Numbered from the stretch's first letter, positions 1 through 45,743 are shown. The stretch is DNA of 45,743 nucleotides from Candidatus Pacearchaeota archaeon (GCA_017608705.1 JAFCFJ010000002.1:1-45743), one strand, 5' to 3'. Made by a program: numbers and translations. The notes: generated by a model from the letters alone, not told the origin.

Positions 1-500
1 ACCTTTTCGACAGATGCCTCTACAGGGCCTGAAACAGCCAAATTTTGAGGAGTTATCTGTCGAAGGATGTGTCGAATTGTCTGTCTGTTTGTCTGTCTGT
101 CTGTCGAAACCCCTTGATTTCCTGTGGAAATTCCTAAATTTTGAGGTTTCAAGCCGTAAAAAGCCAAATTATCTGTCGAACCCGCAGGATGTGTCGAAAA
201 ATCTGTCGAAGGATGTGTCGAATCCTTTATTTGTTTAATGCGAACATCTTCATCCCTGCTCTTGCCTTGAATGTCTGGAACTATTGGCCTGAAAAGCTCA
301 AAATCATGAACTGAGGTCATAGCAGACATTGTGGGAATGGCTGTTTCGTCTTTGCCTTGAGAGAATGAAGAAAAGAAATGTTGAAGCAAGTCTCGAATCT
401 CACATAGTTCTGAACGCAAACTCTCAAGCTCATTACGTAGCGTGAGAATATCGCGCTTAACCTTGGCAAATGCTTCTCTGAGCTGCTTTTCATCAAGCAT
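1..500 (-). CDS. Repeat-rich coiled-coil/low-complexity protein (partial; C-terminus runs off the left edge); not in the supplied ORF track
   Basis: Reverse-complement read from ATG at 500: MLDEKQLREAFAKVKRDILTLRNELESLRSELCEIRDLLQHFFSSFSQGKDETAIPTMSAMTSVHDFELFRPIVPDIQGKSRDEDVRIKQIKDSTHPSTDFSTHPAGSTDNLAFYGLKPQNLGISTGNQGVSTDRQTNRQTIRHILRQ..., open to position 1. From memory it resembles archaeal hypothetical proteins with STGN-GVSTDRQTDRQTD segments. Confidence 0.75.
   Translation of the reverse strand, partial: MLDEKQLREAFAKVKRDILTLRNELESLRSELCEIRDLLQHFFSSFSQGKDETAIPTMSAMTSVHDFELFRPIVPDIQGKSRDEDVRIKQIKDSTHPSTDFSTHPAGSTDNLAFYGLKPQNLGISTGNQGVSTDRQTNRQTIRHILRQITPQNLAVSGPVEASVEK
58..221. repeat. 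TGTCGA (TCGACA on minus) dispersed hexamer array plus a (CTGT)n microsatellite at 77-104
   Basis: TGTCGA at 58, 70, 102, 174, 192, 204 and 216, plus one inverted TCGACA at 7-12. TTGT CTGT CTGT TTGT CTGT CTGT CTGT spans 77-104. Confidence 0.9.
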
Positions 501-577
501 AGAAAACAAGAGCCTTGCACTTATATAAAGATTTGTTTATTGAAAAGATATTGTTGTTGAAACAAACATGGCTTGCA

Positions 578-804
578 CTAACCAAGTTTCTTTTTATAGG
601 CTTGGTAGGCCTTCCTTGAGAGGCGCCATCTTATCCTTCTGCTATATGGCACACCTTTCGGGCTTTTTCTTATGCTTATAACAAGCCCTTTTTTCTCCAG
701 CTCAACGAGCAAAGATTTGATAAGAAAGCCTGAGGAAATTCTTGGTAAAGCATAAAAAGTATATTCTCTGCTATACGCTCACGTTTCTCCTTTGACAGCC
801 TCAT
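578..804 (-). pseudogene. Small basic, possibly winged-helix-like protein interrupted by a frame change
   Basis: Frame A: MRLSKEKRERIAENILFMLYQEFPQAF..., hits a stop. Frame B continues FLIKSLLVELEKKGLVISIRKSPKGVPYSRRIRWRLSRKAYQAYKKKLG* to the TAG at 578-580. Length 227 nt is not a multiple of 3. Confidence 0.55.
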
Positions 805-877
805 AAAATCCTGGCATGAGAGGGTGTTTAAAAATTATTCGCCAAAAGATTAAATAAAGCAAAGGCTTGGCTAGAAA

Positions 878-3478
878 ATGGTTGGGAGAATAAGATTCAT
901 GAAAAGACCGGCAAGTAACGAGCAAGTTTTCACCTTACTTGGCAATACAGTAGCGAGTTGGTTCAGAAAAAAATTTGGTAGCTTCACGCTCTCGCAACGT
1001 TATGCTATTCCAGCAATCAAAGCAAGGAAAAGCATACTCGTGAGCTCGCCAACAGGAAGTGGCAAAACACTCTGCGCATTCACAGCAATACTTGATTACC
1101 TTATAGAGCTAAGTAAGCGTAATGAGCTTGAAGATAAGGTCTATTGCGTTTATGTCTCGCCTCTCCGCGCTTTATCGCGTGACATAGAAGTTAATCTCAA
1201 AGGGCCGCTGGCAGAGATGCAAGAGCAAGAGGGAAAGGAGTTTGGCATAAGAATTGCTGTAAGAACAGGCGATACAACGCAGAGCGAGAGAGCAGCAATG
1301 CTTAAGAAACCGCCACACATACTCATCACAACACCTGAGACGCTTGCAATATTGCTTACAACAAAACGTTTCCGCGAGTTCTTGCGTGCTGTCGAGTTCT
1401 GCATTGTTGATGAAATCCATGCTATGGCAAACAAGCGCGGTACGCATCTATCTCTAAGCCTTGAAAGGTTACAGCATATAAGCGTGATGCCTATTACACG
1501 AATCGGTCTGAGTGCTACAGTTGCCCCCCTCGAGCTCGTAGCGAGATTTCTTGTTGGTTATGAAAAAACAGCCAAAGGATGGCAAGAACGCGAATGTTGG
1601 ATTGCTGATGTCGGCTTTGAAAAGAAAATAGATGTGTCTGTGCTAACGCCGACTGAAAGCTTAATATATGTGCATGCTGAAGAGCTGAGTGACAAACTCT
1701 ATGAGCTGATTGATAAGCTAGTGCAGGAACACAGGACAACCTTGATATTCACCAATACACGCTCAGCCACAGAACGTGTTGTGCATCACCTCAAAGAGAG
1801 ATTTCCAAGCAAGTATGTTGAGAATATAGGCGCACACCATTCAAGCCTGAGCAGGCATTCAAGACTAAGCATAGAACAAAGGCTACGTAATGGCGAGCTT
1901 CGTGTTGTTGTCACGAGCACAAGTCTTGAGCTTGGTATTGATATAGGTTATATAGATTTGGTAATCTTGCTCGGCTCGCCAAAAAGCGTTGCCAGAGCTA
2001 TGCAGAGAATTGGCAGAGCAGGACACAAATTGCATGAAACAGCAAAAGGACGTTTCATCGTGCTAGACCAAGATGATCTTGTGGAATGCAGTGTGATGCA
2101 AAAGGCTATAAAAGAAAAAAAGATAGACAAAATAGATTTTCCACGTAATTGTCTTGACGTGCTGGCACAGCACATCTACGGGATGGCAATAGAGCAACGA
2201 TGGAATGTTGATGAGCTATACAACTTGGTAAGGCAAAGTTATTGTTACCATGAGCTAAACAGAGAAGATTTCTTTGCTGTAATAAGTTATCTTGCCGGCG
2301 AATATGCGCTCGAAGCTCGTGATGTTTATGCAAAGATATGGTATGATAGCGAAACCCGTGAGATAGGTAGGCGTGGCAAGTTAGCGAGAATGATCTATAT
2401 GACAAACATAGGAACGATTCCTGATGAGAGCTATGTGAATGTTGTTATTGCTGGAGGCGAACGCAAAGGTGTGAAGGTTGGTGTTATAGATGAAGGCTTT
2501 CTTGAGAGACTAAGGCCGGGTGACGTGTTTGTGCTTGGAGGTGAGCGCTACGAGTTCCTTTACACAAGAGGTATGAACGCTTATGTCAAGGCAAGTGTTT
2601 ATAGGCCGCCGACAATACCGTCATGGTTCAGCGAGATCTTACCGTTGAGCTTTGACCTTGCTTGCGAGATACAAAGGTTTCGTAGGCTTATGGCTGAAAA
2701 ATTTACTCGTGGCATGAGCGCAGAGGAAATAAAGGGGTTCATCAAAAAACACTTGCATGTCGATGATAAGATAGCAAATGCTATTTACCAATACTTCTAT
2801 GACCAGCATGCCTATATCGGAATTCCACACGAGAGGCTTATGCTGATAGAGCATTACAAAGCTGAAAAAAACTTCTTGGTGTTTCATTCGCTTTATGGGA
2901 GACGTGTTAATGATGCGCTTTCAAGAGCCTACGCGTATGTTATTGCACAAGCAGGCGGTCGTGATGTGCAGATAGGTATAAATGATAATGGTTTTTTCAT
3001 TGGAGGTGAAAAACTGCATGCAGAGAAGGCATTGAAATTTGTAACGAGTGAAAACATTGATGAAATACTGAAGGAAGCTATAGACAGAACTGAAATCTTG
3101 AAGAGACGTTTCAGACATTGTGCAACGCGTGGCCTTATGATACTCCGTAGCTACAAGGGAAAAACAAAAAGTGTTGGAAGACAGCAAATGAAATCTGAGA
3201 TGCTAATGCATGCTGTTCGCAAGATATCGCAGGAGTTTCCGATATTGAAGGAAGCAAGACGTGAGGTTATGGAAGATGTGATGGATGTAGCTAACGCGAA
3301 AAAGGTGCTTGACTGGCTACACAGCAAGAAGATAAGAGTTAAACATGTTAATGTTAAGGTGCCGAGCCCATTTGCGTTGAATTTGATAATGCAAGGCTAT
3401 GCTGATCTGATCAAGATAGAGGATAAACTGGAGTTCTTGAAGAGAATGTATGATGCAATCAAAAAGATGCAAAAATGA
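878..3478 (+). CDS. lhr: Lhr-like ATP-dependent DEAD/DEAH superfamily 2 helicase
   Basis: SSPTGSGKT Walker A, VDEIHA (DExH), GLSATV, TSTSLELGIDIG, QRIGRAGH; length 866 aa typical of Lhr-core. Confidence 0.92.
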   Translation: MVGRIRFMKRPASNEQVFTLLGNTVASWFRKKFGSFTLSQRYAIPAIKARKSILVSSPTGSGKTLCAFTAILDYLIELSKRNELEDKVYCVYVSPLRALSRDIEVNLKGPLAEMQEQEGKEFGIRIAVRTGDTTQSERAAMLKKPPHILITTPETLAILLTTKRFREFLRAVEFCIVDEIHAMANKRGTHLSLSLERLQHISVMPITRIGLSATVAPLELVARFLVGYEKTAKGWQERECWIADVGFEKKIDVSVLTPTESLIYVHAEELSDKLYELIDKLVQEHRTTLIFTNTRSATERVVHHLKERFPSKYVENIGAHHSSLSRHSRLSIEQRLRNGELRVVVTSTSLELGIDIGYIDLVILLGSPKSVARAMQRIGRAGHKLHETAKGRFIVLDQDDLVECSVMQKAIKEKKIDKIDFPRNCLDVLAQHIYGMAIEQRWNVDELYNLVRQSYCYHELNREDFFAVISYLAGEYALEARDVYAKIWYDSETREIGRRGKLARMIYMTNIGTIPDESYVNVVIAGGERKGVKVGVIDEGFLERLRPGDVFVLGGERYEFLYTRGMNAYVKASVYRPPTIPSWFSEILPLSFDLACEIQRFRRLMAEKFTRGMSAEEIKGFIKKHLHVDDKIANAIYQYFYDQHAYIGIPHERLMLIEHYKAEKNFLVFHSLYGRRVNDALSRAYAYVIAQAGGRDVQIGINDNGFFIGGEKLHAEKALKFVTSENIDEILKEAIDRTEILKRRFRHCATRGLMILRSYKGKTKSVGRQQMKSEMLMHAVRKISQEFPILKEARREVMEDVMDVANAKKVLDWLHSKKIRVKHVNVKVPSPFALNLIMQGYADLIKIEDKLEFLKRMYDAIKKMQK

Positions 3479-3559
3479 TCAGCCAATCTTATCAAAAAAC
3501 CGTTTATAGTTCTGATCTGTGCTATCTAAATCTTTATAAACATTACAAACTATGGGAAG

Positions 3560-4540
3560 GTGCTCATGGTCATGTATAGATGCTGTATCATTGCGGACCC
3601 GCAAAGCAAAGTATGGGAATTCGCAGAGGCTATATATGAGAAGCTAAGCGAGAGAAGTGAAAAGTTCGAGCTTAATCCTGTCGAGATCATAAGGTTTAGA
3701 GATGGTGAGATAAAGCCGAAAATTAAAGGCAACGTAAGGCGCAAGAATTGCTTCTTTGTGCATGACTCAAGCAAAAGACCAGCGGATTGGTTTCTCGAAC
3801 TTGTATTGATAAACGAAGCCTTAAGGAATAGCAGTGCGCAAGAAATAATTGACGTATTACCTTATATGAAATTCGCAAGACAAGACAGGAAAGATGAAAG
3901 TCGGGTGCCAATAAGCGCACGTGCTGTTCTTGATGTTATATCGCTTTACACAGACGCTATACTCACAATAGATGTTCATTCAGAACAAATCCAAGGTTTT
4001 ACTGGGAGAAGGTTTGATAGCCTTCGCAGTTCTGTCGTGTTCCGTAACTATCTAATAGAGAGATATCCTGAATTCTTCGAGGAAGAATGGAGTATAATGA
4101 GTCCTGATGCAGGAGGAACGCCAAGAGCAAGACATTTTGCCAAAAAGCTTGGACTCGAGAATATAGTAATAGGCAACAAATACAGGAAAAAGGCTGGTGA
4201 GGTTGCTGAATACTGTATCATAGGTGACGTAACTGAAAAGATGTTGATAGTTGATGATATCATAGATTCTGGAAACACAATAGTTAATGCTGTTGAGGCT
4301 GTTAAAGCGAAAGGCGCGAGAGAGGTTTGGGTTTATGCTACGCATGGCCTCTTCAGTTACAATGATAATGAGCAAGACCCGCGTGACAAACTATGTGAAG
4401 TAGCTGATAAGATTATTGTGAGTAACAGCATCCCGCAAGAAAGCTATAAAAAGATTGAGGTCATGCCTCTGGAAGATTTCTTTGCTGAGGCTATATGGCG
4501 AATCAATGAAGGCATTAGCCTTAGCGAGCTTTTTGACTAG
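3560..4540 (+). CDS. prs: Ribose-phosphate pyrophosphokinase
   Basis: LPYMKFARQDRKDE, DVHSEQIQGF, and PRPP-binding loop MLIVDDIIDSGNTI. Confidence 0.93.
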   Translation: MLMVMYRCCIIADPQSKVWEFAEAIYEKLSERSEKFELNPVEIIRFRDGEIKPKIKGNVRRKNCFFVHDSSKRPADWFLELVLINEALRNSSAQEIIDVLPYMKFARQDRKDESRVPISARAVLDVISLYTDAILTIDVHSEQIQGFTGRRFDSLRSSVVFRNYLIERYPEFFEEEWSIMSPDAGGTPRARHFAKKLGLENIVIGNKYRKKAGEVAEYCIIGDVTEKMLIVDDIIDSGNTIVNAVEAVKAKGAREVWVYATHGLFSYNDNEQDPRDKLCEVADKIIVSNSIPQESYKKIEVMPLEDFFAEAIWRINEGISLSELFD

Positions 4541-4584
4541 CTTGTTTTGGATAAAAATATAAAGCATAACATCTTATATGAAGC

Positions 4585-5346
4585 ATGGAACACGATATTA
4601 TACTTACCTCTTACGAGCATGGCCGCGAGATTTTGCCTGGCATCTACGCTCTGGGCAAGGCCCTATGGCTGAAAACTCTGAGCATGGTTGTTATTGCAGA
4701 TTTACATATAGGCTATGAGGAAGCGCTGAACAAAGAAGGCTTCCTAATGCCAAGACAACAATTTAGACAAACCACTGAGGAGCTTGAAAAGCTTTTCAAA
4801 ATTACAGGGAAAGTCAATAGTGTTATCGTGCTTGGTGATCTCAAGCATGAGTTCGGCGAGATAAGCAAGCAAGAATGGTTTGAAACATTTGCTGTGCTTG
4901 ACTTGTTAGCTAAGAACTCGAAAGAAATTATACTTATTAAGGGAAATCATGACACGATCTTAGAGCCGATAGCAAAACGCAAGAACTTAGAGATAAAAGA
5001 GATCTATTTTGCAAATGACGTTGCTTTTTGGCATGGCCATAAGTTTCATGTGGAGCTTGTGAAAGCAAAAACAATCATCGCAGGCCATATGCATCCCGCC
5101 ATAAGTTTGTATGATGGTGTCAAAAGCGAGTTGTACAAGTGCTTTCTTGTCGGCAAGTGGAAAGGCAAGAATCTTGTGATTATGCCGAGTTTCCTGCCTA
5201 TAGTTGAAGGTATGGATGTGTTGAAGAGCAAAGAACTTTGGCTCGACCTAAAGTTCAACATAAATAATTTCAACACATATGTTATTGCTGATAAAATTTA
5301 TGACTTTGGTAAGCTAAAAGAGATAGCAAAAAGAATGAGTAGCTAA
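4585..5346 (+). CDS. Metallophosphoesterase (archaeal putative phosphoesterase)
   Basis: VVIADLHIGYEEAL, VLGDLKHEFG, LIKGNHD, HGHKF, IAGHMHP calcineurin-like motifs. Confidence 0.88.
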   Translation: MEHDIILTSYEHGREILPGIYALGKALWLKTLSMVVIADLHIGYEEALNKEGFLMPRQQFRQTTEELEKLFKITGKVNSVIVLGDLKHEFGEISKQEWFETFAVLDLLAKNSKEIILIKGNHDTILEPIAKRKNLEIKEIYFANDVAFWHGHKFHVELVKAKTIIAGHMHPAISLYDGVKSELYKCFLVGKWKGKNLVIMPSFLPIVEGMDVLKSKELWLDLKFNINNFNTYVIADKIYDFGKLKEIAKRMSS

Positions 5347-5430
5347 CGCCAGGGGCAGGATTCGAACCTGCGCGTCCTTACGGACACCAGCTCTCGAGGC
5401 TGGCCCCTTAGTCCGCTCGGGCACCCTGGC
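5347..5430 (-). tRNA. tRNA-Ser (CGA anticodon)
   Basis: Minus strand GCCAGGGTGCCCGAGCGGACTAAGGGGCCAGCCTCGAGAGCTGGTGTCCGTAAGGACGCGCAGGTTCGAATCCTGCCCCTGGCG. Acceptor GCCAGGG/CCCTGGC, anticodon arm CCAGC-CTCGAGA-GCTGG, long variable arm, GGTTCGAATCC T-arm, G discriminator, no encoded CCA. Confidence 0.96.
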
Positions 5431-5515
5431 ATAATAACAGTAAACCAGACAGAGTTAAAAATCTTGCTTCTAGTAAAGAGAACATGGACTGTTTTTAGAA
5501 GACAGCTAAAGATTC

Positions 5516-5944
5516 CTAACCAACATAATTGCTTTTCTTATTATCTTGTTCAGGCTTCTTGCCAACCTTTGGTAAAGGCACGGCTGGTGGCAAGCCAAGT
5601 TCATCTGCCAAAACAAGTGCTTTGATGTTGCACTTGGTCAAGATAAAATTCAAAAGAGGCAAGTTGATCTCGTCAGGCAAGTTCTTATTTTTCCATTCCT
5701 TCTGCAAAAGCTTGGCTTCCTTACGCTCCAACTGAGCCAACACCTTGCCAGTAAATTCAAGCTTTGCAAGCTTGCCATAATCAACATTGAATACGAAAAC
5801 AAAAGAGAATACATTATCAAGAGGAGCATCCTTTTCCTCTGTAATATCTTTTATGCTAAGGTTGGAGCTTATCCTAACCCTCTCGATAGGTTTATCTTGC
5901 CTTTCAGCAACTAGCTTACTGAGAGAAAAACCAACAATCTTCAT
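5516..5944 (-). CDS. Conserved archaeal hypothetical protein (MKIVGFSLSKLVAERQ... family, SecB-like fold possible)
   Basis: Internal start MKIVGF chosen. Conserved-looking C-terminus LPLLNFILTKCNIKALVLADELGLPPAVPLPKVG. Overlaps the stop region of the upstream PRC-barrel gene. Confidence 0.6.
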   Translation of the reverse strand: MKIVGFSLSKLVAERQDKPIERVRISSNLSIKDITEEKDAPLDNVFSFVFVFNVDYGKLAKLEFTGKVLAQLERKEAKLLQKEWKNKNLPDEINLPLLNFILTKCNIKALVLADELGLPPAVPLPKVGKKPEQDNKKSNYVG

Positions 5945-5945
5945 T

Positions 5946-6206
5946 TTAGACCAAGTCCTCTTCATTAACAACAACAAAATCTCCTACTGCAATTATTGTA
6001 TTATAAGGAATAAGCACCTCGTTCTGTGCTGTGCGCTCAACATTCAGATTTTTCACATAAGGAGTAGCGTCCTTGAGCACAAGCTGAATAAGCTCACCAG
6101 AACGTGTCTCAAATGTAATGTCTTTCACTAATCCAAGTCTCTTGCCCTCTTTCGTGACAACAAGTTTGCCAAGGATCTCGCGCGCCGGTTTTCTTTCTCT
6201 ATCCAT
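5946..6206 (-). CDS. PRC-barrel domain protein
   Basis: 86 aa; LGKLVVTKEGKRLGLVKDITFETRSGELIQLVLKD...VLIPYNTIIAVGDFVVV. Confidence 0.8.
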   Translation of the reverse strand: MDRERKPAREILGKLVVTKEGKRLGLVKDITFETRSGELIQLVLKDATPYVKNLNVERTAQNEVLIPYNTIIAVGDFVVVNEEDLV

Positions 6207-6270
6207 ATGAGAAACAACCGATAGCTGTTTATAAAGTTTTCTGTGAACACAGCCAAAGTATTATGCTAGT

Positions 6271-6512
6271 ACCCTACCCCTTTGTTTCATATGGAAAGAT
6301 TTATAAATGAAATTTAGATTTTTGCTTTTTTTATTTTATTTTTTAAATTTTTTTATATTTAATTATTATATATTTAAAAAATTATTTTATTTTATTCATT
6401 TTTTCCACTTGAAATAAAGGTTAAAACTTTTGTCATTCTTTAAGGACAATAATTTATTTCTTTTCGTCGATAAATTCAGCTTGCATTCTTATATTCCAAA
6501 GGAAATAAAGGT
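6271..6512. other. Candidate replication origin (oriC): AT-rich tract flanked by ORB-like elements
   Basis: ORB-like 1 (minus) 6271-6297: CTTTCCATATGAAACAAAGGGGTAGGGT. AT-rich tract ~6299-6402. ORB-like 2 (plus) 6402-6420: TTTCCACTTGAAATAAAGG. ORB-like 3 (plus) 6493-6512: ATTCCAAAGGAAATAAAGGT. Directly upstream of orc1/cdc6. Confidence 0.75.
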
Positions 6513-6579
6513 GTCTCTCTGCTGTATATTTTCCAGCACAAAAAATTTTATAAAAGAGATTCATGTTAGTGCTGCTAAA

Positions 6580-7794
6580 ATGGTTATTCGTCTCGATAAG
6601 ATTTTTGATTCTATTACGAAGGCAAAGATTTTCAAAGATCGTTTCGTGTTACAGGCAAACTATACTCCTGATACTATTCCACATAGGGATGAGCAAATAG
6701 CGCAGATTGCAAGTATTATCGCGCCAGCCCTACGTGGGGAGAGGCCCAGCAATCTTTTTGTTTATGGAAAGACTGGCACTGGCAAAACACTAAGCGTGCA
6801 GTATGTGAGACAGGAAATGCTGAAGAGAGCAAACAACACAGATACAGAGCTTAAGATTGAATACATAAACTGTAAACTTAGGAAAGTAGCGGACACAGAA
6901 TATAGGATTTTAGCCGAGATGATAAAGAAGCTTGGCAAAGATGTGCCTGCTACAGGCTTACCCACAGATTATCTTTACAATAATTTCATCGATCTGCTCG
7001 ACGAGAAGAGAAGGTTGCTCATCCTAATCCTGGATGAAATAGACCAGGCAGTAAAGAAGATCTCGGACAATTTTCTTTACAATTTAACAAGGCTCAACAG
7101 TGAATTGACGAAAGCACAGATAAGCTTGATAGGTATAAGCAATGATCTTCGCTTTATAGACAATCTTGATCCACGTGTTAGGAGTTCATTGAGCGAGGAA
7201 GAAATAGTTTTCCCACCTTATAACGCATTACAGCTTAAAGACATTCTCGAGGATAGGGCAAAGAAGGCTTTCCAGCCAGGTGTGGTTGGTGATGGTGTGA
7301 TCGCGAAATGTGCTGCTTTGGCGGCACGTGAGCATGGCGATGCAAGACGTGCTCTCGACTTACTGAGGATAGCTGGCGAAATAGCTGAGCGTGAGGGTAG
7401 TAGCAAGATTTTGCTCAAGCACATAGATATGGCTAATGACAAGATCGAGAGAGACAAGATTCTTGCTGTTATAGAGACTGAACCGAAGCAATTTCAGCTC
7501 GTGTTGCTTGCTATAATAATGCTTACCGAAGATAAGGGCAAAAAAGAAGGGGATAAGATCTTTACTGGTGATGTATATGAGGTTTACCAAGAGTTGTGCA
7601 TAAAAACAAGATCTGAAATACTTACGCAGAGAAGGGTCAGCGATATTATAGCAGAGTTCGATATGCTTGGTATTATTAACGCGAAAGTTGTGAGTAAGGG
7701 TCGTTATGGGAGAACCCGTGAAATAAAACTTGCAATTCCGAACAATATTCTTGAAAAAGCAAAACAAATCCTTCATGATTCCTTGGGTGTATGA
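6580..7794 (+). CDS. cdc6: Orc1/Cdc6 replication initiator (the ORF extends to 6430 but MVIRLDKIFDSI at 6580 is the likelier start)
   Basis: PHRDEQIAQIASIIAPAL, FVYGKTGTGKTLSVQYV, LILDEIDQA, ISNDLRFIDNLDPRVRSSL; C-terminal winged helix. Confidence 0.93.
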   Translation: MVIRLDKIFDSITKAKIFKDRFVLQANYTPDTIPHRDEQIAQIASIIAPALRGERPSNLFVYGKTGTGKTLSVQYVRQEMLKRANNTDTELKIEYINCKLRKVADTEYRILAEMIKKLGKDVPATGLPTDYLYNNFIDLLDEKRRLLILILDEIDQAVKKISDNFLYNLTRLNSELTKAQISLIGISNDLRFIDNLDPRVRSSLSEEEIVFPPYNALQLKDILEDRAKKAFQPGVVGDGVIAKCAALAAREHGDARRALDLLRIAGEIAEREGSSKILLKHIDMANDKIERDKILAVIETEPKQFQLVLLAIIMLTEDKGKKEGDKIFTGDVYEVYQELCIKTRSEILTQRRVSDIIAEFDMLGIINAKVVSKGRYGRTREIKLAIPNNILEKAKQILHDSLGV

Positions 7795-9356
7795 TGGACA
7801 AAGAGATTTTTGAGTTTTGTGCTAAGAAGGGCTTGTTGCTGGACAAGGATAGTATTGAGTTTCTAAAACAGCTGAAGACTGATGTTGCAAAAAAAATTCT
7901 AGAGCGAATCGAAACGATAAAGACTTCTCGCTTTATATCAAAAAATTTTTTCTATGAACATATTGACAAGATCTTAAGTATATTGCATGAGAATGACAAA
8001 AAAGAATTAGAGCGCGTACTGGTGAAACTTGGTATAAGCGTTACAATTGAGAGGGAAAGTGTTATCGAGGCCAATATTGATACTGGAAAAGAAGAGCAGT
8101 CTATTGAGGCTGATGAAGGTTTCAGGATTCTTTTCAACTACACACCAAAAACAAAAGCCATTGAGGTTGACGATTTTGTTCGCCATTTCAGGTCAAGATT
8201 TATTGCTCTGAAGAATATACTGCAAGAGAGACCTGAGCTTGAAGGCTTGACAGCTATTGGTAGGCTTACACAACAGAGACGTGATGTGTCTATTGTTGGT
8301 ATGGTGGTTAACAAGAGAATAACAAAAAACAAGAATCTCTTGCTAGAGCTCGAAGATTTGACAGGTAGAACTCTTGTGCTTGTTAACCAGAATAAGCCAG
8401 AATTGTTCAATATTGCCAAGAATGTCTTGCTTGACGATGTTATTGGTGTTAGCGGGAGTGGCACGCGTGAGATGATTTTTGCAAACAATATTCTTTTTCC
8501 TGATGCTGCGTTGCCAGAAAAAAAGAGGTTGAACAAGGAAATTCTTGTGGCGTTTACTGCTGATTTACACGTCGGATCGAAGATGTTCCTTGAGGAAAAT
8601 TTTTTACGCTTTATAGATTGGCTCAACATGAAATATGGTGATGAGGAGCAGAAAAAGCTTGCGAGTAAGGTTAAGTATCTTTTCATTACAGGCGATACTG
8701 TTGATGGTGTAGGCATATATCCTGGACAAGAAGAGTTGCTCGAGATAAAAGATGTTAAACAACAGTATGAAAAGCTTGCTGAGTTGCTTAGCATGATAAG
8801 GAAGGATATAAAGATTATTATGTGTCCAGGACAGCACGATGCAGTGCGCGTGGCAGAGCCACAACCGGCAATAGGCAGAGACTACGGAGAGGCACTTTAC
8901 AAACTTGAAAATCTTCATCTCGTGAGCAACCCAGCAATTGTTGAAATCAGCGATGGAAACAACAGCGTTAAAGTTTTGATGTATCACGGAGCTAGCATGC
9001 ATGATGTGATCAACGAGATTGAAGAGCTAAGACTGAACCGTGGTCATGATATTCCTGCCAAGGTTGTTACGCATTTGCTCAAAAGAAGACACTTAGCGCC
9101 GACACATTCAGCCCAAGTTTATATCCCTAACGCTGAGGAAGATCTGCTTGTGATAAAAGAAGTGCCTGATATTGTTGCTACAGGAGATTTGCATAGGCCA
9201 GATATTGAGCTTTACAACAATATTCTCGTTGTGGCTTCTTCATGCTGGCAATCAATAACACCTTTTGAGGAGAAAGTAGGTAATGATCCAGATCCTTGTA
9301 AAGTGCCTCTCTTGAATCTAAAGACTCGTGAGATTAAAATTTTAGATTTTAGCTAG
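7791..9356 (+). CDS. polB: Archaeal DNA polymerase II (PolD) small subunit DP1
   Basis: FTADLHVGSKMF, FITGDTVDGVGIYPGQEELL, CPGQHDAVRVAEPQP, YHGASMHDVI, ATGDLHRPDI. Confidence 0.93.
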   Translation: MMDKEIFEFCAKKGLLLDKDSIEFLKQLKTDVAKKILERIETIKTSRFISKNFFYEHIDKILSILHENDKKELERVLVKLGISVTIERESVIEANIDTGKEEQSIEADEGFRILFNYTPKTKAIEVDDFVRHFRSRFIALKNILQERPELEGLTAIGRLTQQRRDVSIVGMVVNKRITKNKNLLLELEDLTGRTLVLVNQNKPELFNIAKNVLLDDVIGVSGSGTREMIFANNILFPDAALPEKKRLNKEILVAFTADLHVGSKMFLEENFLRFIDWLNMKYGDEEQKKLASKVKYLFITGDTVDGVGIYPGQEELLEIKDVKQQYEKLAELLSMIRKDIKIIMCPGQHDAVRVAEPQPAIGRDYGEALYKLENLHLVSNPAIVEISDGNNSVKVLMYHGASMHDVINEIEELRLNRGHDIPAKVVTHLLKRRHLAPTHSAQVYIPNAEEDLLVIKEVPDIVATGDLHRPDIELYNNILVVASSCWQSITPFEEKVGNDPDPCKVPLLNLKTREIKILDFS

Positions 9357-9357
9357 A

Positions 9358-12300
9358 ATGGGAAAGCTTGATAAATATTTCAAAGATATTGAGAGGAAAG
9401 TACATATCTTGTTTGATATAGCGAATGAAGCACGTAGTAAAGGACTTGACCCTCACGACACTGTTGAGATAAATCTTGCTACAAGCCTTGCTGAGAGAGC
9501 GGTTGGTTTGGTGGCTTCAATATATCCACAAATACAAAACAAAGCTATAGTGAAGAGAATAAAAGAGCTGGAACAAGAGTATGGTATTCTTGATTTTGCT
9601 GTTTCACTCAAGATTGCTGAAGAAATTGCACAGGAAAAATTCTGTAAATTCAAAGATTTGCTCGAAGCTATTGATGCAGGCATTCGTGTTGGTCTTGCCT
9701 ACATAACTCTTGGCGTTGTCAGCTCGCCTATCGAAGGTTTTACTGGGCTTAAACTGAAAAAAACGAGAGATGGTAAGGACTATTTTGCTCTTTATTTTTC
9801 AGGACCGATCCGTTCAGCAGGCGGCACGAGTGCGGCTTTTTGCCTTGTTATTGCTGACCACTTACGCGAGATTTTTGGCTATGCTCCCTATGACCCAACA
9901 GATGAAGAAGTGAAGAGAGCAGTAACAGAAATTTACGACTATCATGAGCGCGTTACAAATTTACAGTATTTGCCTACCGAGGAAGAGGCTGAATTCATCG
10001 CTAGACATTTACCATTGCAGATAGAGGGCGACCCAACAGAGGAGCGAGAGGTAAGTAATTATAAGGATTTGCCACGTGTTGATACAAACAGGATCCGTGG
10101 TGGTTTTTGCCTTGTATTTGCTGAAGGTCTTGCGCAAAAAGCACCGAAAATTCAAAGGATTGTCAAAAAGCTTAGAGACAAAGGTTTCAAGCTTAGTGAC
10201 TGGGACTTTCTCGACGAGCTTGTGGAGTTGAAACATAAGAAATCTGAGGCTGGAGATGGGGACAAGGGAGAAGCTGTTTACATAAAAGATATTGTTGCAG
10301 GCAGGCCTGTTTTTGCACATCCGTCAAGGAGTGGAGGTTTTAGGCTTATCTACGGGCGAGCAAGAAATACAGGTTATAGCTCCGTGGCTATTTCGCCGGC
10401 AACAATGGCTGTTCTTGAAAATTTCATTGCTGTTGGCACACAACTTAAAATTGAGTTACCGAGCAAGGGCGGGGCCATTGCTGTTTGCGACAGCATAGAT
10501 GGGCCGGTGGTCAAGCTTGATGATGGCTCTGTTTTACGGCTGAATGATTTTGCTACAGCCAAGGAAATTGCACGCAACATAGTAGAGATCATCTACCTCG
10601 GAGATATGCTTATCCCCTATGGCGACTTTGCTAATAGAAACCATGTGCTGGTTAAGCAAGGCTATGACGTGAGTTATTGGCTTGCCGAGCTTCGCGCTGT
10701 TGATAAGGATAAGGCTGAAGAACTACGGGAGAGAGCAAGAGACATAGGTTTGGCTGAGGCTGTTGAGCTTAGTGAGAAATATGGAATTGGATTTCATCCA
10801 AATTTCATATTTTTTTGGACACAGATCAGTGAAGAGCAATTTTTTTCACTGCTTGATTGGCTCTTACAAGCGAGCTGGCGCGATAAACTTGTTCTGCCTT
10901 ATAGCCGTTCTATGCAAGAGAGCTTGGCTAAGGCTAAGAGGGCTCTCGAGCTTCTTGCTGTTGAGCACAGCATAGCTATCGAGAGCATTGTGTTGAGCGA
11001 GACAGAGAGTAAGGCGCTACTGTTGAATCTTGGTTTTAGCGCGGAAGAACTTGAGAGAATTGATAGTGAAAAATACAAGAAGAAAATAAAAGAGGTGGTA
11101 GAGAAAGCTAAGAGGCTTAACGGCAAGGATATATTGGCTATAGTTAATGAACTCTCTTGCTATAAGATTATGGACAAAGCTGGCACGTTTATAGGTGCAA
11201 GGATGGGCCGGCCGGAAAAAGCAAAGCTCAGAAAGCTTGAGGGAAGTCCTCAAGTATTGTTTCCTGTTGGTTATGAAGGTGGTAGAATGCGTAGCGTGCA
11301 AGAGGCATGCAATGTGGGTAGCGTTAAGGCAGATTTTCCGATTTATTACTGCAAGAACTGTAAAAGGGAAACAATTTACTATACTTGTGAAGTTTGTGGT
11401 GATAAATGTGAGAAACTTCATTACTGTCCTGTATGCCAGCAAACATTTACATCAGAAAAGTGTAAGGCGCATGGTGTAGGACAAAGTTATAATACAAGGA
11501 GAATTGATATAAAGCACTACTATGACGCTGCCCTAAGACATCTAGGCCTAGATCATGAGAGCGCGCCGGCTCTAGTCAAAGGTGTTCGCGGCACTTCTTC
11601 ACAAGACCATGTGCCAGAAAATCTGGCGAAGGGTATTTTGCGAGCATTACATGGTTTGCATGTTAATAAAGATGGCACGATAAGGTTTGATGCAACAGAG
11701 TTGCCGATAACACATTTCAAGCCAAAGGAGATAGGCACGAGTGTCGAGAAGCTGAGGGAACTTGGCTATACACACGATATTTATGGCAAGGAACTTGTCA
11801 GCGAGGAACAGATTTTAGAGATAAAGCCACATGACGTGATATTGCCTGCATGTCCTGAAAGCAACGACGAAAAAGCAGACGATATCTTTGTTCGCGTAGC
11901 CAATTTCGTTGATGATTTACTGGCTAAGTTTTACAAGATGAAACCTTTTTACAATGTTCATGATGCCAGCGAGCTCGTAGGACATCTTGTTGCCTGTATA
12001 GCGCCACACAACTGTGGTGCTGTTGTTGGCCGTATTATTGGCTTTTCGAAAACCCAGGCATTACTTGCCTCGCCATATATACATGCTGCCATGCGCCGTG
12101 ATTGTGATGGGGATGAGGCAGCAGTCATGCTCTTGCTTGATGCTTTGCTTAACTTTTCACGCGCATATTTGCCTGCACATCGTGGCGGCACACAAGACGC
12201 ACCTCTTGTTTTGAACTCACATTTACGTGCCGGTGAAGTTGATGATATGATCTTCGACCTAGATGTTTCTTGGAGCTATGGGCTTGAGTTTTACAGAGCA

Positions 12301-12849
12301 GCAGAAGAAGGAAAGCATCCTAGTGAAATAAAGGTCGAACAGATTAGCGATAGACTTGGCACAGATAAAGAATTTGTTAATATAGGTTATACACATGAGA
12401 CAAGCGATATCAATGCTGGCGTGCTATGTTCAGCATACAAAAAGCTTGTTACAATGCAAGATAAGGTACAGAAACAAATGGCTCTTGTCGAAAGGATAAG
12501 GGCTGCAGACGAGAGTGACGTGGCAAGGCTTGTGATAGAAAAACATTTCATTCGGGATATTCGTGGCAACCTTAGGAAGTTCAGCATGCAGCAGTTTCGT
12601 TGTGTTAACTGTAATGAAAAATATAGAAGGCCGCCTCTTACAGGAAAATGTTTGAGGTGTGGTGGCAAGCTTATCTTTACAATTTCGAAAGGCAGTATTG
12701 TTAAGTATCTTGAGCCAGCATTGCAACTTGCTAAGCATTATAATGTGCCAGCCTATATCGTGCAGAGCCTTGAGCTAACGAGAAGCTATATAGAGAGTAT
12801 TTTTGGCAGGGAACGTGAGAAGCAAGTTGCCTTGGAGAAATGGTTTTAA
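9358..12849 (+). CDS. polC: Archaeal DNA polymerase II (PolD) large subunit DP2
   Basis: 1163 aa; MRRDCDGDEAAVMLLLDALLNFSRAYLPAHRGGTQDAPLVLN catalytic region; zinc-binding CxxC clusters; ends QVALEKWF (PIP box). Uninterrupted by an intein. Confidence 0.96.
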   Translation: MGKLDKYFKDIERKVHILFDIANEARSKGLDPHDTVEINLATSLAERAVGLVASIYPQIQNKAIVKRIKELEQEYGILDFAVSLKIAEEIAQEKFCKFKDLLEAIDAGIRVGLAYITLGVVSSPIEGFTGLKLKKTRDGKDYFALYFSGPIRSAGGTSAAFCLVIADHLREIFGYAPYDPTDEEVKRAVTEIYDYHERVTNLQYLPTEEEAEFIARHLPLQIEGDPTEEREVSNYKDLPRVDTNRIRGGFCLVFAEGLAQKAPKIQRIVKKLRDKGFKLSDWDFLDELVELKHKKSEAGDGDKGEAVYIKDIVAGRPVFAHPSRSGGFRLIYGRARNTGYSSVAISPATMAVLENFIAVGTQLKIELPSKGGAIAVCDSIDGPVVKLDDGSVLRLNDFATAKEIARNIVEIIYLGDMLIPYGDFANRNHVLVKQGYDVSYWLAELRAVDKDKAEELRERARDIGLAEAVELSEKYGIGFHPNFIFFWTQISEEQFFSLLDWLLQASWRDKLVLPYSRSMQESLAKAKRALELLAVEHSIAIESIVLSETESKALLLNLGFSAEELERIDSEKYKKKIKEVVEKAKRLNGKDILAIVNELSCYKIMDKAGTFIGARMGRPEKAKLRKLEGSPQVLFPVGYEGGRMRSVQEACNVGSVKADFPIYYCKNCKRETIYYTCEVCGDKCEKLHYCPVCQQTFTSEKCKAHGVGQSYNTRRIDIKHYYDAALRHLGLDHESAPALVKGVRGTSSQDHVPENLAKGILRALHGLHVNKDGTIRFDATELPITHFKPKEIGTSVEKLRELGYTHDIYGKELVSEEQILEIKPHDVILPACPESNDEKADDIFVRVANFVDDLLAKFYKMKPFYNVHDASELVGHLVACIAPHNCGAVVGRIIGFSKTQALLASPYIHAAMRRDCDGDEAAVMLLLDALLNFSRAYLPAHRGGTQDAPLVLNSHLRAGEVDDMIFDLDVSWSYGLEFYRAAEEGKHPSEIKVEQISDRLGTDKEFVNIGYTHETSDINAGVLCSAYKKLVTMQDKVQKQMALVERIRAADESDVARLVIEKHFIRDIRGNLRKFSMQQFRCVNCNEKYRRPPLTGKCLRCGGKLIFTISKGSIVKYLEPALQLAKHYNVPAYIVQSLELTRSYIESIFGREREKQVALEKWF

Positions 12850-12865
12850 CATCCTATATTTCCTT

Positions 12866-13489
12866 TCAACTAATATAGCCTCCGAACGGGAAGATGGCCT
12901 TTCCTGCAGGCCCCGTCACTATGTCAAAGAGACCAGCAAACAATATTTTTACAATCACGAGATAAGCTGTTAAGAAGGCTGCGGTGTATACTATTAGGAG
13001 GGCTACGACAACCACAAAGAGCTCTGTCTGGAAAAGTTCTGTTGCTGCCTTTAATATCACAGCATTAGATATGATAAAAGTGAAGAGGAGAATTAGTGCT
13101 GTTAGCAGATTAAAGAATGTGGCAAAAAGACCATGCATAGGGGCAAGGCTAATGAGCGATACTATGAGTGAGCCACAAGAGATTATGAAGAGACCGTAGC
13201 TTAGGGTTGTCAGGGCATGGAAGTATCCTCCTTTTCCTGATAGTATGCGGAGCGATAACTGTAGGAGAAGAGCTACAAACATTGCTAGCATTAATACCGA
13301 GACCAGAGAGGAGAAAAATACTGTCACAGCTGTTGAGAAACTCGAAAGAGAAAATTTTTTCGTTGTTGTGAGAATATTTATAGAGATAAAAAAAGAGGAG
13401 ATCAACAAGACTAGAAAAGATTTTTTGATGTTTTTTTCTTTCTTGGCAGAAGCTATTGCTTTCAGGGGTGAAAACAAGATATTAATCAT
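12866..13489 (-). CDS. Multi-pass membrane protein, Yip1-like
   Basis: Five or so hydrophobic segments; N-terminus MINILFSPLKAIASAKKEKNIKKSF. Confidence 0.5.
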   Translation of the reverse strand: MINILFSPLKAIASAKKEKNIKKSFLVLLISSFFISINILTTTKKFSLSSFSTAVTVFFSSLVSVLMLAMFVALLLQLSLRILSGKGGYFHALTTLSYGLFIISCGSLIVSLISLAPMHGLFATFFNLLTALILLFTFIISNAVILKAATELFQTELFVVVVALLIVYTAAFLTAYLVIVKILFAGLFDIVTGPAGKAIFPFGGYIS

Positions 13490-13566
13490 ATGATGTTTAT
13501 TGCTGGTAGCTACTTAAATTTTTGGTTTTGGAAAAATTTTTTATACACCGCTTGCTTCGAGAAGTT

Positions 13567-13974
13567 ATGGCTGGAAAGAAAGAAGCTGGAGTGAAAAAGG
13601 ATCTTGCTTCATTGGTTGCCTCTGCATGTCTTGGTTTGGCGAGCATAATTGGAGTTGGCGGTTGCGTAACAATGAGCACAGCTGAACAGACAGCAGTTCT
13701 CGGCGGGGTTGTTGGTGCAGCAATCAACGAAGATGATCGTGCAGAAGGAGCTGCCAAGGGCATGGTGCTTGGCTATATTCTTGGGAGGATTATAGAGGAG
13801 TCGCAAAGAGGTTATAGGGTTGAGCCTGCACAAAGAGGTTATTTTAGGCGCGAGAGTTCTGGGTATGAGCTGTATAGAGAAGGGGAGATTTTGCGTGATA
13901 GGAATGGAAATCTTTACAGGGTTGTGCGAAGAGGTAATGAGCTCTATGCCATTCCATTAGATAGGAGCTATTAA
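13567..13974 (+). CDS. Putative lipoprotein with glycine-zipper segment
   Basis: MAGKKEAGVKKDLASLVASACLGLASIIGVGGC (lipobox-like) then AVLGGVVGAAINEDDRAEGAAKGMVLGYILGRI. Confidence 0.55.
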   Translation: MAGKKEAGVKKDLASLVASACLGLASIIGVGGCVTMSTAEQTAVLGGVVGAAINEDDRAEGAAKGMVLGYILGRIIEESQRGYRVEPAQRGYFRRESSGYELYREGEILRDRNGNLYRVVRRGNELYAIPLDRSY

Positions 13975-15155
13975 GGTAAGAGATAGAAAAGTATTGTTGG
14001 CACGAGAAGGCATGCCATTAATTGTGTTCTTCTTACTTGCATGTTTAGCGTTGCTATTCCAAGGCTTGTGGCTGTTGCAAATATAAGCAAGCCAATAGGA
14101 CCTGAAATAAGAAGCACGAGCAAAGAGACAAATATGAGAGTAGCGATAGAAATTGTTTTGTAATCTATCCTCATTATAGCTTTTGTCAGTATCCTACTAA
14201 CAATATAGAGGCTTACAGAAGCAAGAGCTCCTGCTAATAAAATTGTGAAAAGAATAAGAAAAACCTGATTTGCTGTGATCTTTGTTAGTTTTGCTACTGC
14301 GAGAGCCACACCTGTTCTTGCTTTACCTATACTATAAAGAGTTATGAAGCTGAGACCAACAACAAGCGTGTTTATTGCACCAAGCGTGATGATAAACTCT
14401 CTGCTTGTGAGTTTTGTAATGCTAGAACTTATAATCGCAGCCTGGCTCGCGCCGAGGCCAGGCATGAAGGCACAGAACGGCGCAGCTATTAGGCTCGCGA
14501 CTAAACCCTTAACTATGCTCCTTGTTCCTGGCTTAGCAAAGCTCGCCTTTTGTTCAGGCAGTTTTACTCTTCTCTTGATGCTTCTCAACAGGCTGGAGCC
14601 ACCAAATAGGCCAGTAAGTAAAGGCAGTAGAGGTTCTTTGATGTTGGTGTTGAGTGTTGCGATACCAAGAAAGCCTGCAAGAATGAAAATAACTAATGCT
14701 CTAAGTTTGTGTTTTTCTTTTGCTATCAAGAATACAGAGGCAAGCATGAGCAATAGTGGCATGAGCGAGCTTATCAAAGGGTAAGCTCTTGGCAAGCCAA
14801 AGATAAAGAGAGGAACAAGTGTTATTATCATAAGGCAGGCAGAGAAACTTCCTATGAGGCTCAGCATTATTGCCTCGAAACCTTTGCCTTGAAGCAATAG
14901 CCTGTGGCCAGGAAGCACGCTCAATGCTGTATCTTCATCAGGACAGCCAAGATAGATACTTGGGATAAAATCAAGAAATGTGTGCGTAACAGACATACTT
15001 ACGATGAATAGCATAACAGGCAGTATGCTTATTGTTGAGTTGTTCATGATCAGACTGAGTAGCATTACAGCCACGAGATTTATATGCAGGCCTGGCACAA
15101 TGCCTGTTATTGTTCCTACGAGCACACCAAGCAAGATAGCAATCAAGATTAGCAT
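13971..15155 (-). CDS. TctA/DUF112-family integral membrane permease
   Basis: GTITGIVPGLHINLVAVMLL and MPGLGASQAAIIS glycine-rich repeat signatures; about 10 TM segments. Confidence 0.75.
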   Translation of the reverse strand: MLILIAILLGVLVGTITGIVPGLHINLVAVMLLSLIMNNSTISILPVMLFIVSMSVTHTFLDFIPSIYLGCPDEDTALSVLPGHRLLLQGKGFEAIMLSLIGSFSACLMIITLVPLFIFGLPRAYPLISSLMPLLLMLASVFLIAKEKHKLRALVIFILAGFLGIATLNTNIKEPLLPLLTGLFGGSSLLRSIKRRVKLPEQKASFAKPGTRSIVKGLVASLIAAPFCAFMPGLGASQAAIISSSITKLTSREFIITLGAINTLVVGLSFITLYSIGKARTGVALAVAKLTKITANQVFLILFTILLAGALASVSLYIVSRILTKAIMRIDYKTISIATLIFVSLLVLLISGPIGLLIFATATSLGIATLNMQVRRTQLMACLLVPTILFYLLP

Positions 15156-15463
15156 TTGATCTTGCTTATGAAAAACAAACCGTTTTCAAATCTGCCGGTA
15201 AAGCTACATCTCTTACCTTTTGTTGTCTCTAACATATCTTGCTTGCATTTACAATATGCCTTGACTCTTGCTGTCTCGTCACGTAGCATTATTATTTTTC
15301 CACTCTCTCTATCATAAATTCTCTCAACTCTAGCGTTTATCTCAACATACCTCTTTTCGTTATTCTCAAGCCTCTCTATGTTGAGTGTTGTTGGTTGCGC
15401 TTGTGTTGAGAGAACGAGCAGGAGCAATATTCCTGCTGTGGCTATTGCTAAGCTAGTGTTCAT
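15149..15463 (-). CDS. Small exported OB-fold-like protein
   Basis: Signal peptide MNTSLAIATAGILLLLVLSTQA; RYVEINARVERIYDRESGKIIMLRDETARVKAYC...GRFENGLFFISKIKC. 4-bp-class overlap with the permease start. Confidence 0.5.
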   Translation of the reverse strand: MNTSLAIATAGILLLLVLSTQAQPTTLNIERLENNEKRYVEINARVERIYDRESGKIIMLRDETARVKAYCKCKQDMLETTKGKRCSFTGRFENGLFFISKIKC

Positions 15464-15494
15464 GTCAATTGTGTGCGGTCTGTATTTTTATTTT

Positions 15495-16406
15495 TTATCT
15501 GAGCGAGAACTCTATGATGTCACGATCAGCAAGCTCATGGCTTAATGATACCTTTTGCCTCGGAAATTTCGCGCTTGGTCCGCTCAGCCTTATTTCCTTT
15601 ACTTGCTTGCTTAAACCTTCTCTTATTTCCTCGAGGGCATCACTTATTACAGCGCCTTTTTCCAGGATTATCGGTTCCTCGCTTGGTTCTTTTCCTGGCT
15701 CCTGTGTATAAACACGTATTTTGCCGAAGCTTAGCCATATTCTCTGCTTGAGCTCTTCCAAGCCTTCTCTTGTCTTGGCTGAAACAAGGACAAAGCTGTA
15801 GCCTTTTGTTTTCAACCACACAACCATACTGTTAAGTTTATCCTTGCTTATTTCATCAATCTTGTTGATTACCACAAGCCTCTTAGCTCTTGATTTTTCA
15901 ATTCTCTTCTCTATTTCCTGCAGTTGTTCTGGCGACGTTATTACAAGCAATAGGAGGTCTGTGTTGTATGCCATGCTTTTATCAAAGCTATCCGAGGTTA
16001 CAGGAGGCATATCAACAAGCTGTATTCTAACATCTTCGAAGAAAAGCGTTCCTGGCATTGCTTCCTGTGTTGTGAATTCTACAGGACTTATCTCGGGTTT
16101 CGCGTTTGTAAGCGAGGCAAGGAGAGAAGACTTGCCAACATTTGCAACACCAACAAGCAATGCTTGCATTTCTTCCTTTTTTATTGCTCTTGCTTTTCTT
16201 GCCTTTGCTTTTTTCTTTTCAGCGTCAAGTTTCTCGCGTAAGCGTTTTATTCTTGCTTTCAAATCTGCGCGTAGCTTTTCAGCACCTTTGTGCTTTGGCG
16301 CAAGGCTCAGCATTCTTTCTAATGCCCGGAGCTTTTCTTCTGGCGTGCTTGCTTGCAGATATTGTTTCTCAGCTTCTTTGTAGCGAAAATCTGGGTTGGT
16401 TGGCAT
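15495..16406 (-). CDS. OBG/DRG-type GTPase with C-terminal TGS domain
   Basis: VGVANVGKSSLLASLTNAKPEI (G1), VDMPPV (G3), VINKIDE (G4), C-terminal IRVYTQEPGKEPSEEPIILEKGAVISDALEEI (TGS). Confidence 0.85.
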   Translation of the reverse strand: MPTNPDFRYKEAEKQYLQASTPEEKLRALERMLSLAPKHKGAEKLRADLKARIKRLREKLDAEKKKAKARKARAIKKEEMQALLVGVANVGKSSLLASLTNAKPEISPVEFTTQEAMPGTLFFEDVRIQLVDMPPVTSDSFDKSMAYNTDLLLLVITSPEQLQEIEKRIEKSRAKRLVVINKIDEISKDKLNSMVVWLKTKGYSFVLVSAKTREGLEELKQRIWLSFGKIRVYTQEPGKEPSEEPIILEKGAVISDALEEIREGLSKQVKEIRLSGPSAKFPRQKVSLSHELADRDIIEFSLR

Positions 16407-16457
16407 GTGCTGTGGAGTGCAATAATTATTAAAAAGATTTTTTTACCTACTCAGGTT

Positions 16458-17828
16458 ATGGCTTATATCATACCTCCTGGCGAACGTTTCCCAAGACAGG
16501 AGATAGATAGCTTATTTTCTTACCGTAGATTTTTTCCTTTTAGCCTCTTACAAAAATTTATGGAAATCTCTTTTGGACCTTCTGAACCTTTCTTCACAGA
16601 AATTTCACAGCAAGATAAAGAGCCAGAGTTCTGTTCTCGAGAATACAAGGGCGAGACTTTTGGAGCTATTATACAGGATATAAAAGAACCATATTACTGC
16701 GAGAAGTTAGAGAATATGGTAATAAGAGAAAGTATTCCTTTTCGGGAAGGCAAAGCCAAATTTGAATTTCATGATCTGGAGCTAAGGAAAAAAATAGAAG
16801 AGCAAGCAATCGAGACCTGGCATTACTTAGCCATGAAGTCCGGTGCTGGCTTGCTTGTTGAGGTTAGGCCTGAAAAATGCTTTTTCCGTAACGAAAGGCT
16901 TTCTGACAGGCTTGTTATCTATGATGGGGTAAAGAGAATGTATCGGCTTAACACAAATTTACTTGAGCAATATCTTGGAGAACATACCAACTGCAATGTG
17001 CAAGTGCATTTGCCTGATCTACTCCTTGACCCAAAAACAGGGGACTATGAACTTTTTTCGATTACAACAGGTGATCTAGAGAAGGCAAACATTTTTCTTG
17101 AGCTTGCAAGATTTTTGACAGAATACAACAAAGGTGCAAAGACGGTTTTGCCTGTCCATTTACCATATTTTGAGAAATGGCCTACAAAGCGTGGCGTGAA
17201 GATCTTTGGTTCTCTAAATGAAGATGGAAAGAGAGATGCTGTTATTAATGCTGATAGAGTATTGCGGTTCTTGCTTGAGCGCTGGCCTGAAAACGTTATT
17301 CTTGCATTGGAGACTGGTAGCGGCGAGGTTGTCAAGAACGAGTTACTCTCTTATGCACTGATCTATGAGTTACCTTACTTACAGTTTCTTACTAGAGGTA
17401 GAAATAATGTAGCCATATGCGAAGATGTGGCTCATCTGAACCTTGTTGATGCTGACTGGGCAGATTACTTGATTGAGAGGATTGCAGAGTTTCATGTTTC
17501 TGGTAATGATGGTAAGAATGATGTGCATAGCATAGCTACACCAAAAACATTGAAATGTTATCACGAGCTCGTGAGCTTTCTCAAGTTTTATTCAGGCGTT
17601 GTTTGTGCTGAGATAAAACGTGGGAGCCTGAGCCTGAAAGATTATATCGATGCATTAAAGGAATTAGCTCTCTCGATTTTTTCATTGCCAACTGAGCAAG
17701 ATTTCAATAAGCTTATGGTGCTGGAACAACGAATCAGGGAAAAATTTCCAGAGAGTAGGGGAATTGACCAAGAGAATCTCAATGAATGTTATGATTTGTA
17801 TTTGAGATGGAGGGCTAGGAGTTTTTAA
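16458..17828 (+). CDS. Uncharacterised TIM-barrel-like protein (xylose isomerase-like/AP-endonuclease-2-like half)
   Basis: Strand motifs VLPVHLPYF, VILALETGSG, VAICEDVAHLNLVD, EFHVSGNDGKNDVHSIATP, GVVCAEIKRG. Start MAYIIPPGERF at 16458. Confidence 0.45.
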   Translation: MAYIIPPGERFPRQEIDSLFSYRRFFPFSLLQKFMEISFGPSEPFFTEISQQDKEPEFCSREYKGETFGAIIQDIKEPYYCEKLENMVIRESIPFREGKAKFEFHDLELRKKIEEQAIETWHYLAMKSGAGLLVEVRPEKCFFRNERLSDRLVIYDGVKRMYRLNTNLLEQYLGEHTNCNVQVHLPDLLLDPKTGDYELFSITTGDLEKANIFLELARFLTEYNKGAKTVLPVHLPYFEKWPTKRGVKIFGSLNEDGKRDAVINADRVLRFLLERWPENVILALETGSGEVVKNELLSYALIYELPYLQFLTRGRNNVAICEDVAHLNLVDADWADYLIERIAEFHVSGNDGKNDVHSIATPKTLKCYHELVSFLKFYSGVVCAEIKRGSLSLKDYIDALKELALSIFSLPTEQDFNKLMVLEQRIREKFPESRGIDQENLNECYDLYLRWRARSF

Positions 17829-18730
17829 CTGGTTTGCTGTTTTTGCTTTAGCATTACGACCCGTTCTGTCATACTGATCACAAGATGCACGATTTTGCTT
17901 AGGTGATAGCTAAGCACGAGTTCTTGTTTGCTTTTTATCTCCACACCCGCCAATTTTTTGTTTATCTTTTCTTTGTGTTCCACTATTTCGACGATTGCGT
18001 CATCTGTAAAACTGTAATATAGCTTGTGAAAATTAACGAAAAGCTCATTGACTTCTCTCAGTAGATTAATCATTTCTTTGCTTATTCTAATACTGGCAAA
18101 CTTTGCCAGATTCAAGCCAAGTCTTGCATATTCGTCACCGATGTTCTCTAGCTCTGAAACTATATACTCGATGGTGCCGTCCATGAATTTCTTTTTTATC
18201 ATCCTTATGCAAAAATTCGAGAACTTGTTTATATTGTAGTCTTGATAAACAATGCTTGCAAGGTTGTCTCTTTGTTTCTTTTTTATTGCTTCCAGACAGC
18301 AGTCACCCATTTCTTCGAGCATGTAGAAAATTCTTCTGAAGATGCTAGCAAATTCTCTGTCGGCAGGGTTTTCCATCAAATCAACTATTGTTGTTTCTTC
18401 ATTGTTTTGCTCTGTAATTGCCATGCCGAGCATAGCATCTACTACTTGTTGTATGAGTTTTGTTTGCTCACCTTTATGTTTGACCTTTATGATGTCGTAG
18501 CCGTTCCTGTATGCTGAAAGTAAATAGGTCCATACAAGCACCTCATTAAGCTTTGTTATATCCACAATGATTGTTTCTTTTTCTCTCTTCTCGGCAGTTA
18601 TCACAAGAGTTGTTTCTTTTTCTTCCACATTTAGTTCTTGGCCTGCTTTTAACCCAAGTCTTTTTGTCCATGATGCAGGCAGGCTTATGGTTAGTGCGCC
18701 ATTTCCCTGCCTCACGATTTTACGTTTCAT
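17825..18730 (-). CDS. AbrB-like plus PhoU-domain regulator
   Basis: N-terminal MKRKIVRQGNGALTISLPASWTKRLGLKAGQELNVEE (SpoVT/AbrB) then helical PhoU-like repeats. Confidence 0.82.
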   Translation of the reverse strand: MKRKIVRQGNGALTISLPASWTKRLGLKAGQELNVEEKETTLVITAEKREKETIIVDITKLNEVLVWTYLLSAYRNGYDIIKVKHKGEQTKLIQQVVDAMLGMAITEQNNEETTIVDLMENPADREFASIFRRIFYMLEEMGDCCLEAIKKKQRDNLASIVYQDYNINKFSNFCIRMIKKKFMDGTIEYIVSELENIGDEYARLGLNLAKFASIRISKEMINLLREVNELFVNFHKLYYSFTDDAIVEIVEHKEKINKKLAGVEIKSKQELVLSYHLSKIVHLVISMTERVVMLKQKQQTS

Positions 18731-18740
18731 ATTCTTGCTT

Positions 18741-18830
18741 AAGCTTCTGTATTTTTAAGGATTTTTGAATTATATAACTTATATCGGAGAATATATATTA
18801 TATCAAAAAATTATATAACTTCAGAAGCTT
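18741..18830. promoter_or_regulatory. Divergent promoter region with nested inverted and direct repeats
   Basis: Perfect inverted repeat AAGCTTCTG (18741-18749) / CAGAAGCTT (18822-18830); direct repeat AATTATATAACTT at 18768-18780 and 18809-18821. Confidence 0.55.
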
Positions 18831-19872
18831 GGCATGTTCTATGGAAAAACATAACCATAAGGCTGAGATTGTGCGTGCTTACCTGCGTAGTGTAGAGATT
18901 ATTGATATTGAGCAATACAAGGGTTTGGCAGTTGCAAAATTGGCTACACAGGAGAGCAGGCTAGAGCATCTAGTGCTTGCAGACGCGCTTGGTAAGGGTT
19001 TGGTGATAGAGGAAAGCAATGATGTTGGCAAGCTTTATACAAGGAACAAAACAGGCGAGCGTGTGCTTGGCATAGCCGGTGAATATGTAGTTGGTGGCAA
19101 GCAGAACCGTGCATTGAAGAGAACAGTTTATCTTAGGCCTGGGTTCGAGGGTTATGTGCCTGTCCACTGTGTCGAGCAAGGCAGGTGGCATTTCACATCA
19201 AGAGATAGCGGGCATAGGGCTCATAGACCAGATGCAGGGTTTCGCGGATGGCATTGTCCACGGCCGACAATACCACCAGAGCGCATACCTTTACCAAACC
19301 CAAGACTCTTCTATAATACAGGGATTGTTCCTGGCAGTATCAAATACGCGAGCTCACAACATGATGCATGGTGTGGTGTGGATTCTTCGCTTATAAACCA
19401 CAACATAGATTCGGAAACGAGCAACATAGAAGATGTGTTCAAAGAGAAAAGAGATTTGTTGGATGAGTATATTGAGCATTTTTCAGTTGACGAAGAACAG
19501 ACAGGGATTATAGTGGTGTTCAGGCATGACAACAAAAAGCTTCTTGCTTTGGATCTTTTCTCCAGATATAGTGACTTGGATAGTTACCACAACAAGCTTA
19601 TAGAAAGTTATGCAATAGAAGCAAGTATTTCGGCAAAAGAAATAGACGTGAATGTTACAGAGCTTAAGAAGTTTCTGCAGGAACTTGCATCGTGTGAATT
19701 TCAGGAGCGCGAAACCGTGGATCTTGGCCATGAGCTGATTGTAATGTCACGGGTAGAAGGAAGCGCATTGGTTTATCGAGATCAGCCAGTATATCTAAGC
19801 TTTAGGACTCGTGGTGTCGACAACAATAGCGATAAAGAGAGAACATATAGAACCCGCATAACTAGATTTTAA
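18829..19872 (+). CDS. ARPP-1-domain-like protein
   Basis: GFEGYVPVHCVEQGRWHFTSRDSG... and ASSQHDAWCGVD resemble the ARPP-1 (ARG and Rhodanese-Phosphatase-superfamily-associated) domain. Start at 18829 or 18841. Confidence 0.5.
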   Translation: MACSMEKHNHKAEIVRAYLRSVEIIDIEQYKGLAVAKLATQESRLEHLVLADALGKGLVIEESNDVGKLYTRNKTGERVLGIAGEYVVGGKQNRALKRTVYLRPGFEGYVPVHCVEQGRWHFTSRDSGHRAHRPDAGFRGWHCPRPTIPPERIPLPNPRLFYNTGIVPGSIKYASSQHDAWCGVDSSLINHNIDSETSNIEDVFKEKRDLLDEYIEHFSVDEEQTGIIVVFRHDNKKLLALDLFSRYSDLDSYHNKLIESYAIEASISAKEIDVNVTELKKFLQELASCEFQERETVDLGHELIVMSRVEGSALVYRDQPVYLSFRTRGVDNNSDKERTYRTRITRF

Positions 19873-19970
19873 CTTTTCTTTTTTCTTTTTGTATGGGAAC
19901 AGAAAATTTGAAAAGTGGTTTGATACAAAATTTTCGAGAAATTTAAAAACTCTGGACACTTATTGCTCGT

Positions 19971-20303
19971 ATGCATGAGATTGTCATAGCGAATAAGATT
20001 GCGGATGAGATTCACAAGAAAGTTGGTGAAAAATTTAATGAGATAAAGCTGGTCAGGATAGGGCTTGGCGAGCTTGCAGGGATAACAGCTAACGAACTAT
20101 GTGATGTATTAGGTGATCTGTATGGGTGGGATGTAAAGATAGAAATGCGGAAAGCCAAAATTAAGTGCAAGTGTGGTTATACTGGTGAGCCAAAGATCAA
20201 TGCGAGAGAACACGATATCGTGTTTTTTGAATGCCCCTCATGTCATAGCTTGCCTGAAGTGCTTGAGGGCAATAGTGTTGTTGTGAAGAGTGTGATGGTA
20301 TGA
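19971..20303 (+). CDS. hypA: Hydrogenase nickel insertion protein HypA
   Basis: MHEIVIANKIADEI; C-terminal zinc pattern CKCGYTGEP...ECPSCHS. Confidence 0.88.
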   Translation: MHEIVIANKIADEIHKKVGEKFNEIKLVRIGLGELAGITANELCDVLGDLYGWDVKIEMRKAKIKCKCGYTGEPKINAREHDIVFFECPSCHSLPEVLEGNSVVVKSVMV

Positions 20304-20515
20304 TGTGTTTCGCTATTCCTGCGAAGGTTCTCAACATAGATGGTATGAAGGTTGGTGTTGATTGTAACGGCGAGCTTCGCGAGGTGGTGAATCTGGGAAA
20401 TATAGAGATTTCTGTTGGAGATTATGTTTTGATTTCTGCTGGAGTGATTGTGAAAAAAATGCAGATAGAGGAGGCAAGGAAATTTTTCAATATTTTGGAA
20501 AATGCTCAACAATAA
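20300..20515 (+). CDS. hypC: Hydrogenase assembly chaperone HypC
   Basis: MCFAIPAKVLNIDG...VDCNGELREVVN...ISVGDYVLISAGVIVKKM. Confidence 0.85.
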   Translation: MMCFAIPAKVLNIDGMKVGVDCNGELREVVNLGNIEISVGDYVLISAGVIVKKMQIEEARKFFNILENAQQ

Positions 20516-21143
20516 TGAGCTTGGAAAGTTGCTTTGTGCTTTTATTATTGGAGCTGCCGAGTCTGGAGTATGCATGAACTATATGACTTTAGAGGCAAGG
20601 AAACGGTATGTTGATAGGCTTAAAGCTTATGTTCGGGGCAAGCCGTATAACTGGTTAGAATTGGAGTTAGAGATTTTCAAGAATAACCCTCTGCTTATAG
20701 ATGAAATTGCAAGGCTTGCACAAACTACGAAGGAGAAAGTTCTTGGGCGTACACTTGAGTATGTTAGGCAATATGTGTATGCAAAACACCTTTATGTTGT
20801 TGAGGAGAAACTGAAGAAAACTTATGGAAACAACCTGGCCGATATTGTGAAAAAGAATAAGGTAGCAAGAGGTATTGCTTTTAATTGTCCTGTTATGTAC
20901 TATCAAGTTTTTGATATATCCTCCAATGGACTGATTGTTGAAAATTTATTTTTACCAGAAATCAAAAAACAAATTATTTCGCTTCCTGGTTTAGAAAAGC
21001 CGGAAAGAGGCGATATTGTCAGTGCACATTGGAATCACATGCTCGAGGTTATTGATGTTACTGTCTTCAAGGAAGAGTTGAGAATAGTTTATGATTATCT
21101 TATGGCGCTCGGTTTGGACCTAGTTTGGCAGCAACTAAAATGA
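20502..21143 (+). CDS. Hydrogenase-associated hypothetical protein (DUF6390-like)
   Basis: Overlaps hypC. ...IAFNCPVMYYQVFDISSNGLIVENLFLPEIKK...ERGDIVSAHWNHMLEVI. Family name from memory. Confidence 0.5.
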   Translation: MLNNNELGKLLCAFIIGAAESGVCMNYMTLEARKRYVDRLKAYVRGKPYNWLELELEIFKNNPLLIDEIARLAQTTKEKVLGRTLEYVRQYVYAKHLYVVEEKLKKTYGNNLADIVKKNKVARGIAFNCPVMYYQVFDISSNGLIVENLFLPEIKKQIISLPGLEKPERGDIVSAHWNHMLEVIDVTVFKEELRIVYDYLMALGLDLVWQQLK

Positions 21144-21568
21144 TTGTGGCTTTCGTTGGAAACCCCTTACTTGAGTATGATTCTTTTGCATTAGAGGTTG
21201 GAAAATTGCTTAAAGATGTTTTGATACAGGAAGGGCACAACGTTGTGTTTCTTCACTCGTCATTTGATCTTTTCGAATTACTTTTAGCAAGACAAGAACT
21301 AGTTATTGTTGATGTGGCTGATGTCGCTACACCAAAAATTGTTCCTCTTTCAGTTCTGAAATCGAGAAAATTTTTTACACTTCATGATCTCGATATAGCG
21401 AGTATTATCCAGCTTTCTGGCAAGGCGCCAATAATTATTGCGATTCCTTCTAACGGCAAGATTATGAATATCGCTCATGAGTTGCTAGCTTTGCTCAAGA
21501 ATATTCTTTCCAATCAAGTTCGAGGAAGTGGGTCGAGCAAGAAAAGCAAGGATCATAGGCACGGATAA
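21140..21568 (+). CDS. [NiFe]-hydrogenase maturation endopeptidase (HycI/HybD-like)
   Basis: MIVAFVGNPLLEYDSFALEVGKLL, ELVIVDVADV, KFFTLHDLDIASII: positions match the conserved acid/acid/His pattern. ATGA overlap with upstream gene. Confidence 0.7.
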   Translation: MIVAFVGNPLLEYDSFALEVGKLLKDVLIQEGHNVVFLHSSFDLFELLLARQELVIVDVADVATPKIVPLSVLKSRKFFTLHDLDIASIIQLSGKAPIIIAIPSNGKIMNIAHELLALLKNILSNQVRGSGSSKKSKDHRHG

Positions 21569-22757
21569 GTTTTTCTATTTCCAATTTTATTTCATCCTTG
21601 TTTTTGTGCATTATTTTCTGCAATAAGAGTTGTATATCTCCTTCCATTCTTGCAAGGTTTTGGACGGTTGGTGTAATTATGTTTGCATAAGTAATTATAC
21701 CATCTCTATCAAGCTTGTACTCATGGAATAATGTGCCACGAGGAGCTTCCACAGCTGCGACAGCATGGCCTGTTTTTGGTATTGGTTTCTTTTTCTTTAC
21801 AGGCCTTATCTTGTTTAACATCTCAATAAGGCGGTCAACTATGTGTAGAATTTCTGCGGCTTGGGCGACATTATTATAGAAAGGATTATCGAATGGTGGT
21901 TTTATTGTGAGAAATTCTTTTGCATGCTTGCTTAGTTGTTCATAATTGTTATTAATTCTGGCCATCGCTCCAACCATGAAACTCTGACCGTCCTTGAGAG
22001 CAAACTTTGACGTGCTATATTCTCTTAATTCTTCTGTGATATGTTTTTTGTAATCTGTTGTTTTTATTGTTCCGCTTTTGCTGTGGAGCAGGCCACCAAT
22101 AAATGCATAATCGTCTTTCTTCTTTAAACATAGATAATCTGTTTTTCTTATTAGTTTTGGATATTTAAGCTTCAGAAAAATTTTTAGCCCTTTTTTAATT
22201 TTGTCACGTTTTGCTTTGAGCATTTCTTTTACTTCTTGAAGCCTCTTCGTATTTATTTTAACATTTTCAAAACCTGCAGGAAATGGGTGTATCTCGCGTC
22301 CACCAACAGCTTCTACAATTTTATTGCCAATTGTAATAAGCTCGAAAGCAAAATCAACATACTTTGGCTTTTTCTCTTTTAGCTGTAGAACGCTTTCTAA
22401 TCCAAGATAGTCTGGTAGGGCCATGAAGTATAGGTGTGTGGCATGGCTTCGTAGAGTTTCGCCCATTATGAGCGCTTCTCTTAACAAAAGTGTGTGCTTA
22501 CTCGGCCGTATCCCAAGTGCTTTTTCTATTGCCTGTACAGTAGCTATCGTGTGAGCAGAACTGCAGATCCCACATATTCTCGAGGTTATTTCAGGCGCTT
22601 CATCAAATTTCTTGCCAAGTAGTAGGCCTTCAAAAAAGCGCGCCCCTTCTATAGCTTCCAGCTCACATTTTATGATTTTTTCATCTTCTATAATAACATG
22701 TAAGCGTGCATGTCCTTCAACTTTTGTCATGTGATCTATGCTTATCTCTTTTTCCAT
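21495..22757 (-). CDS. hydA: [NiFe]-hydrogenase large subunit (group 3 / sulfhydrogenase alpha-like)
   Basis: RICGICSSAHTIATVQAIEKALG (L1) and DPCFSCSTH (L2) followed by a 10-aa tail FLELDWKEYS. Confidence 0.9.
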   Translation of the reverse strand: MEKEISIDHMTKVEGHARLHVIIEDEKIIKCELEAIEGARFFEGLLLGKKFDEAPEITSRICGICSSAHTIATVQAIEKALGIRPSKHTLLLREALIMGETLRSHATHLYFMALPDYLGLESVLQLKEKKPKYVDFAFELITIGNKIVEAVGGREIHPFPAGFENVKINTKRLQEVKEMLKAKRDKIKKGLKIFLKLKYPKLIRKTDYLCLKKKDDYAFIGGLLHSKSGTIKTTDYKKHITEELREYSTSKFALKDGQSFMVGAMARINNNYEQLSKHAKEFLTIKPPFDNPFYNNVAQAAEILHIVDRLIEMLNKIRPVKKKKPIPKTGHAVAAVEAPRGTLFHEYKLDRDGIITYANIITPTVQNLARMEGDIQLLLQKIMHKNKDEIKLEIEKLIRAYDPCFSCSTHFLELDWKEYS

Positions 22758-23488
22758 TTTTTCTCAAAGCTTAGTCCAGCAAAAAAAGTCGCCCTTCTTT
22801 TTATCATTTTCTCATCAAAACCTCTTTCTTTTATTTCCTTTACAAATTCTTTTATGTTGCTATCTTTTGCAGGACCACGACACCCATAGCATTCTACTCC
22901 TTTACTGGGGCACAACGCATCACAACCAGCTGCAGTTATCGGTCCGAGACAGAGTTTTCCTTCTTCTAGTAGGCAGGTATTACCTTTTTGTCGACATTCT
23001 ACACAAACAGAACTTGTTGGCAATTCGAATTTTCTTTTATTTAGGTAGCAAATTAGGAATTCTCTTATCTCTTGTTTATTTGGTGGGCATTGTGGTAGGT
23101 GGTAATCTACTTTAACATGTGTATTGAGAGGGGTCGGTTTAACACTTTTTAGATGAGAAGTTCTGGGGTAAACAAAGTTCTCAATTTTTGTTTTATTGAG
23201 GAAATTTTTTATGCTTGGCACACCACCGAAACAGGCACAACTTCCTAATGCTACTAATGTTTTTGTTCTTTTTCTTATTTCATTGAGTACTGTGATATCT
23301 TCGCTTGATACAACCGTTCCTTCAACAAAAGCTATGTCAAGTTTGCCTTCGTTATTTTCTTTTATTATGGGGAATGCGACAGTTTCGAAGTTTTCTAGTG
23401 TTGGAATTAGGTTTTTGGAAAGAAAGGTAAGCACACATCCAGCACAACCAGAAATACTAAACACACCAAGTCTTGGTCTATTTATCAT
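22742..23488 (-). CDS. hydD: [NiFe]-hydrogenase small subunit (sulfhydrogenase delta-like)
   Basis: SISGCAGCVLTFL, ALGSCACFGGVPSI, HLPQCPPNK and CVECRQKGNTCLLEEGKLCLGPITAAGCDALCPSKGVECYGCRG. Confidence 0.88.
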   Translation of the reverse strand: MINRPRLGVFSISGCAGCVLTFLSKNLIPTLENFETVAFPIIKENNEGKLDIAFVEGTVVSSEDITVLNEIRKRTKTLVALGSCACFGGVPSIKNFLNKTKIENFVYPRTSHLKSVKPTPLNTHVKVDYHLPQCPPNKQEIREFLICYLNKRKFELPTSSVCVECRQKGNTCLLEEGKLCLGPITAAGCDALCPSKGVECYGCRGPAKDSNIKEFVKEIKERGFDEKMIKRRATFFAGLSFEKKWKKR

Positions 23489-23649
23489 TTTTTGGATTTT
23501 TTCATTCTAAACCAAAGTTTTGACTTCTTTCTCTTTATTTTTTCTGATTTTTAATGATTTTGATTTTCTATGGTTTGCTTTTATGTCGCTCTCATCGACA
23601 CGCTATATTTTTTAAGGCCTTTTATTTCTGAAAAATGTTTTGGAGGAAA

Positions 23650-24342
23650 ATGGCTAAAGCAATAGCCTTATTCAGCGGTGGCAAAGACTCGGCTCTTGCT
23701 TTGTTCAAAGCTAGCATGAGGCATGATATTGTTGCTCTTGCAAGTATTATGCCGGCCACGCATGAAAGTTATATGTTTCATAAGCCAAGCCAGCTCTTGC
23801 TTGAAAAACAGGCAGAGGCACTTTCCTTACCGCTCTATGTGCGTGAGAGCAAGGCTGTAAAAGAAAAAGAGCTTCTTGATCTCTTGGCTCTGCTCAAAGA
23901 GCTCAAGGAGAAATATCGTGCAGATGTTCTTGTTGCTGGTGGCTTAGCATCGAGTTACCAGGGCAAGAGGCTTAAGGCTATTGCAGATAAGCTTGGTATG
24001 GCACTAGAATTGCCTATATGGAACTACAGTGCGAGAAAGTTGTGGCAAGAGCTGCTTGACAATAGCTTCGAAGTTATCATTACAAAGATCTCTTGTGAGG
24101 GCCTGCCTCTCGAGCTTCTCGGTAAGATTCTTCAGGCAGATGATGTAAAAAATATTTTTGCTCTTGCAGAGAAGCATGGTTTCAGACCAGATTTTGAAGG
24201 CGGTGAAGCAGAGACAGCTGTCCTGTATATGCCTCTCTTCAACAAGAGGCTCAGGGTAAGCGCGAGTATCGTGAGAGAAAGCGAGAATGTTGGCTGGCTG
24301 GAAATAAATGGAGTTAAGACAATGGAAGTTAACAAATTTTAA
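23650..24342 (+). CDS. dph6: Diphthine--ammonia ligase family ATP-pyrophosphatase
   Basis: MAKAIALFSGGKDSALALFKA PP-loop; PDFEGGEAETAVLYMPLF. Confidence 0.88.
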   Translation: MAKAIALFSGGKDSALALFKASMRHDIVALASIMPATHESYMFHKPSQLLLEKQAEALSLPLYVRESKAVKEKELLDLLALLKELKEKYRADVLVAGGLASSYQGKRLKAIADKLGMALELPIWNYSARKLWQELLDNSFEVIITKISCEGLPLELLGKILQADDVKNIFALAEKHGFRPDFEGGEAETAVLYMPLFNKRLRVSASIVRESENVGWLEINGVKTMEVNKF

Positions 24343-24366
24343 AAATTATTCTGGCTTGGCTAGAAA

Positions 24367-25563
24367 ATGGAGGCAGAATTTTATCGTGAAAAACTTGCTA
24401 ACGGCATAATGCTCTTGTTTGAAAAGCGCAGTTTGCCTATTTTTGCTAGCGCTACTGCTGTAAGATTTGGCTCTGCATATGAAACAGCTGACGTGAAAGG
24501 AATAGCACATTTTATCGAGCACATGGTTTTCAAAGGTAGTGAGGAAAAAAATGCTGAGCAGATTTCGAGAGAAATAGAGAAGCGTGGCGGTGTTATGAAC
24601 GGCTTTACCGATGAAGAAATAACAGCATACTGGAACAAACTTCCTGCAAAACATTTTCATGTGGGTCTTGAAATAAATCACGAGCTTGTAGCAAGGCCGG
24701 CATTTAAGCCAGAGGAATTCGAGAAGGAGAAGAGAGTGATTCTGGAGGAGATAAAAATGTATCATGACAATCCCGTTATGCACAGTATAGACAAGATAAA
24801 ATCTCTGCTCTACGAAAAGCCATTTGGGATTAGCACAGCTGGCACCTTAGAAAGTGTGTCTGCTATGACACGTGAGATGCTTGTTGATTTTTATAGCAAG
24901 GCATATGGAACAAATAACATGATTCTTGTTGCTGTTGGTAAAGCAGATTTTCAGGAACTCAAAGATTTTGTTTTGGCTCGCTACAAGAAAAATATTCGTG
25001 ACGTGAGGAAAGGGGCAATTGTAAAAAGATATGCGCGCGAGACAGAAACGCGTAAGGGGCTGGAGCAAGCACATTTTGTTCTCGGCTTTCATACCTCGAC
25101 ATTGGCCCAGCGCGAGAGATACGCATGGGAGCTTGCGATGGCGCATCTTGTTGGCGGCATGTCATCCCGGCTTTTCCAGGAGATACGAGAGAAACGTGGC
25201 CTGGCCTATGCTGTTAAAGGCTCCCTCGATATGGGTAGTGACTATGGTTATGGTTATGTGTATGTTGGCACAATGAAAGAAAAACTGAAAGAGGTGGAAA
25301 AACTTGTGCTTACAGAAATAAAAAAGCTCGCAGAGCTAAGCCAAAAGGAGCTTGAAGAGGCAAAAGAACAGCTTATCGGAATAAGAGAGCTTGAAAGCGA
25401 AAGTTCTGAAATGGTAATGCAGGAATTATTGCGTGAGGAAATAGCAGGAAATGCGGCTCGCTACTATGAATATGAGAAACAAATCTTAGATGTCTCTCTG
25501 GATGAAATACGTAGGCTTTCAAAACTTGACGGCTATAGCGTTTTTACCTTACTACCTTCATGA
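24367..25563 (+). CDS. M16-family (insulinase-like) zinc metallopeptidase
   Basis: GIAHFIEHMVFKGSEE (HxxEH) and downstream E; single M16 half-repeat size. Confidence 0.88.
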   Translation: MEAEFYREKLANGIMLLFEKRSLPIFASATAVRFGSAYETADVKGIAHFIEHMVFKGSEEKNAEQISREIEKRGGVMNGFTDEEITAYWNKLPAKHFHVGLEINHELVARPAFKPEEFEKEKRVILEEIKMYHDNPVMHSIDKIKSLLYEKPFGISTAGTLESVSAMTREMLVDFYSKAYGTNNMILVAVGKADFQELKDFVLARYKKNIRDVRKGAIVKRYARETETRKGLEQAHFVLGFHTSTLAQRERYAWELAMAHLVGGMSSRLFQEIREKRGLAYAVKGSLDMGSDYGYGYVYVGTMKEKLKEVEKLVLTEIKKLAELSQKELEEAKEQLIGIRELESESSEMVMQELLREEIAGNAARYYEYEKQILDVSLDEIRRLSKLDGYSVFTLLPS

Positions 25564-25567
25564 GAAG

Positions 25568-26368
25568 ATGCAGATTATAAAAGTACCTGGTCTCAACGCG
25601 TTCGGCAAAACAAAAGGATGCAGAAATAGTGGTAATGCTATAATAGCAAAGCTTGCTGATATCTACACAAACTCAAGAGGCAAGAGCGTGGAGAAGGAGA
25701 GACTCAGCTTTGAGGAAATTCATGTTAACAACGATAATCTTGAGGAGCAAGAAAGGCTGATATATGAAAATGCGCTCGAAGCTTTTGAGACGCAGGACAG
25801 GATTATTTTTCTTGGAGGCGATCACTCTATAAGCTATCCCCTTTGCAGAGCATTTCTTGATTACTGTAAGGGGCAAGCATTGGAACCTTGCCTCGTGGTC
25901 TTTGATGCTCACCTTGACTGTATGTCTCCAATGCGCGAGCCCACACATGAAGAATGGCTACGTGCTCTTGTTGAGGCAGGATTTCCTCCAGGGAACATTC
26001 TTGTAGTGGGTGCAAGGAACAACTATGCTGACGAGCTTGAGTTTGTGAGGAAACATGGGATAAAGATATTCTCTGTGTATGATGTTGTCAAGGAACTAGA
26101 GAGCTTTGCTGACTTTGTTACAGAATTTGCAAACGGCAGAGAACTTTATGTTAGCATAGATATTGATGTTCTCGATCCGGCATTTGCTCCTGCTACAGGC
26201 TACAGGGAACCAGGAGGTTTGCAAGCAAGAGAGCTTCTATATCTTGTTTCAAGGCTCAGCCATGTAAAAACATTGAAAGCCTTAGATATTGTGGAGATAA
26301 ATCAGGAAATGTCCGGAGCAGAGATAACAACAAAACTTGCTGCCATGCTTGTCGCGGAGTTAATATGA
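25568..26368 (+). CDS. Arginase/agmatinase-family protein
   Basis: FLGGDHSISYP, VFDAHLDCM, SIDIDVLDPAFAPAT metal-binding motifs. Start MQIIKVPGLNAFG. Confidence 0.85.
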   Translation: MQIIKVPGLNAFGKTKGCRNSGNAIIAKLADIYTNSRGKSVEKERLSFEEIHVNNDNLEEQERLIYENALEAFETQDRIIFLGGDHSISYPLCRAFLDYCKGQALEPCLVVFDAHLDCMSPMREPTHEEWLRALVEAGFPPGNILVVGARNNYADELEFVRKHGIKIFSVYDVVKELESFADFVTEFANGRELYVSIDIDVLDPAFAPATGYREPGGLQARELLYLVSRLSHVKTLKALDIVEINQEMSGAEITTKLAAMLVAELI

Positions 26369-26901
26369 GATGCTTCATAGCGATAGATCTTCCTGTTGAG
26401 GTAAGGGAAGAGTTGGCGAGAATTGCTAATGAAATAGAGAGGAGCGGATTGTTGAAAGCAAAATTTGTTGAACCCGAAAATTATCACCTAACGCTGAAAT
26501 TTCTTGGCGAACAACCGTCTGCGAGAGTAGAGGCTATCAAAAATATCTTAGCGAAAATAAAGCTTGGAAGTTTTGATGCTAAGCTGGGCAAGCTTGGTGT
26601 TTTCACTCCAGCTTTTATTCGTGTAATCTGGGCAAGCCTCGAAGCAAACGAGATTTTTGATTTGCACGACAAGATTGATAAAGCGCTTGTTCCTTTCATT
26701 TCCCGTGATACAAGGTTTGAGAGTCATGTGACTATAGCCAGGGTTAAATTTGTTAAGGATAAACAGGCATTACTCGGATTGCTTTCAAAAATAAGGCCAA
26801 GAGAGATGAACTTCAGGGTCAGCAGTTTCAAGCTTAAAAGTTCAACGCTAACGCCAAGAGGACCCATATATCGCGATGTGGCTGAGTTTCCTCTGAGCTA
26901 G
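26365..26901 (+). CDS. thpR: RNA 2',3'-cyclic phosphodiesterase (LigT/ThpR)
   Basis: MRCFIAIDLP, NYHLTLKFLGE and SHVTIARVKF HxTx motifs. Confidence 0.9.
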   Translation: MRCFIAIDLPVEVREELARIANEIERSGLLKAKFVEPENYHLTLKFLGEQPSARVEAIKNILAKIKLGSFDAKLGKLGVFTPAFIRVIWASLEANEIFDLHDKIDKALVPFISRDTRFESHVTIARVKFVKDKQALLGLLSKIRPREMNFRVSSFKLKSSTLTPRGPIYRDVAEFPLS

Positions 26902-26915
26902 CATCCCTTGCGTGC

Positions 26916-27533
26916 TTAGTATCTTGTCCTGAGAATCTCTTTTAGCTTTCTTGCCTTTGCCTTTCCGATTACAGATCTTAGCCTATCTTCACTTGCCTTA
27001 ACTATGTTCTCTATGGTTCCAAATTTTTCCAACAGTTTCTTTGCCGTTGCCGGCCCTATGCCTGGAAATCCTTCCATAACATATTGCAAGAGCTCTCGCG
27101 TGCTCAATATTTTCTTTTTTGGCCTTAGCGATGTGTGTGGTTTCTCCTGTTTTTTTGCAAGCAACATAAGGAAAATTGCTGTTTCTCTTGCATTCTTGCT
27201 GAATATCAACGGAATGTTGAAGTCAAGGGCTATGCTTAAAAGAAAGCCACGAACAGCATTTGCATTGACACCAGTTTCATACAATTCCTCTTGGTAACCT
27301 TCGATAATCAACAAATTTTTCTCGTACCGCTTCAGCTCTTCCAGCTGTCTCGCTAGACGTTTGTTTATCATGCTTGCTACGAAATCTTTTGTTGTTTTTC
27401 TCTCTATTGCTATATCGCCTATAATATAATCCGCTACAGGCAAATGTTCAAACTTGACATTTAGGCCAAGAGAAATGAGTTCAGCTATAACTAAGCTGTT
27501 CTTTTCTCTGTGGTCTGCAATTATGCTATTCAT
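26916..27533 (-). CDS. Hef/XPF-type ERCC4 nuclease with HhH
   Basis: MNSIIADHREKNSLVIAELISLGL, IAIERKTTKDFVASM, HhH GFPGIGPATAKKLLEKFGTIENIVKAS. ATG overlaps the helicase stop (ATGAATAG). Confidence 0.88.
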   Translation of the reverse strand: MNSIIADHREKNSLVIAELISLGLNVKFEHLPVADYIIGDIAIERKTTKDFVASMINKRLARQLEELKRYEKNLLIIEGYQEELYETGVNANAVRGFLLSIALDFNIPLIFSKNARETAIFLMLLAKKQEKPHTSLRPKKKILSTRELLQYVMEGFPGIGPATAKKLLEKFGTIENIVKASEDRLRSVIGKAKARKLKEILRTRY

Positions 27534-29033
27534 TTTTGAAGAAATCTTTGATTGTTTTTTGTTTTTTCTTTTTGCCAATCTTATCTTTTATATCATTGAG
27601 CGTTGAATACATCTTTTTTTCCTTATGGTAAGCGGCCCAATGATACGCCTCATCTCTTGTTTTTCTTGTGATAAGCACGATGAGCTTACCGGGCTTTAGC
27701 CTTGCTGTTCTGCCTGCACGCTGTATCTTACGTATTGCACTCGGAATCGGTTCATAGAATACAACAGCATTTACCTCTGGTATGTCAAGACCTTCCTCGC
27801 CAATGCTCGTAGCACATAGCACATTTATTTTGCCAAGCGCAAACTGCTCGAGAATTTGTTGCTGTTCTTTCTGGCTTAGCCCTGTTTTCTCACTACAGTA
27901 TCGCGATATGACGCGAAGACAATAATCTTTGATTTTTCTCTTGCAGAAAATTCCTGTTTGATTATTTCGACAAGCTTGAACAATTTTGGATGCTCAGAAC
28001 CTTTTGCTATCAATTCAACAACTCTTGTATAGGCTTTGTTGAATGCTTGTTGCTTTACCAGTTGTTTTACAGCTCTGCTCTTGCCTTGTGCTGCTTGTTT
28101 GAACAAATCTTGCATATAATTTTGCAAGCTATACAAGGTTTGCGTTTCAAGCAGCTCGATTGCATGCTGAAGCTTTATTGCCTGGGCGCAGGCGGTAGCG
28201 CCAGCGAGCAGATTGTAATGCTTGGCTCCTGTCGCGATGGCACGCATAATTTTATGCTGTAACTCAAGCAGCGTTTTCTTTGTAGGTTTTTCAAAAAGCA
28301 AGTTCCTTTTTTGCAATTCTTCGATTTTTTTCTCATATTGTTGCTTTAGATATTCACGAATTTCGCGAAGTTCTGGCGGAAGCTCTAGCTTGACAAACTG
28401 AAATTCAAGTTTTTGCAAATATTGTTTTACATCAGGACTTTGTCTTGTCCTTACCTCTATCGCTTCTATACCAAGATTTTCAGCTATCTCATGAATTTTT
28501 TCTTTTTCGTGTCCTGGCGATGCTGTAAGTCCAAGCACACGCATGTGTTTTGCCTGCTCCTTATATTTTCTTGCTACATAGGTGTATGCATAATTTTTTA
28601 GGCAACGGTGTGCTTCATCTTCTATGAGCAACGATACATTTTGCAAGTCATAGAGATTATTCTTCAGATCGTTTGCTATGCATTGCGGAGTGCTGAAAAC
28701 TATATCAGCCCTTTGCCACAACTGCTTGCGCTTTTCTGCTTTGACCTTGCCTGTAAAAATCTCAAGTTGCGCGAATAGCTCTGGTAAATGCTTGCTGAAG
28801 TAACGGTAGTGCTGTTCTGCTAGTGGTCGTGTTGGTGCAAGAAACAAAACCTTGCTTTCAGGAAATTTGCATAGACGGTCGATTGCAAGCATTAAAGCAA
28901 TGAGCGTTTTGCCCAGTCCTGTTGGCAAAACCACGAGCGTGTTTTTCTTCGATGCGGTTTCGAATATATGCCATTGGTAATCACGTGGCACTATATCCTG
29001 AAGAAATTTCAAAATTTTTTCTTTTTCATCCAT
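27526..29033 (-). pseudogene. hef: Hef-type SF2 helicase, interrupted by frame change/internal deletion (ORFs 27876-29033 and 27526-27822)
   Basis: N part: LPTGLGKTLIALML ... SKIIVFASYRDTVVRKQG*. C part in another frame: EKTGLSQKEQQQILEQFALGKINVLCATSIGEEGLDIPEVNAVVFYEPIPSAIRKIQRAGRTARLKPG. Length is not a multiple of 3. Confidence 0.8.
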
Positions 29034-29094
29034 TTTCCTTTTTTCAGAACTTTTGTTTCATTAAAAAGCTACAAGCTTTCTTAAATGCTTCGCC

Positions 29095-30186
29095 CTATTT
29101 TTCTGAGCTAATTTGTGTGATAAAATTTTTTGCTAGCTTCTCGTCAGGAATCTTCATAATCTCGCGAAGAAGAACTGTTGCGAATGAGCCTTTTGGCAGA
29201 AAGAAGCTCAGTTTTAACCCTTTATCTGTGAACCGGGCTCTTAAGCCTTGTGGAAATATTCTGCCGGTTCTTCTTGTGCCACTAGCATTTACCATTTCTA
29301 GTTCCTCTATTGTTACATCGCTTTTTTCAAGCACTTCTTTTTCAAATTTCAGTGCATCGTATTTTGGCCACCACATTTTCTTTCCATAAATCGGAGCAGT
29401 GAAGCTTATCTCTTTTGCTTCATAACGTTTTTGTTCCCTCTCTACATTTTCCACAACAAACATGCCTCCAGTCTCATATTTCTTTGCTATGTCTCCTTTC
29501 ATTATTTTGTCGAAGAGACTATGTCTGAGCCTTTCGGCAAGATAAAGGTTACAAAGATAACTCTGGTAAGCGCTCAGCAGAAGTCTGCGAACCCATTTAT
29601 TTTTTATACGGCGTTTTCCCTTTATTATCTCAAGCCCCTTTTTTATATTTTCACCTCTAACTCCAAATCTTTGTGGGCCATAAAAATTTGGCAGGCCTGT
29701 TCTCTTTATTATATCAAGAATCTTTTTTACTCTCTCTTTCGCTTCGTTTTTTTCGATTTTGATTTCTGTAATAAGTATGCTGAATTTGTTTCCCAAGAGA
29801 TGTCCTGTTCTCAACTTATTTTTATGAAGTTTCGCCCATCTCACCTTCACGCCGAGATTTTCCTCTATCGCCTTGCACACAGCTTTGATTTTTTCTTCTG
29901 ACAGTTTTCCTGTCTTTATGCTGAAAACTTGTGTTGTTACAGCATATTTATCTTTCATGCCAGCACATCCTATATGTCTTGGCTTGAGACCGAGGAGTTT
30001 TGCAAGTTCTTGTTGTATTTCTCTCGTGGTTTTGTTCTTTTTTGTTATGCTGACAAATAGATGCTCACCATCTCCACAAGGATCATAGAGCGGAATTTCT
30101 TCTACAAGGAAATATTCTGGCTTTTCTTTTATCTTACCGCCGATTCCTTTGACCTTTGAGGTTATGTAAGGGAGGTTTGGCAACAT
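29095..30186 (-). CDS. truD: tRNA pseudouridine(13) synthase TruD
   Basis: GCAGMKDKYAVTTQ, NFYGPQRFG, ASGTRRTGRIFPQGL. Confidence 0.93.
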   Translation of the reverse strand: MLPNLPYITSKVKGIGGKIKEKPEYFLVEEIPLYDPCGDGEHLFVSITKKNKTTREIQQELAKLLGLKPRHIGCAGMKDKYAVTTQVFSIKTGKLSEEKIKAVCKAIEENLGVKVRWAKLHKNKLRTGHLLGNKFSILITEIKIEKNEAKERVKKILDIIKRTGLPNFYGPQRFGVRGENIKKGLEIIKGKRRIKNKWVRRLLLSAYQSYLCNLYLAERLRHSLFDKIMKGDIAKKYETGGMFVVENVEREQKRYEAKEISFTAPIYGKKMWWPKYDALKFEKEVLEKSDVTIEELEMVNASGTRRTGRIFPQGLRARFTDKGLKLSFFLPKGSFATVLLREIMKIPDEKLAKNFITQISSEK

Positions 30187-30190
30187 CTTG

Positions 30191-30814
30191 CTAAATGACT
30201 ATGCCCAAGACGAGAATCGTGAGAAAAAGCGTGAAGGCCCAGAAGAAGACTGAGCCGAAGAAAAGTCTGCCTCCGTCAAGCCGCGAGATGGGCCATATAT
30301 TCCATAACACATAGTATATGCTGTAGCGTGCAATCAATGGGCTTGCTGTTCTTGTTGCCAATGCAAGCAAGATATTTGCCATGAATCCTGCGAAAGCTAT
30401 TAGGGCTATGTGAAACTCATCTACAGAGAAACTTCTGTAGCTATGGAAACCATATCTTCTGCTCGCTCTTGCTTTCATTGGCTTTGCCTCGAACTGCAAG
30501 AATGATAATGGCTTTATGTAGCCAAGAGTGATGAAGGCTAAGAGCAATGGCAACACAAATCCAAAAGGTACTGGTCGTGGAAAATGGCTTCTGGAATGGA
30601 AACCATAATGATATACATGCCAAAAATCTATTTCGATTTTTGTGTCTAGCATGTAAGCAACAAATTTTTTTGCTATCAGGTTAGAAAGCAATATAACCAA
30701 GGCTGTGAGAAATCCTAGGCCAAAGTTTTTCCACGTAATGGTTGTGATGCTGATAAGAAAAGCAAACACGAACAGGCTGGCGAGAATTATCAATAATTCT
30801 TTTTTGCTGAGCAT
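30191..30814 (-). CDS. Site-2-protease-like membrane protein lacking an obvious HExxH
   Basis: Start MLSKKELLIILASL at 30814 (the ORF extends to 31237). C-terminal YVLWNIWPISRLDGGRLFFG resembles the S2P NxxPxxxLDG motif. Confidence 0.5.
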   Translation of the reverse strand: MLSKKELLIILASLFVFAFLISITTITWKNFGLGFLTALVILLSNLIAKKFVAYMLDTKIEIDFWHVYHYGFHSRSHFPRPVPFGFVLPLLLAFITLGYIKPLSFLQFEAKPMKARASRRYGFHSYRSFSVDEFHIALIAFAGFMANILLALATRTASPLIARYSIYYVLWNIWPISRLDGGRLFFGSVFFWAFTLFLTILVLGIVI

Positions 30815-30898
30815 GGCCTTGACATGATCTTGTTTTTTATAAAATTTTTTGTGCATTACAGAAAAATATATAAAGGGAATAAAACTCGGTTTGCTAAG

Positions 30899-31201
30899 AT
30901 GCTCCAAATAAAAAGGATTTCCGAGGTGATCGGGAAAAAGGTTTATACAGATGGCGGCGATCTTTTCGGTGATGTAGAGGAGGTTAACATTGTGGACAAT
31001 AAGGTAGAGAGTTGGCGCATTAGGCTTGCCCCCGGTCTTGGCGCATTCATGGCAGGGGCTAAGGGTGTTATCATACCACACCAATTTGTTCGTGCTGTTG
31101 GGGATATAATAATTATAGCAAAAACTTCGTTGCCTGTCAAGGAAGAGGAAGCTATGGGTGAAACGCAACAAGGAGAAACAGCGATAGAGCCAGAATATTA
31201 A
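30899..31201 (+). CDS. PRC-barrel domain protein
   Basis: MLQIKRISEVIGKKVYTDGGDLFGDVEEVNIVDNKVESWRIRL...GVIIPHQFVRAVGDIIII. Confidence 0.78.
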   Translation: MLQIKRISEVIGKKVYTDGGDLFGDVEEVNIVDNKVESWRIRLAPGLGAFMAGAKGVIIPHQFVRAVGDIIIIAKTSLPVKEEEAMGETQQGETAIEPEY

Positions 31202-31211
31202 GCTGGGCAAA

Positions 31212-31709
31212 ATGGCAGAACCTATTTTCACAAGCACAATATTCGTAAATTACATATTACCGTTTCTCTTTGTTTTCACTGTTATTTTTGCTGTACTCGA
31301 GAAAACTAAGCTGTTAGGTGAAGACAAGAAGCAGATAGATGCTATTGTGGCATTAGTGGTTGGCCTCTTTATTATAGCATTTCCTTATCCTCGCAATATT
31401 ATTGTGAGTTTGATGCCCTTTCTTGCTGTGCTCATAGCCATTCTTCTTGTGTTCATGCTTTTGTATGGTTTTATAGGAGGCAAGACAGAAGGCGATGTTC
31501 TTGACAAAGGCGTGAAGATCGTGTTGAGCATACTTGTTGCCATATCCGTTGTAATATTTCTCGTGTGGGTGACTGGTGCTTGGGAATTTTTGAGGGCAAG
31601 GCTAAGTGGGGAGTTCGGAGAGCAGTTTTGGTCTAATGTAATTTTTGCAATAATAATCCTTGGCGTTATTCTTGCAGTTTTGTTGCCAGGGAAAAAAGCA
31701 GAAAAATAA
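31212..31709 (+). CDS. Multi-pass membrane protein, tandem paralog 1 of 3
   Basis: LPFLFVFTVIFAVLEKTKLLGEDKKQIDAIVALVVGLFIIAFP. Confidence 0.7.
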   Translation: MAEPIFTSTIFVNYILPFLFVFTVIFAVLEKTKLLGEDKKQIDAIVALVVGLFIIAFPYPRNIIVSLMPFLAVLIAILLVFMLLYGFIGGKTEGDVLDKGVKIVLSILVAISVVIFLVWVTGAWEFLRARLSGEFGEQFWSNVIFAIIILGVILAVLLPGKKAEK

Positions 31710-31761
31710 TCTTGCAAGGGAAAACAGAAAGATATTTAAATAAAAAGTTGTTGAAAAAATT

Positions 31762-32310
31762 ATGAGTCTGCTTGGATATCTGGGGTATTATGGAATAGAT
31801 GCTATTTTGCAGCAATGGGCTGATATGGGTGTTTTTGAATTCGCATTACCTTTTATGCTCGTCTTTGCTGTTGTTTTTGGTGTTCTCAGTACGATTAAGT
31901 TATTTGGCGAGAATAAGGGGATAAATGCTGTTATAGCGATGGTTGCTGGCCTTATGGCGATTACCTCAGAATCACTACGTTCATTCTTTTCTACAATATT
32001 TCCTTATCTTGGTATAGGGCTTTTGATTTTCCTTGTAATCCTTATTTTGGTTGGTTTGGTTATGCCAGCGGAGAAAGGATGGTTTGTTGCACTGACTATC
32101 ATCGGGCTGTTGATCGGTCTTATCGTAGTATTTACATCCTTAACCTCCTCGCAATGGCTCTCTTCATATTGGTGGGAACAATATGGCGGGCTTGTTATTT
32201 TGGCTATTGTTTTTGGCGGAATGATTGCCGCAATTATAGCTTCAAGAGGAAAGAAAGGTGGTGGGAAGTCTGAACCTTTCCAACTTATAGCATGGCGCCC
32301 TGAAGAATAA
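31762..32310 (+). CDS. Multi-pass membrane protein, tandem paralog 2 of 3
   Basis: LPFMLVFAVVFGVLSTIKLFGENKGINAVIAMVAGLMAITSE. Confidence 0.7.
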   Translation: MSLLGYLGYYGIDAILQQWADMGVFEFALPFMLVFAVVFGVLSTIKLFGENKGINAVIAMVAGLMAITSESLRSFFSTIFPYLGIGLLIFLVILILVGLVMPAEKGWFVALTIIGLLIGLIVVFTSLTSSQWLSSYWWEQYGGLVILAIVFGGMIAAIIASRGKKGGGKSEPFQLIAWRPEE

Positions 32311-32312
32311 AA

Positions 32313-32786
32313 ATGGCAGATGTAACGCTCAGCGCGTTTTTGCCGGTCTTTAGCTTTTTGTTTGTTTTCGTGGTTAGCTATGCGATTATTGCCAAGACAA
32401 AGTTGCTTGGTGAGAACAAGTTTATCAATATTTTTGTGAGCTTTCTTATTGCGATAATGTTTCTTAGCTTTTCTTCTGCTAGGGAATATGTAGTCAATAT
32501 AATCCCATGGGTGGCTGTTCTGTTTGTTGTTTTATTTTTCATAATGCTTCTTATCGCGTTTACAGGAAAACTTGAAGATATCATGAAACCAGGATTTGTA
32601 TGGGTCTTCGTCATAATATTGCTTTTAGTTTTTATTATTGCAGCGATAAATGTTTTCTCTGGTATTTTACAGGAATTTCTTCCAGGTGGCACACGTGCAC
32701 AATTTATTTACACAAAGAGATTTTTAACAAGCTTCGCGCTTGTAGTTACAGCAGCTATTGTTTCCTGGGTTCTGACAAGATCCTAA
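32313..32786 (+). CDS. Multi-pass membrane protein, tandem paralog 3 of 3
   Basis: LPVFSFLFVFVVSYAIIAKTKLLGENKFINIFVSFLIAIMFLSFS. Confidence 0.7.
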   Translation: MADVTLSAFLPVFSFLFVFVVSYAIIAKTKLLGENKFINIFVSFLIAIMFLSFSSAREYVVNIIPWVAVLFVVLFFIMLLIAFTGKLEDIMKPGFVWVFVIILLLVFIIAAINVFSGILQEFLPGGTRAQFIYTKRFLTSFALVVTAAIVSWVLTRS

Positions 32787-32809
32787 ATTTAGGAAAGCTG
32801 TGAGAAAAA

Positions 32810-33694
32810 TTATTCTTTGGCTTTTTCTTCAGCAATTCTTTTTAGTTCTCTTATGCTTTCTTCCAATGGGTTGAGTATTTTTGCGAAACTTTCTTGCATG
32901 GCCTCAAGTTCTTGTTTTATTTCCTTAACATCATTTATATAATCACCTACACGACGTAAAACTGCTACTTGTAAGGCATCGACCAATGTGTTGAGTCTAT
33001 CAAGCTTTTTCTCAATGGCTTTTATTTTTGTTTCAGTTCTTACTTTGAAATCTTCCAGGCTAGAGAATTTTTCGTTTATCTTCTCTATTTTTTCATCAAC
33101 AATCTGCGATACGATCTCGTTTATCATGGAATAGTCTGGTTCAGCATAACCATATCCATAGGCTTCACCTTCTGTTCCCTGTACGTAACTTTCTGGCTGG
33201 GTTATTGTTTCTTGACTAGGCATAGCTTCGGGCGGCGATATGGCAGGGGCCTGGGTTGTAGTTTGGGCAGGAATTGTTTCCTGCGTCACGGGTTGTAATG
33301 TTTCTGCTGGCGGCGCTGCCTGTGGAACTTCTGGTTGTTCCATTACCTGGGTTTCGGATTTTGCGGTTTCTTGTTCTGGAACTGGTGGAGTTGGTATGGA
33401 TGGGGTTGGTTGTTTTTCAGACATTTCCTGTATAGTCTGTGGCTGTTGTTGCTCCTCACTTTCTCCAGTACCAAATGGCCTTATCTCTTCAGATGGTTTT
33501 TCCATTATACTGGGCTTCATCTCTTCGCTAACCTCCTGTTTTTTACCAGATGCTATTGCTTCCTTTATTTTTGCCTGCTCTAGTGCATCATGGATTTCAA
33601 TCGGACTTTTGCCTTTTTCTCTTAACACATTAATAATTTCAGCATCAGAAAGTCCTTGCTCTTTCAGTTTTTTCACCTCTTCTATCAAACCCAT
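32810..33694 (-). CDS. Coiled-coil protein with Pro/Gln/Glu-rich linker
   Basis: N-terminal helical MGLIEEVKKLKEQGLSDAEIINVLREKGKSPIEIHDAL; PQ-rich middle; C-terminal heptads. Confidence 0.65.
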   Translation of the reverse strand: MGLIEEVKKLKEQGLSDAEIINVLREKGKSPIEIHDALEQAKIKEAIASGKKQEVSEEMKPSIMEKPSEEIRPFGTGESEEQQQPQTIQEMSEKQPTPSIPTPPVPEQETAKSETQVMEQPEVPQAAPPAETLQPVTQETIPAQTTTQAPAISPPEAMPSQETITQPESYVQGTEGEAYGYGYAEPDYSMINEIVSQIVDEKIEKINEKFSSLEDFKVRTETKIKAIEKKLDRLNTLVDALQVAVLRRVGDYINDVKEIKQELEAMQESFAKILNPLEESIRELKRIAEEKAKE

Positions 33695-33701
33695 TCTAAA
33701 T

Positions 33702-34103
33702 TTAGTCCTTAACAGTTTTTAATAATTTCTCTTTTAGCTTTTTTTCTACAATTTTATCTATGATCTCTTCAACTTCGCTCTTTTTCACGAACTCCAGAGG
33801 CTGAAATATTTTTGCCTGCTTTCTCAGTATCTCTAGCTCGGATTTTCTCGCAAATTCGTCAGCTTGTTCCAATAATTGCGAAACAGCATGTCTTATGTCC
33901 TTAATTATTTCTTCGAGTTCTAACAATTTCGCTTTTATTTTTCTTAGTTCTTCTTCTGTATTTTCCCTTATTTTTATTATGTTATTGCCGATAAGCAAAA
34001 CTCTTTGCCTCAGTAGTTCCTGTTTTTCCTCTACATCTTGGAGCCTTACGTTGAAGTCTGAAAGCAATGCAGTCACGTCTTGCTGCTCTTCGAATTCTAC
34101 CAT
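33702..34103 (-). CDS. Coiled-coil protein
   Basis: MVEFEEQQDVTALLSDFNVRLQDVEEKQELLRQRV...; heptad-like charge pattern; same strand and adjacent to the previous coiled-coil gene. Confidence 0.65.
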   Translation of the reverse strand: MVEFEEQQDVTALLSDFNVRLQDVEEKQELLRQRVLLIGNNIIKIRENTEEELRKIKAKLLELEEIIKDIRHAVSQLLEQADEFARKSELEILRKQAKIFQPLEFVKKSEVEEIIDKIVEKKLKEKLLKTVKD

Positions 34104-34136
34104 CTTCCTCTTTTTGAAAGCAATGGTTTTGTAGGT

Positions 34137-35306
34137 TTAAATTTCTTGCTGTCTTGCTATTTTCCATCTAACAAGCAAATATGAAAACATAAGCGGGATG
34201 GCGAACTGGAATACTATACTTGAGGCAAGAATTATTGAGTAGAGGTCTGAGCCAATCATTCCATTTTCGAGCAAGAGCTTAACTATAACTATGCTTATGC
34301 TGAATCTTACCGACAAGCCAATTCCGAGCAGTATGGATTGTTTGAAGCCAAATTCCTTTCTTCCGACAATCCAACTTGCAAGAAGTTTCGCTCCGTTCGA
34401 GACAACTAACACTAGAAGGATGAGCAGGGGATATGTGATTAGATATCTCATATTCATAGTTACGCCTGCCCATACGAAGAAGAGCGGGGCGAAAAATCCA
34501 TAGCACATGGTTTTGATTTCGCTCTCTATTCTTTTGAACCTCTTTTCTGGCACAAATGTTTTTATCGCGATGCCTGAAAGCAAGGCTGCCATGGGAGCAG
34601 CATGTGCATATTCACCTATGCCTAAAAACAGAAATAAGATAAAGAGTGAGAAGAGGAATAGGATTTCTATTTTCAAAAATCCAAATTTTTTACCTTCTTC
34701 CTTTAATTTTGTAAGGCTGAAAGTCAGTCCAAAGAGAATAGCTAAAGAGGCTAGCATAAGGGCAATATTTATTCCTGTATGGATGGAAGACCCGACAATT
34801 ACTACTACAAGGATAAGAGCGAATATCTCTATTAAGTCATCTAGAGTTCCTATTCCGATAATAGCCTGTCCAAGCGGAGTATTCACTATGTTGAACTCGT
34901 GGAGTATTGGAGCAAGGATAGCTTCGCCTACTGTGGCGAATGATAGTGCCACGGCAAACGCTATGAGCCATGGATAGTGGAAGACAAAATGCACAAGCAT
35001 TGTGCCGAAAATGGCCTCAAAAAGGACAATAAAGAATGTTGCCTTGAATATGAATCTTGTTTTTTTCTTTAGCTTGTTGAGATCTATTTCCAGCCCGATT
35101 ACAAAGAGCAAGAAGTACATTCCGAGTTGTGCAAGAAACTCGAAAGTTTTTGATGACGTAACATCCGCGAACGGGTTATGTATTGCGAGAAAAGCGCCGA
35201 GAATGAGAGCAGCAAAGATCCACGGGACTCTTACCTTTTCTATAATTCTTCCTATCAAAAAGGTAAATATGAATATTAAGGCAAGAAACAAAAATATGTT
35301 TATCAT
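34137..35306 (-). CDS. Na+/H+ antiporter (CPA2 / NapA-KefB type)
   Basis: GRIIEKVRVPWIFAALILGAFLA, AQLGMYFLLFVIGLEIDL, ALSFATVGEAILAPIL, GTLDDLIEIFALIL. Confidence 0.85.
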   Translation of the reverse strand: MINIFLFLALIFIFTFLIGRIIEKVRVPWIFAALILGAFLAIHNPFADVTSSKTFEFLAQLGMYFLLFVIGLEIDLNKLKKKTRFIFKATFFIVLFEAIFGTMLVHFVFHYPWLIAFAVALSFATVGEAILAPILHEFNIVNTPLGQAIIGIGTLDDLIEIFALILVVVIVGSSIHTGINIALMLASLAILFGLTFSLTKLKEEGKKFGFLKIEILFLFSLFILFLFLGIGEYAHAAPMAALLSGIAIKTFVPEKRFKRIESEIKTMCYGFFAPLFFVWAGVTMNMRYLITYPLLILLVLVVSNGAKLLASWIVGRKEFGFKQSILLGIGLSVRFSISIVIVKLLLENGMIGSDLYSIILASSIVFQFAIPLMFSYLLVRWKIARQQEI

Positions 35307-35387
35307 GCAAAATCTTTTTGTTTTGGTTTTATTTAAAATTTTCCAAAGCCGGGAAAAGTTTTAATAAGTTCCTTTCATAATTTTTTC

Positions 35388-37646
35388 ATGGAATTCAAGC
35401 CAGGGAGCAAGCTCTATTTTTACGAAATAGAGCGAAAGGCAGGTGAAACGATAGCATATGTGAATTTTCTCGGCGCCCCGTTTGTGCCAAGTATAGCGAG
35501 AATGCCAGAAGTTATGGAGAAGGTTATTGATATTCTCGGAGAGAATCCAAATATATCTCGTGTTGTGTTGGTGCAGCAAAGGAATTACAGCTACGGCGGC
35601 GAGCAGGTGATGATGTTACAGGAAATTGCCCAGCTTTACGAGTATCTCACCAAACAAGAGAATATCTTGCACGGCAGTAAGCTTGCATTCTGTGAAAAAT
35701 GTCTTGGCCGTAGATACAGTGAGATGGCAAAATTTCTTGTTTTGCTCAAGCGTGATCCTATTGGTGCTTACAATTTCGTGAAGAGGCTTGGTAGAAGTGA
35801 GCCAAGTATTGACGATAGATGTAAGGATTGTAATGTTGCTTATCGCAGGCTAATAGAAAAAATTACTTCATTACTCGAAGCCACAAAGTTAATAAGGAGA
35901 GCTGTGAAATTTATGGACAAGTACTCTGGACGCGAAGTTTATGAAAAGATATTCAGACCAGATGTCTTGCCAAATTTTGTTTTTACAAGGCTCACTGCGT
36001 TACTGCCTGACGAGGCTGAGATAATCGACCAGTACGAGATAGGTAAGGGCAAAGACAAGAGTAGCGTCACTATACTGAGGAGAAGAGGTGAAACAAGGTA
36101 TTTCTACCATCTATTGCCTCCAGAATACACGCTGAGAGAAGAACAGCAAGAACTTGTAAATTTGGCAAGAAATGTGCTGAGTGAGCATAGGCCGAAAGCA
36201 GAGGAATTTACAGATCCTGAGAGAATACGAAATATATTTTTCAATATAGCACGCGATTTATTGCAAGAACTTGCTGAGCAGAAAAAAATAAAGTTAAGTT
36301 ATGAAGAATTGATAAAGCTCTCTAGGATTTTGGTGAGGCACACCATTGGTTTTGGCCTCCTTGAAATCTTGTTGCAGGATGAGAAGCTCCAGGATATCGT
36401 GCTGAATGCTCCTATCGCTTTGAACCCGGTTTATGTTCGGCATGAAAAATATGATGAATGTGTAACGAATATATGGCCTAGTCAAGAAGATGCAGAAGGA
36501 TGGGCAGCCAAACTAAGGATGTTAAGTGGCAGGCCTCTTGATGAAGCCAATCCTGTTCTTGATACGGAATTGCTACTGGAAGGCGTGCGTGCAAGAATTG
36601 CAGCAATACAACAACCGCTGTCGCCAAGTGGTTTAGCGTATGCAATAAGAAGACATCGTGACAAGCCATGGACGTTACCTCTTTTTATCAAAAACAAAAT
36701 GCTTGATAGCTTCACCGCCGGCTTGCTTAGCTTCCTCATAGATGGCTCGCGCACGCTTTTGGTTGCAGGAACCCGCTCGGCAGGTAAGACAAGCTTACTC
36801 GGCAGTCTTATGCTTGAGATTATGCCAAAATATAGAATTATTGTTGTGGAGGATACCCTTGAATTGCCAGTTACCTCATTGAGGAAACTTGGCTATGATA
36901 TCCTTAGGATGAAAGTGCGTTCAGCCTTGCTCAGCGAGAGCACAGAGATAGGGGCTGATGAGGGTATACGCACAAGCCTAAGACTTGGTGACAGTTGCTT
37001 AATTGTTGGTGAAGTTCGTAGCACTGAGGCGCGCGCTCTCTATGAAGCGATGCGTGTTGGCGCTCTTGCTAATGTCGTGGCAGGCACAATACATGGAGCA
37101 TCGCCTTATGGTGTGTTTGACCGTGTTGTTAACGATCTTGGTGTTCCTGCTACGAGTTTCAAGGCGACAGACATTATTGTTGTGGCAAATCCTGTAAAAA
37201 GTCCCGATGGCTTACACAGCTATAGGCGTGTTGTTCAGGTCGCAGAAGTTCGTAAGCATTGGACACAGGACCCTCTAGAAGAAAATGGTTTCATAGATTT
37301 GCTTCGTTACAATGTGGAAAAAGACAGGCTTGAACCGACGGCGGAGCTGATAAACGGTGAAAGCGAAGTGATAAAGGCAGTCGCGGCCAATGTTCGTGGC
37401 TGGGCCGGAAATTGGGACGCTGTTTACGATAATATCATGTTGCGGGCCAAGGTAAAGCAAGAACTTGTTAATACAGCGTCAAAACTCAATAAGCCAGAGC
37501 TGTTAGAAGCAGATTTTGTTGTGAAGGCAAACAATATATTTCATGAAATTTCTGATAAGGTGAGGGAAGAGATAGGCGTGCCGGAGAGCAAGCGGGTGTT
37601 CCCGCTGTGGAAAGACTGGCTCAAGAGCGAGGTTGAGAGGATTTAA
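35388..37646 (+). CDS. Type II/IV secretion (T4P-like) system ATPase
   Basis: VAGTRSAGKTSLLGSLMLEI Walker A, IIVVEDTLELPV Asp box, LIVGEVRSTEARALYEAMRVGALANVVAGTIHG Walker B/His box. N-terminal CxxC...CxxC module. Confidence 0.92.
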   Translation: MEFKPGSKLYFYEIERKAGETIAYVNFLGAPFVPSIARMPEVMEKVIDILGENPNISRVVLVQQRNYSYGGEQVMMLQEIAQLYEYLTKQENILHGSKLAFCEKCLGRRYSEMAKFLVLLKRDPIGAYNFVKRLGRSEPSIDDRCKDCNVAYRRLIEKITSLLEATKLIRRAVKFMDKYSGREVYEKIFRPDVLPNFVFTRLTALLPDEAEIIDQYEIGKGKDKSSVTILRRRGETRYFYHLLPPEYTLREEQQELVNLARNVLSEHRPKAEEFTDPERIRNIFFNIARDLLQELAEQKKIKLSYEELIKLSRILVRHTIGFGLLEILLQDEKLQDIVLNAPIALNPVYVRHEKYDECVTNIWPSQEDAEGWAAKLRMLSGRPLDEANPVLDTELLLEGVRARIAAIQQPLSPSGLAYAIRRHRDKPWTLPLFIKNKMLDSFTAGLLSFLIDGSRTLLVAGTRSAGKTSLLGSLMLEIMPKYRIIVVEDTLELPVTSLRKLGYDILRMKVRSALLSESTEIGADEGIRTSLRLGDSCLIVGEVRSTEARALYEAMRVGALANVVAGTIHGASPYGVFDRVVNDLGVPATSFKATDIIVVANPVKSPDGLHSYRRVVQVAEVRKHWTQDPLEENGFIDLLRYNVEKDRLEPTAELINGESEVIKAVAANVRGWAGNWDAVYDNIMLRAKVKQELVNTASKLNKPELLEADFVVKANNIFHEISDKVREEIGVPESKRVFPLWKDWLKSEVERI

Positions 37647-37681
37647 AAATCTGGAAGTTTTTCAAGGATAAAAGAGGTGAA

Positions 37682-39820
37682 ATGGATGCAAGAGATATTT
37701 TGCGAAAATATGAAAGAAAAATAGAGCAAGAGCTTAGCGATTTCAAAGAGACAAGCGGTTCTTATTCACGAGAATATATGAAGTTCAAGCAGGAGATGTT
37801 TCCCGAACTCTCCCGCTATGAGCGATATTGTGCTACCTTTGGTAATATAATTAGGATAAGACTTGCTAAAAAAGATGAGAAGAAAATACGTAAATATCTT
37901 AATGTTGCCCATCTGAGCGTGGAGCCTGGCCAGGCTGTGGGCCTCGCCCTTTTTTCATTTCTTGCTGTTTTCTTCATAGGTATTATTTTGAGCACAGCAA
38001 TTTTCATGCTGACTGACACCTTTCCTGTCGTGTTTATGCTTCTCATGCTCCTTACCTCAGCGTTTGTTTTTTACTATACTTTAACATTCCCACAGAGGTT
38101 AGCAAATTTATGGCGTCTCAAAGCTAGTTCGCAGATGGTACCATGCATGCTCTATATAGTTGTTTATATGAAACACACTAGCAACCTTGAGAGGGCAATA
38201 GAATTTGCTTCTCAACATTTACAACCCCCTCTTGCTCTCGACCTGAAAAAAATTTTTTGGGATGTTGAAATAGGGAAGTATAGCACGATAAAGGCCAGCC
38301 TCGATGCTTATCTTGAGAGATGGCGTGAAGACAGTCCAGAATTTATCGAGGCCTTCCATCTTGTGGAATCGAGTTTGTATGAGCCAATAGAGGCAAAACG
38401 AATCGAGACACTTGAGAGAGCATTACAAGTTATTCTTGATGGTATCTACGAGAGAATGCTTAAATATACACACGAGATAAGAGCACCTCTTACAAATGTG
38501 TATATGCTTGGCATAATTTTGCCGACTCTTGGCTTAGCGCTCTTGCCTTTAGCCTCAGCGTTATTACAAGGTATGATAAGTTGGTATCATATTTTCGTGC
38601 TTTTCAACTTGATAATTCCTTTCTTCGTGTTCTATATGACCAATGAGATTCTTATGAAGAGGCCTGGTGGTTATGGCGAAACAGAATTGCTTGAGTTGAA
38701 TCCATACTATCACGAATTTGTGAGCAGAAGGCCATACTGGATTGCTCTTGCAGTAGCCTTGCCTTTGTTTATTATTGGTCTCCTACCTCTGCTTTTTGGC
38801 TATACATCTTTTCCAGAGATTTTGGGTTTACCTAAAGATTTTAGCATGAGCTCATTCAAGTTTCTTGGCACAAAGTTCTTTGATTTCAGAGAAACTGCTA
38901 ATGGTGTTATGGGTCCTTTTGGTATTGGTGCGGTATTGCTTAGCTTGTTTATTCCTTTGAGCATTGCTATTTTCTTTGCTATTTCATACAGCCTGAAGAC
39001 AAGAAATCTGATAAAAGCAAGAGAGGAAACGAAAAAGATAGAGGAAGAATTTGCATCTTCGTTGTTTCAGCTTGGCAATAGACTTGCAGAGGGCATACCA
39101 GCAGAAATTGCATTTTCACATATGCAGGCCATATCTCGTGGCATGAGTGTAGAGGGTTTCTATAGGATAGCGAATAGCAACATTCAGAATTTAGGTATGA
39201 ATCTTGAGCAAGCTATATTTGATAAGAAGCGGGGTGCGATTGTTTACTATCCTTCTACATTGATCGCTACGAGCATGAGCATTCTTGTTGAGGGTGTGAA
39301 AAAAGGGCTGAAGATTGCTGCAGACAGCCTCATGTCGATTTCACAGTACATAAAGAATATTCATAAAATAAATGAGCGCATGCGTGATTTGCTTGCTGAG
39401 ATAGTGAGCGATATGAAAAGTAATGCAACCTTTCTTGCTCCTTTGCTTGCTGGCGTTGTTGTGGGCTTGGCGAGTATGATAACACTAATACTTGGAAAGC
39501 TCGGATCGCTTTTGCTTTCAGGTCAGGCTGTTGAAGTGGCTGGTGTGGAACTTGGAACGATCATGCAACTTTTCAACATAGAAGCGATTATTCCACCATA
39601 CTTTTTGCAGATAGCGATTGGGCTTTATATAATACAGGTGATATTTATTTTGACAAATGCTATTATAACAGTAGAATCTGGTGTTGATAAGCTTAAGGTT
39701 GTGCACCAAACAGCACGAAATCTCAAACTCAGTATAACTCTTTATTTGCTTGTTGCATTATTCGCGATTCTTGTGCTTTCAATAGTTGCAAGTGTAGCAC
39801 TTGGTGGTCTTGGCATATAA
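37682..39820 (+). CDS. TadC/GspF-like T4P membrane platform protein (duplicated T2SSF)
   Basis: 712 aa, multiple TM segments and GspF-like repeats (MVPCMLYIVVYMKHTSNLERAIEFASQHL; FASSLFQLGNRLAEGIPAEIAFSHM). Confidence 0.85.
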   Translation: MDARDILRKYERKIEQELSDFKETSGSYSREYMKFKQEMFPELSRYERYCATFGNIIRIRLAKKDEKKIRKYLNVAHLSVEPGQAVGLALFSFLAVFFIGIILSTAIFMLTDTFPVVFMLLMLLTSAFVFYYTLTFPQRLANLWRLKASSQMVPCMLYIVVYMKHTSNLERAIEFASQHLQPPLALDLKKIFWDVEIGKYSTIKASLDAYLERWREDSPEFIEAFHLVESSLYEPIEAKRIETLERALQVILDGIYERMLKYTHEIRAPLTNVYMLGIILPTLGLALLPLASALLQGMISWYHIFVLFNLIIPFFVFYMTNEILMKRPGGYGETELLELNPYYHEFVSRRPYWIALAVALPLFIIGLLPLLFGYTSFPEILGLPKDFSMSSFKFLGTKFFDFRETANGVMGPFGIGAVLLSLFIPLSIAIFFAISYSLKTRNLIKAREETKKIEEEFASSLFQLGNRLAEGIPAEIAFSHMQAISRGMSVEGFYRIANSNIQNLGMNLEQAIFDKKRGAIVYYPSTLIATSMSILVEGVKKGLKIAADSLMSISQYIKNIHKINERMRDLLAEIVSDMKSNATFLAPLLAGVVVGLASMITLILGKLGSLLLSGQAVEVAGVELGTIMQLFNIEAIIPPYFLQIAIGLYIIQVIFILTNAIITVESGVDKLKVVHQTARNLKLSITLYLLVALFAILVLSIVASVALGGLGI

Positions 39821-39845
39821 TTTATAAAACCAAGTTTATTCATCT

Positions 39846-40019
39846 ATGGAGAAAATGTTTGCAAAAAAGAGGAAAGCGGACATAGAGCTTGAAACTCTCG
39901 CCTGGTGGCTTCTCGCCTTGATTGTGCTTGCAATAATGCTTGTTGCTTTTTTTGTGCTTCGTGGCAAAGGTATTAACGCGATAGAGTTCATAAAAAATCT
40001 TTTCAGGTTTGGAAAATGA
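39846..40019 (+). CDS. 57-aa single-TM pseudopilin-like protein (not in ORF track)
   Basis: MEKMFAKKRKADIELETLAWWLLALIVLAIMLVAFFVLRGKGINAIEFIKNLFRFGK*. Confidence 0.75.
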   Translation: MEKMFAKKRKADIELETLAWWLLALIVLAIMLVAFFVLRGKGINAIEFIKNLFRFGK

Positions 40020-40186
40020 CACAAGAGCTCGCCTTAAGAAAGTTGATAGTGATAATAATCATAGCAATCGTTCTCGCTATTATGATATTCTTCCTTGCCA
40101 GAATCAATATAGTTGATTGGCTCAAGAATATCTTTCCTGATTTTGGTAGCGAGAAACTTTGTATTGCTCTGTTGAGAAAATGGTAA
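40016..40186 (+). CDS. 56-aa single-TM protein (not in ORF track)
   Basis: MTQELALRKLIVIIIIAIVLAIMIFFLARINIVDWLKNIFPDFGSEKLCIALLRKW*; ATGA overlap with the previous gene. Confidence 0.7.
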   Translation: MTQELALRKLIVIIIIAIVLAIMIFFLARINIVDWLKNIFPDFGSEKLCIALLRKW

Positions 40187-41175
40187 TGCTAACGAGTGAA
40201 AAGCGCGCATTATTGCCAGCTGAGACAGCGAGGATTGTGCTTGCGGTTATAGGTATAACCTTCCTTGTGATTCTTGCAGGGAAATTGTGGTTTCAAAAAA
40301 ATGCTACGGAAGAGCAGAGGAAAAACATGGCTGAGCAACTTGCAGCGAAACTAAACGGGATGGAAGATGGCGAGTTGGCTACTATGCTGCTTCTGAACTT
40401 GCGGGGAAACTATCTTGTTAGCTATAACGCTAAACTCGAGAAGCCAAGTCTCTGTAGCTTTGGTTCATGCATTTGTATTTGTCCCTCGACAGCTGGTTTT
40501 CCTGCCAGCCCAATAAGACTCATCGAGGCATGTGATAAAAATGGTATATGCAAAGAGGTAAAGCATGAGATGGGCGGGCTTAGTTCTGGAGCAACATTTG
40601 CAGAAGAAATCAACAAGGATATTTTTGTTGTTGATCTTATCCGGGTGAGAGAGAAAATATTATTTTCGTTCCTTCCGAATGAGCAGAGCTTTGATGCAAA
40701 AAAATTGCTAAAGGATGGAGCATTCAATAGCTGGGAAACTGTCGATATAACGTTTGACTATTTGTATCCAAATTCAGGAGAGGCTATGGAGGCGAGTGCT
40801 GGCAAAGATATAAGCCAGAAGGTATTGCTCAGCATCTTCCTCACAGATTATATTGTTTCAGGCAAGAGTCCTGATGAATTTATCGAGGCTGAGAACAAGA
40901 GTCTATTAGGCATAGCAAAAAAAATTGGTGTTAGGTGTGAAAGCAAGGAAAAGCTTGACAATATATTTAGCTGCCTCTCATCGCTCCTTGAAAAACTGCA
41001 AGAGGTTTCACGAGAGCAGGAGAGCGAAGAGATAAATATGGAAACAAGAACTATATGGTTGTATGCGGTTGAGAGGCAAGGCAGGGCTGATGAGGAATGG
41101 GGGCGAATATTCTGGAATATATACAATAGTTTGCAGAGCACAAGCTCGTTGCTTGGCGAGATCTCTGGGCCGTAA
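40180..41175 (+). CDS. Single-TM exported protein of the T4P-like cluster
   Basis: MVMLTSEKRALLPAETARIVLAVIGITFLVILAGKLW... then Cys-containing ectodomain. Confidence 0.7.
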   Translation: MVMLTSEKRALLPAETARIVLAVIGITFLVILAGKLWFQKNATEEQRKNMAEQLAAKLNGMEDGELATMLLLNLRGNYLVSYNAKLEKPSLCSFGSCICICPSTAGFPASPIRLIEACDKNGICKEVKHEMGGLSSGATFAEEINKDIFVVDLIRVREKILFSFLPNEQSFDAKKLLKDGAFNSWETVDITFDYLYPNSGEAMEASAGKDISQKVLLSIFLTDYIVSGKSPDEFIEAENKSLLGIAKKIGVRCESKEKLDNIFSCLSSLLEKLQEVSREQESEEINMETRTIWLYAVERQGRADEEWGRIFWNIYNSLQSTSSLLGEISGP

Positions 41176-41176
41176 A

Positions 41177-41299
41177 ATGAATAAGAGAAGAGGTAGGAGG
41201 GCGATAGAAGAGCTTGTGAAGATTGTGTTATGGATAATTTTGTTCATAGTGCTTGCCTCAGCACTTTATTTTTTGCTCAGACGCCTGACAGGAGGTTAA
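41177..41299 (+). CDS. 40-aa single-TM protein
   Basis: MNKRRGRRAIEELVKIVLWIILFIVLASALYFLLRRLTGG; start internal to ORF 41063. Confidence 0.65.
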   Translation: MNKRRGRRAIEELVKIVLWIILFIVLASALYFLLRRLTGG

Positions 41300-41329
41300 G
41301 TTTAAATTTTTCAAAAACCTTGGGAAAAG

Positions 41330-42323
41330 ATGAAAAGAAATGGAGAGCTTACATCAAAGCAGCTTGTTACGATAATCTTGTTAGTGGTTGGTTTTGCCAT
41401 ACTGCTGATATTCTACGCTTCATTCCCTTGGCGTCAAGAAGCGAGCAAGCAGGCATGCCATCAAAGCGTAGTTATGAGGGCTACGATGCCATCTGTCGCG
41501 CAGAACATGATACAGCTGAATTGTAAAACAAGCAAGATTTGTCTTACAGCTTCGCGTTTCGGCAAATGCAAAGAATTTGAAGGAAGCAATGATGTGAGAC
41601 GTATCGTTGTTCGGAGCAAGGAAGATATAGAGCGCGCGCTCATACAGGAAATGTATGACTGTTGGTGGATGATGGGCGAGGGCAAGATAAGTCTATTCTC
41701 ACGATACATTGCTGAAACTTATGGTCTTAGCAAGATATATCCTACTTGTGTGATATGCTCGAGAATAGCCTTTGCTGATGATATAGGCAGGGTTGTGAGT
41801 GAAGATGAACTGAGCAGTATTGATTTGATAAAATATGCGAAGGAGCCAAAACGTGAAGCTTGGTGATATAGCCACGTATCTTGAGGAACTTGGCGTGGCG
41901 ATTGATGCAAGCGAAGAGGATGAGCAGTTGTTCGAGCCAATACAGCAGGGGGCTAGCACAAAGAGCAAGGAGGTTGCAATCTTATTCATGCAAATAAATG
42001 CACCGGGCCAGATTGACAGCCTTGTTAATCTTGCCTATGCTCTTGCCGGAACAGCAACCCTCGGTTCGTTCGTGGCGCCCAAAACGGTGGTGGCGGGCTT
42101 CAAACTTGCTGCGAGCCATCCAGCCTTGACTCTTGTGGCCATGGCGCTCGGCGTAACAGCACAACAGCTCAATGTTGCGTGGCAACGTAGTATTGCTGCA
42201 GGTTATTGCGGTGACCTCACGAGTAGTAGTGAGGCAAGAAATGGTTGTTCTGCTGTTCGTATTGTTAGCTATGAGCCCGAAGCAATCTCTCAGTTTTGTG
42301 TAAACATTGAGGGTATGAGCTAA
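41330..42323 (+). pseudogene. Single-TM Cys-rich protein apparently split by a frame change into ORFs 41330-41866 and 41835-42323
   Basis: First half ends ...SSIDLIKYAKEPKREAW*. Second half in another frame ...NVKLGDIATYLEELGVAID...VAILFMQINAPGQ...AAGYCGDLTSSSEARNGCSAVRIV. Removing one A from the A4 tract at 41848-41851 fuses them. Confidence 0.5.
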
Positions 42324-42376
42324 AAGTGCTGGTAACAAGAGGCAAGCTTTATTAAACCATCTCTCCTATAATTTTC

Positions 42377-42680
42377 ATGCCAGGAAAAAGAGGTGCCACT
42401 GAGTTGGTTATGGAAAATCTAATTTTTATCATTCTGAATATAGCCTTCTTTGCTTCTGGCGAAGCCAGGAACAAACATAACTCTTAGCTTAGACGAGCTT
42501 TTCAGGAGGGCAAGCAAAAATAGCTTCAGCGGTAATGTGGTGAGCATAGATCCAAAAACCAATGCTGTGCTTGTCAGAGTTAGCGAGAGAAGTGGTTATG
42601 AGATGAGACACTTCAATCCAAATGCAGTGGTGTGGAAACTCGATAAAGAAGATAAAGCCCTGTTCCTCGAAATAAAATGA
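42377..42680 (+). pseudogene. Single-TM protein with internal frame change
   Basis: Frame 1: MPGKRGATELVMENLIFIILNIAFFASGEARNKHNS*. Other frame: LLAKPGTNITLSLDELFRRASKNSFSGNVVSIDPKTNAVLVRVSERSGYEMRHFNPNAVVWKLDKEDKALFLEIK*. Confidence 0.55.
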
Positions 42681-43087
42681 GAAGGCAAGGCAAACTTATG
42701 TCCGCATGGTGGTTCTTTGTGATTGTGATCATAGCAGTAGCTGTTATCTCTGCTACGGTTATGTTCTATAACTCAAGTTTTGATACAAGAGAGCTCGAAG
42801 CTAAAATTATGGCAACAAGAGCCCTGACATGTATTATGCATAATATTTCGCTTGCAGATTGCTTTTCCACCGTTGCCATGCAAGCCTGTAATTACTATAT
42901 AGCTATTCTTGACGAAAACAATGTTGTTATTGAGGAACTTGGAAAGCGCGCGTTTTTGCAAGAGTGTGAAATACAGCGCAAGGTTATTGCAAGGCGCTAT
43001 GCAAAATGTTACAGCACAAGACTCTATTTGAATGATAGGCTTATTCGTGTGCTTACAGCAAGCAATGAAAATGGCAAGAGGATTTAG
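42677..43087 (+). CDS. Single-TM protein of the T4P-like cluster
   Basis: MRRQGKLMSAWWFFVIVIIAVAVISATVMFYNSS...; start overlaps previous stop. Confidence 0.7.
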   Translation: MRRQGKLMSAWWFFVIVIIAVAVISATVMFYNSSFDTRELEAKIMATRALTCIMHNISLADCFSTVAMQACNYYIAILDENNVVIEELGKRAFLQECEIQRKVIARRYAKCYSTRLYLNDRLIRVLTASNENGKRI

Positions 43088-43628
43088 CAAAATGTTTAGG
43101 GCAAAAAAAGCACAGGTAGGTGTTACGCTAACATGGTTTTTCGCATTCTTACTGATATGCGTGATAATCTTTCTATTTCTTGCATTCTCAAGCATGATAT
43201 TTGCGAAGCGAGTACCAACAAGGCTTTTGTCAAGCATCACAGACAAATTTTTTGGCTCTACTACGCTGTATGAAGGAAGAGAGCTGGACATGCTTTTGCT
43301 TTCATCATTGTTGCAAGGCAATGCTGAGTGGCAAGCTGGCAACTCTACATTGTTCGATTTGGTGAGATATTGGGCGATGACTGGCAACAGCGAAGTTGCA
43401 GGAGTTATAAAAAATAAGATTGTGGCAGTAATTAGCCAGCATGAATGTTATTATTTTTACATTCCTTCGCAAAAACTCAGCTATGATGCTCTTGTCTTGA
43501 TGCAAGGCCATGGCTATTCGAAGATGCCGACAAAACTCATTGCTGAGCTTGATAAGGATTCAGCTATGCTAAGGTTTGGCGAGGCAAAAGAAAATAAAAT
43601 ATATCTGCTGACAAGATGTGTAAAATGA
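43071..43628 (+). CDS. Single-TM protein of the T4P-like cluster
   Basis: MARGFSKMFRAKKAQVGVTLTWFFAFLLICVIIFLFL... Confidence 0.7.
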   Translation: MARGFSKMFRAKKAQVGVTLTWFFAFLLICVIIFLFLAFSSMIFAKRVPTRLLSSITDKFFGSTTLYEGRELDMLLLSSLLQGNAEWQAGNSTLFDLVRYWAMTGNSEVAGVIKNKIVAVISQHECYYFYIPSQKLSYDALVLMQGHGYSKMPTKLIAELDKDSAMLRFGEAKENKIYLLTRCVK

Positions 43629-44344
43629 TAAAAGAAAAAAGAGGGAGCATTTACATAGTATTGCTTGTGTTCATGACCTTAGCGCTATGCATAGCCTCTC
43701 TTTTTATTTTTGTAACACAATCTTACAAAATCAACAAGAGGTTTGCGGAACTAAACATGCTCGACAAAATCTATGCCAATGCTACGGGGACAGAGTTCTA
43801 TGTCAGACAGAGCATGGGAGAGGCGATGGTAGAGAGTTACAGGAAAATTGTGCAATACTACGAGTTTATTGATCCAAGTTGCTTCGAAGATGGCGTGCCT
43901 TTCTTTTGCTCTCTTTCCTCAGACATTAACACAAAATTTGTACAGGAATTTGAAAAAAGTTTCAGAAACAAAATAAGCAAGGTTTTGCAAAACAATGCAT
44001 TTGAGGTCAATTTTGATGGTAACACGGTTCATGTCAAAACAGCATTGTTTTTAGAAGAGAAAAATAGGCATGCTAGAGTTAGCTATCTTTATACATTCAA
44101 TGAGAGCGTTTCACTTCGCGATCTCGGGCTCGTGAGTTTTTCAGCTTTGCATAATATAGCTATGGAATGTGTAGCTAACGAGAAATGCTGGCAACAAGAG
44201 CTCGCGGATTTTGATTCTCGCGTTACAAGAATCGAGGCAGGGAGCGAGACCTATTACAAAATCACGCTTGAGAGCAAGCATAAATTTTTTACAGACAAAA
44301 AAACTCTAGAAGGTGTGAGGCTTGATTTTTATTTGCGTGGATAG
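43625..44344 (+). CDS. Single-TM pseudopilin-like protein
   Basis: MIKEKRGSIYIVLLVFMTLALCIASLFIFV...; ATGA overlap with previous gene. Confidence 0.7.
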   Translation: MIKEKRGSIYIVLLVFMTLALCIASLFIFVTQSYKINKRFAELNMLDKIYANATGTEFYVRQSMGEAMVESYRKIVQYYEFIDPSCFEDGVPFFCSLSSDINTKFVQEFEKSFRNKISKVLQNNAFEVNFDGNTVHVKTALFLEEKNRHARVSYLYTFNESVSLRDLGLVSFSALHNIAMECVANEKCWQQELADFDSRVTRIEAGSETYYKITLESKHKFFTDKKTLEGVRLDFYLRG

Positions 44345-44401
44345 TTTTACAAAACCTTTTTAAATCCTTGTTTGTTATTTTTGGCAAGAAAAGAGGTTAA
44401 A

Positions 44402-44809
44402 ATGGAAAAAACAGGACAAGGTACTCCGATATGGGTCATCATCGCGTTGGTGCTTGGTCTTGTAGTGCTTGTTGTCTTGATAATTGGCTTTACGCAGGGA
44501 TGGGACAAAGTGCGAGACTGGTTTACCCCAAGCAGCAATCTTGCAGCAATACAGCAAAACTGTGAGACAGCATGCGTAACAGGAGTGAAAGCAGATTTCT
44601 GTGCATTGCGTGAAGTCAGGGGCATAGCTGATGCCGAGCTGAACAAAATTGCAAGAGAGATCAGCGGGGGCCAAGAATGTGGTGGCACGGATAGGATTAA
44701 TGGAGAGAACGGGCAGTATGTTGATTGCAAGAGGAAAAAAGCCAAGGTTACTTGTGAAACACTCGCTAACATAGATTTGATAAGTGTGAGTTGTGATTTC
44801 ACTTGCTAA
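44402..44809 (+). CDS. Single-TM protein with Cys-rich ectodomain
   Basis: MEKTGQGTPIWVIIALVLGLVVLVVLIIGF..., eight Cys in the ectodomain. Confidence 0.72.
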   Translation: MEKTGQGTPIWVIIALVLGLVVLVVLIIGFTQGWDKVRDWFTPSSNLAAIQQNCETACVTGVKADFCALREVRGIADAELNKIAREISGGQECGGTDRINGENGQYVDCKRKKAKVTCETLANIDLISVSCDFTC

Positions 44810-44820
44810 AGTTTCGTGAA

Positions 44821-44940
44821 ATGAGCATAGATTATGCAGTGCCGGACAAGCGCACCACCAAGAAAGATCTCAAACGTAAGCGTAAGTATCGTGTTTATAA
44901 GCGTGGTGGCAAGCATAGAACCGCGAGTAAGAAAAAATAG
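44821..44940 (+). CDS. 39-aa highly basic protein (not in ORF track)
   Basis: MSIDYAVPDKRTTKKDLKRKRKYRVYKRGGKHRTASKKK*. Confidence 0.5.
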   Translation: MSIDYAVPDKRTTKKDLKRKRKYRVYKRGGKHRTASKKK

Positions 44941-44948
44941 AATGGGAA

Positions 44949-45743
44949 ATGGAACCAGAATTTTTTCTCTTTACCCTTGCCTTAATATGGATTATTGCAG
45001 CTGTTGTTCAGGATGTAAGACAGAGGGAAGTAGCTAATTGGCTTAATTATGGTCTCGTGCTCTTTGCATTTATCTTCCGTGTTTTCTATTCACTTCTCCA
45101 TAGCAGTTTCTCGTTCTTGCTTTACGGCCTTGTTGGCTTTGGTATTTTCTTTGTTCTTGCTTATCTTTTCTACTATTGTCATGTGTTTGCTGGTGGCGAC
45201 GCAAAACTTTTTATGGCTCTGGGCATGGTCCTGCCAACTGCAAGAAGCTTGACTGAAAATATTTTTCTTCTCGCTGTGTTTGTCTTTTTGCTTTTTGTTG
45301 CTGGCTCTATTTATGGCTTTGTCTATTCAGCACTTCTCGTGATGCTGAAACCAAAAAAATTTTCGCAAGAATTTTTAAAGCTAGCGAGGCAACGGCGATG
45401 GAAAGCCAACATTATTCTTGCGGTTGTGTTTGCATTGATACTCTCTGCACTAGCTTTTCTAACAGATATCGCACTGCTTTTTATGCTTGCCGCCCTTATT
45501 CTTGCATTTCCTTTCCTATATCTTTATGCCAAGGCCATCGAGGAAGCATGCATGGTTAAAAGTATAAAAACGAGAGCATTGCGAGAAGGAGACTGGCTTT
45601 ATCAACCAGTTAAGCTTGGTAAAACACTAATAAAGCCAAGATGGGAAGGTCTTAGCGTGGAAGAAATAAAGCTTTTACAACGTTACAAGCGAAGAGTTAA
45701 GATAAAGGAAGGAATGCCGTTCACAGTTGCTTTCCTTATAGCC
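44949..45743 (+). CDS. Prepilin peptidase-like A24 membrane protease (partial, runs off right edge; not in ORF track)
   Basis: MEPEFFLFTLALIWIIAAVVQDVRQREVANWLNYG... and HVFAGGDAKLFMALGMVLP: D-x-R-xx-x-V-x-N-x-L and GGDAK aspartic protease motifs. Confidence 0.88.
   Translation, partial: MEPEFFLFTLALIWIIAAVVQDVRQREVANWLNYGLVLFAFIFRVFYSLLHSSFSFLLYGLVGFGIFFVLAYLFYYCHVFAGGDAKLFMALGMVLPTARSLTENIFLLAVFVFLLFVAGSIYGFVYSALLVMLKPKKFSQEFLKLARQRRWKANIILAVVFALILSALAFLTDIALLFMLAALILAFPFLYLYAKAIEEACMVKSIKTRALREGDWLYQPVKLGKTLIKPRWEGLSVEEIKLLQRYKRRVKIKEGMPFTVAFLIA

Follow-up and report, generated by a model that had tools for sequence, protein, structure and literature searches.

The gene run at 35388-45743 raises the question of what is built by a locus in which an assembly ATPase and a TadC-like membrane platform are followed, all on one strand, by ten pilin-like genes and an A24 prepilin peptidase. 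The window (the whole stretch of DNA analysed, 45,743 nucleotides) is an entire contig, C11, of a Candidatus Pacearchaeota genome of 0.6 Mb in 35 contigs, the nearest named relatives of which are metagenome assemblies of that group. The answer we consider probable is a heteromeric pilus or short pseudopilus: in Pacearchaeota and related DPANN archaea, a type IV pilus (T4P)-type machine would assemble it from some eight to ten prepilins dedicated to it. The carriers are a group of tiny, probably symbiotic archaea, almost all of which have the machine. None of the papers searched dealt with Pacearchaeota and a prepilin peptidase together.

Comparative loci were taken from whole genomes and from a scan of named genomes (80 loci). 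Iterative HMM searches, confined to the loci retrieved and with E<1e-3 as the limit for family membership, covered 98 loci, many of them on truncated contigs; a fixed rule set the start codons. Figures for distribution refer to sampled metagenome-assembled genomes (MAGs) of varying completeness. The features of the window are listed below with coordinates, strand and, where available, the number of loci holding the family; a slash marks the predicted cleavage site and TM stands for transmembrane.

31212-31709, +, mem1, small multi-TM protein, mostly with 5 predicted hydrophobic segments; related family in 56/98 loci, mostly directly upstream
31762-32310, +, mem2, small multi-TM protein related to mem1 and mem3; 56/98 loci
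32313-32786, +, mem3, small multi-TM protein related to mem1 and mem2; 56/98 loci at E<1e-3, where the families cross-hit
32810-33694, -, cc1, coiled-coil protein, divergent from the ATPase; 60/98 loci; without TM segment in 60/60
33702-34103, -, cc2, second coiled-coil protein; 61/98 loci; without TM segment in 60/60
34137-35306, -, Na+/H+ antiporter gene (PF00999 E=1.1e-36), between cc2 and the ATPase
35388-37646, +, assembly ATPase of T2SSE / GspE2-FlaI-CpaF type (PF00437, PDB match, motifs)
37682-39820, +, TadC-like membrane platform, a single long protein (relatives, architecture, position)
39846-40019, +, p57, Flp-sized prepilin-like protein (KRKA/DIELE); 77/98 loci; KK[GAS]-type site in 70/77
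40016-40186, +, slot 2, here a 56-aa TM protein with a DWLKNIFPDF motif; 59 slot-2 proteins compared
40180-41175, +, p331, prepilin-like protein with E+5 (KRA/LLPAE) and a CxCxC region (alignment); 73/98 loci
41177-41299, +, p39, tiny single-TM protein (RRA/IEELV); 56/98 loci
41330-42323, +, p178, prepilin-like, frameshift-split (41330-41866 plus 41835-42323); single ORF in relatives; 73/98 loci
42377-42680, +, p100, prepilin-like (GKRG/ATELV), broken here (tblastn against intact relatives); 58/98 loci
42677-43087, +, p136, prepilin-like; AlphaFold2 model; 68/98 loci
43032-43628, +, p198, prepilin-like (KKA/QVGVT); 72/98 loci
43616-44344, +, p242, prepilin-like (EKRG/SIYIV); 65/98 loci; site in 64/65
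44402-44809, +, p145 family, candidate major pilin; 80/98 loci, often in 2 or 3 copies; KK[GAS]-type site in 88/96
44821-44940, +, ORF of 39 aa between p145 and the peptidase, Lys/Arg-rich (MSIDYAVPDKRTTKKDLKRKRKYRVYKRGGKHRTASKKK, sequence read by eye)
44949-45743, +, A24 prepilin peptidase (PF01478 E=1.3e-13), cut by the contig end

In this assembly two of the small genes are not intact. The frame of p178 changes between about 41840 and 41880, and since its counterpart in relatives is one ORF of about 300-390 aa, p178 and the following p162 were treated as one frameshifted gene; p162 as a separate gene was rejected, being the C-terminal part of p178. Comparison with intact relatives by tblastn showed that p100 is missing about 30 residues and shifts frame near 42455. 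Both disruptions could be assembly errors or real decay. The initial annotation had counted ten consecutive short single-TM genes, and the number ten still holds, with p178 and p162 merged into one and p100 recognised as broken. The true start of p198 is probably a later ATG than the one at 43032.

Among the loci from named Pacearchaeota MAGs, 38 had wide flanks, and 34 of these hold all six core pilin-like families. Lack of a conserved gene order had been named beforehand as one of the findings that would refute the interpretation; this test was run and did not refute it, p136, p198 and p242 being adjacent in 34/34 loci. The prepilin peptidase was present in the neighbourhood of 33/38 well-flanked loci. 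The ATPase and the pilin block are both inverted relative to TadC in nine of these loci, still within the cluster. Elsewhere in the class there are families in which TadC is separated from p178 or lies on another contig. The position of the small genes beside the ATPase and TadC is not due to chance. Presence of p178 was recorded in 168/180 genomes of the order (20/20 among those at least 90% complete) and in 286/371 of the phylum sample. Upstream, mem1-mem3 and the divergent cc1/cc2 also belong to the conserved neighbourhood, with mem1 and mem2 adjacent in 19/38 well-flanked loci; no Pfam family reaches the cut-off for mem1-mem3 (31212-32786). An antiporter family between cc2 and the ATPase was seen only in the window, among the 98 loci.

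The ATPase was identified by comparison with Pfam (T2SSE PF00437 E=6.6e-13) and with the PDB, where GspE2 (2oap) gave E=1e-26 and CpaF and FlaI were also matched. Its motifs GTRSAGKTS (Walker A), GEVR and GTIHG are nearly invariant across 60 orthologues, and from these intact motifs the enzyme looks active. The platform protein (712 aa) had no Pfam hit, including T2SSF, and its profile found no match in the PDB. The label TadC-like was given for its length, for 7-10 predicted TM segments, for a position next to the ATPase and for weaker matches, over both halves, to other proteins of about 610-660 aa in genomes of the same class. The protein was recovered from 54/56 relatives, with 53-64% identity within the order, and the gene is present in 235/241 genomes of the class. 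The annotation from which we started had read this region as a duplicated TadC. That reading has to be given up: it is one long protein, and internal duplication was rejected when a profile comparison of the two halves gave no detectable similarity. In archaeal T4P a long platform that carries two T2SSF domains is the normal case (PMC6668835).

Sites of class III type were evaluated in the small proteins as [KRH][GAS] directly before the hydrophobic helix, and were found in 535/575 proteins of eight families (93%). Two basic residues before G/A/S (KK[GAS]-type) occur in 489/575 proteins of the eight families, with K/R-K/R-G/A motifs at the same place in orthologues. Other N-terminal TM proteins of these loci served as controls, of which at most 24/72 carried a site; this figure is a maximum, since the 24 include several proteins that are clearly p100-like and had escaped the search. 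Glu+5 is common in p331 (34/67), as is D/E in p100 (24/51), and rare in the other families. The pilin-like set thus has predicted class III signal peptides, judged by these sites. The claim that most of the small proteins bear them was borne out for the eight families and less so for two others, as p39 (26/51) and the slot-2 protein (24/59) are often without the KK[GAS]-type motif and p39 has a class III-type site in only 31/51. No small protein matched a known pilin family in Pfam.

Structures were predicted for two families. The AlphaFold2 model of p136, built from 27 sequences, has a pLDDT of 89 and comprises a long kinked N-terminal helix (residues 4-54), four strands and one intervening helix. 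This predicted overall shape is pilin-like; a Foldseek search with the model returned nothing significant (best E 0.02), so that the fold gives no proof of homology to pilins. The p178 orthologue of another locus (L065) was modelled with pLDDT 76 and pTM 0.72, showing helices at the N-terminus (residues 15-58), an alpha/beta domain and, towards the C-terminus, further long helices (residues 276-341), with no fold match in the PDB or BFVD. Conserved gene order, conserved predicted class III-type sites and the pilin-like predicted shape of p136 together give good support to a T4P-like machine with a heteromeric pilin-like set, as had been proposed.

The second position of the small-gene series, between p57 and p331, is the variable one. 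The gene there is usually packed tightly against p331 and has a recognisable N-terminus, a TM helix often followed by a motif resembling W-[IL]-[KR]-N-LPGF (DWLKNIFPDF in the window). The 59 proteins compared range from 51 to 684 aa, and their ectodomains from near nothing to more than 600 aa. Ectodomains of at least 150 aa fall into 17 groups, mostly unrelated. The large slot-2 ectodomain of L065 was found in 2/180 genomes (its own and one partial match), against the 168/180 for the nearby p178.

The largest slot-2 protein, of 684 aa (locus L040, 7700-9751, -; G011:C1, a 575-kb contig), has within its ectodomain a lysozyme domain of phage tail type (PF18013 E=1.2e-26). The ectodomain also matches tail tape-measure PHROGs, and phi29 gp13 (3csr) only at E=0.03; towards the C-terminus there is weak likeness to C39-type cysteine peptidases (Guanylate_cyc_2 E=0.065, Peptidase_C39_2 E=0.22). 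A second lysozyme ORF lies just downstream and is 58% identical to part of the slot-2 protein. Both PF18013 matches of this genome are inside the cluster, and any match was found in only 2/200 genomes of the order. Apart from the lysozyme, nothing convincing was found when the other slot-2 ectodomains and enlarged subunits were compared with Pfam and PHROGs. A general recombination-cassette system feeding slot 2 was also considered and rejected; nearby duplicates were seen only in L040 (58% identity), L109 (33% identity) and L053 (tandem p145-like copies). In general, archaea are known that use peptidoglycan hydrolases to kill bacteria (PMC12352652), and a search of the main text of that paper found no mention of a pilus or pilin.

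From this material a more far-reaching scheme can be drawn, in which a class-wide DPANN cell-contact machine uses a polymorphic slot-2 pilin with exchangeable exposed domains, either adhesins or hydrolases such as the lysozyme, so that a type IV filament presents different payloads to neighbouring cells or drives them against these in the manner of a phage tail tip. We regard it as unlikely and keep it as a possibility only, because the lysozyme fusion is one case. As a determinant of host or target specificity, the variable slot is a specific candidate.

Under the favoured reading, a heteromeric T4P-type structure, the parts can be tentatively placed as follows. The A24 peptidase would cleave the prepilins after [K/R][G/A], and the ATPase and TadC platform would extrude the subunits. 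The shaft may be made by p145, p57 or both, and p331, p178, p100, p136, p198 and p242 would make up a complex that initiates assembly or sits at the tip. The exposed domain of the slot-2 subunit would be exchanged between genomes, lending the surface a variable adhesion or enzyme activity, and cc1 and cc2 would act at the cytoplasmic side. The remark that the locus has no obvious major pilin is doubtful, because the multi-copy p145 family is a plausible one; its KK[GA] site is degenerate in this genome (EKTG/Q). The role of the machine is most likely contact with another cell, as suggested by the lifestyle of DPANN archaea, the cultivated members of which all need direct contact with a host cell according to Hamm et al. 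2024 (PMC11291902).

The same genes could also belong to an archaeal type IV pilus of the ordinary kind, long and adhesive, with p145 (or p57) as the major pilin, the rest as minor ones and nothing special to host contact. The copy number of p145, which is sometimes tandemly duplicated as are other archaeal major pilins (PMC4858521), agrees with this, as do the Flp-like size of p57 and its frequent acidic-Tyr pair. However, at least six conserved minor-type subunits and a hypervariable one go beyond the simple archaeal T4P plan, in which an ATPase and TadC are accompanied by a single minor and a single major pilin, and a more canonical T4P locus already exists in the genome on contig C29, which together make an ordinary pilus rather unlikely. 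Quite improbable, in our estimate, is a piston similar to type II secretion, in which a pseudopilus pushes soluble proteins through the envelope and no surface filament is made. Such a piston would be in keeping with a heteromeric, low-copy pilin-like set, with E+5 in p331 and with the absence of any detected known major pilin family, but no gene for a secretin-like protein or a substrate was found at the locus in the window, and the variable domain is not encoded as a free substrate, being part of the pilin-like slot-2 subunit by fusion.

That the small proteins are no pilins at all, and instead remain unprocessed as single-TM accessories of an ATPase-TadC complex, we hold to be very improbable. 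The frequent lack of a class III site in p39 and in short slot-2 proteins would suit accessories, as would the failure to match pilin families and the long helices near the C-terminus of the p178 model. Against this stand the K/R at -2 and G/A at -1 just before the helix in eight families, and the peptidase that lies nearby in most well-flanked loci.

As a whole, the locus has features of the T4P superfamily: an ATPase with intact motifs, a prepilin peptidase and predicted class III pilin sites. Among the scanned locus proteins no type II secretion secretin was found over the cut-off, the sole Secretin_N match having E=0.075 and 13.7 bits against a cut-off of 28.2, and no Pfam family of archaellum FlaH/ArlH or archaellins was present. 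The CpaF-like ATPase, the TadC-like platform and the very short p57 subunit are reminiscent of Tad/Epd systems, which differ in having two single-domain platform genes (PMC6668835) where here there is one gene of 712 aa. The archaeal T4P ATPases of clade 4F include nanoarchaeal members without identifiable pilins (Makarova et al. 2016, PMC4858521), and an N-terminal Cys-rich domain is often present in this clade. The present enzyme, a possible member, is a T4P-type ATPase with an N-terminal extension that bears two CxxC pairs in the window, the cysteines of which are kept in only 8-12/60 orthologues. The second T4P locus of the genome (contig C29, L058, 2568-9805) likewise has a T2SSE ATPase, TadC-type proteins and single-TM pilin-like genes, but its ATPase is of 510 aa, its two TadC-type genes are separate, and its smaller set of about six pilin-like genes is a different one. 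Most relatives similarly carry more than one PF00437 match.

The closest counterpart is one of the two T4P loci described in cluster 2 DPANN archaea by Hamm et al. 2024 (PMC11291902, Fig. 4), Locus 2, which contains CpaF, TadC and coiled-coil proteins and is reported there in Pacearchaeota among others. An ATPase and TadC beside two coiled-coil genes are found here too, with cc1/cc2 in about 60/98 loci; the match with Locus 2 and with its coiled-coil proteins NAR1_03220 and NAR1_01690 is by gene content only, and cc1 is a probable counterpart of one of them. Hamm et al. liken the coiled-coil proteins to viral attachment proteins (PMC11291902); since the 60 members each of cc1 and cc2 are without a TM segment, we favour a cytoplasmic location over surface attachment. 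In the text and legend of that report filament proteins are named only for Locus 1; neither the variable slot, nor the peptidase, nor any of the ten pilin-like genes is assigned to Locus 2 there. The machine had been thought to be undescribed, which is no longer tenable for its ATPase, TadC and coiled-coil part, as this matches Locus 2 (PMC11291902), and is tenable for the filament proteins, which the text and legend of that report leave unassigned. What is new here is the likely cognate pilin set, including a hypervariable slot that in one genome holds a phage-tail lysozyme domain. With probable cognate pilins and conservation over most of the class, the locus offers a defined set of proteins to be sought in cultured DPANN-host pairs.
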